A stretch of DNA of 64,000 nucleotides from Desulfocurvibacter africanus subsp. africanus DSM 2603 (lineage in GTDB: Bacteria; Desulfobacterota; Desulfovibrionia; Desulfovibrionales; Desulfovibrionaceae), in NCBI RefSeq assembly GCF_000422545.1, contig NZ_AULZ01000018.1, positions 1 through 64,000 on the forward strand, in the 5' to 3' direction. Shown here piece by piece: positions 1 to 64,000 of the stretch. The notes beneath the pieces are model-generated. The model ran no database searches. It saw only the letters and a list, made by a program, of their open reading frames with translations, and was not told where the DNA came from. How positions within the stretch are numbered: the stretch's first letter is position 1; every line of letters begins with the position of its first letter. The translations under genes were made by a program, and so were the position numbers.

Positions 1-97
1 CAAGCCATGCGTCGGCATGGCTTGCCGCCGCGCAGGCGTAGGCGCAATTCACTTGCGCCGTCAACGCCGGAGCGGGCGTCTTAAAAGCAATCTGCTT
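1..97 (+). repeat. MITE-like element, copy 1 (cut by window edge)
   Basis: This is the right-hand part of the 124-125 bp element described at 19713-19836. It keeps the GCAAGCCATGC/GCATGGCTTGC hairpin, the GGCGCAA/TTGCGCC hairpin (about 41-59) and the right terminal repeat ending CAATCTGCTT, followed by TA at 98-99. The left terminal repeat lies outside the window. It lies downstream of the cbiM gene, which is read toward it on the minus strand. Confidence 0.85.
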
Positions 98-138
98 TAA
101 GACAACTGCGCCCCGGCTTGGCCCGACCTGGTTAGGCG

Positions 139-210
139 CTAGTACCAGGCAAGCCAGCGGGATTGTTTGTGGGTGGCCGAAATCACCTGCTTCGAGAGGG
201 GCTGGGCCAT
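139..210 (-). CDS. very short ORF after cbiM, possible remnant
   Basis: A 23-codon reading frame (begins MAQPLSKQVISATHKQ, stop at 139-141) starts 10 bases after the cbiM stop. A third transporter gene such as cbiQ would be expected at about this place. The frame ends about 40 bases before the MITE-like copy. It could be the 5' stump of a gene broken by rearrangement, a tiny real gene, or chance. No family is recognisable. Confidence 0.2.
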   Translation of the reverse strand: MAQPLSKQVISATHKQSRWLAWY

Positions 211-219
211 CCCATCACT

Positions 220-816
220 CTATAGCGCCAGTAACTCGGGTTTGGCCCGCTTGAAGAAAGCGACCAGGAACATGGTCAACAGCCCTTCGATGAGCATGAT
301 TGGTACGTGCGCGGCCAGGATAACCCAGGCCGCCTGTAGAAACTGCTCGCCGCTGAAGATGAGAAAGATCGCAACGAGTGTACCGGACAGAAGCACTGCC
401 AAAGCTCCGGCCGCAAAAGCTCCCAGGGCTGCGGTCCGGCCCGTGCGCTTGACCAGAGGCCCGAAGGCATAATGGCAGACCACGGCTGGCATAGCCATGA
501 TGACCGTGTTTACACCCAGTACTGTCAACCCGCCAAATTGAAACATGACTGCCTGCAGGAGCAATGCGGTCAGAATAGCCGGCACCGCGACCCAGCCCAG
601 CAGCAGGCCCAATAGGCCATTGAGCACGAGATGGGCATTGCCGGGTCCGATGGGCACATGCACCAGCGAGGCCACGTAGAAGGCCGAGGCGAGCAGCCCT
701 ACGCGCACCATGCGCGCAGGATCCAGGCGGCGCAGGCCGATGACAGTCATGCCCGCTGCTAGCGCGGCCCCAGAGGCTAAGACGGGCGCGGAAAGAATGC
801 CTTCGGAGATATGCAT
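220..816 (-). CDS. cbiM: CbiM-type cobalt/nickel ECF transporter membrane subunit
   Basis: This 198-residue membrane protein starts MHISEGILS. The N-terminal Met-His-Ile-Ser-Glu-Gly is the signature of CbiM/NikM S-components, where the free N-terminus and His2 form the metal site. The motif VPIGPGNAHLVLNGLLGL (about residues 54-71) is also family-typical, and about six hydrophobic segments follow. It should import Co2+ or Ni2+ together with CbiQ/CbiO subunits, which are not seen in the window. It lies 3 bases after the DUF4198 gene in the same direction, so the two form an operon. The metal, Co or Ni, cannot be decided from the sequence alone. Confidence 0.93.
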   Translation of the reverse strand: MHISEGILSAPVLASGAALAAGMTVIGLRRLDPARMVRVGLLASAFYVASLVHVPIGPGNAHLVLNGLLGLLLGWVAVPAILTALLLQAVMFQFGGLTVLGVNTVIMAMPAVVCHYAFGPLVKRTGRTAALGAFAAGALAVLLSGTLVAIFLIFSGEQFLQAAWVILAAHVPIMLIEGLLTMFLVAFFKRAKPELLAL

Positions 817-819
817 GGC

Positions 820-1596
820 CTACTTCTTCCGGATGTCGTGCATCTGGGTCCAGAGTACAGCGCCAAGCTCCACTCCCTTGTCCTGCCCTTGCTGCTTGAG
901 GGTAAAATCAGCCTCGTTCAATGCCGCGAAGCCCCACCAGCCGGCTAGCGGGCAGACATAGGTGAACACGCCGTTCTGATCCGACTTGATCACCTGAGTG
1001 ATCATGTAGTCGTTCGGCGCCTCGTACTTGCCGTCGCGGTTGAAATACTCCACCTCGACCATGGCCTGGGGAACGGGCTTGCCGTCGAGCAGCACTTGTC
1101 CCTGGAATACATTGCCCGCGTAATTGCCGAAGGGGCGCGTCAAGGGCACGATCTCGGTCTTGAGGCCTACCGGCTGGTCCCAGCCTTCCTCCTCGCCGAA
1201 GGCGGCCACTATGACTTTGGTGTAGTGAATGATGAAGCAATCCTCGGACGGCTCCCAATAAGGCTGCGGCTCCATATAGAACGCGGCCAGGCCCGGACGG
1301 CTGAAAACGTATTGGGAACTCCAGGCCGTATGCCCCATGATCTTGGCAGGCTTGAGGCTGCCGAGCAGGTCGACCGTCTTGCCATCGAGCATGAGGCCAA
1401 AAGCCTTGGGCTTGGCCAACTCCATACCCTGTCCTTCGAATGGGTGGGAGAAGGACAACTCAATGGTGACGGCTCGGTCGGGTGGCATAACCGTGGACTG
1501 ACTCGGGATGAGCATGCCGAAGTGCGCCTGTGCAGAAAGGGTGCTCAGGAAGAATAGTAATAGAGAAATCGTGCCGCTGGATATCAGGTGTTTCAT
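820..1596 (-). CDS. DUF4198 periplasmic protein, NikK-like partner of CbiM
   Basis: The 258-residue product has an N-terminal signal peptide (hydrophobic [14 protein letters not shown], cleavage expected before HFGM), so the mature protein would begin with a His, as in NikK-type metal-binding proteins. The rest matches the DUF4198 pattern (repeated beta-rich segments such as [20 protein letters not shown]). Family members next to CbiM/NikM are thought to bind nickel or cobalt in the periplasm and hand it to the permease. The gene is first in the operon. The start at 1596 fits the signal peptide. The exact metal is an inference. Confidence 0.8.
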
Positions 1597-1640
1597 GGAA
1601 CTGCTCCGTTCGCTTGAGTTTGGTGGTACGCAGCTGCTTC

Positions 1641-1674
1641 AGTAGCACTATTTCATTTTAAGTAGCACAGTCAA
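1641..1674 (-). promoter_or_regulatory. direct-repeat operator candidate with promoter -35 before the DUF4198-cbiM operon
   Basis: Forward-strand AGTAGCAC occurs at 1641-1648 and again at 1661-1668, 20 bp start to start. On the coding (minus) strand a TTGACT -35-like hexamer lies at 1674-1669, and the repeats cover the spacer and the -10 zone about 50-75 bp before the start codon. A metal-responsive repressor would be logical here. NikR-type sites as I recall them are inverted rather than direct repeats, so the regulator is open. Confidence 0.4.
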
Positions 1675-1788
1675 GCGACACTAACTCGAAATTATTGAAC
1701 TCACAGTTCCCTTCGCGCACACCCCACCGCACAAAACGCTCGCGGCTACCCAGCAACCCAAGTGTGTTTTCCACGGCGTGTATGGAAT

Positions 1789-2928
1789 CTAATCCCCACC
1801 AAAGTACACTCGCCGATTGAGCCCAAGAATGCAGAAGCTCTCATAGGAGATCGTGCCCCACCAGCCAGCCAGCTCCTCAACTGAGATATAGCCCCTGCCG
1901 CTGCCGCCTAGTAGATGGACAGTATCGCCGGGGTGCACATCCTCGCGGCCCGTGATGTCCACAGCCGTAAGCTGCATGCACACACGGCCCAGTATGGGTG
2001 CCCGGCTCCCCTTGAGGCAGACCTGACCTTTGTTGCTTAGACCCCGGGAATAGCCGTCGGCGTACCCTGCGGCCATGATCGCCACGCGCATATCCCTGGG
2101 AGCCGTATAGGTGCGGCCGTAGCTGATGGTTCCGCCCCGCGGCAGGTCATGCACGTCCAGAATCCGCGTGGTAACGCTCATGGCTTGCTTGAGGGGTCGG
2201 CCAAGCTCTTCGTGGTTGGTGCCCAGGAAGGGATTCGATCCATAGAGAGCGATGCCGGGCCGCTGCAGATCGAAATGCAGTTCGGGATATGCCAAGATAC
2301 CGGCCGAATTGGCCAAATTGGCCTGGAAACGCAATCCTGCTGCAGAAAGCTTGGCTGTAATTGCGCGGAAGCGTTCCGCCTGGGCCAGCACATAATCCAC
2401 GCCACTGTCCTCGTCGGCTGTGGCCAGATGCGACGTGACCAATTCTAGACGCAGGTTTGGCGAAGTCGTCAGAGTCTGGATGAGGCGTGGGACGTCGGCC
2501 TCGGAAAAGCCCAGGCGCGACATGCCGGTGTCGAACTTTAACGCCACGGGTGCCATTCGGCCGGCGGATGAAGCCGCTACCTGCAACAGTTCCAACTGCT
2601 CGTGGCGACCGACCAGCAGAGTCACCTCATGTGACACCGCCTCGGCATAATCTTCCCGGTCCATAGGGCCGAGCAGCGAAACCACGCGACAGCCCGAGTC
2701 GGGTTTCCTCTCCCGGCGCAGGGTCACGGCCTCGCCTACACTGCCCACGCAGAAGGCATCCGCGCCGGCGGCGGCCAGGGCTTTGGCTACGGGCAGCAGC
2801 CCATGGCCGTAGGCGTCGGCCTTGATCACGGGCATAAGTCTGGCGGCCCTGCTGCGCATAAAACGATAGTTGTCCACGATGCGCTTGAGGTCTACCTGGA
2901 CCTCAAGCATATTGTAGGTAATGGCCAT
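1789..2928 (-). CDS. alr: alanine racemase
   Basis: This 379-residue PLP enzyme interconverts L- and D-alanine for peptidoglycan synthesis. The PLP lysine lies in PVIKADAYGHG (Lys36), and the second catalytic region reads TISYGRTYTAPRD. The C-terminal beta-domain holds GRVCMQLTAVDI. Length and domain order are normal for the family. It is divergent from lptD, with about 217 bases between the two starts. The start MAITYNMLEV fits family N-termini. Confidence 0.96.
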   Translation of the reverse strand: MAITYNMLEVQVDLKRIVDNYRFMRSRAARLMPVIKADAYGHGLLPVAKALAAAGADAFCVGSVGEAVTLRRERKPDSGCRVVSLLGPMDREDYAEAVSHEVTLLVGRHEQLELLQVAASSAGRMAPVALKFDTGMSRLGFSEADVPRLIQTLTTSPNLRLELVTSHLATADEDSGVDYVLAQAERFRAITAKLSAAGLRFQANLANSAGILAYPELHFDLQRPGIALYGSNPFLGTNHEELGRPLKQAMSVTTRILDVHDLPRGGTISYGRTYTAPRDMRVAIMAAGYADGYSRGLSNKGQVCLKGSRAPILGRVCMQLTAVDITGREDVHPGDTVHLLGGSGRGYISVEELAGWWGTISYESFCILGLNRRVYFGGD

Positions 2929-3145
2929 AGTATCCTCGCTGAACTGTGGTGAGTCCGCCGCTGGCGGGCCGCTCTACTTACCCCCTTCCCAATGAAAGGA
3001 AAAGCCTTGCCATTGGTTATATAAAAGGCAAAAAGCTGGCTCTTTTGTTTTGGTTGGTTGTATGCTACCCGACAAAATTGCCCGCCTGCCAGTGCCAGCG
3101 GGCGCGCCTTTCCCCAGGGGGGAGGCGCCAGGACACAAACACGGC

Positions 3146-5641
3146 ATGAAGGAAACCATCTCCCCCTCCATGATTTTCAACACTGCGCCTCATGCGCCAA
3201 AATTCCGCGTTGGCGGCGTAGCTCTCGCATTATGCGTATTGCTCACCACGCTGTTTCTGCCTTCCGCGCACGCTCAACCCCTGAAGGTCCAAGCTCTTGA
3301 GGAGTTGATGCCCGCTGAGCGCGACCGTCAACTCTTCGAGGGTCGACGATGGCGACTCACGGCCGAGCGCATGACGGCAGACCACGATGCCGAGATCGTC
3401 GACGCCGAAGGCGAGGTGCTCGTGCGCAGCGGTGACGACTACATGCTGGCTGATTTCGCCCGCTATTTCCACTTCTCGGAATGGATCTACCTGCGCGGCC
3501 ATGTACAGGTGCGCTGGGACAAATACTACATCGAGGCTGAGGAGGCGGAATTCGACCTGCGCAACCGAGTCGGCTGGCTGAAGCGGGGACGGATCATCAC
3601 TGAGGACCCGCACATATCCATCAGCAGCGATCATATAGAGAAAAAGGGGGACCTACAGTACTCCTTTACCCAGGCCGAGATCAGTGCCTGCGAAGATGAT
3701 CCCGCGGCTTGGTCCTTCAAGGTGAGCAGCGCCACCATCAACCAGAACGACAGCGCGACCTTATGGAATCCTCGGCTGCGCGTCCTGGACATACCTATTC
3801 TCTATTTTCCGTTTCTTGCCTTTTCCACACAGTCCACACGCGAATCGGGCCTGCTCTTTCCCGACATTGGATACAGCAGTCGCGACGGCGCGACCTATCT
3901 GCAACCTCTTTATGTTGTTATTAATGACGAGAACGACGCGACTCTCACGGAATATTATATGAGCGAGCGTGGAGTCATGCAGGATTTGGAGTTTCGCTCT
4001 ACGCCGGATTCGGCCACCAAGCTGTGGCTGCGCGGAAGCTGGCTGGACGACAAAACGGCGGCCCCCACGGAAGCCGAGGAAAACGACCAGTTCGTCGGCG
4101 ATGGTTTGATTCGGCCCAACCATGACCGATACTGGCTGCGCGGTATGTTAAACGGCTATCTTCACGATCCGAGTTGGCAGCTCAAGATGGACCTCGACTA
4201 TGTCTCCGACCAGAATTATCTGCGCGAATTCGAGACCAGCCGGATAGGCTATACTCGAAGCCGAAACACGCTACGGAGCGAGTTCAGCAGGGACATCGCC
4301 ACACAGGATAGCTTGACCCGCACCTCGGCCATGCTCATATCCAGGCAGTATGCTGATTATGGTTTGAACCTGTCTGCTGCCTACACCCAGAACCTGGCCT
4401 ACATGAACGACAACTTGACCCCGGCCGACAATCCTACTGTACAACGCTTACCGGAATTCAGCGCGTTCGCTTACAAGACCACTCTTGGCGAAACCCCCTT
4501 CGAATGGGAGGCCCAAGGCGTGGCGACCAACTTTTGGCGTCGCGGCGGCACTACGGGCTTGCGCCTGGATGCGCGCCCCGAGGTTAGCTTGCCTCTCACC
4601 AGCCGCTACGGCTCCATTATCCCGAGTGTGAGTTGGCGCCAGACCTTCTACTCTCTCGGCAGACACGAGGACATCGACACGAGCACCAGCACGCTCGATG
4701 GCGCAGCCGATTCCGCTACAACCACAGACAAGGACTATATCAGCCGGGGCATACCCGAGATCTCCGTCTCGGCCCTGTCGGAAATCTCGCGAACATTCGA
4801 TCTCTCGGCCGCGCCCGAAGTCAGCCTGGACAATGCCGGCGAATCTTCCTGGACCAAACTCCGGCATACGCTTCAGCCGCGCCTGGCCTACACCTGGAGG
4901 CCTGATGTGAACCAGGAGGATACCACATACACCGTGGCAAGCTCGAGCTCGAGGACAGGCAGCGAGGTGGAGCCGCTCTTCGACAGCGTGGATTACATCC
5001 AGCAGGCCTCCGAGCTGCGCTATTCCCTGACCAATATTTTTGACCGCAAGCGCCAAGCCGTGGTTCTAGCGCCGCAGGAAGGCAACTACTACTTGCCTCA
5101 AGAAGTAATGGATTACAGGCAATTCTTTCGCCTGCGCCTGGAGCAGTCCTACGATTTTATTGAAGCCGACCGAACGGATATGCTCGACCAATATGAGCGC
5201 CGGCCCTTTTCGGATATCGAAGTCGAGGCGACCCTGTATCCTCAAAATTATATTAGTCTATCCAGCAGCACGTTCTTCTCCCCATATGATCTTCAAGTAA
5301 CCGAGCATGAGCATTGGCTAACCCTTTTCTACCAGGACAAGGCCAGTCTACGCTTCGGGTTAGACGTTTTGCAGGAGGTGGATACTTATAAGCGCCGCAA
5401 CGATGATCGCTTGCGCACGGTAACCCTGGGCGGAACACTCCACCTGCTGTCCGACTGGCTCATTGACGCCCGCTACGAGTACGACCTCCTGCGTGAGGAA
5501 GAGGTGGAGAGGGAGATCGCTTTGACTTACAGACATCATTGCTTCGATTTCCAGTTCGTCTACTTTGACGACACCTTTGAGCAGTCTTATACCTTCCGCG
5601 TGAACCTGCTGGGTATCAGCTCTCCGTCTCTCAGCTTCTGA
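3146..5641 (+). CDS. lptD: LPS-assembly outer-membrane protein LptD
   Basis: The 831-residue product inserts LPS into the outer leaflet of the outer membrane together with LptE. It has a signal peptide (ALCVLLTTLFLPSAHA), then an OstA/LptA-like N-terminal domain (DAEGEVLVRSGDDYMLAD, YIEAEEAEFDL), then a long beta-barrel rich in aromatic alternation. Cysteines near the plug/barrel junction (SACEDD) and near the C-terminus (RHHCFDF) suit the interdomain disulfide of the family. The frame is open upstream to 3050, but 3146 places the Met just before the signal peptide. The stop overlaps the mutL ATG by one base. Confidence 0.93.
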   Translation: MKETISPSMIFNTAPHAPKFRVGGVALALCVLLTTLFLPSAHAQPLKVQALEELMPAERDRQLFEGRRWRLTAERMTADHDAEIVDAEGEVLVRSGDDYMLADFARYFHFSEWIYLRGHVQVRWDKYYIEAEEAEFDLRNRVGWLKRGRIITEDPHISISSDHIEKKGDLQYSFTQAEISACEDDPAAWSFKVSSATINQNDSATLWNPRLRVLDIPILYFPFLAFSTQSTRESGLLFPDIGYSSRDGATYLQPLYVVINDENDATLTEYYMSERGVMQDLEFRSTPDSATKLWLRGSWLDDKTAAPTEAEENDQFVGDGLIRPNHDRYWLRGMLNGYLHDPSWQLKMDLDYVSDQNYLREFETSRIGYTRSRNTLRSEFSRDIATQDSLTRTSAMLISRQYADYGLNLSAAYTQNLAYMNDNLTPADNPTVQRLPEFSAFAYKTTLGETPFEWEAQGVATNFWRRGGTTGLRLDARPEVSLPLTSRYGSIIPSVSWRQTFYSLGRHEDIDTSTSTLDGAADSATTTDKDYISRGIPEISVSALSEISRTFDLSAAPEVSLDNAGESSWTKLRHTLQPRLAYTWRPDVNQEDTTYTVASSSSRTGSEVEPLFDSVDYIQQASELRYSLTNIFDRKRQAVVLAPQEGNYYLPQEVMDYRQFFRLRLEQSYDFIEADRTDMLDQYERRPFSDIEVEATLYPQNYISLSSSTFFSPYDLQVTEHEHWLTLFYQDKASLRFGLDVLQEVDTYKRRNDDRLRTVTLGGTLHLLSDWLIDARYEYDLLREEEVEREIALTYRHHCFDFQFVYFDDTFEQSYTFRVNLLGISSPSLSF

Positions 5642-7590
5642 TGGAGCAAGGCATGGCCGAACGACAGTCCATCCGGATTCTTCCTTCCGAGCTCGCGAAC
5701 CAGATCGCGGCTGGCGAGGTCGTGGAGCGCCCGGCCAGCGTGGTAAAGGAACTGGTGGAAAACTGCCTGGATGCAGGAGCCAGCCGTGTGGACGTGGCCA
5801 TAGAGCGCGGCGGGCAGGGCCTGGTGCTAGTGCAGGACGATGGCTGGGGCATGCCGTCCGAGGAATTGGAATTGGCCGTCACCCGCCATGCTACGAGCAA
5901 AATCGGCCGAGTAGAAGACCTTTTCGCCATCCGCAGCTTCGGTTTTCGCGGCGAAGCCTTGCCGAGCATCGCCTCGGTCAGCAGGTTACGCGTGGCCAGC
6001 TTGGCAGCTGACCAGCAGGAGGCTTGGTCGATCAGTGTGGAGGCCGGGCGCATTACGACGCAAGGACCCGATGCCTTGGCTTGCGGCACGCGCATCGAAG
6101 TGCGTGACCTTTTTTTCAATGTCCCAGCCAGGCTCAAGTTTCTGAAAACGCAAGCCACCGAAGCCAAACGCTGTCAGGAGATCGTAGCCAGGCTGGCGTT
6201 GGCCCACACTGCGGTGGCCTTTGGCTTCACTACCGACGGCCGCACGCTCCTGCGCTTTCCGCCTGGGCAGGAGCTGGCCCGCAGGCTGGCCGAAATCTGG
6301 CCACCACCTATCTGCGAAGGACTCGCACCCTTTGACTTCAGCCTGCACGGAATACGTGCCCATGGCTTGGCGGGCAAGCCGGAGGCAGCCCAAGCGCGCG
6401 GCGACCGCCTGCTCTTTTATGTCAACGGCAGGCCCGTACAGGACCGCCTGCTGGTCTCCTGCGTGCGCCAGGCTTACTCTGGGCGCCTGCTCTCGCGCGA
6501 ATATCCCCAGGTGCTGCTCTTTCTGGAGCTGCCGCCCGAGGAGGTGGACGTGAACGTGCACCCGGCCAAGCTTGAGGTACGCTTCAAGGATGAAGCCGTC
6601 ATCTTCACGGTTATCAGACGCGCCCTCTTGCAAGCCCTGGAAACGGAAGGCCACGGTGTGCACCCTTCTGGAAACAACTTGCGCGAGTCCGCCATGCCGT
6701 TCGGCCGCAAGGCATCCGCCGACCCGCAACAACCTGCAAAGTTTCCCAGCTACAGCGAGTTCCAGACCAGCGAGAACCGTCAGTCATGCCTGGACATCAG
6801 GCATTTGGTTTCCATTCAGCCAGGTCCGCGCACAGAGTCGACCACGCCAGGTCCGTACCTGTCGGGCGAATCCAAAACCCAGGTCTACGCGGATACATCC
6901 GCCAGCTCCATGGATTCCGTGGATTCTACGACCGATGCGCGCCCCTGGACCGAGTCGGCAAGGCCTGCCCACGCTTCGCGGCCGACCGGCCCGACTTGCG
7001 TGGCCGGCCAGGTCCTGCCCGAGCACGCAGAGCACGGCGCGCCGGTCTACCTGGGCCAAGTCGCCGACACCTACCTTGTGTTGCGCCTGCCCGACGGCAG
7101 TCTGGGGCTGCTTGATCAGCACGCGGCGCATGAGCGCGTGCTTTACGCCCGCCATGCGAGCCAGAGCGGCCGAAGCGAGAAGCGCGCCCTGGCCGTGCCC
7201 ATGGAGTTGCCTCTGCACGCATCGGAGCAATCCAAACTAGATGAGCTGTGGTCCGAATTGCTGGATCTCGGTTTCAATCTGCGTAGACCAAGGCCGGACC
7301 TGCTAACGATCGTGTCCATCCCAGCCATGCTGGAGCCAGCCGCCGCCAGGGATCTCCTGCGTGAGTCCTTGACCGGCCAGAGCAGTCCAGATGGCAGACT
7401 ACACGACTTATGGGCTCTGCTGTCCTGCAAGGCCGCGCTCAAGGCCAACCAGCCTCTGGCGCAGGCCGAAGCCATGGCTTTGCTCACGGAATGGGCCGCA
7501 ACGCCCGAGCACGAGTACTGCCCACATGGCCGCCCTATCCTGATTCGCCTGAGCGCCAAGGAGCTGGAAAAGCTTTTTAAGCGAAGCTAG
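5641..7590 (+). CDS. mutL: DNA mismatch repair protein MutL
   Basis: This 649-residue GHKL ATPase couples mismatch recognition by MutS to strand incision. The N-terminal ATPase shows NQIAAGEVVERPASVVKEL and GFRGEALPSIASVSRL. The middle linker (about residues 340-460) is low complexity. The C-terminal domain has DQHAAHERVLYA (Asp492) and CPHGRP (Cys627), both typical of the endonuclease class, but the second Glu of the DQHA(x2)E(x4)E motif is Ala. A start at 5653 (MAERQS) is also possible. It is translationally coupled to lptD. Confidence 0.96.
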   Translation: MEQGMAERQSIRILPSELANQIAAGEVVERPASVVKELVENCLDAGASRVDVAIERGGQGLVLVQDDGWGMPSEELELAVTRHATSKIGRVEDLFAIRSFGFRGEALPSIASVSRLRVASLAADQQEAWSISVEAGRITTQGPDALACGTRIEVRDLFFNVPARLKFLKTQATEAKRCQEIVARLALAHTAVAFGFTTDGRTLLRFPPGQELARRLAEIWPPPICEGLAPFDFSLHGIRAHGLAGKPEAAQARGDRLLFYVNGRPVQDRLLVSCVRQAYSGRLLSREYPQVLLFLELPPEEVDVNVHPAKLEVRFKDEAVIFTVIRRALLQALETEGHGVHPSGNNLRESAMPFGRKASADPQQPAKFPSYSEFQTSENRQSCLDIRHLVSIQPGPRTESTTPGPYLSGESKTQVYADTSASSMDSVDSTTDARPWTESARPAHASRPTGPTCVAGQVLPEHAEHGAPVYLGQVADTYLVLRLPDGSLGLLDQHAAHERVLYARHASQSGRSEKRALAVPMELPLHASEQSKLDELWSELLDLGFNLRRPRPDLLTIVSIPAMLEPAAARDLLRESLTGQSSPDGRLHDLWALLSCKAALKANQPLAQAEAMALLTEWAATPEHEYCPHGRPILIRLSAKELEKLFKRS

Positions 7591-8254
7591 CAATGCAAAC
7601 TGCTGCATGATCGCGTTCAGACTTTTCCAGCGCGACATAGTCTAAAACCAGCCGAGTTTGCCGAATGTTTTTCGACGGCATAAATCAGCTACATCCTGGA
7701 TTCCTGAAAAATATCCAGACAAAATGTAGCGTAGTCAGGTCTCATTACACTTCAAGAGAATTAAAAAATTGCAATATGCACAAGCTAACACACGTACAAC
7801 GAGCAAGCTAAGTCCCTTAATGTAGAAGGATAGCTATCAGCTTATAGCTAATTTTCAAATTTATACGAACTCACCTCTTCATGGAATCGCGCTGACGGTT
7901 TTTTTTTATCCATGTTCCTAGTTATAAATGGGCTTCGAAATTATAATGGTCATAAAGCGTGATTTGTTGTTTTTTGGGTGCGTCGGTTCCAGCGAGGCGG
8001 ACCTCCCTATCCCCCATATCACTCCCCCTCCGCCTCGCTTTTTTTATTCCATTTCGTCCACATACCTTTTTCAGCCCCATTTTTCTCGGCTCCAACAAAA
8101 ATCAAGCGCAATTTTTAGCTATTGCGCTTTTGCTGAAAGACCTTAGTCTTCTTGACTTCATGTCCTGCTTGTTTCAATTCTCTTTTTTGGTTTTGTCAGA
8201 TCCTCCCTCCGCGGAGAATAGCCCAACACCGAGTGACGGAGGCCGATACCTCTC
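7591..8254. other. AT-rich intergenic region between mutL and ileS
   Basis: No convincing gene lies in these 664 bases, which are clearly more AT-rich than the flanks. Two structures stand out. One is a two-part stem (7688-7694 with 7724-7730, and 7696-7701 with 7713-7718). The other is the intrinsic terminator at 7991-8045. A TATAAT hexamer lies at 7942-7947 with a poor -35. Short frames here cross the terminator and look like chance, though one from 7928 starts MGFEIIMVIK with three early Ile codons. Confidence 0.6.
7991..8045 (+). terminator. intrinsic terminator in the ileS leader region
   Basis: An 11-bp perfect stem (AGCGAGGCGGA at 7991-8001, TCCGCCTCGCT at 8029-8039) closes a C-rich loop and is followed by a seven-T run (8039-8045). 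It ends about 210 bases before the ileS start. It can stop transcription coming from mutL or from a local promoter, and may act as an attenuator for ileS. Confidence 0.75.
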
Positions 8255-11074
8255 ATGAGCGATTACAAGAAGACCTTGTGCCTGCCTGAAACGTCCTTTC
8301 CCATGAAGGCCAACCTCAAACAGCGTGAGCCTGAAACACTCAATTTGTGGGAGGAGATCGATGTCTTGGCCCTCATGGTCAAGGCCAATGAGGGCAATGA
8401 ACGTTACACCCTGCACGACGGTCCGCCCTATGCTAACGGCCATATTCATATGGGTACGGCCATGAACAAGGTGCTCAAGGATATAATCGTTAAATTCAAA
8501 AACATGCACGGCTACAGAGCTGAGTATGTTCCAGGCTGGGACTGCCATGGTTTGCCCATTGAGCACAAAGTTGCTCAGGAGCTAAAGGAGAAAGGCAAAG
8601 AAAATTTGCCAGCTGTCACCGTGCGCAAGATTTGCCGAGATTATGCTACTAAGTTCATGAAAATCCAGCGTGATGAGTTCAAGCGCCTGGGGGTTTTCGG
8701 AACATGGAGCAATCCCTATTTGACCATGCTGCCCACCTACGAGGCTGCCACGGCCAGGGAACTGGGCCGGTTCATGGCCAATGGCTCGGTCTATCGGGGC
8801 AAAAAGCCCATTCACTGGTGCATCTGCTGCGAAACGGCTCTGGCCGAGGCCGAGGTCGAATACGCCGACCATGCCTCTCCGTCCATCTATGTCCGCTTCC
8901 CTGTGGATGATGCGGCCTTCAGCCAAAAATTTTCCGTTGCCTCTGGCAAAAAAGCCTACCTGGTTATCTGGACCACCACCCCTTGGACAATCCCATCCAA
9001 TATGGCCGTGGCTGTGCACCCCGAATACGAGTACGTCCTTGCGCTCGTCCAGGGCGAAGTGCATGTAGTGGCCAGTGAAAGACTCGCAGCCCTGCAAAAG
9101 AAGTTCAAATGGCAGGACGTTGAAGTCCTGGCTGTTGTCACGGGCAAGGATCTGGAAGGCATCAAGGCCCGCCATCCGTTCATCGACCGCGTTTCGCCCG
9201 TGGTATTGGCCGACTATGTGACTTTGGATACTGGCACCGGCTTAGTGCACACCGCTCCCGGCCATGGCCGTGAAGACTACGAAACGGGCTTGCGCTACGG
9301 TCTGGAGGTGCTCTCGCCCCTGGACGACAAAGGCCGTTTCCTGCCCGTGGTAAACGAGTTGGCTGGCAAGACGGTTATCGAAGCCAATCCAGAGGTGATC
9401 CGCATCCTCCGTGAGCGCGGCGCCTTGCTGGCCGAGGAAAAGCTGTCCCACTCCTATCCGCATTGCTGGCGCTGCAAGCAGCCAGTCATTTTCCGCGCCA
9501 CGACGCAATGGTTCATCTCTATGGAGAAGAACGATTTGCGCGCCAAGGCTCTGCGCGCCATTGAAAAGGACGTGCGCTGGATTCCAGCCTGGGGTCGCGA
9601 ACGCATCCATGCGATGATCGAACACCGGCCGGATTGGTGCATCTCACGCCAGCGCACCTGGGGCGTGCCCATAATCGCCCTCATTTGCAAGGATTGCGAT
9701 ACGGCCTACACCAATTCCGAGTGGGTCTTCTCCGTTGTTGACCAGTTTGAGAAGCACCCCACGGGCTGTGATTACTGGTTCGAAACGCCTGTGGAGAAGC
9801 TGGCTCCGGCGGGCCTGAAATGTCCGCATTGCGGTGGCGGTGCCTGGGAAAAGGAAGACGACATCCTCGACGTGTGGTTCGACTCCGGCACCAGCTTTGC
9901 TGCCGTACTGGAGCAGCGTCCCGAATGCACCTTCCCGGCAGACCTGTACCTGGAAGGCACGGACCAGCACCGCGGCTGGTTCCACTCCTCCCTGCTGGCC
10001 TCCATCGGCACTCGCGCGCGACCGCCCTACAAGTCCGTGCTCACCCACGGTTACGTCGTGGATGGCGATGGCCGCAAGATGTCCAAGTCCCTAGGCAATG
10101 TCGTGGCCCCACAGGAGATAATCGATAAATACGGGGCCGAGGTGCTGCGCCTGTGGGTCTCAGCGGTCAACTATCAAGAGGATGTGCGCATCTCCAGCGA
10201 AATTCTTGATCGCTTAGTTGATGCCTACCGCCGTATCCGCAACACCTGTCGTTTCATCCTGGGCAACCTTTCGGACTTCTCACCGGACAAGGCAGTACCG
10301 TTTGCCGAGATGGGTCCAGTGGACCGCTACGCCCTGGATCTTTTTCGCTTGAACTTCGAGAAGGTGCGCGAGGCTTACCAAGATTTCGAGTTCCACAAGG
10401 TTTTCCATACCCTGCACAATTTGTGCGTGACCGACCTCTCGGCCTTCTATCTGGACGTGATCAAGGACAGGCTATACGTTTCCGGCAAGGACAGTAAGGA
10501 GCGGCGCGCGGCCCAAACGGTAATCTGGAAGACTCTATTGACCCTCATGCAGGAGATGGCCCCAATCCTGTGCTTCACGGCTGAGGAAGTCTTCCGTAGC
10601 TTGCCCGAAGTCTTACGGCCTAAAGGCCAGACAGTCTTCGAATCGCGCTTCACTTTTGATACCGAAGAGCGGCTTGATGCCGAGGAAAGAGCCAATCTGA
10701 AGCTGCTGCCTGTATTGCGCGCCGAGGTGAACAAGGCTGCAGAGCCCATACGCAAGTCCGGCACCATCGGCCATTCCCTGGACACGCATGTTACGATTTA
10801 CGCCCCTGACAGCCTGCTCGCGGATCTCAAGGTTATTGGCGCCGATTTGCGTGAGCTGTTCATCGTATCAAAGGTGTCCTTAGCCGCGGCCGAACAGGCG
10901 CCAGCCGATGCGTATCGTAGTGTTGAGACGGAAGGCTTGGCCATCAAAGTCGAGAAGGCTTCGGGCGTGAAGTGCGAACGTTGCTGGGTCTATGATGAAC
11001 GCACGGGTGAAGCAGGAGATTTTCCTGGCACTTGCCCGCGTTGCGCTCGCATCCTCACTGGCGTGAACTGTTAA
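8255..11074 (+). CDS. ileS: isoleucyl-tRNA synthetase
   Basis: This 939-residue class I synthetase charges tRNA-Ile. The HIGH-type motif is [11 protein letters not shown] near the N-terminus, and the KMSKS motif is [10 protein letters not shown]. The editing domain CP1 ([11 protein letters not shown]) is intact. The C-terminal zinc finger has CERCW and CPRCARI. The length is normal for the bacterial form. The start at 8255 has GGAGG about 15 bases upstream. It is followed by lspA 85 bases later, an arrangement common in Gram-negative bacteria. Confidence 0.97.
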
Positions 11075-11159
11075 TCCTGCGCCACGCATTTTTGTAAACG
11101 TTAGAACTTTCTCCTCTTAGCGGGCCGGGCGGCGTCTGGCTTAAGGTCGTGAGCTTGTA

Positions 11160-11651
11160 ATGAAACGACGTTATATAATAGCCTTGAGTCTTGCCACGAT
11201 TGTGTTCGGCCTTGATCAGCTGACCAAGCTACTGGTCAAAGCCAATCTACGATATGGCGAGAGTATAAATGTCATTCAGGGCTTTTTTGACTTGGTGCAC
11301 GTTCATAATCGGGGTGCAGCTTTCGGCTTCCTCAATAGGGCCGATCAGAGTTGGCAGACATGGATGTTCGCGGGAGCTTCGGCTTTAGCCCTCGTTGTAA
11401 TACTCTGGATTTTACGCAAGACACCTGAACGTGATTTATGGACCATTTATGGGCTGGGTCTGGTGCTCGGCGGCGCCATGGGAAACTTGCTGGACCGTGT
11501 AACTCAAGGCTTTGTTGTCGATTTCCTGGACGTATATTACCGAAACTGGCACTGGCCGGCCTTCAACGTGGCTGACATGTCCATATGCCTCGGCGCGGGA
11601 GGACTCATCCTGGCCTTGTGGAAGAGCGAGCATGTTCCCAACCCTCGTTGA
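11160..11651 (+). CDS. lspA: lipoprotein signal peptidase (signal peptidase II)
   Basis: The 163-residue inner-membrane aspartyl protease removes signal peptides from prolipoproteins after Lgt has acted. Four hydrophobic segments are visible. Family motifs are HNRGAAFGF, GNLLDRV and VDFLDVYY, followed by FNVADMSICLG, which carry the two catalytic aspartates. Its last 20 bases overlap the start of lgt, so two successive steps of lipoprotein maturation are encoded in coupled genes. Confidence 0.96.
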   Translation: MKRRYIIALSLATIVFGLDQLTKLLVKANLRYGESINVIQGFFDLVHVHNRGAAFGFLNRADQSWQTWMFAGASALALVVILWILRKTPERDLWTIYGLGLVLGGAMGNLLDRVTQGFVVDFLDVYYRNWHWPAFNVADMSICLGAGGLILALWKSEHVPNPR

Positions 11652-12387
11652 TTTAGGTCCACTGACCGTTCACACCTACGGCCTATTCATCGCTCTGGCC
11701 TTTCTGGCAGGGATGGCATGGGCCTCGCACGAGGCTCGGCAGCGCGGGGCTTCGGTGGCCATGGTCCAGGACATAGTTTTCTGGAGCATCCTGGCGGCGA
11801 TCATCGGCTCCAGAATGCTCTATGTTATGATTAACCCAGGGTACTTTTTGCGCCATCCACTGGACATTTTCATGTTCTGGAAAGGCGGTCTGGTCTTCCT
11901 GGGTGGGGCTCTGCTGGTGGCTTTGGTTATTTGGTTTTATCTGCGCTCAAAGCGACAGCCCATCCTGTTCTGGGCCGATCTGCTCGTGCCGGCTCTGCCA
12001 CTGGGCCAAGCCATAGGGCGTCTGGGCTGCTTTGCCGCAGGATGCTGCTATGGCAAGGAGTGCGATTTGCCTTGGGCCGTGACCTTCACTAATGCCGGCT
12101 CCCTGGCGCCCAAGAACATGACCTTGCACCCGACGCAACTCTACCATTCGCTTGGGGATCTGACGACCTTCCTGATCCTGCTGTTTGCCAAGCCCTTTAT
12201 CAAGCAGCCTGGGCAGGTGCTAGGATTATACCTGCTCGTGTTTCCTGTATTCCGCGTTGCAGTCGAGTTTTTTAGGGCCGACTTCCGCGGAGTCATGGGA
12301 CCTTTCAGCACAACACAGGTCATCGCCGCGGCACTCATGCCCATCGGTCTGTGGCTGACCTTTTTCCGTAAGCCCCAAGGAGCCTGA
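11632..12387 (+). CDS. lgt: prolipoprotein diacylglyceryl transferase
   Basis: The 251-residue membrane enzyme transfers diacylglyceryl from phosphatidylglycerol to the lipobox cysteine. The signature GRLGCFAAGCCYG is present near the centre, followed by LHPTQLYHSL and a C-terminal FRVAVEFFR segment with the conserved Arg/Glu. About seven hydrophobic segments fit the Lgt fold. The frame is open upstream, but ATG 11632 gives the normal N-terminus (MFPTLVDLGPLTVHTYG) and overlaps lspA. Confidence 0.95.
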   Translation: MFPTLVDLGPLTVHTYGLFIALAFLAGMAWASHEARQRGASVAMVQDIVFWSILAAIIGSRMLYVMINPGYFLRHPLDIFMFWKGGLVFLGGALLVALVIWFYLRSKRQPILFWADLLVPALPLGQAIGRLGCFAAGCCYGKECDLPWAVTFTNAGSLAPKNMTLHPTQLYHSLGDLTTFLILLFAKPFIKQPGQVLGLYLLVFPVFRVAVEFFRADFRGVMGPFSTTQVIAAALMPIGLWLTFFRKPQGA

Positions 12388-12390
12388 TCC

Positions 12391-12615
12391 ATGTTTGACT
12401 TCATGAGGTTCAATCCAACGCTGCTCACCAGCGTTGTTGCCGGCGTGGCCGTCTTTATGCTCTTGAGCTGGTGGGCAATTCGGGATGCCTTCAATAAGGA
12501 ATTTGAGTCCACCAACGAGAAGGTCTTTTGGGTACAGTTGTCAGTGCTCGTTCCCTTTCTGGGGGGAATTGTGTACATTCTCGTGGGAAGGAAGAGAGGG
12601 AAGAAATTACAATGA
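12391..12615 (+). CDS. small membrane protein with PLDc_N-type domain
   Basis: This 74-residue protein has two hydrophobic stretches (about residues 11-29 and 47-65) separated by a charged loop (DAFNKEFESTNEKVFW) and ends in a basic tail. The pattern of Trp, Pro and Gly in WVQLSVLVPFLGGIVYILVGRKR is that of the short 'phospholipase D nuclease N-terminal' domain found alone in many bacteria. Its function is unknown. It sits between lgt and the cpoB-like gene. Its stop overlaps the next ATG (ATGA), so it is co-translated. Confidence 0.75.
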   Translation: MFDFMRFNPTLLTSVVAGVAVFMLLSWWAIRDAFNKEFESTNEKVFWVQLSVLVPFLGGIVYILVGRKRGKKLQ

Positions 12616-13481
12616 AGCGTATTCCATGTCATATCGCTCTGCTCGCAGGTTTATCCGTTCTGACCATCACAGGTTGCGCCTCCCAGGCGGATGTCAATCT
12701 CCTACAGGCGCAAGTCCAGCAGCAAGCCACGCAGCAACGCAATGTTCAGCAACGCGTGAACGAACTGGAGACTCAGCTTCGCCAGATCCAGAGCCAGGTG
12801 CAGGAGGTCGATAAGCGCCTCAAGAGCCTGCTGCAGCTTTCGACCCAAAATACCTCTGCCCAATCCGCTCAGGCCAACATGTGGTCGGAGATGGAGAGCA
12901 TGCGTGTACAATTCGCAAAGCTCCAGGGCGAAATGGATACCTTAGTCCGCGAAAACCAACTGGCCGAGCAGCAAGGCCTCAAGCCCGAAGCCGTCCGTGC
13001 CCTCATGCAGGAAGTCGAGGACATGAAGACCGCATTGCAGAGTCAGTTGGCCATTGATTTTGAGCAACTCTCCAAGGAAGAAAAAGCGGTCAAAGGTGAC
13101 CAAGGAGCTCAAAGTAGCGACCCCGCGCAGGCACTTTACCTCCGCGCACTGGATAATTTCAAAAAGCGCAACTATATGAACGCGCAATCCATGTGGGCGG
13201 AATTCGTGAAGGCCTATCCCAAACATGAACTAGTCTCGAACGCTATCTTCTGGCAGGGGGAGAGCTTTTATCAGACTGGCGACTTTGCCCGGGCGGTGCT
13301 CTCCTATCAGGATGTAATCACTAAGTATCCCAAGAGTAACAAGATTCCGGCCGCCATGCTCAAGCAAGGTATCGCTTTCAAAAAGATCGGCAAGGACAAA
13401 GCCGGCGACCTGGTGCTGCAGGAATTGGTCAAGAAGTACCCGAAATCGGCCGAAGCCAAGCGTGCTAAATCCTTTCAATAG
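12612..13481 (+). CDS. CpoB/YbgF-like lipoprotein with coiled coil and TPR repeats
   Basis: This 289-residue product has a lipobox signal peptide (LSVLTITGCASQ, Cys19), then a long Gln-rich coiled coil (about residues 25-140), then three TPR-like repeats (ALYLRALDNFKKRNYMNA, AIFWQGESFYQTGDFARA, AAMLKQGIAFKKIGKDKA). This is the architecture of CpoB/YbgF, which links Tol-Pal constriction to peptidoglycan synthesis. E. coli CpoB is not a lipoprotein, so the anchor is a lineage variation. No tol or pal gene is nearby. The start at 12612 overlaps the previous stop. Confidence 0.85.
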   Translation: MKRIPCHIALLAGLSVLTITGCASQADVNLLQAQVQQQATQQRNVQQRVNELETQLRQIQSQVQEVDKRLKSLLQLSTQNTSAQSAQANMWSEMESMRVQFAKLQGEMDTLVRENQLAEQQGLKPEAVRALMQEVEDMKTALQSQLAIDFEQLSKEEKAVKGDQGAQSSDPAQALYLRALDNFKKRNYMNAQSMWAEFVKAYPKHELVSNAIFWQGESFYQTGDFARAVLSYQDVITKYPKSNKIPAAMLKQGIAFKKIGKDKAGDLVLQELVKKYPKSAEAKRAKSFQ

Positions 13482-13500
13482 CTTTTGCTAAGCGCATGTT

Positions 13501-13974
13501 ATGACAGAAAAAAAAGACGCAAACCCAACCATGAACAATACTGTCCCGGCGGTGAGGAAGCTCGTTTCGCTGAGCTTTCCCCACTCCATCTCCAGCCAGC
13601 CCATGGTTTGCAATTTGGCCCGTATCTACAATCTGTGCTTCAACATCCTTCGAGCCCAGATCACTCCTCGCCAGGAAGGTTTTTTGACCCTGGAAATCTT
13701 CGGGTCCGAGGAGGACTATAACCGAGGCATCGATTACCTCAAGCAGCAAGGAATTAAGATTGCTCCTGCCGCGCAACACGTGGCGCGCGACGAGGACTCC
13801 TGCACGCATTGCGGCATGTGCACGGCCATCTGCCCTACTCACGCGTTGGCTTTAGATATGAAGACGCGCCGGATAATCTTCAATGCTGAGAAATGCTCTG
13901 CTTGTGGCATGTGTACGCGCATTTGCCCCGTGCGAGCCATGAGTTTGGACGTAGATTACGGAGCTTTGGAATAG
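13501..13974 (+). CDS. NIL-domain ferredoxin with two [4Fe-4S] motifs
   Basis: The 157-residue protein has an N-terminal NIL-type ligand-binding domain (about residues 18-90; SLSFPHSISSQPMVCNLAR) and a C-terminal bacterial ferredoxin with two clusters (CTHCGMCTAICP and CSACGMCTRICP). NIL domains also occur in MetN-type methionine transporters, and stand-alone NIL-ferredoxins are frequent in sulfate reducers and methanogens, with links to sulfur assimilation. The precise role here is unknown. Met11 (13531) is an alternative start. Confidence 0.88.
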   Translation: MTEKKDANPTMNNTVPAVRKLVSLSFPHSISSQPMVCNLARIYNLCFNILRAQITPRQEGFLTLEIFGSEEDYNRGIDYLKQQGIKIAPAAQHVARDEDSCTHCGMCTAICPTHALALDMKTRRIIFNAEKCSACGMCTRICPVRAMSLDVDYGALE

Positions 13975-13994
13975 ATCACCGCATGGAGGGATTC

Positions 13995-14516
13995 ATGAGC
14001 AGCCAGCGCTCGTTCGCTCGTGTCTCCACCTTGATCAACGGCCGGCTACGCCGCATTGTTCCCGGCCGTGATCGAGCCTTGTTCCACGACTCCTCCCCTA
14101 CGCTATCCTTCTCGCCCCAGAAGCTTGCCGAGGCTCGTCTGCCCGAACCATTGCTTGAGTTTCTGCTCAGTCTGGACACCAAGCTGGACACGCTTCTTTC
14201 TTTGGCCAGCCGCCAGACCATGGAGCAGGATTTCCCCACGGAAATTCAAGTCGTGGAGATCAGTGCGGCGGGTCTCTCTTTCGTGTCCTTGGAGCAGTTT
14301 TCGCCTGGTCAGCGGGTCGAGGTGGTGCTTACCCTGAGTCAAGCGCCGCTACGCATGGCCAGCGCCTTGGGCGAAGTTGTGCGCGTCAAGGTGGAAGGCG
14401 GCGAGCGCCGACAAGTCCTCGAATTCACCTCCGTTCGCGACCGTGACCGCGAGTCCATCGTCCAGTTCGTATTCCAGGAAGAACGTTCCCAGATTCGACA
14501 GGCCAAATGGTCATAG
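13995..14516 (+). CDS. PilZ-domain protein
   Basis: The 173-residue product shows a PilZ-like pattern in its C-terminal half: VVEISAAGLSFVS (D/N-x-S-x-x-G type), FSPGQRVEVVLTL, and a terminal RDRESIVQFVFQEERSQIR helix. PilZ domains usually bind c-di-GMP through an RxxxR motif. An Arg-rich segment lies near the N-terminus (NGRLRRIVPGRDR), but the spacing is not clearly canonical, so ligand binding is uncertain. The start 13995 is chosen because GGAGGG precedes it by 5 bases. Confidence 0.75.
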   Translation: MSSQRSFARVSTLINGRLRRIVPGRDRALFHDSSPTLSFSPQKLAEARLPEPLLEFLLSLDTKLDTLLSLASRQTMEQDFPTEIQVVEISAAGLSFVSLEQFSPGQRVEVVLTLSQAPLRMASALGEVVRVKVEGGERRQVLEFTSVRDRDRESIVQFVFQEERSQIRQAKWS

Positions 14517-14630
14517 CCCACGCATGCATGCCAGCCGTGCACTGCTATTTTTATCCTTATGCACTTGTAGAGCCTGACCTGGAAGCATTCACAGGCAGCA
14601 GGATCAACTGCAAGCGTTGACAAAAACAGC

Positions 14631-15980
14631 TCAGCCGATCAGATAGATTCCGGCCAACCCCAAGAGGCTGAAGAAGCCGAAACTATCCGTAAGCGTGGTC
14701 AGGAAGATGCTGGAGGCCTGGGCAGGGTCTCTACCAAGCGCACGCAGAATGAGCGGGATCGAGGCTCCGGCCAGAGAGCCCACAAGCATGTCCAGGAACA
14801 GGGCCATGGCCATTATCGATGCCAAAGAGAGCTGGCCCGTCATGAAGTAGACTACGCCAAGCACCAGCGTGGCGATGATGGAACCGTTGGCCAGCCCGAT
14901 CTTGGCTTCCCGCAGTACCGCCAGCCAGGACTCCTTGCGCTCGAGCTTCTTAACGGCGAGTTGCCGAATCATAACCGCCAGGGCCTGTTGTCCTGTATTT
15001 CCCGCCTGGTTGGCCACAATGGGCATAAGCACGGCCAGGAAGGCCATCTGGGCTATGGTGCCTTCGAACAGCGAGACCACCCAGGCCGAGGCAGCGGAAG
15101 TGAGTATATTGATGGTGAGCCAGGGCAAGCGGCGGGACATGGAATACGTCCAGGGTGAGTCCACGGTTTCATCCGAAGCCGCACCGACCATGGTCTGCAT
15201 GTCCTCGGTGGCCTCCTCGTGAATGATGTCAATGACATCGTCCACGGTGACCACGCCAAGCAGCTTGTCACTGTAATCTACCACCGGTATGGCCAGAAAA
15301 TTGTAGTGGCTTATGAGGTGGGCCACCTCCTCCTTGTCCACATCAAAAGTCACCGAAATGAGCGACTGAGTACCTATGAGTGCGCCGAGAACAGTCCGGG
15401 GCTTGCTAAGCAGCAGGTCGCGCATGGACAGCACGCCTACTAAATGCTCGGCATCATCCACTATGTAGGCGTAGTAGGGAATCTCCTTATCTTCGACTTC
15501 CTTGCGGATAAGCTGGATGGCTTCATCCACGCTTAGCTTCTCGTCCAGGACCAACAGCTCGGTGTTCATGACGCCGCCGGCCGTGTCCGGGTCAAAGGCC
15601 ATGAGACTCTTTATCTCTGCGGCCTCTTCCGTTCCCATGTACTTCAGCAGAATATCGCGGTGCTCGTATCCGAGTTCTTCCAGCACATCGGCCGCGTCGT
15701 CCAATGCCATGGCCGAAATGAGTCCCGCAGCCGCTTCGGGCTGCAAGTTGCGCATGATTTCGATGCGGTCATGTCGGCTCATCTCGACTATGGAATCCGC
15801 CGCCTCCTGGACAGGCAGGCCGCTGACGGCGCGCACCTGCTCCTCCAGGGGAAGATTCTCCAGATGCAAAGCGGCATCGGCCGGATGGGCGTTCTCCAGG
15901 TCCGGGGCCGATTGCGGGAGTTCTGCCTCTGTGGTGTGGCCCTTGCTTTGTTGGCTCTCATTCTCAGTCATGATATTCAC
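14631..15980 (-). CDS. mgtE: magnesium transporter MgtE
   Basis: This 449-residue protein has the MgtE layout: an N-terminal superhelical domain (about residues 40-140, AADVLEELGYEHRDILLKYM), two CBS domains that sense cytosolic Mg2+ (about 145-270), and a five-helix membrane domain with VLMPIVANQAGNTGQQ and ALFLDMLVGSLAGASIPL. It mediates gated Mg2+ entry. It is convergent with pilZ and divergent from nadC. No Mg2+ riboswitch is evident in the short upstream region. Confidence 0.95.
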   Translation of the reverse strand: MNIMTENESQQSKGHTTEAELPQSAPDLENAHPADAALHLENLPLEEQVRAVSGLPVQEAADSIVEMSRHDRIEIMRNLQPEAAAGLISAMALDDAADVLEELGYEHRDILLKYMGTEEAAEIKSLMAFDPDTAGGVMNTELLVLDEKLSVDEAIQLIRKEVEDKEIPYYAYIVDDAEHLVGVLSMRDLLLSKPRTVLGALIGTQSLISVTFDVDKEEVAHLISHYNFLAIPVVDYSDKLLGVVTVDDVIDIIHEEATEDMQTMVGAASDETVDSPWTYSMSRRLPWLTINILTSAASAWVVSLFEGTIAQMAFLAVLMPIVANQAGNTGQQALAVMIRQLAVKKLERKESWLAVLREAKIGLANGSIIATLVLGVVYFMTGQLSLASIMAMALFLDMLVGSLAGASIPLILRALGRDPAQASSIFLTTLTDSFGFFSLLGLAGIYLIG

Positions 15981-16134
15981 CAGATGGATCCTTATATAAT
16001 TATCCCAACGCCTCTAAAGGGCGTTTTTGGACCGCACCAGGATCCAATGCGCAAGGGCCAAATCTTGACGAAAGCTCGCCCTTGGCATACTGCACCACTT
16101 CATGGCTAGTAAATCCCCCGAACGGGTTGTATCC

Positions 16135-17010
16135 ATGTCCCACAATTTATTCGATACCTTTTTTCGAGGCCAGGCTCGCGAATTTCTTGTCGCCGCCATC
16201 CGTTCAGCCTTGGCCGAAGACGGGCCGGACCTGACCAGTGTCGCCGTGTTCGGTCAGGATGTCGTCATGCGCGCATCCATCGTGGCCAAGGAGCCTGGCA
16301 TTCTCGCGGGCTTACCCATAGTGCCCTTGGTGCTTGCCGATGTGGAACCTCAAGGAAACTGGATTGTTGAGAATGCCGCATCCGATGGCCAAAGCGTCGA
16401 GCCTGGGCAAACTGTGGCCCGCCTGTGCGGCCCCGCCGCAGTGCTCCTGCGCGCAGAGCGTATCGCACTCAATTTTATATGCCATCTCTCGGGCATTGCC
16501 ACAGCAACCGCCTCTTACGCGCAAAGGCTTTCGGGCACAAGAACCAGGCTGCTCGACACGCGCAAGACACTGCCGGGGTTACGCTATCCGGAAAAATACG
16601 CCGTGCGTATCGGTGGTGGATTGAATCATCGCATGAATCTCTTCGAGATGCTCATGCTCAAGGACAACCACATCGATAGAGCCGGTTCCATAACCGAAGC
16701 CGTCAAGATTCTGCGAGCTGCGTATAAGCCATGCCCTCCGATCGAGGTGGAATGCAGAACTCTGGATGAGGTGCGCGAAGCGGCCTCCCTCCGCGTTGAG
16801 CGCATCATGCTGGACAACATGGACTTGGCGACCATGGAAAAGGCACTGGCCCTGGTGCCCTCCGGTATCGAAACCGAGGTCAGCGGCGGCGTGAATCTGG
16901 AAACCATCAGTGCCATTGGGAAGCTGGGACCGGATTTCGTTTCCGTGGGCGCCTTGACGCATTCGGCCAAAGCCCTGGATTTAAGCATGCGCGTGCTCGC
17001 AATATCCTGA
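16135..17010 (+). CDS. nadC: nicotinate-nucleotide pyrophosphorylase (quinolinate phosphoribosyltransferase)
   Basis: The 291-residue enzyme converts quinolinate and PRPP to nicotinate mononucleotide, the third step of de novo NAD synthesis. Family motifs are LNFICHLSGIAT, RLLDTRKTLPGLRYPEKYAV and LMLKDNHI, and the C-terminal barrel has LDNMDLATMEKAL and EVSGGVNLETI. The frame is open to 16102, but MSHNLFDTF gives the usual N-terminus. It begins the nadC-nadA-nadB operon. Confidence 0.95.
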   Translation: MSHNLFDTFFRGQAREFLVAAIRSALAEDGPDLTSVAVFGQDVVMRASIVAKEPGILAGLPIVPLVLADVEPQGNWIVENAASDGQSVEPGQTVARLCGPAAVLLRAERIALNFICHLSGIATATASYAQRLSGTRTRLLDTRKTLPGLRYPEKYAVRIGGGLNHRMNLFEMLMLKDNHIDRAGSITEAVKILRAAYKPCPPIEVECRTLDEVREAASLRVERIMLDNMDLATMEKALALVPSGIETEVSGGVNLETISAIGKLGPDFVSVGALTHSAKALDLSMRVLAIS

Positions 17011-17033
17011 ACAACTTCAAGCAGCAGGATACC

Positions 17034-18074
17034 ATGAACTCACAAGCATACACGGATATTTCCCGGCTGAGGGCTCAGTTCGGCGACCGCCTGACCATAT
17101 TCGGACATCATTACATGAGCAGCGAGGTCATCCGGCACGCGGATTTTGCCGGTGATTCTTTGGAGCTTTCCCGCAAGGTCCCAGGATTGACCTCGGATTA
17201 CATCGTTTTCTGCGGCGTGTCCTTCATGGCCGAGTCTGCGGCCATCCTGGCGAGTTCCCGGCAGAAGGTTTTCATACCGGATACCGCCGCGAGTTGCGTT
17301 ATGTCCGATATGGCTCCGCACGTTCCGGTACAGACTGTCTTGGAGCGCCTGCGTGCCGGAGGCCGCAAGATCATCCCCCTGGCTTATGTAAACACGTCGG
17401 CTGCGGTAAAGGCCATTTGTGGCCGTTTCGGCGGTTCGGTCTGCACCTCGGCCAATGCCAGCACCATGCTGTCCTGGGCCTTAAAGCAAGGCGACGGCGT
17501 ACTCTTCCTGCCGGACCGCAATCTGGCCATGAATACGGCCAATGCTCTGGGAATGGCCGAAGATCAACGGATGATCCTGGACATTCGCGGTGAAGCCGGG
17601 GAGCTGGACCAGGCCTCACTCAGCCGAGTGCAATTGTTCATCTGGCCCGGCTTGTGCGTTATCCATCATCGATTTAAGACACAGCAGATCGTCCGGGCTC
17701 GCGCCAAATCGCCGGGTGCCCTTGTAGTGGTTCATCCCGAGTGCTCACCCGAGGTGGTTGCGGCTGCCGACGCCAGCGGCTCCACTTCCTTCATCATCGA
17801 TTACGTGCGCAAGGCGCCAACCGGAGCGACCATTTACATCGGAACCGAATGCAATCTGGTGGAGCGATTGGCTGGGCAATACAAAGGCGAGAAAACTATC
17901 CTGGCGCTGGTTGAGAGTGCTTGCGTCAATATGGCCAAGATCACGGAGCCCAAGCTGGCCAAGCTGCTCTTTGACATTGATGCAGGCCGGGCAAACGAGG
18001 TGACCGTCCCGCCCGATGTAGCCGCGCCTGCGCGTGACGCGCTAACCCGTATGCTTGAGGTATGCTGCAGATGA
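17034..18074 (+). CDS. nadA: quinolinate synthase NadA
   Basis: This 346-residue [4Fe-4S] enzyme condenses iminoaspartate with dihydroxyacetone phosphate to quinolinate. The expected cluster cysteines lie in FCGVSFMAE, HPECSPEV and SACVNMAKIT. Other motifs are GHHYMSSEV near the N-terminus and TSANAS and GTECNLV. The cluster is oxygen-sensitive, which suits an anaerobe. The gene starts 24 bases after nadC and overlaps nadB. Confidence 0.95.
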   Translation: MNSQAYTDISRLRAQFGDRLTIFGHHYMSSEVIRHADFAGDSLELSRKVPGLTSDYIVFCGVSFMAESAAILASSRQKVFIPDTAASCVMSDMAPHVPVQTVLERLRAGGRKIIPLAYVNTSAAVKAICGRFGGSVCTSANASTMLSWALKQGDGVLFLPDRNLAMNTANALGMAEDQRMILDIRGEAGELDQASLSRVQLFIWPGLCVIHHRFKTQQIVRARAKSPGALVVVHPECSPEVVAAADASGSTSFIIDYVRKAPTGATIYIGTECNLVERLAGQYKGEKTILALVESACVNMAKITEPKLAKLLFDIDAGRANEVTVPPDVAAPARDALTRMLEVCCR

Positions 18075-19654
18075 GTTTGGAACGCCTTTCCACCCAGGCC
18101 TTGGTCATCGGCTCGGGCGTGGCTGGCTGCACTGCAGCCTTCGTCCTGGCGGAACAAGGCTTCCAGGTAACGCTCATCACGGCAGGTGACGAGTTGACCC
18201 GAGGCAATACCGTCCTGGCCCAGGGCGGTATCGTTTACAAAGGTGACAACGACTCACCACATGAACTCGAGCGCGACATTCTCATAGCCGGCTGGCGTCA
18301 CAACTACGCCAAAGCTGTGCGTCACTTGGCCGTAAAAGGCCCGGACGCCGTACGCACCATTCTCATAGATAGGCTTGGAGTGCCCTTCGCAACACATGAG
18401 AACGGCTCTTTCTACCTGGCTCGGGAAGGTGGGCATTCCCAGGCTCGCATACTGCACTGCGCCGATTACACGGGCAAGGCCATTATGGAGAGCCTTGTGC
18501 GTGCCGTCCAGGCTTCGCCCAATATCCGCGTGCTCAGCAAACGCACGGCCGTGGACCTTCTGACCACGCACCACCATGCCACGCACCTGGACTTCAAGTA
18601 TTCCTTGAACAATGAGTGCGCAGGGGCCTACGTGCTGGACCAGGATTCCGGGCAGGTGCAGACCATCCTGGCCGATTTCACGGTGCTGGCCACAGGCGGC
18701 TGCGGGCAAATCTTCCTGCATTCGACCAATTCCCGCGGCAGTATCGGCTCGGCCCTGGCCATGGGCTACAGGGCCGGAGTGAAGCTCATGAACGTGGAGT
18801 ACGTCCAGTTCCACCCCACGGCCCTCTTCAAACGAGCCGAGCGGCGCTTCCTCATTTCCGAGGCCGTACGAGGCGAAGGTGCCCGCCTGGTCAATGCCGA
18901 TGGCCAGCCCTTCATGCAACGCTATGACAAGCGGGGCGACCTGGCACCGCGCGACATCGTCACCAGGGCCATTATGGAGGAGATGCTGCGCACCGGAGAG
19001 GAGTCTGTTTACCTGGATGCAGCCCATTATGTGGGCGTGGATATCGCCGAGCGTTTCCCGACCATCTTCGAAAAGTGCATGGAAGCTGGGATAGATATTC
19101 GGCGTGATCCCATACCCGTGGTGCCTGCGGCTCACTATTTCTGCGGAGGTCTACTCACGGACCTAAGCGGCCGAACCACCTTGGACCGCCTGTACGCGGT
19201 TGGTGAATGCGCCTGCACTGGCGTGCATGGCGCCAACCGTTTGGCATCCACGTCGCTTCTGGAAGGGCTTCTGTGGGGCAAGCAGGCCGGCGAGGATATT
19301 TGTCGCCGGTTACAAAAACGGTCCCTGATCAGCAAAAAGCTTAAATCCGCCATTCCGGACTGGAATCCACTGGGCAACCAGGCCAACGAAGATCCGGCTC
19401 TCATTGCCCAGGACTGGGCGTTTATCCGTAATACGATGTGGAACTATGTGGGCATCAGCCGCACCACCGTGCGACTCCGACGCGCCTTTGAGGAATTGCG
19501 CGACCTCAACAAGCACCTGCACGACTTCTACAAGGAAACGCCTATTTCCAAATCCATTGTAGACCTGTTCCACGGCTGTCTGGCGGCCTATCTCATCACC
19601 ACCCAAGCCATGCGCAACAAGCATTCCCTGGGTTGCCATCATCGCAAGGATTGA
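18062..19654 (+). CDS. nadB: L-aspartate oxidase NadB
   Basis: The 530-residue flavoprotein oxidises L-aspartate to iminoaspartate, the substrate of NadA. In anaerobes fumarate can replace oxygen as acceptor. The FAD site is ALVIGSGVAGCTAAFVLA. Other motifs are NTVLAQGGIVY, REGGHSQARI, FHPTALF, RGEGARLVN, HYFCGGL and GVHGANRLASTSLLEGL. The C-terminal helical domain is complete. It overlaps nadA by 13 bases; Met4 (18071) is an alternative start. A MITE-like repeat starts about 60 bases after the stop. Confidence 0.95.
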   Translation: MLQMSLERLSTQALVIGSGVAGCTAAFVLAEQGFQVTLITAGDELTRGNTVLAQGGIVYKGDNDSPHELERDILIAGWRHNYAKAVRHLAVKGPDAVRTILIDRLGVPFATHENGSFYLAREGGHSQARILHCADYTGKAIMESLVRAVQASPNIRVLSKRTAVDLLTTHHHATHLDFKYSLNNECAGAYVLDQDSGQVQTILADFTVLATGGCGQIFLHSTNSRGSIGSALAMGYRAGVKLMNVEYVQFHPTALFKRAERRFLISEAVRGEGARLVNADGQPFMQRYDKRGDLAPRDIVTRAIMEEMLRTGEESVYLDAAHYVGVDIAERFPTIFEKCMEAGIDIRRDPIPVVPAAHYFCGGLLTDLSGRTTLDRLYAVGECACTGVHGANRLASTSLLEGLLWGKQAGEDICRRLQKRSLISKKLKSAIPDWNPLGNQANEDPALIAQDWAFIRNTMWNYVGISRTTVRLRRAFEELRDLNKHLHDFYKETPISKSIVDLFHGCLAAYLITTQAMRNKHSLGCHHRKD

Positions 19655-19712
19655 GCCTGCCCTTGCTGTCGTGAGAATACACCGCCTTGATACTGCTGGA
19701 GTTCAACCTTTA

Positions 19713-19836
19713 GAGCATTTTGCTTTTGAAAATGCTCTGCAAGCCATGCGTCGGCATGGCTTGCCGCCGCGTAGGCGTAGGCGCAATTCACTTACGCCGT
19801 CAACGCCGGAGCGGGCGTCTTAAAAGCAATCTGCTC
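19713..19836 (+). repeat. MITE-like element, copy 2 (complete)
   Basis: This 124-bp element is flanked by TA at 19711-19712 and 19837-19838. Its left end GAGCATTTTGCTTTT and the inverse of its right end GAGCAGATTGCTTTT match at 13 of 15 positions. Inside are three palindromes: GAGCATTTT/AAAATGCTC at the left end, GCAAGCCATGC/GCATGGCTTGC with a 4-base loop, and GGCGCAA/TTACGCC, which has one mismatch in this copy. No coding frame is present. TA duplication and short size fit a non-autonomous IS630/Tc1-mariner-type MITE. Confidence 0.85.
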
Positions 19837-19863
19837 TAGAGAACAAAAAATGCATTGTCTGAT

Positions 19864-19902
19864 AAAAAACTAAAGGAGGTACAACTTTCGTTGTACCTCC
19901 TT
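19864..19902 (-). terminator. intrinsic terminator of the tRNA-Lys pair
   Basis: A 12-bp perfect stem (AAGGAGGTACAA with TTGTACCTCCTT, 19873-19902) has a 6-base loop. On the minus strand it is followed by TAGTTTTTT (19872-19864). It lies just after the 3' end of the downstream tRNA gene. Confidence 0.85.
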
Positions 19903-19910
19903 GAACTTTC

Positions 19911-19986
<76 letters not shown>

Positions 19987-20031
19987 AGTGTGCTCCGCAA
20001 GGTCTCTCGGATTCCGTTGCGTTGCGGCAGA
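19987..20031. repeat. duplicated 5' flank of the tRNA-Lys genes
   Basis: About 45 bases directly upstream (minus sense) of the distal tRNA are repeated almost exactly at 20173-20217, with one T/C difference. With the tRNA body, the duplicated unit is about 120 bp inside a 186-bp period. This shows that the pair arose by a recent tandem duplication or is kept alike by gene conversion. Confidence 0.85.
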
Positions 20032-20096
20032 GGCTTTTGCAGCCTCCGCGATATGTCAATTACTTGCCCGCAAATTAATAATGCAGGCTGGAAAAC

Positions 20097-20172
<76 letters not shown>

Positions 20173-20222
20173 AGTGCGCTCCGCAAGGTCTCTCGGATTC
20201 CGTTGCGTTGCGGCAGGTGGAC

Positions 20223-20251
20223 TCTTTAGTCCTCCACACCGATGTTGTCAA
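20223..20251 (-). promoter_or_regulatory. sigma-70-type promoter for tRNA-Lys genes
   Basis: On the minus strand a consensus -35 TTGACA (20251-20246) is followed after 17 bases by TAAAGA (20228-20223). The tRNA body starts about 50 bases further on. The -35 is perfect and the spacing optimal; the -10 is moderate. Confidence 0.7.
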
Positions 20252-20423
20252 GAAAGAGCACTAAAAAATACCCATCCAGAATCCATTCCCGTTTTCTGAC
20301 CATACAGGATCGGAGTTTACGACAATCTCAGTCCCTTGAAGCGGATGGACGCAAGGGGGAGCTTTTTGCTATGATTGCATAGATTGCGACAAGATAATCT
20401 CAAACCTTCTGGGCGGACACGAG

Positions 20424-22304
20424 ATGATGCGCACGGTCTTCACTCTTCTCCTTACTATCCTGCTCTGGCCGGTCTCGTCAGTTCAGGCCCAACTTCAGAT
20501 GCCCGAGCCTCCACTAAATATCTCCGTGGACTTCGCCAGACTGCCTGACAGCAAGGATAACGCCGAGACCACCGCCGGCGCTGTGCTGGCGGCGGTAACC
20601 ATCATTCCGGAAAAGGGTTGGTATACCTATTCCAACCAGCCAGGCTCTCTGGGTCAGCCTACAGTGCTCACGGCCTCTCTCGCCGGGTCGCCAGAACCTC
20701 TGGAAGTGCGTTATCCACAGGGAGTGCGCAAGCCGGACCCTTTCTCACCCGAGGAGATGGTCAACTTGTACCTGGGCGAGGTGACTTTTTTCGTGCCCTT
20801 GCCCCCGGATGTTGCGCTTCCAGCGGACCTGCGTCTGCATCTATCGCTGCTGCTCTGCTCAGAAAAAAGCTGCATGCCCGTAAGTCTGGAGCGCACGGCC
20901 AGCTTGCGGCAAGCGGAAGCACTGCCCGCAGCCGAAAAGCAACCTTGGTGGCCGGAGTATGGAGCATCTGCGCCCGGTCCCCAGCCAGATCAAGTGGAAC
21001 CGAGGCAGGCCGCCGAACCAGAAACGACTACCGGACCTGAGACGGCCAAGGATGCGCCTGAGGAAAAATGGAGCCTTAATCCGCGCTATTACCAAAGCGA
21101 GCTGGAGGTAGGCAGTATTTGGAAGGCCATTATGCTGGCCTTACTGGCGGGCTTTTTGCTCAACTTCATGCCTTGCGTGCTGCCCGTGGTAAGTCTCAAG
21201 ATATCCAGCCTAGTCTCCGGTTGTGTTCGCGGCGCACAGTGCAGCGAGAGAGCCCGACGCCAAGCGTTCACCGAACATAACTTGTTTTTTGCCGCGGGCA
21301 TTCTGGCCTATTTCTTGGTTCTAAGCTTGGTGCTCAGCCTTTTAGGGCTTGCCTGGGGAGAGTTGTTCCAAAGTCCCAAGCTCATCATGATCCTCTCGGC
21401 CGCGGTCTTCGCCCTGGCCTTGAGCCTGTTCGACGTCTACACCCTGCCTATCATCAACCTGCGTTCAGGCATGATCGACTCCGGCAACCCGCGCGCCTCA
21501 GCCTTTAGCACCGGAGTATTGGCTACCCTGCTTGCCACGCCCTGCAGCGGCCCATTCCTGGGAGGCGTGCTGGCCTGGGCGCTTGTGCAACCGTCGATGG
21601 TCGTGGCCATAGTCTTCATCAGCATCGGCGTCGGTATGGCCCTGCCCTATCTACTCATGTCGGCCTGGCCTGGACTCGTACGGTTCTTCCCCAAGCCCGG
21701 CGCATGGACAGTGAAGCTCGAACGCATCGTGGGCTTTTTTCTGCTGGCCACATGCATATACCTCATCAACATTCTGCCTCAAGACTACCTTCTCTCGGCA
21801 TTGGTGTTGCTGTGGATCACGGGAGTGAGCTTTTGGATCTGGGGAGCCTGGACCGATTTGAATCAGAGCACCCGCAAGCGCTGGACCATTCGTAGCGCCG
21901 CCCTAAGCCTGGTGGTCGCGGCCGCGGCCTGGGCTGTGCAGCCTCCCGAAATATCCGTTCACTGGCGAGACTTTTCAGCCGAGGACTTTCGCGGCAGGCT
22001 TGGTCAGGAACGCCTGCTCGTGGACTTCACGGCCGACTGGTGCGTGAGCTGCAAGTTCCTGGAGCAGACCACGCTGACCGACAAGAACCTGGCGGACTGG
22101 GGAAAAAGATACGGGCTGACCTACATACGCGTGGATCTGACCGAGCAAAATCCCCAGGGCATGTCTCTGTTGCGCGAGCTCGGAAGCCAAAGCATTCCGG
22201 TTGTAGCCGTGTTTCCGCAAGGGAGCGATGCGAACAGGCCGCTCGTACTGCGTGACCTGTTCACCTCCGCGAACATGGAAGAGGCCCTGGATCAGCTCTT
22301 TTAG
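20424..22304 (+). CDS. dsbD: thiol:disulfide interchange protein DsbD
   Basis: The 626-residue protein moves electrons from cytoplasmic thioredoxin across the membrane to periplasmic thiol proteins. It has a signal peptide, an N-terminal periplasmic domain with paired cysteines (CSEKSC), an eight-helix membrane domain with the redox Cys in MPCVLPVVSLK and TPCSGPFLGG, and a C-terminal thioredoxin domain with ADWCVSCKFLE. All six expected cysteines are visible. The stop TAG is formed by the TA target and first G of a MITE-like copy, so the original 3' end may have been altered. Confidence 0.95.
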   Translation: MMRTVFTLLLTILLWPVSSVQAQLQMPEPPLNISVDFARLPDSKDNAETTAGAVLAAVTIIPEKGWYTYSNQPGSLGQPTVLTASLAGSPEPLEVRYPQGVRKPDPFSPEEMVNLYLGEVTFFVPLPPDVALPADLRLHLSLLLCSEKSCMPVSLERTASLRQAEALPAAEKQPWWPEYGASAPGPQPDQVEPRQAAEPETTTGPETAKDAPEEKWSLNPRYYQSELEVGSIWKAIMLALLAGFLLNFMPCVLPVVSLKISSLVSGCVRGAQCSERARRQAFTEHNLFFAAGILAYFLVLSLVLSLLGLAWGELFQSPKLIMILSAAVFALALSLFDVYTLPIINLRSGMIDSGNPRASAFSTGVLATLLATPCSGPFLGGVLAWALVQPSMVVAIVFISIGVGMALPYLLMSAWPGLVRFFPKPGAWTVKLERIVGFFLLATCIYLINILPQDYLLSALVLLWITGVSFWIWGAWTDLNQSTRKRWTIRSAALSLVVAAAAWAVQPPEISVHWRDFSAEDFRGRLGQERLLVDFTADWCVSCKFLEQTTLTDKNLADWGKRYGLTYIRVDLTEQNPQGMSLLRELGSQSIPVVAVFPQGSDANRPLVLRDLFTSANMEEALDQLF

Positions 22305-22428
22305 AGCATTTTGCTTTTGAAAATGCTCTGCAAGCCATGCGTCGGCATGGCTTGCCGCTAGCTTCGGCGTAGGCGCAATTCACTTGCACCGTCAACGCCG
22401 GAGCGGGCGTCTTAAAAGCGATCTGCCC
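22304..22428 (+). repeat. MITE-like element, copy 3, inserted at the dsbD stop codon
   Basis: This 125-bp copy is flanked by TA at 22302-22303 and 22429-22430. Those first two bases plus the element's first G are the dsbD stop codon TAG. The right end has GCCC instead of GCTC, and the third hairpin has one mismatch (TTGCACC). The first two hairpins are perfect. Confidence 0.85.
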
Positions 22429-22463
22429 TACAGCACCTTGCAAATAAAATGAAAAATGGGGGT

Positions 22464-22521
22464 GCAGGGAGCGCCGCTCCCTGCCGGGAGAGAGTCTGAG
22501 AGAGGGCAGCGCCCTCTCTCA
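22464..22521. terminator. double hairpin between convergent dsbD and the M24 peptidase gene
   Basis: Two perfect stem-loops follow each other: GCAGGGAGC/GCTCCCTGC (22464-22484, loop of 3) and TGAGAGAGGGC/GCCCTCTCTCA (22497-22521, loop of 3). They lie between genes that converge, as bidirectional terminators do, but no T-run follows either one. Similar two-hairpin GC-rich repeats occur in other Desulfovibrio-type genomes. Confidence 0.5.
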
Positions 22522-22567
22522 GTTCAAACGCAAATTGCTCTAATTTGGGAGAGCCACGCGGATCAGA

Positions 22568-23791
22568 CTATTCCAAGCAGATGAAGTCGAATTCGTTTCC
22601 GGTCAAACAACGGCCGCCATTGGGAGTTACCTCAAAGGTATTCTCCACGCCGACCATACCCAGACCTGGAATACCCTGCTTGGGTTCCAAGGCCAGGACC
22701 ATGCCTTCTTCCAAGGGCGCATCGAAGCCCTTGGCGATGACCGGCCAACCATCAACGACCAGCCCGATGCCATGGCCGATGAAACGAACCTGATTGCCGC
22801 CCAGCCCCATAAACCCGTCAGCCAAGCCTTCTTCCTCGGCCCAGCGGGCGCAATGGGCGTACAGCGCGCTGGGAATGGCACCAGGCTTCATGCGCTCGGC
22901 GATCCACTCCTGCACATGCATGCAGAAGTCGTGACCGCGACGGGCTTGCTCGGGAATCGAGTTGCGCGGCCCAGCCCAATAGAGTTGGGTCTTGTCCGTG
23001 TGATAGCCCTCCAGGACGAAGCCTACATCAAGAGCCAGGGGCTCGCCCTTGCTCCAGACCTTGCCGGCATAGCCCATAGCCGTGGTCGCTGGATGCTCGC
23101 CGCGCAGACCCAACGGGCCGTTAAAAAAGCTTGGATAGTTGCCCGAGTCTCCGGCTGAGACATGACCCAGAAATATTTCCTCGCCAAAGGCGCCCATGCG
23201 CATGAGGCCGCTGTGTCCCTGGGAGAAGAAGGCCTCCCAGACGATATGTGAAACCTCACGCTCGGTCATACCCGGACGGATGCGCGCAGGAACGATCTCC
23301 ATCAGGCACTTGGCGTGACGCTCGCCCGCCAAGCGCATTTTGGTCAACTCCCAAGGCGTCTTGAGGCTCTGAGCCATGGCCAGAATTGTATCGCCGGGCA
23401 CAAAGCGCCTGCCAGGAAGCTTGGCAGCCAAGTTCTGGCCAAGCCCCCAAGTCAAGCCGGACAGCTCGACCGCCATCACTTCAGGCAAAGGGCAGCCCGC
23501 CTCCCGAGCCAGCCCATCCAAGTCCGCATAGGAGCGGAACGTCACGATGGAAGACAGCGGGGACTCCAGCTTGGCACGCTCCTTCCCCTTGCGCAGCATG
23601 AGCATGGGCTCTCCCTGCATGGGCAGCCAGCAGACGCCTGGGGCCATGGTGCCGGTCAGATAATATGCGGCGACGCGGGAAAACGTCAGGAGGCCGCCGG
23701 CTTCGGGGGCCTGCGCTTGCAGCAGAGTCCTCACCTTAGCCCAATGCAGGGATAATTCGTGCATGGGCATGGTTTCCAGGGGCTGGTACAT
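22568..23791 (-). CDS. M24-family metallopeptidase (Xaa-Pro aminopeptidase-like)
   Basis: This 407-residue protein has a creatinase/prolidase-type N-terminal domain (about residues 10-160) and a C-terminal pita-bread fold. The five metal ligands are all visible: two Asp in LDVGFVLEGYHTDKTQLY, His in RFIGHGIGLVVDG, and Glu in EGMVLALEPKQG and VENTFEVT. It should remove an N-terminal residue before proline or split Xaa-Pro dipeptides in the cytoplasm. The frame extends to 23851, but Met at 23791 has GAGG upstream. Confidence 0.88.
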   Translation of the reverse strand: MYQPLETMPMHELSLHWAKVRTLLQAQAPEAGGLLTFSRVAAYYLTGTMAPGVCWLPMQGEPMLMLRKGKERAKLESPLSSIVTFRSYADLDGLAREAGCPLPEVMAVELSGLTWGLGQNLAAKLPGRRFVPGDTILAMAQSLKTPWELTKMRLAGERHAKCLMEIVPARIRPGMTEREVSHIVWEAFFSQGHSGLMRMGAFGEEIFLGHVSAGDSGNYPSFFNGPLGLRGEHPATTAMGYAGKVWSKGEPLALDVGFVLEGYHTDKTQLYWAGPRNSIPEQARRGHDFCMHVQEWIAERMKPGAIPSALYAHCARWAEEEGLADGFMGLGGNQVRFIGHGIGLVVDGWPVIAKGFDAPLEEGMVLALEPKQGIPGLGMVGVENTFEVTPNGGRCLTGNEFDFICLE

Positions 23792-23940
23792 GGCTTTCGC
23801 CTCACTGTTGACGTGCTGCCGTTGATAAAGCGGCGTACTTGAGAATCGCATGATTCTCGGCTACAAGCGCAAGTTGCGTTGAATAGGAATAATCAAAATT
23901 GGATCTATGGCCAAATGGACGGATTCCATTGGAGGGGCAA

Positions 23941-24363
23941 ATGTTTGCCGCCGGAGACCAAAAGCTAGCTGTCTTGTTTCGCGAGGTCAAGACGATCGCC
24001 GTGGTAGGCGCCAAGGATGCGCCTTCGCAGCCCGTGGACCGAGTTGGCCGCTATCTTATCGCTGCCGGCTATGAAGTCATACCCGTGCATCCCAAGCGCA
24101 AGGACGTCTGGGGGCTTCCGACCTATTCACGCTTGGCTGACGTGCCGGTTCCCATTGATCTCGTCAATCTTTTCCGAGCCGCACAGTATTGTCCCGAGCA
24201 CGCGCTGGAGGTGCTGGCCCTGCCAGTCAGGCCGCAAGCCTTCTGGATGCAACTTGGCATACGCAGTCCGCAGGCGCGGGAGCTTCTGGAACCGGCGGGA
24301 ATCCTGGTTATCGAGGACTCCTGCAGCATGGTCGAACACCGACGCCTTTTGGGCGAGAAATAA
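23941..24363 (+). CDS. CoA-binding domain protein (YccU-like)
   Basis: The 140-residue protein is a single Rossmann domain of the CoA_binding family: KTIAVVGAKDAPSQPVDRVGRYL, then YEVIPVHPKRKDVWGLPTY, and FWMQLGIRSPQARELLEPAGI. Homologues bind CoA, but their cell role is not established. The start at 23941 has GGAGGGG 7 bases upstream. Its stop codon overlaps the next gene by one base, so the pair is coupled. Confidence 0.88.
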   Translation: MFAAGDQKLAVLFREVKTIAVVGAKDAPSQPVDRVGRYLIAAGYEVIPVHPKRKDVWGLPTYSRLADVPVPIDLVNLFRAAQYCPEHALEVLALPVRPQAFWMQLGIRSPQARELLEPAGILVIEDSCSMVEHRRLLGEK

Positions 24364-24809
24364 TGAGTGAAAGCAACTTAGCGTTCGAGTGCCGCCGATG
24401 CGGTCACTGTTGCGAGGGCCAGGGCGGCATCATCCTTACCGAGCAGGATGTTGAACGCCTGCGAACCCATCTCGGGCTCGCCAGGGAGGAATTCCTGACC
24501 ATGGCCGTTGAATTCAAGTCCGATCGAAATCGCCTGCGCACCGGCCCAGACGGCTATTGCATCTACTATCGCCAGGATCTGCACGGATGTGGCATCCACC
24601 CGGCACGTCCTGATATCTGCAGAGCATGGCCATTCTTTCGCGGCAACCTGCTGGATCGCCTAAGCTGGGAAATGGTCCAGGATTACTGTCCTGGCGTGAA
24701 TCCAACGGTAAGCCATGCGGAATTCGTCCGTCAGGGCCAAGCATACCTGCGCAATTGCGGGCTCGTGGCGGTGGGCGAGGACGCGCCGGCAGCCTTGCGT
24801 CCCATATAA
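24363..24809 (+). CDS. YkgJ-family cysteine-cluster protein
   Basis: This 148-residue protein has the conserved Cys pattern of the YkgJ (zinc- or iron-chelating) family: FECRRCGHCCEGQGG at the N-terminus, CIYY, then GCGIHPARPDICRAWPF and a last Cys in VQDYCPG. Eight cysteines could hold a metal or Fe-S centre. Function is unknown for the family. It lies between the CoA-binding gene and the J-domain gene in one transcription unit. Confidence 0.85.
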   Translation: MSESNLAFECRRCGHCCEGQGGIILTEQDVERLRTHLGLAREEFLTMAVEFKSDRNRLRTGPDGYCIYYRQDLHGCGIHPARPDICRAWPFFRGNLLDRLSWEMVQDYCPGVNPTVSHAEFVRQGQAYLRNCGLVAVGEDAPAALRPI

Positions 24810-24835
24810 CTGCGCATCCGCGGCAAGGCTCTTCA

Positions 24836-25687
24836 ATGACGGTCAAGGAATGCTATCAGATACTTCATGTCTCTCCCGAGGCGAATCTTGAGGAGGTTAA
24901 GCGTTCCTTCCGCAAACTCGCTTTCGACCTGCACCCCGACCTGCACCCCGACGACCCCTCTGCTGCACGCAAATTTCAGCGCTTGAATGAAGCCTACATC
25001 TTCCTGCGCAAGACCATGGAATCCGCCGATTTCTCGCAGGAAAGCCCGGAACAGACCGCAAAGAATGGGGCTGCTTCTCAGAATGCAGGTGCGCAGGGGC
25101 GGGCTCACGCGCAAGGCGGGAACCGGAACCAGGCTCAAACCGGCTCGCGCCCGTTCCGACAGGGGCCACCTCCCGGTGCGCCTTCGGCCGAGGAGCGTGC
25201 CCGCGAGCGCATGCGCAAGAAGCACTCAGATAATGAGCGCTTCTTTTCTCGTAAGGAAGAAGTCCTGCAAGATATTCTCAAGGATCCTTTCGCGCGCAAG
25301 GTTTTCGAGGACATCTACCAGCAGGTGCGCAACGGAAACACGACACCCAAGGCCGCTCCCAAGGAAATCAGAAAACGCAAGATCGAACTGGAGTGGGGCA
25401 AGCGCAAGATCAGCATCGATCTCTCCAAAGGTCTTATCGGCAGCTTCAAGGCCTGGATGCAGGGGCAAATGGATGTGCATAAGATAATCCATCTTCCCCT
25501 TGAGCAACTCATGCCCGGACGTACAGTACGTATCACGTTCAGTCCTGGCCTGAGCACAAAGAAGCACGCCATCGAAATCCGCCTGCCAGGCGATTTTGCA
25601 GTTGGAAAAGCCATGCGCCTGCGCGGCCTAGGGCGAAAGATCGGAGCACTTCAAGGGGATATGTACCTGCGCATCCTGGCGAAATAG
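24836..25687 (+). CDS. J-domain protein with C-terminal DnaJ-like segment
   Basis: The 283-residue protein begins with a J domain (about residues 3-65). The HPD motif that stimulates Hsp70 ATPase is in AFDLHPDLHPDDP. A low-complexity Gly/Gln/Ala stretch (about 85-125) and a charged helix follow. The C-terminal 70 residues (GRTVRITFSPGLSTKKHAIEIRLPGDF, ending GDMYLRIL) resemble the beta-rich client-binding domain of DnaJ, though only in part. It is likely a specialised co-chaperone, not the main DnaJ. Start 24836 gives a normal J-domain N-terminus. Confidence 0.85.
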   Translation: MTVKECYQILHVSPEANLEEVKRSFRKLAFDLHPDLHPDDPSAARKFQRLNEAYIFLRKTMESADFSQESPEQTAKNGAASQNAGAQGRAHAQGGNRNQAQTGSRPFRQGPPPGAPSAEERARERMRKKHSDNERFFSRKEEVLQDILKDPFARKVFEDIYQQVRNGNTTPKAAPKEIRKRKIELEWGKRKISIDLSKGLIGSFKAWMQGQMDVHKIIHLPLEQLMPGRTVRITFSPGLSTKKHAIEIRLPGDFAVGKAMRLRGLGRKIGALQGDMYLRILAK

Positions 25688-25746
25688 TCCCCACACTAGC
25701 GTTCTTTACAGTACGCTGAAGCGATCTTTGAATTGCGCGGAAGCCC

Positions 25747-26484
25747 TTAGGGCCGCAGGCTCTCGAATACATAAGCGTCGGCAAACCTTTGCGCCCGCTC
25801 CAGATCATTCTGAGTGCGCACGGTCCAGGTCAGGACCGGTTTGCCCTGACAACGCCAGGCTCCCACAATGGGACTGCCGAGAACATTCAGAGCCACGGAC
25901 AATGCATGCGGCTGGCCGAAAGCAATCAGCGGCCAATTAATGGCTGCGCAGCGTTGAGGAAGCCACAGGCCGCGCAAGCCGGAGCTGCCGGTGATCTGTA
26001 CACGCAGCAAATGCGGGGCCTTGCGCTGGAACCAGGCCAATACGAGAGGATTGAACGATGCGACCGCAAAGCTGCCGCCATATTGCGTAAAGTATTGGTT
26101 AAGCAGCGATAGGACCTGTTGTTCCAGCCGGCCCGGCCGATTGCCGTTTTTGATTTCGACATAGAGTGGGACCCTGCCGCGCACCATGTTCAGCAGGTCG
26201 CTTAATAACGGCGGGGTTTCTTGCGTTCCAAGCAGGGAAAGACTGGACAACTGTCCTGAGTTCAGGGCCAGGACGTATCCGGTCCGACTTGTCATGCGGT
26301 CCAGAGTTGCATCGTGGAATACGACGACATTGCCGTCCCCGAGTAAGCGGACATCGAGTTCTATGGCATAGCCGTTGTCTACTGCCAGCCGGAATGCCGC
26401 CATGGAATTTTCGGGCACGCCCTTACGCAGATCATGCAGGCCTCTGTGTGCGAATGGCCTGCTTAGCAAGGATGCAATGTTCAT
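25747..26484 (-). CDS. glycerophosphodiester phosphodiesterase
   Basis: This 245-residue TIM-barrel enzyme hydrolyses glycerophosphodiesters to glycerol-3-phosphate and an alcohol. Motifs are AHRGLHDLRKGVPENSMAAF (catalytic His and PEN), AIELDVRLLGDGNVVVFHD (metal-binding Glu/Asp and catalytic His), PLYVEIKNG and WTVRTQNDLERA at the end of the barrel. There is no signal peptide, so it is cytoplasmic (UgpQ-like). It is convergent with the J-domain gene. Confidence 0.9.
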   Translation of the reverse strand: MNIASLLSRPFAHRGLHDLRKGVPENSMAAFRLAVDNGYAIELDVRLLGDGNVVVFHDATLDRMTSRTGYVLALNSGQLSSLSLLGTQETPPLLSDLLNMVRGRVPLYVEIKNGNRPGRLEQQVLSLLNQYFTQYGGSFAVASFNPLVLAWFQRKAPHLLRVQITGSSGLRGLWLPQRCAAINWPLIAFGQPHALSVALNVLGSPIVGAWRCQGKPVLTWTVRTQNDLERAQRFADAYVFESLRP

Positions 26485-26570
26485 CGATCTAACTCTTCAA
26501 CCTTGAAAGTTTTTGGGTTCTCAATGACACTCCCGGGGACCCATGCAAACGAAGAGCGGAGACGAGGGGA

Positions 26571-28280
26571 ATGAAAGATTCAAACCGCCCATGGCTTGAT
26601 AGCTACGATTCAGAGGTCAGTCCAACTCTGACTTATGAATCCGTCCCTGTTTTCACTTTGCTGGATAGGGCCGCAGAGCGATTCCCCAAGCGCAAGGCTA
26701 TTCGGTTCAACAACTACTCGATAACATATCAGGAGTTGCATCGCCAGAGCGAGGTCATGGCCGCGAACCTCCGGGCTCACGGACTGCGCCCAGGTGACCG
26801 CATCTCCATCATGATGCCCAATTTACCACAGACCATCATCTCTTATTGGGCAGTACTGAAAGCTGGCGCCGTGGCGGTCATGACCAATCCGCTCTACATG
26901 GAGAAGGAACTGGTACACCATATCCACGATTCCGGCTCCCGCATGATGATCACCCTGGACGTGCTCTGGTCCAAGGTCGCCCAACTAGGCGACAAAATCA
27001 CGCTTGATAAGATTTTTGTTTCCTCGGTCGCTGATGGCCTGGCCTTTCCTCTAAATCAGATCGTGCGCCTCAAGGTTTGGAAAGAAGGCAAGGGCAAGGT
27101 GCCCTATGACGACGGCAAGGTGCTTCGCTGGAGTGAGCTGCTGCACGGAAGGGATCGTTTTTCATACGCCGGGATCATGCCTAAGACCGACTTGGCCTTG
27201 CTCCAGTACACCGGCGGCACCACTGGCGTTTCCAAAGGCTGCATGATCACCCATTACAACCTCGTGGCCAACGCCGCTCAATGCAGTGCCATTCTGCACT
27301 CCATCGGCAATCAGCAGGAAACTTTCTTGGCGGTCATGCCCTTCTTCCACATCTACGGCCTGACCACCTGTCTCAACTTTCCCACGGCGCTTGGCGCAAC
27401 AACCGTACCTTTTGCCCGCTTTGTGCCGCAGGACGTGCTTAAGACCATCGATAAGATCAAGCCGACAATTTTTCCAGGCGCTCCGTCCGTATACATCGCG
27501 CTCATGCAGCAGCGAGAGTTCGAAAATACGGACTTCCAGGGGTTACGTTACTGCATCTCAGGTTCGGCTCCCATGCCCGTGGAAGTCATGCAACAGTTCA
27601 AGGAGCGCACAGGCTCGGATATTATCGAGGGATATGGCCTGACCGAAGCCTCTCCAGTGACACACCTCAACCCGCTCAGGGGAACGCGCAAGTCGGGTTC
27701 CATCGGGTTGCCCTTTCCGGACACGGAAGCTCGCATTGTGGACATGGAGGTCGCTGGACCGCCACTTCCTCCAGGCAAGCATGGCGAACTCATTATGCGC
27801 GGTCCTCAGATCATGGCGGGCTACTGGAATCGCCCGGACGAGACGGCCAGCGCATTGCGCAATGGCTGGCTCTTTACCGGGGACATCGCCACCATGGACG
27901 AAGAAGGCTATTTCTTCATCGTGGACCGCAAGAAGGATCTGATCATCTCCGGCGGTTACAACATTTACCCCCGAGAGATCGACGAAGTGCTCTATGAGCA
28001 CCCCAAGGTCAAGGAGGCCGTGACGGTCGGCATTCCGCACAAGACTCGCGGCGAAGTGGTCAAGGCCTATGTTATTCCGAAGGATGGAGAAACCATCGAT
28101 AAAGCCGAGATAATCGCCTTCTGCAAGAAAAAACTTGCCGGCTACAAGGTTCCGCGCCAGGTGGAGTTCCGCACCGAATTGCCCAAGACTTTGGTGGGCA
28201 AGGTGCTGCGGCGTGCTCTGCGTGAGGAGGAGGCACAAAAGGTAAATCGTGCCGCGGCTCGTAAAGAAACGGTGGAATAA
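26571..28280 (+). CDS. long-chain acyl-CoA synthetase (AMP-forming)
   Basis: The 569-residue ANL-superfamily enzyme activates fatty acids to acyl-CoA by an acyl-AMP intermediate. The P-loop-like motif is LQYTGGTTGVSKGCM. A second motif is EGYGLTEASPVTHLNP, with GWLFTGDIATMDEEGYFFIVDRKKDLIISGG spread over the C-terminal hinge, and the catalytic Lys is near PKTLVGKVLRR. Length and order match FadD-type ligases. The substrate chain length cannot be fixed from sequence. Confidence 0.92.
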   Translation: MKDSNRPWLDSYDSEVSPTLTYESVPVFTLLDRAAERFPKRKAIRFNNYSITYQELHRQSEVMAANLRAHGLRPGDRISIMMPNLPQTIISYWAVLKAGAVAVMTNPLYMEKELVHHIHDSGSRMMITLDVLWSKVAQLGDKITLDKIFVSSVADGLAFPLNQIVRLKVWKEGKGKVPYDDGKVLRWSELLHGRDRFSYAGIMPKTDLALLQYTGGTTGVSKGCMITHYNLVANAAQCSAILHSIGNQQETFLAVMPFFHIYGLTTCLNFPTALGATTVPFARFVPQDVLKTIDKIKPTIFPGAPSVYIALMQQREFENTDFQGLRYCISGSAPMPVEVMQQFKERTGSDIIEGYGLTEASPVTHLNPLRGTRKSGSIGLPFPDTEARIVDMEVAGPPLPPGKHGELIMRGPQIMAGYWNRPDETASALRNGWLFTGDIATMDEEGYFFIVDRKKDLIISGGYNIYPREIDEVLYEHPKVKEAVTVGIPHKTRGEVVKAYVIPKDGETIDKAEIIAFCKKKLAGYKVPRQVEFRTELPKTLVGKVLRRALREEEAQKVNRAAARKETVE

Positions 28281-28784
28281 TCCTGCGCTTTTAACTGATC
28301 GTAGAAAAGCTCCTCATTATGTCTGCGGCTTGCGCCGAACCAGCAAGCGAGGTGCGACATGGCGCCTGGACGGCGGGAACAGCCGCAGGGCAACATGTGG
28401 GTGAGCTTGGCGAGATTCCCAGATCCCGCGGGCACGCATTCTATGACTGTCATGTGGCAGGTGCTCGAGCGCGCGGGGATTGACCACTTCCCCGAGAAGC
28501 TCTGCCTGCCTTGGCGTTTTTGCTCTGATAGCCGTGGTACTCTTCTGCGAGAGCCGCCTCGAAGGCGTTGTGCCGCCCGTAATGCTCGGTCGGTTCGAAT
28601 AGCGGATTACTTCAATGAAGAGATAAAGCGTTCTGCAGATTACATGCGAGATCAGGGTGCTTTTCGTCGTGGGCTTGAGAGGGCAAAAAACTCCTTCCCA
28701 GCTTTTATGGAATAATGCCTGGATAAACGTCTGAGCAGGCCTGGACCCACATGGGTCCAGGCCTGCAAAACGTCTCCGCGATGC
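28281..28784. other. intergenic region with one doubtful ORF and a strong hairpin
   Basis: This gap lies between convergent fadD-like and dapB genes. A 118-codon plus-strand frame at 28359-28715 (later in-frame Met at 28443) has Arg/Cys-rich composition, no clear ribosome site and no family that I recognise, so it is more likely chance or decayed sequence. The only clear signal is the hairpin at 28735-28766. Confidence 0.5.
28735..28766. terminator. 14-bp perfect hairpin after dapB
   Basis: GCAGGCCTGGACCC (28735-28748) pairs perfectly with 28753-28766 around a 4-base loop. It is 19 bases beyond the dapB stop (minus strand). A T-run is missing on both sides, so it may be a transcript-end stabiliser or a weak bidirectional terminator. 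Confidence 0.6.
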
Positions 28785-29570
28785 TCAGGTCATGAGCATG
28801 TCGACCATGGAATACAGCTTGCCCGGCTTTTGGGAGTGAAGCCATTTGGCGGCTCGCAGCGCGCCCAGGGCGAGTGTATCCCGCGAATGGGCGCGGTGGG
28901 TCACCTCGATGCGCTCACCCGGCCCGAAGAAATAGATCGTGTGATCCCCCACCACGTCGCCGCCGCGCAGGGTCTGCAGGCCGATCTCCTCGCGGGGGCG
29001 CTCGCCGATGATGCCATCGCGGCAGCAGCAGGCCTTTTCCCGCAGTTCCCAGCCCCTGGCCTCGGCCAGGCACTCGCCGAGCGTAAGGGCCGTGCCGCTG
29101 GGCGCGTCCTGCTTCTTGTTGTGGTGGACCTCCATGATCTCCAGGTCGTAAGCCGGCCCGAGCTTCTTGACCAGTTCGGGCAGCACGGCGAGTAGCGTAT
29201 TGATGCCCACGCTCATATTCGAGGCCCAGAACAGGGGCGCCTGGCGGGCGGCCGCGCGCAACTCGTCCAGCTGCTCCGGCGTGAAACCCGTGGTGCCGAT
29301 GACAGCGGCCATGCCGGTCTCGGCGGCCAACCTGGCCGTGCCCAGGCTGGCTTCGGGGGAGGTGAAGTCGATGACCACAGCGCCCTTGACCGTCTTCAAC
29401 ACCTCGCCCAGGCTCTTGCCAAACGGGCAGCCCAAGCTCTCAAGGCCTTGAGCCCTGCTCGACGGCTCGACGACTCCTGCCAGCGTCAGCTCGGAATCGG
29501 ACTGGGCAAGACGCACCAAGGTAGCGCCCATGCGGCCTCCGGCTCCATTGATGATCAGCGGGCACTTCAT
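28785..29570 (-). CDS. dapB: 4-hydroxy-tetrahydrodipicolinate reductase
   Basis: This 261-residue enzyme reduces the DapA product in the lysine/diaminopimelate pathway. The NAD(P) site is [16 protein letters not shown]. The catalytic motif is [20 protein letters not shown], and [18 protein letters not shown] and [15 protein letters not shown] are family-typical. The frame runs on to 29615, but Met at 29570 is followed at once by the Rossmann strand. Its start lies 38 bases after the ligA stop, so the genes are likely co-transcribed. Confidence 0.95.
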
Positions 29571-29607
29571 CTCTTGATAACCTCCGCGTGTTGCTTGCCG
29601 GGGCCTG

Positions 29608-32982
<3,375 letters not shown>

Positions 32983-32986
<4 letters not shown>

Positions 32987-34986
32987 GCGCTCTCCAGTAG
33001 CAGTTGCTTGAGCGAGAAGATGCGGTCGCGTATTTCGGCGGCACGCTCGAAGGCCAACTCCTTGGCGGCCTCGCGCATGTCACGCTCCAGCGACTTGATC
33101 TCCTTCTCGATTCTCTTGGGATCGTGCCCGTACTTGGCCGCCTCTTCGGCGACCTTGGCGTACGTTTCGGCCTCGCTGTCCGGATACAGCTTTTCGAGTA
33201 CGTTCTCCAGACTTTTCAATATGGTCCGCGGGGTGATGCCCATCTCGCGGTTGTGGTCCTCCTGTCTGGTCCGACGACGATTGGTTTCATCCATGGCCGC
33301 GCGCATGGAGTCGGTAATTTTGTCCGCATACATGACGACCTTGCCGCCGACATTGCGTGCGGCGCGGCCAAAGGTCTGCACAAGGGAGCGCGCGGAACGC
33401 AGGAAGCCTTCCTTGTCGGCATCCAGGATGGCCACCAGCGAAACCTCGGGGATGTCCAGCCCTTCGCGCAGGAGGTTGATGCCCACCAGCACATCGAATT
33501 CACCTGCGCGCAGGGCCTGGATAATGGCCACGCGCTCCAGGGTGTCGATGTCCGAATGCAGGTAGCGGGTCTGCACGCCCATGGACAGCATGTATTCCGT
33601 CAGGTCCTCGGCCATGCGCTTGGTCAAAGTGGTGACCAGCACCCGCTCGCCACGAGTCTTGCGCAGCTTGCACTCGGCCAGCAGGTTATCCATCTGGCCC
33701 TTGACCGGCCGCACCTCGAGAATGGGATCCACCAGGCCCGTGGGGCGGATGATCTGCTCCACCACCGCATCGCCCGAGCGCTCCAGTTCCCAGGGGCCGG
33801 GCGTGGCCGAGACGTACACGCACTGGTTGACGCGCGTCAGGAACTCCTCGAAGGCCAGGGGCCGGTTGTCCAGGGCCGAAGGCAAGCGGAAACCGAAGTC
33901 CACCAGTGTCTGCTTGCGCGAGCGGTCGCCTTTGAACATGCCGCCGATCTGGGAGATGGTGATGTGCGACTCGTCCACGAAAAGCAGGAAGTCCTCTGGG
34001 AAATAGTCCAGCAACGTGGCCGGAGGCTCACCCGCTCTGCGGCCATCCAGATGGCGCGAGTAGTTTTCGATGCCGTTGCAGTAGCCCAGCTCCTCGATCA
34101 TCTCCAGGTCGAACATGGTGCGCTGCTCGATACGCTGAGCCTCCAGCAGCTTATTCTCGCGCTGGAAATAGCGCAGCCGCTCGCCAAGCTCGTCGCGGAT
34201 ATCGCTCGATGCACGCGAGGTGTTGTCGCGATCCGAAACAAAGTGGCTGGCCGGGAAAATGACCGTCTTCTTGACGGTGGAGAAAACCTCCCCCGTCAGC
34301 GGGTCGGTCTCGTAGATGGCTTCCACCTCGTCCCCGAAGAACTCCACCCGCAACGCGCGCTCGCGGGAGTAGGCCGGAATGATCTCCAGCACATCGCCGC
34401 GCACGCGGAACTTGCCTCGGCTGAAGTCATAGTCGTTGCGCTCGTAATGCACTTCCACCAAGCGCGCGGCCAACCGCTCCATGGACAATTGCTGTCCACG
34501 CTCCAGGGGCACGACCATTTTGGCGTAATACTCGGGAGAACCCAGGCCGTAGATGCACGACACGGAGGCCACGATGAGTACGTCGCGCCGGGTCAGCAGC
34601 GCGTGCGTGGCCGAGTGGCGCAGCTTGTCGATATCGTCGTTGATGGAAGAGTCTTTCTCGATATACGTGTCCGTGTGCGGCAAGTAAGCTTCGGGCTGGT
34701 AATAGTCGTAATAGCTTACGAAATACTCCACCGCGTTCTCGGGAAAGAGCGCCTTGAATTCGTTGAAGAGCTGAGCGGCCAGGGTTTTGTTTGGCGCCAT
34801 GACCAGCGTGGGCCGATTCACCTTGGCTACGACGTTGGCCATGGTGAAAGTTTTGCCCGAACCGGTGACACCCAACAGCACTTGTTCGCTCACGCCATTT
34901 TCGATGGCCCAGGCAAGCTTCTCGATAGCTTGAGGCTGATCGCCCATGGGCTCGAAGGGGCTGACAAGCTTAAATTTTTCAGACAT
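32983..34986 (-). CDS. uvrB: UvrABC system protein B
   Basis: The 667-residue helicase-like subunit of excision repair verifies damage and loads UvrC. Motifs are [13 protein letters not shown] (Walker A), the beta-hairpin region [18 protein letters not shown] (DExH box), [31 protein letters not shown], and the C-terminal UVR motif ([25 protein letters not shown]). The frame starts at 35025, but [13 protein letters not shown] at 34986 gives the usual N-terminus. Confidence 0.97.
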
Positions 34987-35044
34987 AGTTTGCCAGTTAT
35001 GAGTCAACTCAGGTATGGGCATCACCCTTCCATAGCGGCCGGGA

Positions 35045-35629
35045 ATGCCTTATTGGGAACAACAAGGTCCGCAAGCTTACCTGCAGTGGACCCGGCTGAC
35101 AATCACACAACGTGCGGAGCAGTGCATGGACGTAACAATCATTCCGCCCGACAGCGAGCTTCCGGTGGAGCGGGCCTTTTCGCTATCCATGACCGTACGA
35201 ACCTTCAAAGGACGCCGGGATGTGGATATTCACCTCTTTCGGCATACCTGGCATCCCGCCGAGGAGCAGGACTACGACTGGGATGCGCTCATCGGCCCGC
35301 CGATCGCTACCGAATCGTCCGTCAGCCCCGCTGAGATCGCAGGCAGCCGCCTCGTGCTCCTGGAGTCGTTCACTCGCGAGGAGCGTGACCGGATCGTGGA
35401 CTTCCTGACGCGGCAGTATCAAGACAGGCTGACAGCCATTCTTTCCCGCCCCTTGACCTTCCCCATTCCGGCCGGGCTCACGGGGCTGTCCCAGGTCCGG
35501 GCCGGAGAGAACATCGGGCTGGTCGACTTTTCGCGCATCCGCAGCTATACCCTGCCCATCCCGTTACGGGGATTGTACGACCTTAATCAACACAAGCCTA
35601 TAATCGCCACGATAGAGACGAATCCTTGA
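35045..35629 (+). CDS. conserved-looking protein of unknown function
   Basis: I do not recognise a family in this 194-residue frame. It is soluble, has no signal peptide or Cys motif, and mixes beta-like segments ([26 protein letters not shown]) with a helix ([21 protein letters not shown]) and a C-terminal strand set. Coding bias in the frame and the overlap of its TGA with the TTG start of the heptosyltransferase gene suggest it is real. Met at 35126 (MDVTIIPPD), with GGAG upstream, may be the true start and would give 167 residues. Confidence 0.65.
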
Positions 35630-36684
35630 GCCAATCAAGCCTCATCGGGAGACGCTTCGCCAAGATCCTGGTCTGCCAACAGCGCCAGATCGGCGACGTG
35701 CTCCTGGCCACTCCGGCCGTGCACATGCTCCGCCAGGCCCAGCCCCAGGCCGAGCTGCATTTCCTCACCGAGAAGAAATGCTCGCCCGTGCTCCAGCATA
35801 ACCCGGATATCGACATCATCTGGGAGATCGACAAGAAAAAGCTGACCCACCTCGGCAAACAGCTCGCCTTCTATCGCCATGTCGCCCGCCAGGGCTTTGA
35901 TCTGGTGGTGGATTTCCAGCAACTGCCGCGCCTGTTGTGGGTGGTGCTCTTTTCCCGCGCCGCGGTGCGCCTGAGCTACACCCCTCCGTGGCAGCGTCGG
36001 TTCCTGTATACACATTGGACCGATACGCAGCCTGGTTATGCCGCCCAAACCAAGGCAAGCATTCTTAGGCCCTTAGGCATAGAATGGAATGGCGAGAAGC
36101 CGCGTATCCATCTCAGTGAAGATGAGCAACGCCAAGCTGCCCAGTGGCTGAGAGAACAAGGTTTGCGTGAGGGCGAACGGCTGATCACCGTTGATCCCTC
36201 GCACCGCCGTCTCACGCGCTTGTGGCCTGCCCAGCACTTTGCGCGACTCATCGATCTCGCGGCCGAGCGCGATGCAAGCCTGCGCTTCCTGCTCTTGTTC
36301 GGGCCGGGCGAGGAACCGGTGGTGCAAGAGGTCGCCGGGCTCGTACGGCGCAAGGAGGCCCTGCTGCCCGTAGGGCGCATGCTCAGCCTGCGCGAGATGG
36401 CCGCAGTCCTTCGCCTGGCCGACCTGCACGTGGGCAACTGCTCGTCCCCGGCCCACTTCGCCGTGGCAGTGGACACGCCGACCTTGATCATGCGCGGCTC
36501 CACGGGCGACGAGTGGCGCTACCCCTCGCCCGAGCACCGCAGCCTGCGCCTGGGACTGGACTGTCAGCCCTGCAACAAGAGCCCCTGCCCTCTGGGCACG
36601 CGGCAGTGCCTTGTCGAGCTTACGGCCGAGCAAGTCCTGACGCCTCTTCTTGATATGCTTAGGGGACCCAAGATTCAGGAATAA
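35626..36684 (+). CDS. glycosyltransferase family 9 (ADP-heptose:LPS heptosyltransferase-like)
   Basis: The 352-residue protein has the GT-B fold of GT9 enzymes. The N-terminal motif is ILVCQQRQIGDVLLATPAVHML. The C-terminal donor site has VGNCSSPAHFAVAVDTPTLIMRG. Four Cys near the C-terminus (CQPCNKSPCPLGTRQC) are seen in many homologues. It probably adds heptose to lipid A-linked core. It starts with TTG at 35626, overlapping the previous stop. Which heptose position it uses is unknown. Confidence 0.88.
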   Translation: MSQSSLIGRRFAKILVCQQRQIGDVLLATPAVHMLRQAQPQAELHFLTEKKCSPVLQHNPDIDIIWEIDKKKLTHLGKQLAFYRHVARQGFDLVVDFQQLPRLLWVVLFSRAAVRLSYTPPWQRRFLYTHWTDTQPGYAAQTKASILRPLGIEWNGEKPRIHLSEDEQRQAAQWLREQGLREGERLITVDPSHRRLTRLWPAQHFARLIDLAAERDASLRFLLLFGPGEEPVVQEVAGLVRRKEALLPVGRMLSLREMAAVLRLADLHVGNCSSPAHFAVAVDTPTLIMRGSTGDEWRYPSPEHRSLRLGLDCQPCNKSPCPLGTRQCLVELTAEQVLTPLLDMLRGPKIQE

Positions 36685-36714
36685 ACGAAAAACACCCTAC
36701 AGAGTGGCCTGGGG

Positions 36715-37425
36715 CTACCACTCCAGGCTTTCGCAAAAACCCTCGGGCATTTCCCAAGGACCTCGCCTGGTCGGATGCTGGATGGCGGCTCGTAGCCGCG
36801 CCAGAAACTCGCGCCTGCTGACTTCCAGCGCGCCGAACTTGAGCATATGCGGGGTTGCCTGCTGGCAATCCACGAAATGGAATTCCCACTGCGCCAACAG
36901 CCGGTTAAGGGTGACAAAGGCCGCCTTGGAGGCATTGGGCACGTGGAAGAACATGGATTCGCCGAAGAAGGCCCGGCCAAGGGACACTCCATAGAGCCCG
37001 CCCACGAGCCTGCCATCCTGCCAAGCCTCAACGCTATGCGCCAAGCCGGTTTCATGCAGGTCCATATAGGCTTCAATCATCTCCGAAATCAGCCAGGTAC
37101 CCTCACCCTGAGGCCGCTTGGTCTTGGCACAGGCCGCGATGACTTCTTCAAAGGCCCTGTCCAGAGTGATCTGGAAGGGCAGCTTGCGCAGGAGCTTGCG
37201 CAGGCTGCGCGCCACCACGATCCTGGTGGGCTCAATGATGGGGCGCGGATCCGGCGACCACCAGAGGATTGGGGTGGTGGAGCTGTACCAGGGGAAAATG
37301 CCGTGCGCGTAAGCCGAGACCAGCCGTTCCTTGGACAGATCGCCGCCCACCGCAAGCAGCCCATCAGGGTCAGCGTAGGCGGGATCAGGGAAGATCAGTT
37401 GTTCGCCGAGAATAAAGACCGACAT
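36715..37425 (-). CDS. aat: leucyl/phenylalanyl-tRNA--protein transferase
   Basis: This 236-residue enzyme moves Leu or Phe from tRNA to proteins that start with Arg or Lys, which makes them substrates for ClpS-ClpAP. Motifs are FPDPAYADPDGLLAVGGDLS, AYAHGIFPWYSS, LWWSPDPRPII, and GLYGVSLGRAFFGESMF with HFVDCQQATPHM. It lies 32 bases after clpA, so the whole N-degron set is in one unit. A 22-bp palindrome separates the two. Confidence 0.96.
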   Translation of the reverse strand: MSVFILGEQLIFPDPAYADPDGLLAVGGDLSKERLVSAYAHGIFPWYSSTTPILWWSPDPRPIIEPTRIVVARSLRKLLRKLPFQITLDRAFEEVIAACAKTKRPQGEGTWLISEMIEAYMDLHETGLAHSVEAWQDGRLVGGLYGVSLGRAFFGESMFFHVPNASKAAFVTLNRLLAQWEFHFVDCQQATPHMLKFGALEVSRREFLARLRAAIQHPTRRGPWEMPEGFCESLEW

Positions 37426-37448
37426 ACGCTACGCGCCCTACCCAAAAG

Positions 37449-37470
37449 GGGGCAGGCCTAGGCCTGCCCC
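37449..37470. other. 22-bp perfect palindrome at the clpA-aat junction
   Basis: The sequence GGGGCAGGCC TAGGCCTGCCCC is a perfect palindrome that covers the clpA stop codon. On the minus strand it is followed by CTTTT, so it could act as a weak terminator that lowers aat expression relative to clpA. Confidence 0.5.
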
Positions 37471-39767
37471 ATCTCTTCTTCTTCAAGTTCTTTGGTCCGG
37501 GTTATGACGGGTGGCGTGATGGAGAACAAAAGCTGGTCCTCCTCGGTGTTGCCCTTTCGGCTCGGATTTGCGGGCGCATCGACAAGCACCTCGCCACCCT
37601 TCTGCAGTTCGCCGAAGAGCATCTCGTCGGCCAGGCGGTCTTTTACTTTGGTCTGTATAACCCGCCCCAGTGGTCGCGCTCCGAAGGATGGATCATAGCC
37701 CCAGGTAGCCAGCACGCTACGAGCTTTGGCCGTTAGCCTGACCACGACCTTCTTTTCCCTGATTTGATCGTTGAGCTGACCGATGAATTTGTCCACGATC
37801 TGCTCGACGACTTCCTGCTTCAGCGTATCGAACTGGATGATGGCATCCAGCCTGTTACGGAACTCAGGGCTGAACAGTTTTTCCACGGCCTTGACGCCCT
37901 TGCCCTTCATGGTCTCCTCGCCGCCGAGGAAACCGAGGCTGGTGGCGGCCATTTCGCGCACGCCGGCATTTGAGGTCATGAGCACGACCACATGCCGGAA
38001 GTCGGCCTTGCGGCCCGTATTGTCCGTCAACGTAGCGTAGTCCATGATCTGCAACAGGATATTGAACAGATCAGGGTGAGCCTTCTCGATCTCGTCCAGC
38101 AGCAGCACGCTGTACGGATTCTTACGGACATCCTCGGTGAGCAATCCGCCCTGGTCGAAGCCCACATAGCCAGGAGGCGCGCCGATCAATCGGGCCACGG
38201 CGTGCTTTTCCATGTACTCGCTCATGTCGTAACGCAGGAACTTGACGCCCATGACCTCGGCCAATTGCTTGGCCAGTTCCGTCTTGCCCACGCCCGTGGG
38301 GCCTATCAGCAGGAAGTTGCCCAAAGGCCGCGTCTCGTTGCCTAAACCGGCACGGGAGCGCTTGATGGAGCGGGCGATACTGTCCACGGCCTGGTCCTGA
38401 CCAAAGACGCGCCCTTTGAGCTCGTTATCCAAGTCCTTGAGCCGCAGGCGGTCCGAGGCGGTCACGCGCTGGGAAGGCACGCGGGCAATCTTGGCAACGA
38501 CTTTCTCCACGTCGCCGACTCGGATGGCGTTGTCTTTGCGGGCTCCACTCAGCTTGAACACCGCTCCGGCCTCATCGATGACATCGATGGCCTTGTCGGG
38601 CAGGAATCGATCGTTGATGTACCTGGCCGAGAGCTCGGCCGCGGCCTTGATGGCCGTCAGGGTGTAATGCACCTTATGATGTTTCTCGTAATAGGGCTTG
38701 AGGCCTTTGAGGATGTCCACGGTGTCCTCCACCGAGGGCTCCTGGATCTCGATTTTCTGGAAGCGCCGGGACAGGGCGCGATCCTTCTCAAAATGGTTCT
38801 TGTACTCCTCGAAGGTGGTGGAGCCGATGCAACGGATCTCACCCGAGGCCAGCAGCGGCTTGAGGATGTTCGAAGCGTCCAGCGTGCCGCCGCTGGTGGC
38901 GCCAGCGCCAACGATGGTGTGGATCTCGTCCACGAACAGGATGGCGTTTTTGCGCTCCACCAGGGCCGTGAGCACACCCTTGAGCCGGGCTTCGAAGTCG
39001 CCGCGGTACTTGGTCCCCGCGAGCAGCGCGCCCATATCCAGAGCGAAGATCTCGGTATCGTAAAACATCTCGGGCACATCGCGCTGAATAATGCGCAGGG
39101 CCAAGCCCTCGGCCATGGCCGTCTTGCCCACGCCTGGATCCCCCACGTAGAGCGGGTTGTTCTTACGCCTGCGGGCCAGCACCTGAATTGTGCGTTCAAG
39201 CTCGTCCTTTCGGCCAATGAGAGGGTCGATGAGACCTTCGCGAGCCTTCTGCACCAGGTTCACGGTGAACTGGTCCAACAAGGACTCCTTCTTGGCTCCT
39301 CCGCATTCGCCACCCGAGCAGGACTTGCCGGGTTCCGGCTGATTGGAGGGGTGCGCGATGACTTCCAGGATATCCAAACGGCTGATGCCTTGGGATTTGA
39401 GGAAGTAGACCGCATAGGAATCCTCTTCATCGAACAAGGAAGCCAACACGTCGCCCACTTCGACCTGATCCTTGCCCGCGGACTGCATGTGCATTATGGC
39501 GCGCTGGAGCACGCGTTGCACGCTCAAGGTCTGCACGACCTCGGTAGACATGGGCTCGGGCATGACCTCGAGATGGTCTATGAAGTACCTTTCAAGCTGG
39601 TTACGCAAGCGCATCAGGTCGGCCCCGCAGCTCTCCAGGATGCTCTTGCCGCTCTCCTCCCGGACGATGGCGTAGAGGAGGTGCTCCAACGTCAGGAATT
39701 CGTGATTACGGCGTTTGACTTCCTTGACCGCATCCGTCAAAACCGTTTCTAATCTTTTGCTAAGCAT
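37458..39767 (-). CDS. clpA: ATP-dependent Clp protease ATPase subunit ClpA
   Basis: The 769-residue AAA+ unfoldase feeds substrates to ClpP. It has the N-terminal double Clp_N repeat (about 1-145), a linker with Cys/Gly-rich CSGGECGGAKK, AAA-1 (GDPGVGKTAMAEGLA) and AAA-2 (GPTGVGKTELAKQLAE), and the C-terminal ClpB_D2 small domain. An IGL-type ClpP loop is expected, and LGFLGGE in AAA-2 (FLG) may mark it. It follows clpS with no gap. Its C-terminus is slightly longer than that of E. coli ClpA. Confidence 0.95.
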   Translation of the reverse strand: MLSKRLETVLTDAVKEVKRRNHEFLTLEHLLYAIVREESGKSILESCGADLMRLRNQLERYFIDHLEVMPEPMSTEVVQTLSVQRVLQRAIMHMQSAGKDQVEVGDVLASLFDEEDSYAVYFLKSQGISRLDILEVIAHPSNQPEPGKSCSGGECGGAKKESLLDQFTVNLVQKAREGLIDPLIGRKDELERTIQVLARRRKNNPLYVGDPGVGKTAMAEGLALRIIQRDVPEMFYDTEIFALDMGALLAGTKYRGDFEARLKGVLTALVERKNAILFVDEIHTIVGAGATSGGTLDASNILKPLLASGEIRCIGSTTFEEYKNHFEKDRALSRRFQKIEIQEPSVEDTVDILKGLKPYYEKHHKVHYTLTAIKAAAELSARYINDRFLPDKAIDVIDEAGAVFKLSGARKDNAIRVGDVEKVVAKIARVPSQRVTASDRLRLKDLDNELKGRVFGQDQAVDSIARSIKRSRAGLGNETRPLGNFLLIGPTGVGKTELAKQLAEVMGVKFLRYDMSEYMEKHAVARLIGAPPGYVGFDQGGLLTEDVRKNPYSVLLLDEIEKAHPDLFNILLQIMDYATLTDNTGRKADFRHVVVLMTSNAGVREMAATSLGFLGGEETMKGKGVKAVEKLFSPEFRNRLDAIIQFDTLKQEVVEQIVDKFIGQLNDQIREKKVVVRLTAKARSVLATWGYDPSFGARPLGRVIQTKVKDRLADEMLFGELQKGGEVLVDAPANPSRKGNTEEDQLLFSITPPVITRTKELEEEEMGQA

Positions 39768-40082
39768 TTAAACCTCTTCCATGGTACATTTGAGGGGGTA
39801 ACCCTCTTTGCGGGCCGTCTTGTGCACCAAAGCCACCTTGGTTTCGGCTATTTCGGTCGTATAGACCCCGCAGACGCCAATCCCCTTCTCATGCACCATA
39901 AGCATGATATGCGTGGCTTCGGCCTCATTTTTATTGAAGATGACCTTGAGCACGAAGACGACGAACTCCATGGTCGTATAATCGTCGTTGTGCAGGAGCA
40001 CTTTGTACCGACGAGGCTCCCTAACCTCTTCCTTGATATTGGTCTCGAACTCAGTGTTCTCACGGGTAAAGGGCTTGGCCAT
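39768..40082 (-). CDS. clpS: ClpS N-degron adaptor
   Basis: This 104-residue adaptor brings proteins with N-terminal Leu, Phe, Tyr or Trp to ClpAP. The core motif YKVLLHNDDYTTMEFVVFVL holds the Asn-Asp substrate pocket, and HEKGIGVCGVYTTEIAETK and the terminal EGYPLKCTMEEV are family-typical. The first 24 residues form the disordered tail that enters ClpA. Its stop codon directly precedes the clpA start. Confidence 0.95.
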   Translation of the reverse strand: MAKPFTRENTEFETNIKEEVREPRRYKVLLHNDDYTTMEFVVFVLKVIFNKNEAEATHIMLMVHEKGIGVCGVYTTEIAETKVALVHKTARKEGYPLKCTMEEV

Positions 40083-40273
40083 TGTACTCGCCGGTCTGGT
40101 TTAACGGGTTTATGCCAATTGAGCCCAATCTAAGTCTCCGCTCCCTCCCTGTCGAGAGGGGGACCGCGCTTCCCCGAGGTTCTGGGACCAATACCGTGTA
40201 TACCCTGACCTCGAGGGTCGGTAAAGAGCGAAACGGAAAATGGCGATCTTTAAACGGGCTCGAAATAGATCAG

Positions 40274-40894
40274 TTAGATTTCCGGCGATACCGCCATGCG
40301 CGCCCTCTCCTCGGAGGAAAAGACGAAGCTGTCCTCGGGCGGAAGACCCGCGGCCTGTCTGTGGCATCGGTTGAGTTCGTGGTAATTCTCGGACGTGGCG
40401 CAACCCGCATCCAGGCCCAAGTCAGCCGCCAGGCGGAGAATTTCAGGCTCTTCTGCCTCTATCTCTACAAACCGGCCAAAGGGCAAACGATCAAGGCAGA
40501 TCACGGCATTATCCAAAAGCCACTTTTCCCGCACCTTCTCATAGGTGAAAGCCGGCCTGTAGCCCAAGGCTTCCAAGATGCACTGCATGGCCTGGAAGTC
40601 GGTCACGCTGGTCTCGATCTCTTCAAGAACTTTCGCAACTGTTGCCCCGCAAGGCGCATCTGAGGACTTGCCTGCCTGGCCAGTTGGGGGCCGCTTGAAG
40701 GTCAACACGAAGCGATGATCAACTTGGCGTAGCCTAAGCAGCATTCCCCGATGGCGCAGGGATGAATCGACATCATCCAGGACCAGGTTGCGCTCAAGGG
40801 CCCTGAATTGGAAATCGGCCCCTAGGCGCGACAAGTTCTCGTGAACCCTTCCGAAATCCGGCTTGCAGAATTTGAGTTCCGTCTCTAGAGCCAT
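40274..40894 (-). CDS. CYTH-domain protein (class IV adenylate cyclase / triphosphatase-like)
   Basis: The 206-residue protein begins MALETELKF, the ExExK signature of the CYTH fold. Further metal and triphosphate-binding patterns follow: LRHRGMLLRLRQVDHRFVLTFKRP, EEIETSV, and RPAFTYEKVREKWLLDNAVICLDRLP, with FVEIEAEE. Members are class IV cyclases, thiamine triphosphatases or inorganic triphosphatases; the sequence does not decide. The start at 40894 puts ExExK at the N-terminus as usual. It is divergent from fluC. Confidence 0.85.
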   Translation of the reverse strand: MALETELKFCKPDFGRVHENLSRLGADFQFRALERNLVLDDVDSSLRHRGMLLRLRQVDHRFVLTFKRPPTGQAGKSSDAPCGATVAKVLEEIETSVTDFQAMQCILEALGYRPAFTYEKVREKWLLDNAVICLDRLPFGRFVEIEAEEPEILRLAADLGLDAGCATSENYHELNRCHRQAAGLPPEDSFVFSSEERARMAVSPEI

Positions 40895-40985
40895 GTGGAT
40901 ATACAACCATGCCAAGTAGATAAAAGGTTTTGATTTTCCCGTTGTTATAGTAGCTACTGACATACGAAAAGACAAGGAGGGTCTG

Positions 40986-41363
40986 GTGCACAAGCTCGTC
41001 CTCATGGCCATGGCCGGCGCTGCCGGGACACTGGCGCGCTACGGTCTGGCTCAGGCCGTGCAGCGCTTGTCCGGCCAAGGATTCCCCACCGGCACCTTTG
41101 CAGTCAATGTGCTGGGGAGTTTCTTGTTCGGGCTGGTCTGGACCCTGTGTGAAGACCGACTGCCCATGGGCAGCGAGGTGCGCATAGTGCTTCTGACCGG
41201 CTTCATGGGCGCGTTCACCACGTTCTCGACCTTTATGTTCGAAAGCTCGGCCCTGCTTAAGCACGGACAATGGATGTATGCTCTTCTCAATATCGGCGGA
41301 CAGACGCTGCTCGGTCTGTTTGCCTTGACCCTGGGCATAGCCGCAGCCAAGCTGCGCTTTTAG
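40986..41363 (+). CDS. crcB: fluoride exporter CrcB/Fluc
   Basis: This 125-residue protein has four membrane helices and forms dimeric F- channels. Motifs are GAAGTLARYG, GTFAVNVLGSFLFG and GFMGAFTTFSTFMFES, the last holding the phenylalanine box and the central Na+ site region. The start is GTG with AAGGAGG at 40974-40980. The TAG stop is made of the TA target and the first base of a MITE-like copy. I see no fluoride riboswitch in the 90 bases upstream. Confidence 0.94.
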   Translation: MHKLVLMAMAGAAGTLARYGLAQAVQRLSGQGFPTGTFAVNVLGSFLFGLVWTLCEDRLPMGSEVRIVLLTGFMGAFTTFSTFMFESSALLKHGQWMYALLNIGGQTLLGLFALTLGIAAAKLRF

Positions 41364-41486
41364 AGCATTTTGCTTTTGAAAATGCTCTGCAAGCCATGCG
41401 TCGGCATGGCTTGCCGCCCCGCAGGCGTAGGCGGAATGTAATTCCGCCGTCAACGCCGAAGGGAGCGTCTGAAATGCAAAATGCTT
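41363..41486 (+). repeat. MITE-like element, copy 4, inserted at the crcB stop codon
   Basis: This 124-bp copy is flanked by TA at 41361-41362 and 41487-41488. The third hairpin differs from other copies but stays paired: GGCGGAAT (41430-41437) with ATTCCGCC (41441-41448), in place of GGCGCAA/TTGCGCC. The right end reads ATGCAAAATGCTT, closer to the inverse of the left end than in other copies. It is the most diverged copy. It lies between crcB and its DUF190 partner. Confidence 0.85.
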
Positions 41487-41504
41487 TAGAGTGTGGAGGC
41501 TGAC

Positions 41505-41855
41505 ATGAACATACCGCAACAAGCCATGAGGCTGCGCATCTACATCGGGGAAGACTACCGCCATGGCGGCAGGCCCCTGTTCGAGATCATCGTCGAACAA
41601 GCACGCCGACAAGGCTTGGCCGGCGCCACCGTGCTGCGAGGACTATCAGGGTTCGGCGCGAACAGCCGCATCAAGACCTCCAAAATCCTTATGCTCTCGG
41701 AGGATCTACCGCTGGTGGTGGAGATCGTAGATGCGCAGGATAAGATCGAACGCTTTCTCCCCTATGTTGATGAAGTCGTAGGCGAAGGGCTGGTAACCAT
41801 GGAGCCGGTTACGGTCATCTTCTACCGGCACTCGGGAGCGGGCGGCAAGCCGTAG
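41505..41855 (+). CDS. DUF190 protein, CrcB-associated
   Basis: The 116-residue protein is of the DUF190 family: MRLRIYIGEDYRHGGRPLFEIIVEQAR, GATVLRGLSGFG and a strand set ending PVTVIFYRH. The fold is ferredoxin-like and resembles PII proteins. DUF190 genes very often adjoin crcB, which suggests a regulatory role in fluoride export, not shown directly. The start 41505 has TGGAGG 5 bases upstream, only a few bases beyond the MITE-like copy. Confidence 0.88.
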   Translation: MNIPQQAMRLRIYIGEDYRHGGRPLFEIIVEQARRQGLAGATVLRGLSGFGANSRIKTSKILMLSEDLPLVVEIVDAQDKIERFLPYVDEVVGEGLVTMEPVTVIFYRHSGAGGKP

Positions 41856-41920
41856 GATGCGCTAAGAAATTCCGCCCAGGCTGTTTAACGCCGCCGAAGG
41901 CTCCAGCAAAGGAGAAGGAC

Positions 41921-42315
41921 ATGTCTCCTAAACGATCGATCATAGCTGCCGTGCTGCGCCGCCCAGGCCGCCCACAACGCCTTGAGCGACTTGAAATGGA
42001 GGGTCCTCGGGAAGACGAAGTGCTGGTGCGACTGGTGGCCAGCGGCGTTTGCCATACGGATATCTATTTTTGGGAATACGGAGCAGCGGAATCGGTGGTG
42101 CTGAGCCATGAAGACGCGTGAGTGCCCAGCCCACGGCCTGCGGTGTGCGTGTCCATTTCTTCGGCCAGTCCTCGTTCGCAACTTATGCCTTGGCCACGGC
42201 ACGCAATCTGGTCAAGGTCGAACCAGATCTTCCCCTTCTCCTTCCCGCGCCCCTTGTTTGCGGCCTGCAAACAGGCGCCGGGACATTTTTCAACTATGTG
42301 ACCCCAGGTCAAACC
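41921..42315 (+). pseudogene. broken aryl-alcohol dehydrogenase (zinc MDR family)
   Basis: Frame one (41921-42121) is the N-terminal GroES-like part of a medium-chain alcohol dehydrogenase, with the catalytic-zinc motif SGVCHTDIYFWE, and stops just after SHEDA. A second frame (from about 42118) goes on with [19 protein letters not shown] and [20 protein letters not shown], the region before the NAD site in aryl-alcohol dehydrogenases. About 60-70 residues in between, including the structural-zinc lobe, are missing, and nothing matches after about 42315. It cannot be functional. Confidence 0.8.
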
Positions 42316-42479
42316 ATGAAAAAGTACTTTGCCCTTCCCTATTCGCGCCTTGTACGCTAAGTACCTTTGGTACTACAGGTTTGTCGCCATTTAGACAGTG
42401 CCGCCCAGGCGGCAGAGGCTGTTTGCGACTTCCTGCGTTCTTTGCTCTTTCGCAGCCTCTTGGTGACCCTTAAGCAGCA

Positions 42480-43598
42480 GTAGCCATTGGTCGGTAGGGA
42501 CGCAACTAAAGGCAGATACGAAACAGAATCACCGCCCGCCTGCGCGTCAAGGGCACAATGGCCTTGACCCAGGCCGCTTCTGGCCAGAAGCTTATTGTAA
42601 AGCGCTGCCGCTCCCGGGTCCCTGGCTCAAAAGACTTAAGGCCGCCTCGATGATTAGGCTGTGAAGCCGCTCTGGCCGCTGGTTGGAGCCGCCTTTGGCC
42701 TTGCTCTCGCCGTTTTGGCGGACAACGGGCGCAAGGCCAAGGTAGGAAGCGACCTCCCCGGCCTGAGCGCTTCGCTCAGGCCGGAAAGCTCCTGGCGAAA
42801 AGTCGCGGCAACGATCAGGCTAACACCCGGCACGCTCCTCAGATAGATATGCAATAGCCTGCGCGTGTTCATTCCATTGGGTAATCTCCTGGAGTTGACG
42901 GGACACCAGGACCATCTCGCCTGCAGCAGGCGAAGCAGATGCAGAAGACTCTGGAGCGCCAGCCGGCTTGTTACAGGCAGAGCTAGACCGGTCACGGGCC
43001 TCCAAGGCGTGTCGGCCCAGGAAGCAAGCCTCAGGGGCTCCAGATGCCAAGGCAAAGCAGAGGCGAGCGGATGCACTGCCTGGTGCGCCGCAGGTCGTCG
43101 GCCAAGGCATGGCGCTGGCGCAGAAATGTCCTGTCGTTTTCCTGCTCTTTGTCTGGCATGGTGATGGAGGCGAGCATGCCCTGCTCGGCGTACTCAGCGA
43201 GCTTGCGGCAGTAAAGCCGGTCGGTCTTGGCCAGGTGTCACGGGATGAGGAATGCGACTTAGAGCAGATTGCTTTTAAGACGCCCGCTCCGGCGTTGACG
43301 GCGCAAGTGAATTGCGCCTACGCCGAAGCTAGCGGCAAGCCATGCCGACGCATGGCTTGCAGAGCATTTTCAAAAGCAAAATGCTCTAGGGCGCGACCAG
43401 ATATCCCGCTGGGTCCGGCCTCGTAGAAGACAGCTGCCAAGCGGATATCCAGTCGTTGCAGAGATGTAGCAAGGTCTACGGGCTAGGCCGGAGCGATCCA
43501 GGTCAAGGTTGGGTCATCGCATCGGGTAAGGCCTCGGAGTAGCTGTGCTTATGCACATTGATCCCCGTATGGAAAATTTGGCCTCGAAAGCCGTCCAT
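42480..43598 (-). pseudogene. decayed IS110-family transposase carrying a MITE-like insertion
   Basis: The minus strand, read through several frames, matches IS110-type DEDD transposases. The N-terminal part has GINVHKHSYSEAL (catalytic Asp of the usual GIDVHK changed to Asn), then RLDIRLAAVFYEAGPSGI. After the MITE-like copy come KTDRLYCRKLAEYAEQGML, a coiled middle, and LRSVPGVSLIVAATFRQELSG with EVASYLGLAPVVRQNGESKAK from the transposase_20 domain. Frameshifts, stops and the inserted repeat make it dead. Exact ends of the original element cannot be seen. Confidence 0.78.
43262..43386 (-). repeat. MITE-like element, copy 5, nested in the IS110 remnant
   Basis: This 125-bp copy lies in reverse orientation, with TA at 43260-43261 and 43387-43388. 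Both ends (GAGCAGATTGCTTTT and, inverted, GAGCATTTTGCTTTT) and all three internal hairpins are intact. It is inserted between the VFYEAGPSGI and KTDRLYCRKL parts of the transposase pseudogene. This shows mobility after the IS110 copy arrived. Confidence 0.88.
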
Positions 43599-44248
43599 AA
43601 ACTTCGAGATTGGGTAGCCTTGAAAACCCATTTGGCCCTTTTGGGCTGGGTGGTTGTGCCTGACTCAACCTAATCCATTGAGGCCAAAATGGTATTTAGT
43701 AAGATCTTTTTGGTTAGATTGTTAGGTTGAAGAATAATCTGCCAAAGTTCTTAATTAAATTTACAAGCTTGTCTTAATAGGCATTGGTTCACTTTATGTG
43801 ATCTGGTGTGGCTAAGGTATAGAAATCTAATCCAAGGGACTAATAAGGAATGAATTGACCTTTCAAGGCGATTGATGCATAAGATAAAAATTGGATTAAC
43901 CCATGGTAGGATAATATCGCATTTTATGAGTGTGCCCATCATGGCGTATGTTGCTGCTTCGCAGCTGATGCCCGGTCCTCGGCCAATGGTCCTTGAGGAG
44001 TTAGCCCGTTGCGCTAAAAAGCGTTATTATGCATTTGTTTGAGCAATTCTCTTTGGGTGCTTATGGTATAGCATTCGCAACCAAGCCCAAGAGCTTTCAG
44101 CTAATTAGGGTAACGTGATCCATCCATTGCGAACCAGGACTTGTTGAGCGCTGAAATAGAGGTAATGGGATATGCTCTAGACTACAGGAATTCCCATATC
44201 TCTTTTGGAAAAGGAATAGTCCGGGGAAAACCATTTGGGGGTTACATC
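43599..44248. other. AT-rich gene-free stretch upstream of the orphan regulator
   Basis: No gene is supported in these 650 bases. A 63-codon minus-strand frame at 43751-43942 has no family, no good ribosome site and biased composition. GC content is visibly lower than in the housekeeping flanks. The promoter of the regulator at 44249 must lie here, but I see no strong hexamer pair. Confidence 0.5.
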
Positions 44249-44881
44249 ATGATACGAATAATGATAGCTGATGATCACCCCATTGTTCGTGAGGGTTTAA
44301 AGCAGATCTTAGCTGGCGCACACGATATACAAGTCATTGCAGAGGCGGACACTGGCTACGATTTGCTTGACAAGCTGCCTAAATTTCAGCCTGATACCAT
44401 TCTTTTGGATATCAAGATGCCTGGCATTGGCGGACTTGACGTACTCAAGCAAATTAAGAGTCTTAAGCCGGAACTTCCGGTCCTTATTCTCAGCATGCAT
44501 CCCGAAGAGCAGTATGCAATCCGAGTTCTTAAGGCTGGCGCAGCTGGTTATTTGACCAAAAATAGTGCTCCGGAAAAACTCGTCGATGCCATTCGCAAGG
44601 TTAACCAGGGAGGTAAATACATCAGTTCGTCCTTGGCCGAGCGCTTAGCCTTTGATCTTGACAGTGACTCACATAAAAGCTCGCATGAATTTCTCTCTGA
44701 TCGCGAGTATCAGGTTCTCTGCATGATCGCCCAGGGCAAAACTGTTTCTGAAATTGCTGATACGCTTAAGCTAAGCGTAAAGACAATTAGTACCTATAGA
44801 GCTAGAATCCTTGAAAAAATGAAGATGAAGAACAATGCTGAATTGACGTATTACGCAATCCAGAATGGATTGGTAGAGTAG
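44249..44881 (+). CDS. NarL/FixJ-type response regulator with LuxR helix-turn-helix, orphan
   Basis: The 210-residue protein has a receiver domain (IMIADDHPIVREGL; phospho-acceptor Asp in DTILLDIKMPG; Lys in AGYLTKNSAPEKL) and a C-terminal LuxR/GerE helix-turn-helix (LSDREYQVLCMIAQGKTVSEI, LKLSVKTISTYRARI). No histidine kinase is adjacent. The gene is AT-richer than its neighbours and lies between two dead IS fragments, so it may be acquired. The start 44249 is preceded by GGGGG; the frame runs open to 44141. Confidence 0.88.
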   Translation: MIRIMIADDHPIVREGLKQILAGAHDIQVIAEADTGYDLLDKLPKFQPDTILLDIKMPGIGGLDVLKQIKSLKPELPVLILSMHPEEQYAIRVLKAGAAGYLTKNSAPEKLVDAIRKVNQGGKYISSSLAERLAFDLDSDSHKSSHEFLSDREYQVLCMIAQGKTVSEIADTLKLSVKTISTYRARILEKMKMKNNAELTYYAIQNGLVE

Positions 44882-44899
44882 CTGTAACCTTCCCCTAGA

Positions 44900-45088
44900 T
44901 TAGGGCCAGTCGAAAGTTGAAACTTCTGGCGATTTGAGGTTCCCCCGAAATAAGGTCCAGCCGTAAGGTGCGCTTGCGGCCTTTCTTCCCTCGATAAGCC
45001 GCAGCTTGTCCTGCAGGCTCCAGCGCCTGCGCTGAACCGTCGTCACCACCTCTACCGTGGCAACCCCATTAGCACCATGCATGGACAT
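44900..45088 (-). pseudogene. N-terminal fragment of an IS66-type accessory transposase gene (tnpA)
   Basis: The 62-codon frame begins MSMHGANGVATVEVVTTVQ and continues QRRRWSLQDKLRLIEG, the start of the helix-turn-helix protein TnpA of IS66-like elements. The similarity stops there, and the rest (YGWTLFRGNLKSPE) looks unrelated. The downstream helix-turn-helix, tnpB and transposase genes are missing, so this is a relic. The remaining bases 44882-44899 and 45089-45208 hold no gene. Confidence 0.6.
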
Positions 45089-45208
45089 AGCTCCAGCACT
45101 ACCTCCTACGTGCTTGGGGATGTCCGATCCAAACGGGGGTTACCCCAGTAATTGACTATTCAATCGAATAATTCCCCCCAGTCGCCGGAGGCATATCCTT
45201 CTTAATTG

Positions 45209-45817
45209 TTACAACTTCTGCCGGTGCAGAAGTGACTGGCGCAGGGTTTCCTTGTCCACGAAGCGCACCTCCGAGCCGAGGGGAATGCCCTGGGCCAGAC
45301 GTGTGACGCGCACCTCCGGAAAGTCGCGCTCGACCATGTTCTTCACGTAGGAGGCCGTGGCCTCGGCGTCCATGGTCGTGCCGAGGGCCAGGATCAGCTC
45401 GCGCACCTCACTCTCGGCCAGCCGGTCGCGCAAGCGGTCGAAGGCCAGCTGCTCGGGATTCACCTTGTCCAGCGGAGCCAGCAGCCCGCCAAGAACAAAG
45501 TATTGCCCGCGAAAAAAGCCGCCCTCCTCCAAAGCCAGCAGACTGTCCCAATCGCTCACGAGCACGAGTTGCTCAGAGTCGCGGCCCGGATCGGCGCAGA
45601 CGGGACATGGGTCGAACTCGCTGATGGAATTGCAGCGCGAGCAGAAACACAGATGTTCGCGCAAAGTCAGGATGGCCCGCCCCAGGCCCTCGGCCTGCTC
45701 TCGGGGCATGCCCAGAAGTGCTAGGGCCGCACGCAACGCGGATTTGGGCCCGAAGCCAGGCAGGCGCGCCATCTGTTCGGCCACGTCGCGTAGCGGCCGG
45801 GGAAGCTTGTTGGTCAT
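45209..45817 (-). CDS. recR: recombination protein RecR
   Basis: This 202-residue protein acts with RecF and RecO to load RecA at gaps. It has the N-terminal helix-hairpin-helix (LPGFGPKSALRAALALL), a four-Cys zinc finger (CSRCNSISEFDPCPVC), the Toprim domain (LVLVSDWDSLLALE, LILALGTTMDAEATASYV) and a C-terminal Walker-like strand (RLAQGIPLGSEVRFVD). It is last in dnaX-ybaB-recR, 4 bases after the previous stop. Confidence 0.96.
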   Translation of the reverse strand: MTNKLPRPLRDVAEQMARLPGFGPKSALRAALALLGMPREQAEGLGRAILTLREHLCFCSRCNSISEFDPCPVCADPGRDSEQLVLVSDWDSLLALEEGGFFRGQYFVLGGLLAPLDKVNPEQLAFDRLRDRLAESEVRELILALGTTMDAEATASYVKNMVERDFPEVRVTRLAQGIPLGSEVRFVDKETLRQSLLHRQKL

Positions 45818-45821
45818 ATGT

Positions 45822-46133
45822 CTAGATCAACCCCGGAATATTCATGCCGCCCGTGAGCTTGGCCATTTCCTCTTCCTTCATGGCCTTGGCCTTCTTCACG
45901 CCTTCGTTGATCGCGGCCAGGATGAGGTCCTGGAGCATGTCCACGTCGTTCGGGTCTACGGCAGCCTTGTCGATTTTAATAGATACCAGCTCCAGGCCGC
46001 CGGTGACCACGGCCGTGACCATGCCGCCGCCGCTGGTGGCCTCGACGCGCTTCTGGTCCAGGGCCTTCTGGGATTCCAAAATCTTCTTCTGCATGACCTG
46101 CGCTTGGCGCATAAGGTCGTTCATGCCACGCAT
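45822..46133 (-). CDS. YbaB/EbfC nucleoid-associated protein
   Basis: The 103-residue protein matches the YbaB/EbfC family: an N-terminal helix (MNDLMRQAQVMQKKILESQKAL), a central sheet with GGGMVTAVVTGGLELVSIKID, and a C-terminal helix (DMLQDLILAAINEGVKKAKAM) ending with the Gly/Met-rich tail. It forms DNA-binding dimers. Its place between dnaX and recR is highly conserved in bacteria. Confidence 0.94.
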   Translation of the reverse strand: MRGMNDLMRQAQVMQKKILESQKALDQKRVEATSGGGMVTAVVTGGLELVSIKIDKAAVDPNDVDMLQDLILAAINEGVKKAKAMKEEEMAKLTGGMNIPGLI

Positions 46134-46163
46134 GGGTGTTCCTCCTGGTCTTGATGAGTATGC

Positions 46164-47981
46164 TTAACGGTCTTCGGGCCGGCGGATATCGACGATCTGC
46201 GCGTCGAACTCTTCCACAACCTGCTTTACCAATGGATGCTCCCTGATCTCCTCGCGCAGTTCCTTGAGGCTCTTGCGCGGAGCCGCACGCTTGGCCGTAG
46301 CCTCGATGCGCATGCCAGGGCCGAAATACTCCTCGACATAACGTTTGAATACGGAAAACTCCCGCCCCTGAGTAACAAGCCGGCAATGCGTTTCATTACG
46401 GCAGTACAATTGCAGCACGTCTCCCTCGACCTCGCCAGGCACCATACGCGCGCCATTAATGGCCTGCCCCGTCTCCTTAGCTCGGCCATCCACCCAGGCC
46501 AGGAAGCCTTCCCACGTGCGGGGCCCCGGAGAACCGGCCAACGACGCGGCAGGCTCGGTCTCTGTCTCGGTCGAATCCAGGGACGCGACAGCGAGCGCAT
46601 GTCCAGGCGGAGGCTCGGCCGGCGGAGGCTCGTTGCCGTCGGGCTCTTCGCTGCCCGCCGACGCATTGGAAAAGCCATTGGCAGCATGCGTTGCGGACTG
46701 AACCGCAGGGCCGGGCTGGCGTGCGCCAGATGCGCCGGGTACACCTGATCTGGCCGACGACGTGAATCCCTGCCGGCTTTGCGCGGGAGCGGACCGAGAC
46801 TGACCGCCCTGCCCTCCAGGCCGCCCCGGGGCAGCCGGAGAGCCGGCCTGGGAGCCGCCCGAAGCGCACGCAGCGGACAGGCGCAGAAGCTGCGGCAAGG
46901 AACATAAGTTAAACAGCAAAAGCTCCAAGGCTAGAGCCGGCTCCAGACTGCGCAAAACGCGACGCTGCCCTTCCAGGGTCAGCTGCCAGCTGGCGTGGAT
47001 GCGGCCCAGATCGAAGCGTTCCGCCCAATCCAACCACTGCCTGGCCTCGGACTCGGGCAAGTCGATAAGCGGCAAGGCCCGTTCGCCGCCTTGCTTGAGC
47101 AGAAACATATTGCGCCAGGCCGAGGAAAGCTCGCGCAGGAAGAAACCAAGGTCCAATCCCTGGTCCAGCACCTGGCGGATGACCTCGCCTGCGGCGATAC
47201 AGTCTCCGGTATGAATGGCCTCTATCACGGCCAGGAAGACATCCTGGCCTGCCAGGCCCAGCAAGCTGCGCACCTCTTGGGCGACCAACTGCCGGCCGCC
47301 CAAGGCCAGAGCCTGGCCCAGGAGCGACATGGAGTCGCGCACGCTGCCCGCGCCGCGCCTGGCGATGAGGCTGACGGCCGCGTCCTCGCAGTCAACGCCC
47401 TCCTTGCCGAGCACGACCTTGAGATGCGCCTCCAGTTCGGCCTGGCCCAGGCGTTTGAAGGCATAATGCTGACAGCGGCTGATGATGGTCGCCGGGAATT
47501 TGTGCGGCTCCGTGGTGGCCAGGATAAACGTAACCCGGCCCGGCGGCTCCTCCAGGGTCTTGAGCAATGCGTTGAAGGCTTCCCTGGTCAGCATGTGCGC
47601 TTCGTCGATGATGAAGACCTTATAGCGGCACTCCAGTGGTGCGTAACCGATGTCCTCTTTCAGGCGGCGGGCGTCGTCTATGCCACGGTTGGATGCCGCG
47701 TCGATCTCCACCACGTCCACGGCCGCGCCCGCGGTTATCTGCCGGCAATGGCGGCACTGGTTGCATGGCTCGGCCGTGGGCGCATGCTCGCAGTTGACCG
47801 CTTTGGCCAGAATGCGCGCCAGCGTGGTCTTGCCCACGCCGCGCGTACCTGAGAAGAGGTAGGCCGGTGCGATGCGGTCTTCCTTGGCCGCGCGCGAAAG
47901 CACGGCCTTGAGCGCCTCCTGGCCGGCTACTTCGGCGAAGCATTGGGGTCTGTATTTTGCTGTAAGATGCGCGCTGCTCAT
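46164..47981 (-). CDS. dnaX: DNA polymerase III gamma/tau subunit
   Basis: The 605-residue clamp-loader ATPase starts MSSAHLTAKYRPQCFAEVAG. Motifs are SGTRGVGKTTLARILA (Walker A), a zinc-binding Cys set in VNCEHAP..CNQCRHC, IIDEAHMLTREAFNALLKTLEEPP (Walker B) and RRGAGSVRDSMSLLGQ. A Pro/Gly/Ser-rich linker (about 370-460) leads to a C-terminal tau domain. I do not see an obvious A-rich slippery heptamer for making gamma. Confidence 0.95.
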   Translation of the reverse strand: MSSAHLTAKYRPQCFAEVAGQEALKAVLSRAAKEDRIAPAYLFSGTRGVGKTTLARILAKAVNCEHAPTAEPCNQCRHCRQITAGAAVDVVEIDAASNRGIDDARRLKEDIGYAPLECRYKVFIIDEAHMLTREAFNALLKTLEEPPGRVTFILATTEPHKFPATIISRCQHYAFKRLGQAELEAHLKVVLGKEGVDCEDAAVSLIARRGAGSVRDSMSLLGQALALGGRQLVAQEVRSLLGLAGQDVFLAVIEAIHTGDCIAAGEVIRQVLDQGLDLGFFLRELSSAWRNMFLLKQGGERALPLIDLPESEARQWLDWAERFDLGRIHASWQLTLEGQRRVLRSLEPALALELLLFNLCSLPQLLRLSAACASGGSQAGSPAAPGRPGGQGGQSRSAPAQSRQGFTSSARSGVPGASGARQPGPAVQSATHAANGFSNASAGSEEPDGNEPPPAEPPPGHALAVASLDSTETETEPAASLAGSPGPRTWEGFLAWVDGRAKETGQAINGARMVPGEVEGDVLQLYCRNETHCRLVTQGREFSVFKRYVEEYFGPGMRIEATAKRAAPRKSLKELREEIREHPLVKQVVEEFDAQIVDIRRPEDR

Positions 47982-48320
47982 GCTCCCTCCGGTCTACCCG
48001 CCAAGCCGTCGCACGGCCCGAAAGTTCCGGGCAGGCTTGAAAAACGTCCGCATGTTCTACAAGGTCTTGCCGAGTTCGTCCACGCTGCGCTCCATGGTGT
48101 TCTCCAGAAGCATTGCCAGATAGTATTCGCTAGAGCGCAAGGTAGATATGACAGGACAAGCGGGCTCACCAGGATCCGCTTGCACTCCGGATTTCTTCTT
48201 AATCCCGATATTTGCGAGTTGGTTTAGAATACCCCCCTAGCCAAGGTAATCGCGATTGCTTATTTGATGTGCAAGGCCGCATCCCGGAATCATACAACCG
48301 CTGTCAAGGCAGGGAGGTCC
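47982..48320. other. intergenic region between divergent dnaX and adh
   Basis: These 339 bases hold no recognised gene apart from the weak small ORF at 48057-48185. I looked for an SRP RNA, which often lies near dnaX, and did not find its conserved core. A TAGAAT hexamer occurs at 48225-48230 on the plus strand without a good -35. The adh ribosome site GGGAGG is at 48312-48317. Confidence 0.5.
48057..48185 (-). CDS. possible small protein upstream of dnaX
   Basis: This 42-codon frame with a GTG start (the frame is open back to about 48230) ends STLRSSEYYLAMLLENTME followed by RSVDELGKTL. The C-terminal part looks like an amphipathic, charged helix of a real protein, unlike the low-quality frames around it. 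It could be a short gene or the 3' stump of a longer one. No family is recognised. Confidence 0.28.
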   Translation of the reverse strand: MQADPGEPACPVISTLRSSEYYLAMLLENTMERSVDELGKTL

Positions 48321-49463
48321 ATGGACACTTCCAAGTTTGCCATCCCCGAGATCATCTTCGGCCATGGGGCCATCAAGCACGTGGCCCAGTGCGCCCTACG
48401 CCTCGGGGCGAGACGGGTTCTCGTTGTCAGCGACCATGGGCTGGAACGGGCCGGATGGGTCGAAAAGCTTTTTGATATTCTTGCCTACGACGGCCTTGAG
48501 TGGGTGTATTTCAACGATGTGAGCCAGAATCCGCGCGATTACCAGGTGCATAATGGCGCGGAAATTTATCTGGAAGAAAAAGCCGACGTCGTGATCGCCT
48601 TGGGTGGCGGCAGCCCTCTGGATATGGCCAAGGGAATCGCCACCATCGCCGGCAATGGCGGACGCATCGACGACTATGAAGGGGCCAACCGCATCATGAG
48701 GCCCCTGCCTCCCATGATCTTCGTCCCCTCCACGGCAGGCAGCGGATCGGACATATCGCAATTCTGCATCATCACAGATATGCAGCGCCAGGTGAAGATG
48801 TCCATCATCAGCAGGTCGCTTGTGCCGAACATCTCCATCATCGACCCTGACCTCCTATTGACTAAGCCCCCGGAACTCGTGGTCTCCTCGGCCATCGACG
48901 CCCTGTCCCACGCCATAGAGTCCTACGTTTCCAAGCTTGCGTCTCCCTTCACCGAAAATCAGGCGCTCAACGCCATCAAGATCATCATCACGCACCTGGA
49001 GCCGGCGGTGGAAACCCGCTCGGTCCATCACTTGGAGCAACTGAGCATCGCGAGCACCTGGGCGGGCATGTCCTTCAGCAACGCCAGCCTCGGCGCCGTA
49101 CATGCCTTGGCTCATTCGCTCGGCGGAGTAAGCGATATTCCGCACGGCCTGGTGCATCCCATTCTCCTGCCAGCCGTAATGCGTTACAACATGCCTGAAT
49201 GCCTGGAAAAAATGGCTACGATCGGCAATATCATCCTGGGGCCGTGCATCCGTTCCCGCCAAGATCTGGCCGCAATGGGCATCGACCAACTTGGGGAGTT
49301 CTTCAAGTCGTTCGGGGTCCCAGTGCACATGCGGGAAATCGCCCCGGACGATTCCAAGCTTGAGCATATCTGCCGCATGGCGCTTCAGGACGCCTGCATG
49401 CTCACGAATCCTCGTGACGCCGATTGGAAGGATCTACTCGGCATATGCCTGGAGGCCTGGTAA
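48321..49463 (+). CDS. iron-containing (type III) alcohol dehydrogenase, first copy
   Basis: The 380-residue NAD(P)-dependent enzyme has the glycine-rich GGGSPLDMAKGIA coenzyme site and the metal ligands Asp and His in DALSHAIESYVS and two His in HALAHSLGGVSDIPHG. It likely interconverts an alcohol and an aldehyde. It differs clearly from the second copy at 52393. The start at 48321 has GGGAGG 4 bases upstream; its stop overlaps the kinase gene by one base. This ADH-kinase-regulator order is also known near the flx-hdr operon of Desulfovibrio vulgaris. Confidence 0.93.
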   Translation: MDTSKFAIPEIIFGHGAIKHVAQCALRLGARRVLVVSDHGLERAGWVEKLFDILAYDGLEWVYFNDVSQNPRDYQVHNGAEIYLEEKADVVIALGGGSPLDMAKGIATIAGNGGRIDDYEGANRIMRPLPPMIFVPSTAGSGSDISQFCIITDMQRQVKMSIISRSLVPNISIIDPDLLLTKPPELVVSSAIDALSHAIESYVSKLASPFTENQALNAIKIIITHLEPAVETRSVHHLEQLSIASTWAGMSFSNASLGAVHALAHSLGGVSDIPHGLVHPILLPAVMRYNMPECLEKMATIGNIILGPCIRSRQDLAAMGIDQLGEFFKSFGVPVHMREIAPDDSKLEHICRMALQDACMLTNPRDADWKDLLGICLEAW

Positions 49464-50680
49464 TGCCCAATATGCAGACTTCCCTTGAGGACCTTATCGG
49501 CATTGAGCACAGCAAGCTGGGCTTTTTCCAGGAACTCCGCCATAAGCTCGAGGAGATCAAGCGCTCCAACCAGGAATTGGAAGATCAACGACGGGAAATC
49601 CTGGCGATTCTGGACGGCATCACCGACCTGATGATGGTCCTGTCCGAGGATCTGCGCATCATTTCAGTCAACCATGTCTTCCGCGAGATGATTCCTGATC
49701 CCGAGCCCGAGGGTAAGTACTGCTACACAATATTCCGCGGCGAGGATCATCCGTGCCCAGAGTGCCCCGCGTTCCGTTCCCTATCCTCGAACTCCGTTTG
49801 CCGTGCGACGGCGATTTTCAAGCTAAGTGATCGCAACATGCGCTTCGACATGGTCGCATCCCCACTCAAAAATCCGGATTGGCCGCAGCATCGGGTATTG
49901 ATCTTCAAGCGGGATGTGACCCTTGAAAAGGAATACCAGGCCAAATTCTACCAGGCAGAAAAAATGGCTACCATCGGAGTGCTGGCCGCCGGCGTGGCTC
50001 ACGAGGTCAACAACCCCCTTGCGGCCGTTGTGGGCTTCGCGGAAGGCATCAAGCGCCGCCTTCCACAGTTGGAGCGCACGATCGATGGCGAGTTGTACGG
50101 GGATCTCAAAGAATACACGGATACCATTCTAAAAGAGTGCCTGCGTTGCCGAGATATCGTCAAGACATTGCTTACCTTCAGCAGGCATGCCCCAGCCAGC
50201 TTGTCGCTAGTCGCCTTGAACAGCGTCGTCAGCGATACTTTGAGGCTCCTCCAGCATGAGCTGAGCAAGCGCTCCGGCATACAAATCAAAATGGAACTTG
50301 AAGAAAGTCTCCCTGTAATAAAGGGGAATGAGGCCCAGCTGAAACAGGTTGTCCTCAATCTGCTCACGAACGCGCTGGATGCCATCAAAGACTCAGGATG
50401 CATCACGGTGCGTACGTTTCTCGAACGAGGCGCCCGTTTGTGCCTCGAAATACGGGATACGGGATGCGGCATTCCTCCGGAGCACCTGGATAAGCTGTTC
50501 GAGCCTTTCTTCACCACCAAGCCTGTGGGCAAGGGCATCGGCATTGGCCTGTCGACCTGCTACAACATCGTGCACGACCATGGCGGCAGCATTCAAGTAA
50601 GCAGCAACTCTGGCCAAGGCTCTTCATTCACGGTCGTTCTACCGCTCTCCGAGGAGTGTGCGCTTGAAGAATCTTTATAA
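49463..50680 (+). CDS. PAS-domain sensor histidine kinase
   Basis: This 405-residue soluble kinase starts with a coiled coil (about 15-50), then a PAS domain with a Cys motif (CYTIFRGEDHPCPECPAF), then HisKA (phospho-His in GVAHEVNNPLAAVVG) and the ATPase domain (NLLTNALDAI, DTGCGIP, GKGIGIGLSTCYNIV). It has no membrane helix, so it senses an internal signal. The PAS Cys motif is common in deltaproteobacterial kinases and could bind metal or respond to redox. Its partner is the next gene. Confidence 0.93.
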   Translation: MPNMQTSLEDLIGIEHSKLGFFQELRHKLEEIKRSNQELEDQRREILAILDGITDLMMVLSEDLRIISVNHVFREMIPDPEPEGKYCYTIFRGEDHPCPECPAFRSLSSNSVCRATAIFKLSDRNMRFDMVASPLKNPDWPQHRVLIFKRDVTLEKEYQAKFYQAEKMATIGVLAAGVAHEVNNPLAAVVGFAEGIKRRLPQLERTIDGELYGDLKEYTDTILKECLRCRDIVKTLLTFSRHAPASLSLVALNSVVSDTLRLLQHELSKRSGIQIKMELEESLPVIKGNEAQLKQVVLNLLTNALDAIKDSGCITVRTFLERGARLCLEIRDTGCGIPPEHLDKLFEPFFTTKPVGKGIGIGLSTCYNIVHDHGGSIQVSSNSGQGSSFTVVLPLSEECALEESL

Positions 50681-51998
50681 TGTGCTGGTAGTGGACGACG
50701 AGGAGTCGATCCTCAAGTTGTTCAAGAAAGAGCTCAGCAACAGCGAGCGGAACATACACACGACCATGAGCGGCAACCAGGCCCGCGCTCTGCTGCAGAA
50801 AAACCAGTACGACGTTATTCTCCTGGACATCCGCCTACCCGACGCGGACGGTATCGAACTTTTGATGGAGTGGAAGCAGCGCTTCCCGGATGTCGAGATC
50901 ATCATGATCACCGGCCACGGCAATATCGACACCGCCGTGGAAGCCATGAAGATCGGAGCATACGACTATGTCACCAAGCCCTTCCATCTGGACAAGATCG
51001 AGTTACTCATCGAGCGCGCCTACCAGAGGGCTTGTCTGCAGCGGGAGAACCGTGGGTTCCGCCACTCGCAGTCGTCGACCAGGCTGCCACAACTGGTGGG
51101 CCGGTCCGCCGGCATCGAGCAGGTGAGATTCCTCATTCGCAAGGTAGCGCCGACTGAAGTGCCTGTGCTGATCACCGGCGAGTCAGGCGTGGGCAAGGAC
51201 GTCGTCGCACGCACGATTCATGCGCTGAGCCCGCGAGCGGAGAAGCCGCTCATCGTGAAGAACTGCGCCACGCTGGAAAAAACCTTGGCTCGCAGTGAAC
51301 TTTTCGGCCACTTGCGGGGTTCGTTCACGGGTGCGACCGAGAACCGGGATGGGCTCATGACCTTCGCGCACTCCGGTACGCTGTTCCTTGATGAAATCGG
51401 CGAACTGCCCCTTGAGGTTCAGGCTTCCCTGCTGCGGGTCCTGGAGAGCAAGGCCTACCGGCGCGTGGGTGAAAAGGAGGAGCGCAAGACTGACATACGC
51501 CTGATATGCGCCACTAACCGCAACTTGGCCAAGGAAGTCGAGGCCGGCCGTTTCCACGACGCCTTGTTCCATAGAATCAACGTGTTCAGCTTCAAGGTTC
51601 CTGCCTTGAGGGAGCGCGCGGAGGACATTCCGCTGCTGGTGGAATACTTCCTGGGCAGCCTCGGCAGGGAAAAGCGGTGCAGCATCACGGATCGGGCCCT
51701 GGAATGCCTCATGCGCTATGACTGGCCAGGCAATATCAGGGAACTCAAGAACGTCATCGAGCGTAGCATCATCTTGTCCGATAATGGTGTCATAATGGAT
51801 CAGGCGCTGCCTCCCGAGATGATCGGGGAAGCTGAATCTTCGTCCTCCGAGCGGGGTCTTTCCCTTGACAGCATGGAGCGAGACCATATTTCTAAAGTAT
51901 TGGCGCTCCATGAAGGCAACAGGCAAAAAACAGCTGAAGTTCTCGGCATCGGTCGCAAGACCCTGTACCGTAAAATTGAGAAATACAAGATCCAGTAG
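50664..51998 (+). CDS. NtrC-type sigma-54-dependent response regulator
   Basis: The protein has a receiver domain (NVLVVDDEESIL; phospho-Asp in DVILLDIRLPD), an AAA+ domain (GESGVGKDVVART Walker A; sigma-54 loop RGSFTGA in place of the usual GAFTGA; GTLFLDEIGELPL; RHDWPGN-like YDWPGNIRELKN) and a Fis-type helix-turn-helix (NRQKTAEVLGIGRKTLYRKI). TTG at 50664 is 7 bases after GAGGAG; GTG at 50658 is the alternative and would give 446 residues. It overlaps the kinase gene. The sigma-54 promoter at 52294 is its probable target. Confidence 0.92.
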   Translation: MKNLYNVLVVDDEESILKLFKKELSNSERNIHTTMSGNQARALLQKNQYDVILLDIRLPDADGIELLMEWKQRFPDVEIIMITGHGNIDTAVEAMKIGAYDYVTKPFHLDKIELLIERAYQRACLQRENRGFRHSQSSTRLPQLVGRSAGIEQVRFLIRKVAPTEVPVLITGESGVGKDVVARTIHALSPRAEKPLIVKNCATLEKTLARSELFGHLRGSFTGATENRDGLMTFAHSGTLFLDEIGELPLEVQASLLRVLESKAYRRVGEKEERKTDIRLICATNRNLAKEVEAGRFHDALFHRINVFSFKVPALRERAEDIPLLVEYFLGSLGREKRCSITDRALECLMRYDWPGNIRELKNVIERSIILSDNGVIMDQALPPEMIGEAESSSSERGLSLDSMERDHISKVLALHEGNRQKTAEVLGIGRKTLYRKIEKYKIQ

Positions 51999-52392
51999 CG
52001 TTCGCCCCGAATTCAGCCCCGTGCTCCCGCCCATATCTCATGTTCTTTCTGGGGATTAACCTTGAGCCGACTCTGCATTTTTCACTTGGTGAGTCATTTC
52101 GACCCAAGACGACCCAGAAAGTGTATCATTTTTTGCCATCCTAGATAACTTGTTGCATTATCAAGGTTTATTTTTTAGTAGCAAAAGAATTGAAGACGCC
52201 TCTTGGCCTCCAAACGAATCAGACCGGACTCATGTGTCCTCCGGAATGCTCTCTGATTAGGGTAATTAGCTTTAATAACTGCCAGTTTATAATTGGCCCG
52301 ATAGTTGCCTTAAGATAGGCAACTATATGGGGGGGGGTCCCCCAAGAGCCAGCTATCTGGTGACTGAATTATCTATGTAAAGGGAGTACGTC
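51999..52392 (+). promoter_or_regulatory. regulatory region upstream of the adh-hdr-flx operon
   Basis: These 394 bases hold no gene. They contain the sigma-54-type promoter (52294-52309), a nine-G run (52329-52337) and, further up, candidate activator sites such as the inverted pair GGAC/GTCC in CCGGACTCATGTGTCC (about 52222-52240). The stretch 52130-52200 is AT-rich and may bend. An enhancer 80-150 bases before a sigma-54 promoter would be normal. Confidence 0.6.
52294..52309 (+). promoter_or_regulatory. sigma-54 (-24/-12) promoter of adh
   Basis: TGGCCCGATAGTTGCC matches the consensus TGGCAC-N5-TTGCW, with GG at 52295-52296 and GC at 52307-52308, exactly 12 bases apart. Transcription should start near 52320. 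The -12 half lies in a larger palindrome ATAGTTGCC/GGCAACTAT (52301-52327). An NtrC-type activator is encoded just upstream. Confidence 0.8.
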
Positions 52393-53574
52393 ATGGCAGT
52401 ACGTGAGCAGGTCTACGGATTCTTCATTCCCAGCGTCACCCTTATCGGCATCGGTGCTTCCAAGGAAATTCCCAACAAAATCCGTGATCTCGGCGGCAAG
52501 AAACCTCTCATCGTGACCGACCAGGGCATCGTCAAGGCCGGCATCCTCAAGATGATCACCGACCACATGGACAAGGCCGGGATGCAGTACAGCGTCTATG
52601 ACAAGACCATTCCCAACCCAACCGACAACAACGTAGCCGAGGGCGTCGAAGTCTATAAGAAGGAAGGCTGTGACAGCCTGATTACCCTGGGTGGCGGCTC
52701 CTCCCACGACTGCGGCAAGGGCGTCGGCCTCGTCGTCTCCAACGGCGGCAAGATTCACGACTACGAAGGCGTGGACAAGTCCACCAAGCCCCTGCCCCCC
52801 TATGTGGCCGTGAACACCACCGCCGGCACCGCTTCCGAGATGACCCGCTTCTGCATCATCACGGACACTTCGCGCAAGGTTAAAATGGCTATCGTCGACT
52901 GGCGCGTGACCCCGGGTATCGCCCTTGACGACCCCTTGCTCATGGTCGGCATGCCCCCTTCCTTGACCGCCGCTACCGGCATGGACGCTCTGACCCACGC
53001 CGTCGAGGCCTATGTCTCGACCATCGCCACGCCCATGACTGATGCTTGCGCTGAGAAGGCCATCTCCCTTATCTTCACATTCCTGCGCCGCGCCACGGCT
53101 AACGGTCAGGACATAGAGGCCCGTGAAGGCATGTGCTTCGCCCAGTACTTGGCCGGCATGGCCTTCAACAACGCCTCGCTTGGCCACGTGCACGCCATGG
53201 CTCACCAGTTGGGCGGCTTCTACGACCTGCCGCACGGCGAGTGCAATGCCATCCTGCTGCCGCACGTCGAGAAGTACAACCTGATTGCCAAGGTCGAGCG
53301 CTTCGGTAAAATGGCCGAAATCATGGGCGAGAACATCCAGGGCATGTCCCCGCGTGCCGCGGCCGAGAAGTGCCTTGATGCCATTCGCCAGTTGTCTCAG
53401 GACGTCGGCATCCCGTCCGGCCTGATCGAACTCGGCAAGCGCTACGGCAAGAACGTGAAGAAGGAAGACATTGATACCATGACCGGCAACGCTCAGAAGG
53501 ACGCGTGCGGTTTCACCAACCCGCGCTGCCCGAGCGACAAGGACGTCAAGGCCATCTACGAGGCCGCGCTGTAA
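52393..53574 (+). CDS. adh: iron-containing alcohol dehydrogenase, operon-linked copy
   Basis: The 393-residue enzyme oxidises ethanol or related alcohols with NAD+. The coenzyme motif is GGGSSHDCGKGVGLV. Metal ligands lie in DALTHAVEAYVS and HAMAHQLGGFYDLPHG. An AAGGGAG ribosome site precedes ATG 52393, and codon use is strongly biased (for example CTG/GGC/AAG), which suggests very high expression. The position before hdrCBA-flxDCBA matches the adh of D. vulgaris, where the operon serves ethanol metabolism. A hairpin follows the stop. Confidence 0.95.
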   Translation: MAVREQVYGFFIPSVTLIGIGASKEIPNKIRDLGGKKPLIVTDQGIVKAGILKMITDHMDKAGMQYSVYDKTIPNPTDNNVAEGVEVYKKEGCDSLITLGGGSSHDCGKGVGLVVSNGGKIHDYEGVDKSTKPLPPYVAVNTTAGTASEMTRFCIITDTSRKVKMAIVDWRVTPGIALDDPLLMVGMPPSLTAATGMDALTHAVEAYVSTIATPMTDACAEKAISLIFTFLRRATANGQDIEAREGMCFAQYLAGMAFNNASLGHVHAMAHQLGGFYDLPHGECNAILLPHVEKYNLIAKVERFGKMAEIMGENIQGMSPRAAAEKCLDAIRQLSQDVGIPSGLIELGKRYGKNVKKEDIDTMTGNAQKDACGFTNPRCPSDKDVKAIYEAAL

Positions 53575-53592
53575 CTCTGAATGCGGTTGACG

Positions 53593-53626
53593 AACCCCGG
53601 GGCGGACGACCCCCCGCCCCGGGGTT
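53593..53626 (+). terminator. GC-rich hairpin between adh and hdrC
   Basis: A 13-bp perfect stem (AACCCCGGGGCGG, 53593-53605, with CCGCCCCGGGGTT, 53614-53626) follows the adh stop by about 18 bases. No T-run follows. It may act as a partial terminator or an mRNA stabiliser, making adh more abundant than hdr-flx. Confidence 0.6.
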
Positions 53627-53662
53627 CCTACCAATGGGCTGGTGGATTCGCGCGGCAGGGGG

Positions 53663-53678
53663 TGGCCGTATAAGAGCA
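53663..53678 (+). promoter_or_regulatory. weak sigma-54-like site before hdrC
   Basis: TGGCCGTATAAGAGCA has GG and GC exactly 12 bases apart as in -24/-12 promoters, but the -12 TT is GA. It lies about 115 bases before hdrC. It may be chance in GC-rich DNA. Confidence 0.25.
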
Positions 53679-53779
53679 TCATGCGTCAAATACGGCGCAA
53701 TGCATACAGACTATAGCCTGAACGCGCCTTTCGCGCAACTGGAGACTATATCTCTGGAGAATCCAACAAGAAGCCGCAT

Positions 53780-54340
53780 ATGCAAGTAATCAAAATTTCA
53801 CACTCCAAGAACACCGATTTCATGGCCCAGGTAGAGAGGGAAAGTGGGCAGAACCTGTCCCTCTGCTATCAGTGCGGGAACTGTACGGCGGGCTGTCCGT
53901 ACACTTTCGTCTACGACATTCCCGTGAGCAAAATCATGCGCCTGCTGCAGACGGGCCAGAAGGATGCCGTGCTGTCCTGCCACTCCATCTGGCTGTGCGC
54001 CACCTGCGAGTCTTGCACCACGCGCTGCCCAAACGACATCGACGTGGCCCGCATCATGGATGTCCTGCGCCACATGGCGCGGCGGGAAGGCCGCGTGGCC
54101 GAGAGGACGGTAAAGGTCTTCTGGGACGAGTTCCTGAACTCGGTACGCAAGCACGGCCGGGCCTTCGAGCTGGGCATCGTGGCCTCGTACGTGGGCAAGA
54201 CCGGCCGTTTTTGGACCGACATGGAACTTGGCCCAAAGGCATTGCTCAAAGGCAAGCTGGCCTTCAAGCCCCATGATATCAAGGGCAAGCAAGAAGTGGC
54301 CAAGATCTTCGAGCGCTTCAAGGAGGAATACGGCGGATGA
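53780..54340 (+). CDS. hdrC: heterodisulfide reductase-like subunit C
   Basis: The 186-residue iron-sulfur protein has two [4Fe-4S] motifs, CYQCGNCTAGCP and CATCESCTTRCPNDIDV, and a C-terminal helical part. It passes electrons between HdrA and the HdrB active site. In the Flx-Hdr complex of sulfate reducers the final acceptor is thought to be a thiol carrier such as DsrC instead of the methanogen CoM-S-S-CoB. Its stop overlaps hdrB (ATGA). Confidence 0.93.
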   Translation: MQVIKISHSKNTDFMAQVERESGQNLSLCYQCGNCTAGCPYTFVYDIPVSKIMRLLQTGQKDAVLSCHSIWLCATCESCTTRCPNDIDVARIMDVLRHMARREGRVAERTVKVFWDEFLNSVRKHGRAFELGIVASYVGKTGRFWTDMELGPKALLKGKLAFKPHDIKGKQEVAKIFERFKEEYGG

Positions 54341-55239
54341 ACCTCGCCCCCAAATACGCATATTATCCGGGCTGCTCCGGCCAGAGCACGTCCAGTGAAT
54401 ACGAGGTTTCCACCAGGGCGGTCTGCAGGGCGCTGGGTCTTGAGCTTGCCGAGATTCCCGACTGGAGCTGCTGCGGTTCCACCCCCGCGCATACAGTGGA
54501 TCACGTGCTGTCCGCGGCGCTGGCCGCCCGCAATCTGGTTTTGGCCAAGGAGGCCGGGTTCGACACGGTGGTCACGCCCTGCCCGAGCTGCCTGACCAAC
54601 CTGAAGACAGCCGTGCACAGGATGGAAGATCCGGACTTCATGGATAAGGTCAACAAGCTCCTCGACCGTCCGTTCCATGGCGGCGTGCAGGTCAAGTCCG
54701 TCCTGCAGGTCATCTTCGAGGACATCGGCCCTGCCAGGCTGAAGGCCATGGTCAAGAAGCCCCTCAGCGGCTTACGGCTGGCGCCGTACTACGGCTGCAT
54801 CATGAACCGTCCCCCGGACGTGATGCAGTTCGACGATCCCGAGAACCCCATCTCCATCGACAAGCTCATGGAAGCCCTGGGCGCGGAAGTTGCTCCGTTT
54901 CCCTTGAAGGTGGAATGCTGCGGAGCGTCCTTCGGCGTGGCGCGCAAGGATGTCGTAACGCAACTGTCGGGCAAGCTGCTGCAAATGGCCGAGACGGTCG
55001 AGGCTCAAGCCTTCGTCACGGCCTGCCCCCTGTGCCAGATGAACCTGGACCTGCGCCAAGGACAGGTCAACATGGCCGCCAAGACCAAGCATAACCTGCC
55101 GGTATTCTATTACACTCAGCTCATCGGTGTGGCTCTTGGCCTTGCCGAGACGGACTTGGGGCTGGACAAGCTCATTGTGAGCCCTAGAGGAATATTAGCG
55201 CGGATCGGCCAGAAGCAGCCGGCCGCGGCAAATCAATAG
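54337..55239 (+). CDS. hdrB: heterodisulfide reductase-like subunit B
   Basis: This 300-residue protein carries two cysteine-rich CCG domains, seen as WSCCGSTPAH, VTPCPSCLTNL, VECCGASFGVA and ACPLCQMNLDL. In methanogens these bind two non-cubane [4Fe-4S] clusters at the disulfide-reducing site. Both full sets are kept, so the protein should be catalytically competent. The N-terminus KYAYYPGCSGQSTSSEYEV is typical. It is coupled to hdrC by a 4-base overlap. Confidence 0.94.
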   Translation: MNLAPKYAYYPGCSGQSTSSEYEVSTRAVCRALGLELAEIPDWSCCGSTPAHTVDHVLSAALAARNLVLAKEAGFDTVVTPCPSCLTNLKTAVHRMEDPDFMDKVNKLLDRPFHGGVQVKSVLQVIFEDIGPARLKAMVKKPLSGLRLAPYYGCIMNRPPDVMQFDDPENPISIDKLMEALGAEVAPFPLKVECCGASFGVARKDVVTQLSGKLLQMAETVEAQAFVTACPLCQMNLDLRQGQVNMAAKTKHNLPVFYYTQLIGVALGLAETDLGLDKLIVSPRGILARIGQKQPAAANQ

Positions 55240-55267
55240 TCCGCCCGACGGAAGGAGTTGGTTGTCA

Positions 55268-57247
55268 ATGAAGATCGGAGTATTCGTCTGCCATTGCGGC
55301 AGTAATATCGCCGGCACGGTCGACACGGCCAAGGTGGCCGAGGCCGCGCGGCAAATGCCCGAAGTGGCCTTCGCCACCGACACCATGTACGCCTGTTCCG
55401 AACCAGGGCAGGCCGGCGTGGTCCAGGCCGTCAAGGAACATGGCCTGGATGGCGTGGTCGTGGCATCCTGTACGCCGCGCATGCATGAGCTCACGTTCCG
55501 CCGGACCCTGGAGCGGGCCGGGCTCAATCGCTATATGTTCGAAATGGCCAACATCCGCGAGCATGTCTCCTGGATCGGCAAGGATATGCAGGCCAACACG
55601 CGCAAGGCCACGGACCTCGTGGGCATCGCGGTGGAGAAGCTCCGGCGCGACAAGCCCCTGACCGCCAAGAAGTTCGACATCTGCAAGCGGGTCATGGTCA
55701 TCGGCGGCGGCGTGGCCGGCATCCAGGCCGCGCTGGACATGGCCGAAGGAGGCCTGGAGGTCGTGCTGGTGGAGCGCTCGGCCACCATCGGCGGCAAGAT
55801 GGCCAAGCTCGACAAGACATTCCCCACCGTGGACTGCTCAAGCTGCATTCTCGGACCCAAAATGGTGGATGTCTCGCAACATCCCAACATCACCCTGTAC
55901 GCCTACTCGGAAGTCGAGAGTGTGTCCGGCTTCGTGGGCAACTTCGACGTGAAGGTGCGGCGCAAGGCCCGCTATGTGAATTGGGAGGCCTGCACCGGCT
56001 GCGGCCTGTGCATGGAGAAGTGCCCGAGCAAGAAGGCCAAGGACGATTTCAACGAGCAGATCGGCACCACCACGGCCATCAACATCCCCTCGCCTCAGGC
56101 CATACCGAAGAAGGCCAAGATCGATCCCGAGTTCTGCCGCCAGTTCACCAAGGGCAAATGCGGCGTGTGCGCCAAGATCTGTCCGTCCGGTGCCATTGAG
56201 TATGATCAGCAGGACGAGGTCGTCGGCGAGAAGGTCGGCGCGATCATCGCGGCAACCGGCTTCGACCTGTTCGATTACACCCGTTATGGCGAATATGGCG
56301 GCGGACGTTACCCCGACGTCATCACGTCCATCCAGTATGAGCGAATGCTCTCGGCTTCGGGCCCCACGGGCGGGCACATCAAGCGCCCCTCGGACAGCAA
56401 GGAGCCCAAGTCCATCGTGTTCGTGCAGTGCGTCGGGTCGCGCGACAAGTCGATAGGTCGGCCGTACTGCTCCGGCTTCTGCTGCATGTATACGGCCAAG
56501 CAGGCCATCCTGACCAAGGATCACATCCCGGACTCCCAGTCCTACGTGTTTTATATGGACATCCGCGCGCCAGGGAAGAACTACGACGAGTTCACCCGCC
56601 GGGGCATGGAAGAGTACGGAACCCAATACATCCGCGGCCGCGTGTCCATGATCTACCCGCAGGGCGACAAGTACATCGTGCGCGGAGCCGACACGCTGCT
56701 CGGCACTCAGGTGGAAGTCGAGGCCGACCTGGTGGTGCTCGCCGTGGGCGCCGAATCGTCCAAGGGCTCGCCGGAGCTGGCCGAGAAGCTGCGCATCTCC
56801 TACGACGCCTATGGCTTCTTCATGGAGAGCCACCCCAAGCTCAAGCCTGTGGAGACCAACACAGCCGGTGTCTACCTGGCCGGCTCCTGCCAGGGACCCA
56901 AGGACATCCCGTCCTCGGTGGGCCAGGGCAGCGCTGCGGCGGCCAAGGTTCTGAGCCTGTTCTCCCGCAGCCAGTTGGAGTCCGATCCCCAGGTATCCAT
57001 GGTGGACATCAAGCGCTGCATCGGCTGCGGCAAGTGCATCGCCACCTGCCCCTTCGGAGCCATCGAGGCCATTGATTTCCGAGGTCAGCCCAAGGCGCAG
57101 GTCATTGAGACAGTGTGCCAGGGTTGCGGCATCTGCACCGCCACCTGTCCTCAGGGGGCCATTCAGTTGCAGCACTTTACCGACAACCAGATTCTCGCGG
57201 AGGTCAATGCGTTATGCCAGCAAGCGCTGGAAGTGAACTTCGAATAG
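55268..57247 (+). CDS. hdrA: heterodisulfide reductase-like subunit A (FAD, bifurcation site)
   Basis: The 659-residue flavoprotein begins MKIGVFVCHCGSN. It has a Thi4-like FAD domain (VIGGGVAGIQAALDMAEGG and VDCSSCILGP), an inserted ferredoxin set (CTGCGLCMEKCPSKK, CGVCAKICPSGA) and a C-terminal ferredoxin (CIGCGKCIATCPFGA, CQGCGICTATCPQGA). In methanogens HdrA bifurcates electrons between ferredoxin and the heterodisulfide. ATG 55268 has AAGGAG upstream. The length is that of the standard single-unit HdrA. Confidence 0.95.
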   Translation: MKIGVFVCHCGSNIAGTVDTAKVAEAARQMPEVAFATDTMYACSEPGQAGVVQAVKEHGLDGVVVASCTPRMHELTFRRTLERAGLNRYMFEMANIREHVSWIGKDMQANTRKATDLVGIAVEKLRRDKPLTAKKFDICKRVMVIGGGVAGIQAALDMAEGGLEVVLVERSATIGGKMAKLDKTFPTVDCSSCILGPKMVDVSQHPNITLYAYSEVESVSGFVGNFDVKVRRKARYVNWEACTGCGLCMEKCPSKKAKDDFNEQIGTTTAINIPSPQAIPKKAKIDPEFCRQFTKGKCGVCAKICPSGAIEYDQQDEVVGEKVGAIIAATGFDLFDYTRYGEYGGGRYPDVITSIQYERMLSASGPTGGHIKRPSDSKEPKSIVFVQCVGSRDKSIGRPYCSGFCCMYTAKQAILTKDHIPDSQSYVFYMDIRAPGKNYDEFTRRGMEEYGTQYIRGRVSMIYPQGDKYIVRGADTLLGTQVEVEADLVVLAVGAESSKGSPELAEKLRISYDAYGFFMESHPKLKPVETNTAGVYLAGSCQGPKDIPSSVGQGSAAAAKVLSLFSRSQLESDPQVSMVDIKRCIGCGKCIATCPFGAIEAIDFRGQPKAQVIETVCQGCGICTATCPQGAIQLQHFTDNQILAEVNALCQQALEVNFE

Positions 57248-57675
57248 TCGGGTTCCTGTGCAACTGGTGCTCCTACGGAGGAGCGGACACGGCCGGAGTC
57301 GGCCGCTTCACCCAGCCCACGGACCTGCGCATCATCCGCGTGCCGTGCTCCGGACGTATCGATCCGCTGTTCGTGGTCAAGGCCCTCATGGGCGGAGCCG
57401 ACGGCGTGCTCGTGTCGGGCTGCCATCCGAGGGATTGCCACTATTCACAAGGCAATTTCTACGCCCGGCGCAGGCTGGAGGTGCTAAAGCGGTTTCTCCC
57501 GACCCTGGGTATCGATCCCAAGCGTTTCGAGTACACCTGGGTTTCGGCCTCCGAAGGGCAGCGCTGGCAAAGCGTTGTGACCAAGTTCACCGAGCAGATT
57601 CATGCCCTCGGACCGGCTCCGAATCAGTGTCGGTCGGCCCAGGCACCCCAGGAAGCAGAGCGGAGCGCTGGCTAG
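57214..57675 (+). CDS. flxD: FlxD / MvhD-like [2Fe-2S] subunit
   Basis: The 153-residue protein has the MvhD-type cysteines: LCNWCSYGGAD, RVPCSGRID and VSGCHPRDCHY. MvhD links a hydrogenase to HdrA in methanogens; here FlxD should link the NADH-oxidising Flx part to HdrA. The ATG at 57214 overlaps hdrA by 34 bases. The last 25 residues are low complexity and probably disordered. Confidence 0.92.
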   Translation: MPASAGSELRIVGFLCNWCSYGGADTAGVGRFTQPTDLRIIRVPCSGRIDPLFVVKALMGGADGVLVSGCHPRDCHYSQGNFYARRRLEVLKRFLPTLGIDPKRFEYTWVSASEGQRWQSVVTKFTEQIHALGPAPNQCRSAQAPQEAERSAG

Positions 57676-57720
57676 GCGGCAGAGCCGCCTGCCTCGCCCA
57701 TTCCAAGGAGGAAAACGGAC

Positions 57721-58677
57721 GTGTCCGTTATTGACGAATTGAAATCAGCCATCAAGGCGAAGCTGTCCGAGTTGGACCTGGTCATCGGCTGGGGCCCCGG
57801 CTTTGACCCGCTGCACGCAACGCCGCTGTTCATGCGTTGCGAGAAGGACGTGGACAAGCTCCTGTGGGGGCCGCTCAACGTGCACAATCCGGCCACCTAT
57901 CTGCCCGGCCTCAAGGGCAAGAAGGTCGGCGTCGTGGTCAAGGGCTGCGACAGCCGTTCGGTCATCGAACTGCTGCAGGAAAAGCTGGTCAAGCGCGAAG
58001 AACTGGTCATCTTCGGCGCACCCTGCGCGGGCGTCATCGACATGGGCAAGGTTCGCCGCGCCCTGGGCGACCTGGACAAGGTCAACGCCGTCTCCATCGA
58101 GGGCGACAACGTGGTGGTCACGGCCGGCGGCAAGCAACACACCTTGCCCCTGGCCGAGGTCGCCGCGGACAAGTGCGGCCGCTGCAGGTACCACAACGCC
58201 CTGATCTCCGACGTGTTCGTTGGCGAGCACTTGCCGCCCAGCGTGGAGCAGGACGACTATGCGGACGTGGAAGCCTTCGAGAGCCAAAGCCTGGAGGAGC
58301 GCAACGCGTACTGGAAGCGTGAGATGCAGCGCTGCATCCGCTGCTATGCCTGCCGCAACGCCTGCCCCCTGTGCGTCTGCCGCGACCACTGCATCGCCCA
58401 GAGCAGAGACCCGCACTGGATCGGCCAGGGGGACAACGTGGGCGACAAGTGGATGTTCCAGATGATCCACGCCCAGCACTTGGCCGGACGCTGCACAGAG
58501 TGCGGCGAGTGTCAGCGGGCCTGTCCCGTAGGCATTCCGTTGCTGGCCCTCAAGCGCAAGCTCAACAAGGAAATCAAAGAGCTCTTCGACTACGAGGCCG
58601 GGGTGGACCCCAATGCTTGTCCGCCGCTGCAGTCATTCAAGGTCGAGGAAGAGCATATCAATGAGAGGGGATGGTGA
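57721..58677 (+). CDS. flxC: FlxC, iron-sulfur subunit of the NADH-oxidising module
   Basis: The 318-residue protein has an N-terminal FrhB/FdhB-like domain (VVKGCDSRSVIELLQE, FGAPCAGVIDMGKV, KCGRCRYHNA) and two [4Fe-4S] sites (CIRCYACRNACPLCVC and CTECGECQRACPVGIP). It relays electrons in the Flx part of the complex. The GTG start at 57721 has AAGGAGG about 8 bases upstream. Order and length match flxC of D. vulgaris. Confidence 0.9.
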   Translation: MSVIDELKSAIKAKLSELDLVIGWGPGFDPLHATPLFMRCEKDVDKLLWGPLNVHNPATYLPGLKGKKVGVVVKGCDSRSVIELLQEKLVKREELVIFGAPCAGVIDMGKVRRALGDLDKVNAVSIEGDNVVVTAGGKQHTLPLAEVAADKCGRCRYHNALISDVFVGEHLPPSVEQDDYADVEAFESQSLEERNAYWKREMQRCIRCYACRNACPLCVCRDHCIAQSRDPHWIGQGDNVGDKWMFQMIHAQHLAGRCTECGECQRACPVGIPLLALKRKLNKEIKELFDYEAGVDPNACPPLQSFKVEEEHINERGW

Positions 58678-59762
58678 TGGCCCAGGCCAAGTTTCTGAAA
58701 GAAGCCGATCTGGCCGCCTGGCTGGGCGAGCTGGCCAAGGGGCGCAAGGTGCTCGTGCCGCAGAAGGATGGAGACGCCGTTGTCTTCAAGCCCTGGCATG
58801 AGGGCGTCAAGCCCGTGCTCGACCGACAGGCCACCGAGTCGCCCAAGAAGGCGGTCTTCCCGGCCAGCGAGAAGCTGTTCCGGTTTTCCTACATCAAGGA
58901 TCCCGAGAATCCGGGCAAGGTGCGCGTGGAACTGGAGGAGCCGGAAAAGCCGGAACCAGCACTGGTGTTCGGTGGCCGGCCCTGCGACGCCAGGGGCTTC
59001 CTGATCTTCGACAGAGTCTACGACTCGCCCAAGACGCGCGACTCCTATTACGTAGCCCGACGGGAAGCCACGGCTTTCGTCACGCTGGCCTGTCCCGAGG
59101 CTTCGAACACCTGCTTCTGCCATGCCGTGGGCAGCGGGCCGGCTGACACCGCCGGGTCCGACGCTCTCATGACCCCGGTGGAGGGCGGATACGTACTTGA
59201 AGCCATCTCGCCCAAGGGCGAGGAGCTGCTTAAGAGCCCCCTGCTCTCCGACGCGGGCGACAAGTTGGCCCAGGCCGAGCGCGTCAAGGCGCAGGCCGTC
59301 GAAAGCCTGCCCCCTGCGCCCGACTTCGCCGGCTCGCCGGAGGCCTTGATGGCCCGCTTCGACGACATGGGCTTCTGGGAGAATGCCTCGGCCAAGTGCA
59401 TCAGTTGCGGAGCCTGCACGTATCTTTGCCCGACCTGCTACTGCTTCAGCATCACCGACGAAGAATCGGGGATGAAGGGCGTACGCATGCGCTCATGGGA
59501 CAACTGCATGTCCTACCAGTTCACCCTGGAAGCCAGCGGGCACAACCCAAGACCCACCAAGGCGCACCGGCTCAAAAACCGGGTCGGACACAAGTTCAGC
59601 TATTACCCGCTGATCCACAAGGGCGCCATCGCCTGCTGCGGCTGCGGCCGTTGCATCAAGAGCTGCCCGGTGAGCGTGGATATCCGCGAGATCGTGACCA
59701 TGGCCATTGAGGCCGCGCCCACGGCCGAGGAATCCGCCCAGCCGCAAGGAGCCAAACAATGA
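58677..59762 (+). CDS. flxB: FlxB, iron-sulfur subunit
   Basis: This 361-residue protein has an N-terminal FdhB/4Fe-4S_22-type domain with isolated Cys (GGRPCDARGF, LACPEASNTCFCHAV) and two C-terminal clusters (CISCGACTYLCPTCYC and CCGCGRCIKSCPVSVDI). Such proteins are often next to NAD(P)H-binding flavoproteins like FlxA. The start at 58677 has GAGAGGGG 6 bases upstream and overlaps flxC by one base; 58671 is possible. Its end overlaps flxA (ATGA). Confidence 0.9.
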   Translation: MAQAKFLKEADLAAWLGELAKGRKVLVPQKDGDAVVFKPWHEGVKPVLDRQATESPKKAVFPASEKLFRFSYIKDPENPGKVRVELEEPEKPEPALVFGGRPCDARGFLIFDRVYDSPKTRDSYYVARREATAFVTLACPEASNTCFCHAVGSGPADTAGSDALMTPVEGGYVLEAISPKGEELLKSPLLSDAGDKLAQAERVKAQAVESLPPAPDFAGSPEALMARFDDMGFWENASAKCISCGACTYLCPTCYCFSITDEESGMKGVRMRSWDNCMSYQFTLEASGHNPRPTKAHRLKNRVGHKFSYYPLIHKGAIACCGCGRCIKSCPVSVDIREIVTMAIEAAPTAEESAQPQGAKQ

Positions 59763-60595
59763 CCGAAATGCCCAACCTCTACCTGCCGGAGATGGCCACC
59801 ATCATCGAGACCGTGCAGGAAACCCCAACCATCAAAACCTTCAGGCTCGTGCTCAACAACGAGCAGCGCATGAAGGATTTCCACTTCGAGCCCGGTCAGG
59901 TCGGCCAGCTCTCCGTGTTCGGCACGGGCGAAGCGACATTCGTCATCAACTCCCCGCCCACGCGCAAGGAGTACCTCCAGTTCAGTGTCATGCGCGCCGG
60001 CGAGGTCACGGCCAGGCTGCACTCGCTGAACTCCGGGGACCAGGTCGGGGTGCGCGCGCCGCTCGGCAACTGGTTTCCTTACGAGGACATGAAGGGCAAG
60101 GACATCGTGTTCATCGGCGGCGGCATCGGCATGGCCCCCTTGCGCACGCTCATGCTCTTCATGCTCGACAACCGCGCCGATTATGGGAACATCACCCTGC
60201 TCTACGGCGCCCGCTCGCCCGTGGACATGGCCTTCCAGTACGAGTTGCCGGAATGGCTGGGACGCGAGGACCTCAAGACCACCCTGACCATCGACAACCC
60301 GGCCCAGGGCTGGGAGCACAGGGTCGGCCTCATCCCCAACGTTCTGCTGGAGATGGAGCCCTCGGCCAAGAACTCCGTGGCCATAACCTGCGGCCCGCCC
60401 ATCATGATCAAGTTCACCCTGCAGGCGCTCAAGAAGCTCGGCTACAAGGATGAACAGATCATCACCACGCTGGAGAAGCGCATGAAGTGCGGCGTGGGAA
60501 TCTGCGGGCGCTGCAACATCGGCACGAAGTACGTGTGCGTGGATGGACCCGTGTTCAGCTACGCTCAACTCAAGGAACTCCCCAACGAACTCTAG
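59759..60595 (+). CDS. flxA: FlxA, FAD/NAD(P)H-binding oxidoreductase subunit
   Basis: The 278-residue protein belongs to the ferredoxin-NADP reductase superfamily. It has an FAD barrel (residues about 5-105), an NAD site with IGGGIGMAPLRTLML, and a C-terminal [2Fe-2S] site CGVGICGRCNIG plus a last Cys in KYVCVDGP, as in PyrK. It should oxidise NADH made by alcohol dehydrogenase and feed electrons to FlxB/FlxC and HdrA. It closes the hdr-flx block. Confidence 0.93.
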   Translation: MTEMPNLYLPEMATIIETVQETPTIKTFRLVLNNEQRMKDFHFEPGQVGQLSVFGTGEATFVINSPPTRKEYLQFSVMRAGEVTARLHSLNSGDQVGVRAPLGNWFPYEDMKGKDIVFIGGGIGMAPLRTLMLFMLDNRADYGNITLLYGARSPVDMAFQYELPEWLGREDLKTTLTIDNPAQGWEHRVGLIPNVLLEMEPSAKNSVAITCGPPIMIKFTLQALKKLGYKDEQIITTLEKRMKCGVGICGRCNIGTKYVCVDGPVFSYAQLKELPNEL

Positions 60596-60611
60596 CCCAA
60601 GCGAGGAGTCC

Positions 60612-60887
60612 ATGCCCAAGTACGTCATCGAACGCGCCATCAAGGGAGCCGGAGACCTCGGCGAAACGGAGCTGAACGCGATCTCCCGCAAGTCCTGCGG
60701 AGTCCTGAAGGAACTCGGGACGGACATCCAGTGGGTCGAGAGCTTCGTCACTCCTGACAAAATCTATTGCGTGTACATTGCGCCCAACAGGCAGCTTATC
60801 GAGGAGCACGCCCGCAAAGGCGGGTTCCCGGCTGATGCGATCAACGAGATCAAGACGGTCATCAACCCAACCACAGCCGAAGGTTAG
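60612..60887 (+). CDS. DUF4242 protein (SCO4226-like)
   Basis: The 91-residue protein matches DUF4242: KYVIERAIKGAGDLGETELNAI, GTDIQWVESFVTPDKIYCVYIAP, and ARKGGFPADAINEIKTVINP. The fold is ferredoxin-like, and one studied member (SCO4226) binds nickel. Its role next to flxA is unknown. The start at 60612 has GAGGAG upstream; it lies 16 bases after flxA and 24 before the ferritin-like gene, so all are one transcript. Confidence 0.82.
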   Translation: MPKYVIERAIKGAGDLGETELNAISRKSCGVLKELGTDIQWVESFVTPDKIYCVYIAPNRQLIEEHARKGGFPADAINEIKTVINPTTAEG

Positions 60888-60911
60888 CCCTCGTCGCACG
60901 GGAGGAACGGC

Positions 60912-61391
60912 ATGGCCCAGTTCTTTACAGCAGGCGAAATCGCGAAAGCTGCCATTGAGATCGAAAGCCGGGGGCAGGAGTTCTACCTGCGGGTGGCGGC
61001 CAAGGCCAAGAAGCCCGAGACCCAGGATTTCTTCAAGTTCTTTGCCGGCGAGGAAGCCAAGCATCGGAAGCTCTTCGAAGATCTGGCCAAGAGGTTGGGT
61101 CCCGTGGAACTGCCAGCCTGGAGCACGAATGCGGAGTATGCCGAGTATCTTGCGGCCCTCCTCGATTCTCACGCTCTGTTCAGCGGAGAGTATGCCGAAA
61201 AGTTGATGTCCGAGGCCGAGGACGAGGCAGCCGCGGTGCGCATGGCCATGAGTTTCGAAAAGGACACGATTCTGTTCTTCAACGAGATGCGCGAGTTGGT
61301 GCCCGATGCCGAGAAAGGCTTCGTGCAACACTGCATTGACGAAGAGCGGTCGCACCTCCGACAACTTCGCGGCAGGCTGCAACGGGGGTAG
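60912..61391 (+). CDS. ferritin-like/rubrerythrin-type diiron protein
   Basis: This 159-residue four-helix protein has the diiron pattern AIEIESRGQEFY, FFAGEEAKHRKLF, SFEKDTILFFNEM and CIDEERSHLRQL, giving the Glu and His ligands of the erythrin class. It has no C-terminal rubredoxin domain. Such proteins reduce peroxide or handle iron in anaerobes, and here may protect the oxygen-sensitive Fe-S enzymes. It is between the DUF4242 gene and aor. Confidence 0.85.
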   Translation: MAQFFTAGEIAKAAIEIESRGQEFYLRVAAKAKKPETQDFFKFFAGEEAKHRKLFEDLAKRLGPVELPAWSTNAEYAEYLAALLDSHALFSGEYAEKLMSEAEDEAAAVRMAMSFEKDTILFFNEMRELVPDAEKGFVQHCIDEERSHLRQLRGRLQRG

Positions 61392-61473
61392 TCTGCATAA
61401 AGGGTAATTGGGTGAGCTGAGAAGCTCAGGTGTTCGTTCGGTTCAGGTCCCAAGAATGGTGAAGGAGAGAGCT

Positions 61474-63210
61474 ATGGACAAGATCTTACGCATTGATGTG
61501 GGAGCGGCAGGTGGCCCCAAGGCCAAGGTTGAGCCGGTCGGGGAGTACACGGGCCTTGGCGGTCGCGCGTTGACCACCTCCGTGGTGAGCAAGGAGGTTC
61601 CGCCGGACTGCCATCCCCTGGGACCCGAGAACAAGCTGGTCATCGCTCCAGGGCTCATGAGCGGCTCGGCAGCTTCGTCCTCCGGCCGCCTTTCCGTGGG
61701 CTGCAAGAGCCCCCTCACGGGCACCATCAAGGAAGCCAACTCCGGCGGAACAGCCTCGCAGGCCCTGGGGCGCCTAGGGTATGCCGCCGTCATCATCGAG
61801 GGCGAGCGCCAGGGCGACGACCTGTACATGATCGTCATGGACAGCAGCGGAGTGAAGATCGAGAAAGCCAACGACTTCCGCATGCTGCCCAACTACGACC
61901 TGGCCGAGAAGATCAAGACCCGCTTCGGAGACAAGGTTTCGCTCATCTCCATCGGCACCGCGGGCGAGATGCGCATGGCCAACTCGACCATCGCCGTGAC
62001 CGACGTGGAATTCCGCCCCTCCCGTCATGCGGGTCGCGGAGGCGTCGGAGCGGTCATGGGCTCCAAGGGCATCAAGGCCATCGTCGTCAATGCCGAGGGC
62101 ACGAAGATGCGCCAGCCCGCAAATCCGGACAAATTCAAGGAAGCCAACCGCAAGTTCGTCGAAGGCCTCAAGGGTCACGCCGTGACCGGCCAGGGCCTGC
62201 CTGCCTACGGCACTAACATATTGACCAACGTGCTCAACGAGGCCGGCGGCTACCCGACCTACAACTTCAAGGAAGGCCGCTACAAGCACGCCGACAAGAT
62301 CTCCGGCGAGGTGCAAGCCGACCTGGAGACCAAGCGCGGCGGCCTGGCCACTCACGGCTGCCACCGCGGCTGCGCCATCCAGTGTTCCGGCGTCTACCAT
62401 GACAAGGACGGCCACTACGTCACCAAACAGCCCGAGTACGAAACCGTATGGGCTCATGGCGGCAACTGCGGCATCTGCGACCTGGACTCCATCGCCAGGC
62501 TCGACTTCATGGATGACAACTATGGCTTCGACACTATCGAGATGGGCGTAACCATCGGCGTGGCCATGGAGGCCGGACTGATCAAGTTCGGCGATGCCGA
62601 GGGAGCCCAGAGGCTCGTGGACGAGGCTGGCAAGGGCACTCCGCTCGGGCGCATCCTCGGCGCCGGTGCGGCCGTCACGGCCAAGTGCTTCGGTCTTGAA
62701 CGCGCCCCGGTGGTCAAGGGACAGGCCATGCCGGCCTACGATCCGCGCGCGGTCAAGGGCATCGGCGTGACCTACGCCACCACGACCCAGGGCGCCGACC
62801 ACACCGCCGGTTATGCCGTGGCCACCAACATCCTCAAGGTCGGCGGCGACGTCGATCCGCTCAAGCCCGCCGGACAGGCCGAGCTGTCGCGCAACCTGCA
62901 GATCGCCACTGCCGCGCTGGACTCCACGGGCTACTGCCTGTTCATCGCCTTCGCCATCCTGGACCAGCCCGAGACGTTCCAGGCCATGGTCGACTCCATC
63001 AATGCCATGTACGGACTGGAACTTACCGGGAATGACGTGGTCGAGCTCGGCAAGAAGGTCCTGCGCATGGAGCGCCAGTTCAACGAGCAGGCCGGCTTCA
63101 CCAAGGCTCACGACAGGCTGCCCCGCTACTTCAGCCGCGAGCCCCTGGCTCCTCATAACGTCGTTTTCGACGTGTCCGACAAGGAGCTCGATAGCGTTTT
63201 CAACTTCTAA
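61474..63210 (+). CDS. aor: aldehyde:ferredoxin oxidoreductase (tungstopterin)
   Basis: The 578-residue enzyme oxidises aldehydes to acids with ferredoxin and binds tungsten-bis-pterin and one [4Fe-4S] cluster. Motifs are YTGLGGRALTT, GRLSVGCKSPLTGTIKEANS, RHAGRGGVGAVMGSKGIKAI, the cluster Cys in HGCHRGCAIQC, and a distal Cys in DSTGYCLFIAF. The start at 61474 has AAGGAG 8 bases upstream. The context suggests it removes aldehyde made by ADH. A hairpin follows the stop. Confidence 0.93.
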   Translation: MDKILRIDVGAAGGPKAKVEPVGEYTGLGGRALTTSVVSKEVPPDCHPLGPENKLVIAPGLMSGSAASSSGRLSVGCKSPLTGTIKEANSGGTASQALGRLGYAAVIIEGERQGDDLYMIVMDSSGVKIEKANDFRMLPNYDLAEKIKTRFGDKVSLISIGTAGEMRMANSTIAVTDVEFRPSRHAGRGGVGAVMGSKGIKAIVVNAEGTKMRQPANPDKFKEANRKFVEGLKGHAVTGQGLPAYGTNILTNVLNEAGGYPTYNFKEGRYKHADKISGEVQADLETKRGGLATHGCHRGCAIQCSGVYHDKDGHYVTKQPEYETVWAHGGNCGICDLDSIARLDFMDDNYGFDTIEMGVTIGVAMEAGLIKFGDAEGAQRLVDEAGKGTPLGRILGAGAAVTAKCFGLERAPVVKGQAMPAYDPRAVKGIGVTYATTTQGADHTAGYAVATNILKVGGDVDPLKPAGQAELSRNLQIATAALDSTGYCLFIAFAILDQPETFQAMVDSINAMYGLELTGNDVVELGKKVLRMERQFNEQAGFTKAHDRLPRYFSREPLAPHNVVFDVSDKELDSVFNF

Positions 63211-63220
63211 GCGATGGAGC

Positions 63221-63254
63221 GCCGGCTCGCAGGCCTCTACGCCTGCGAGCCGGC
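63221..63254 (+). terminator. 14-bp perfect hairpin after aor
   Basis: GCCGGCTCGCAGGC (63221-63234) pairs perfectly with GCCTGCGAGCCGGC (63241-63254) around a 6-base loop, 11 bases after the aor stop. No T-run follows, so read-through into the next gene at 63271 is possible. Confidence 0.65.
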
Positions 63255-63270
63255 CCTTCCCGGTGTACAC

Positions 63271-63927
63271 ATGCCGTCAACTGAACCTGTCGACCTGCTC
63301 TCCCGCATCACCGGCGCCGCTCCCTCACTATTGCGATTTACCCACGCTCAACCGAATCAATTCGAGATCATCCTGCAGGCCGGCTTCGCCCTTCCCGTAG
63401 AACGGCCGACTAATGTGTACGAATTCCTGCGCGACCAGCTCGGCGTTCCCGAGGAGGTCATCCAGCAACGCATTCAGACGCTTTTCTTGAATAGCAGTCC
63501 GGTCGACAACCTGCTTACGGCGCAGGTCCGCCCAGGCAGCACGCTTGCCTTGTCCGGCGCCTTGCCGGGACTGTTGGGCGCGACCATGCGCCGTGGCGGG
63601 TACTACTCCCGGATGCGCGAAGGCATTTCATACAAGCAGGATGAGCCGCTGACCGAGGAACACGCAAAGCCTTTCCTCGTCCAGGTGCGCCTATACAACC
63701 TCATGGCCCGTGATTTGGCCGGATATGCGCTGCGTCGCGGCATTCTCGTACCCAAGGACCGCCTGTGCGAGTTCCTTGAACAACAGCCCCCAGCTTTTTG
63801 GATGCAGTTCGGCCATTGCGAGCTGGATGAAAAGCCCATACCCACGGATGCGTTCCATCAGGCGGCCTGGGAGCCCTGCACGGAGACGATTCTGCTCCTG
63901 CTTGCGGATTCCCCTGTCAAAGAGTGA
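63271..63927 (+). CDS. AOR-linked protein of unknown function
   Basis: I do not recognise this 218-residue protein. The part NQFEIILQAGFALPVERPTN and the following LNSSPVDNLLTAQVRPG suggest a beta-rich first half, and the second half is helical (AKPFLVQVRLYNLMARDLAGY). It is soluble with no Cys motif or signal peptide. The frame is open from 63214, but that part would be coded by the aor hairpin, so ATG 63271 (MPSTEPVD) is preferred. Its place after aor suggests a helper role, which is inference. Confidence 0.7.
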   Translation: MPSTEPVDLLSRITGAAPSLLRFTHAQPNQFEIILQAGFALPVERPTNVYEFLRDQLGVPEEVIQQRIQTLFLNSSPVDNLLTAQVRPGSTLALSGALPGLLGATMRRGGYYSRMREGISYKQDEPLTEEHAKPFLVQVRLYNLMARDLAGYALRRGILVPKDRLCEFLEQQPPAFWMQFGHCELDEKPIPTDAFHQAAWEPCTETILLLLADSPVKE

Positions 63928-63945
63928 GGACCGCGGGAGAAACAG

Positions 63946-64000
63946 CATGCTTTTTTCAGATTATCTGGACGACGGACACCTTGATCCCCGGCTTGAGGGC
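63946..64000 (+). CDS. start of a gene cut by the window end
   Basis: An ATG at 63946, 18 bases after the previous stop and preceded by GCGGGAGAAAC, opens a frame MLFSDYLDDGHLDPRLEG that runs off the window. Only 18 codons are seen, so the product cannot be named. Spacing suggests it belongs to the same operon. Confidence 0.55.

Follow-up and report, generated by a model that had tools for sequence, protein, structure and literature searches.

The window, a 64,000-nucleotide stretch of a Desulfocurvibacter africanus contig, carries on its forward strand the gene dsbD (20424..22304), which encodes a protein of 626 amino acids with DsbD_N, DsbD_TM and thioredoxin-like domains. The gene ends CTC TTT TAG, and this stop codon is made jointly by the host and a mobile element. 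Bases 1 and 2 are the left TA of the target duplication (22302..22303, + strand, from the sequence), and the G at 22304 is the first base of a 125-nt copy of a repeat that we call MITE-A (22304..22428, +). The insert is compound and contains more than this one 125-nt element: MITE-A is followed by a TA common to two elements (22429..22430, +), by a second element of 110 nt, MITE-B (22431..22540, +), and by an outer TA (22541..22542, +), after which the next base is A. Since the outer TA lies at the far end of the compound insert, the empty site, obtained by removing the insert and one TA, has a TAA stop and reads TTT TA|A TTT GGG. In a comparison with 28 relatives, the offset at the C end of DsbD is -1 to +7 residues for 27 and +21 for one; a 29th locus (L193), which matches in mid-protein only, was excluded. 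Upstream, between a gene ending at 19654 and dsbD, lies a 121-nt direct repeat (19910-20216) whose two copies are 99% identical and 186 nt apart, start to start.

A second gene in the window, crcB (40986..41363, +; PF02537, 125 amino acids), ends CGC TTT TAG in the same way. The left TA supplies bases 1 and 2 of its stop codon (41361..41362, +), and a 124-nt MITE-A copy of the subfamily ending TTTA (41363..41486, +) separates it from a DUF190 gene with its ATG at 41505. The right TA (41487..41488, +) is followed by G, and the empty site is TTT TA|G AGT, that is, TAG. The C end of CrcB falls within 2 residues of 27 of 29 relatives, with two outliers at +15 and -6. A first-pass annotation of the window had proposed that the initial G of the element rebuilds TAG at both genes and leaves the proteins unchanged in length. 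The junction sequences confirm the rebuilding, and the unchanged length is borne out by the empty sites, TAA and TAG, and by C ends that match most relatives.

In all, the window holds four complete MITE-A copies and one fragment ending at the contig edge (1..99, +). The remaining complete copies are both intergenic, at target CTTTAG (19713..19836, +) and at target CTTAG (43262..43386, -). Two of the four complete copies thus lie at stop codons, as had been stated, at dsbD and crcB. Taken as a sign of excess, this count fails: at the rate of 28 in 130 found below, the probability of at least two in four is about 0.2, and the window alone gives no sign of an excess.

We therefore turned to the genome. 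A search of its 4.40 Mb with the 27-nt left end of MITE-A, allowing up to 3 mismatches, gave 302 matches, and the reversed 27-nt control gave none in the same sequence. In a first sample of 1.66 Mb (sample 1), TA flanks both sides of 117 of 141 left-end candidates. These 117 are the complete copies, and 113 of them measure 120-130 nt, too short for a transposase gene; in this length range there are 92 distinct sequences, whose median identity over 800 sampled pairs is 0.93. The element has terminal inverted repeats, TAGAGCATTTTGC on the left and TAGAGCAGATTGC or TAAAGCATTTTGC on the right, which pair with each other in the fold, and the crcB copy folds with an MFE of -67.3 (z -7.4 against shuffles). 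At the left end, TA is followed by G in 117/117 copies, giving TAG; the right end gives TAG in 80, TAA in 35 and TAT in 2, so that 115/117 read TAG or TAA. An alignment of the 92 sequences separates subfamilies that differ by paired hairpin changes, such as C-G replaced by G-C at columns 72/82 (10 of 92 sequences), and these paired changes suggest that the stems have been kept. Among 39 genomes examined, matches to the element were seen in four, including its own, and were weak in the other three. Contigs C1, C11 and C14 start, and C9 ends, in MITE-A copies; the assembly thus breaks at the repeat, and copies at the breaks may be under-counted.

MITE-B is a second MITE family, probably younger than MITE-A. 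Sample 1 contains five full-length copies that are 100% identical, namely the dsbD copy and four others, and two more at 98-99%. At one of its ends the TA is followed by CAG, and this end would not restore a stop codon. One copy (C2:248290-248401) appears to occupy a stop codon, the G end facing the gene and the other border reading CA, not TA; this placement comes from ORF calls made with the element left in the sequence.

Nested insertions document the TA duplication. A MITE-B lies within a MITE-A at GTCT-TA-AAAGC, a TTAA (C1:353262), and removing it with one TA restores the MITE-A sequence. Similarly, removing the element and one TA leaves the host-repeat length unchanged for a MITE-A within a MITE-A (C40_77277) and for a MITE-A within a MITE-B-like repeat (C1_165743); at a third such site (C2_290195), the alignment is too poor to judge. 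The same genome has four matches to the IS630-like transposase family PF13358. Two of these IS630-like copies were examined at both ends; three ends, TAAAGCAACTTGC, TAAAGCACTTTGC and TAAAGCAGCTTGC, fit RAGCANNTTGC and are similar, though not identical, to the MITE-A ends TAGAGCATTTTGC and TAGAGCAGATTGC; the fourth, TAGAGCAGTTCTC, fits partly and agrees with them in its first half only. Judging from these related ends, MITE-A would be moved by an IS630-like transposase that this genome encodes. In an IS630-like element with PF13358 (L130:1-1096, contig C35 of this genome, G000), two ORFs flank a run of A and are in different frames; one of its ends adjoins MITE-A sequence at what would be the internal TTAA of the MITE, and the other lies at a contig edge. 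This junction suggests that the IS630-like element and the MITE use the same type of target.

We then tallied where the copies lie. Sample 1 yielded 113 targets from the 141 candidates, after exclusion of 24 without TA at both ends or a recognizable right end, 3 at an edge and 1 overlapping; seven stretches of C5 and C9 in it had been picked for listed copies, and the other contigs were tiled nearly end to end. A second sample (sample 2), in which C3 and C4 were tiled in part, gave 17 targets from 20 candidates, with 3 left out, under the gene model of sample 1. Pooled, the two samples cover 2.06 of 4.40 Mb, or 47% of the genome, and contain 130 complete copies. Genes were called with a simple caller of our own (coding fraction 83%); any genes it missed would lower the intergenic rate and bias the tally toward an apparent stop excess. 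Among the stops predicted in the 1.66-Mb sample, TAG is the commonest (574 TAG, 487 TGA and 334 TAA).

Twenty-eight of the 130 copies are at stop codons, 97 are intergenic and 5 are in predicted coding sequence. Sample 1 contributed 26, 83 and 4, against 907, 10,604 and 24,107 background TA sites in these classes; sample 2 contributed 2, 14 and 1, against 214, 1,985 and 5,207. Over all TA sites, stop codons are occupied at 28/1,121 and intergenic sites at 97/12,589 (odds ratio [OR] 3.3, p 7 × 10⁻⁷). The excess at stop codons over random intergenic TA, which the first-pass annotation had expected, is thus present in the 47% of the genome covered.

The element does not treat all TA sites alike. 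A YTAR core is present at 95/113 targets in sample 1, compared with 4,123/35,626 TA sites, and at 15/17 targets in sample 2 (pooled, 110/130). Read in the orientation of the element, sample 1 targets have T or C at -1 in 97/113 and A or G at +1 in 108/113, and each additional T before the core, or A after it, raises occupancy (OR 1.4 to 2.0). At sites outside coding sequence, occupancy is higher for TTAA (31/724) and TTAG (31/549) than for CTAG (11/552). The two junctions in the window share the context CTTTTA, to which attention had been drawn, and this is indeed a favored target: it is found at 12/109 stop or intergenic targets vs 164/11,511 such TA sites, and among T-rich YTAR sites outside genes it is occupied more often than the rest (10/96 vs 34/677). 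We rejected it as a marker for stop codons, since it occurs at 8/83 intergenic targets as well as at 4/26 stop targets; CTTTTA is a real general target preference, not one for stop codons.

The core has a consequence for coding sequence. Because YTAR is palindromic, both strands read TAR, a stop codon, and an in-frame YTAR is therefore confined to stop codons. Within predicted genes, 11,386 of 24,161 TA sites occupy codon positions 1 and 2, and by definition none of these is a YTAR. Once sites are matched for the core and for the side of the gene, little remains that is special to stop codons. Pooled YTAR sites are occupied at 24/495 stops (4.8%) and at 85/2,437 of all intergenic positions (3.5%; p 0.15, not significant). 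The 3' flank within 200 nt reaches 39/682 (5.7%), which does not differ from stops (p 0.60) and lends no support to targeting of stop codons as such. The 5' side stands at 36/1,399 (2.6%; p 0.017 vs stops), and only 1/2,008 YTAR sites in coding sequence is occupied. In a logistic model of YTAR sites that includes flanking bases, the OR relative to the 3' flank is 1.1 for stops (95% CI 0.62-1.84), 0.40 for the 5' side (0.24-0.64) and 0.40 for the 3' side beyond 200 nt (0.17-0.76).

Sites were also weighted by local sequence. Against downstream flanks, three models of increasing width expect 27.4, 24.6 and 21.9 copies at stops, where 28 are observed (p 0.90, 0.46 and 0.13); in the widest, the stop rate is 1.45 times that of the flanks (p 0.13), which leaves room for a mild extra preference for stops. 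Against all intergenic sites, the same 28 compare with 17.3, 13.8 and 12.2 expected (p 0.009 to 3 × 10⁻⁵; sample 1 alone, p 4 × 10⁻⁶), and a stratified test agrees (Mantel-Haenszel [MH] OR 2.2, z 3.0). The stop excess vanishes only when the comparison is with downstream flanks: stop codons behave like the rest of the preferred sites in the immediate 3' flank of a gene.

At all 26 stop-codon junctions of sample 1 the codon reads TAG, and the empty sites are 10 TAA and 16 TAG, a stop being present there by definition of the class. Both ends of MITE-A supply a stop, so orientation hardly matters; 16 of the 26 copies lie in the same orientation as the gene and 10 in the opposite one. The genes concerned include those for DnaA, a class I tRNA synthetase and an AcrB-family protein, and a Pfam match was found in 24/26, one of them below the cut-off, with two lacking a match. 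A TA followed by a purine end makes a stop codon wherever it is in frame, and the same property therefore truncates genes at Tyr codons: in three of the four coding-sequence cases of sample 1, a Tyr codon has become TAG or TAA, 40, 19 and 2 residues before the old end.

We consider it very probable that target preference together with the loss of harmful insertions explains the copies at stop codons, with no need for stop-codon targeting. Insertions would occur at YTAR everywhere; those within genes, and many of those upstream of genes, would be lost by selection, and those on a stop codon or just downstream of it would be nearly neutral and hence remain. A YTAR with its TA at codon positions 1 and 2 is TAA or TAG by definition, and TA plus the element end then gives a new stop; recognition of stop codons, genes or translation is not required. 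The stop excess thus arises because the target core coincides with TAA and TAG and because copies are depleted from coding sequence and from the upstream sides of genes. Selection for harmless sites, which the annotation had offered as the alternative to targeting, stands in this light only as selection against harmful ones, which we infer; the stronger form does not. Points against this reading are that only 2 of the 17 targets of sample 2 are at stops, and that in one genome selective loss and avoidance at insertion would look the same.

The element could instead be steered toward stop codons or the 3' ends of genes through termination of translation or transcription or through DNA structure. 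The 28/130 copies at stops, with 3.3-fold odds over all intergenic TA, would fit such guidance, as would the higher occupancy of YTAR in 3' flanks than on 5' sides (OR 2.3, p 0.0006). Yet stops are no commoner as targets than other downstream YTAR sites (OR 1.1), and a difference between the 3' and 5' sides is expected from the loss of promoter-damaging insertions, as in the excerpts of the work on pneumococcal repeats (PMC3049150); we regard guidance of this kind as unlikely. About as improbable is that the repeat is favored at gene ends since it serves as an RNA hairpin at the mRNA 3' end, as a terminator or stabilizer. The very stable fold of the crcB copy, the few paired changes between subfamilies and the larger number of copies per YTAR site in 3' flanks than on 5' sides are in its favor, but terminal repeats alone make a MITE fold well, the hairpins have no T run following them in the sequence, the crcB copy stops 16 nt short of the following gene's ATG, and orientation at stops is mixed. 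A terminator function at dsbD was rejected, since the scan gave just two terminator-like matches, both short stems spanning junctions. An Rfam search of 401 bases around the crcB copy returned one match, far below the cut-off.

That the reading frames were once longer and were cut short by the element, the TAG at the junction arising from insertion at positions 1 and 2 of any codon, we hold to be very improbable. Three of the four coding-sequence cases of sample 1 are of exactly this kind; however, the empty sites at dsbD and crcB are TAA and TAG and the C ends match relatives, a comparison that covers these two of the 26 stop cases, and the other 24 keep a stop at the empty site by definition, most of them with Pfam domains. 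Returning to target preference with selective loss, one may ask whether the YTAR core and the G or A ends are an evolved self-insulating design that lets about 300 copies persist at little cost. We think this doubtful; if it were true, elements with an end starting with C, such as MITE-B, should be rarer, or should occur at stops only with the other end facing the gene.

The outcome replaces a targeting hypothesis with a simple rule, testable in any genome with IS630-type elements: YTAR reads TAR on both strands, its only in-frame targets are stops, and an end whose first base is a purine preserves the stop. The outcome also indicates the right null for any claimed excess of insertions at a class of site: sites are first to be matched for core sequence and for gene side. 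In the open-access literature searched we saw no report of the stop-codon coincidence, and we do not claim that it is unpublished; the excerpts of the RUP papers (PMC2229807, PMC3049150) contain no tally against stop codons that we saw. The present addition is twofold: with a YTAR core, stops are the sole in-frame targets, and both element ends restore the stop.

MITE-A is a new MITE family, probably of IS630 type, high in copy number and non-autonomous, which we compare with RUP and MITEPlu5 by description only. As excerpted, the reports on RUP of Streptococcus pneumoniae describe an element of about 107 bp with a TA target and about 110 copies, intergenic like MITE-A, whose ends resemble a resident IS630, with IS630-Spn1 as the proposed mover (PMC2229807, PMC3049150); unlike MITE-A, RUP is AT-rich (27.5% GC), and the likeness is drawn without alignment. 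BOX, RUP and SPRITE are over-represented between convergent genes, which the excerpted account attributes to weaker selection downstream (PMC3049150). MITEPlu5 of Photorhabdus, related to ERIC, is reported to be 123 bp long, with 552 complete copies, a strong fold and similarity to an IS630 subtype (PMC6267812); it too is likened to MITE-A by description, not by sequence. MITEPsy1 of Pseudomonas syringae, in the excerpted report, resembles MITE-A in its length of 100 nt and its insertion at CTAG or YTAA, and differs in a 4-nt duplication and a resemblance to ISPsy2 of the IS5 family (PMC3189936).

For IS630 itself, Tenzen and Ohtsubo reportedly found in 1991 that the target is the TA in 5'-CTAG-3'. 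Like that target, the one used by MITE-A is a TA within a palindromic core of YTAR type; unlike IS630, MITE-A occupies TTAA and TTAG more often than CTAG.
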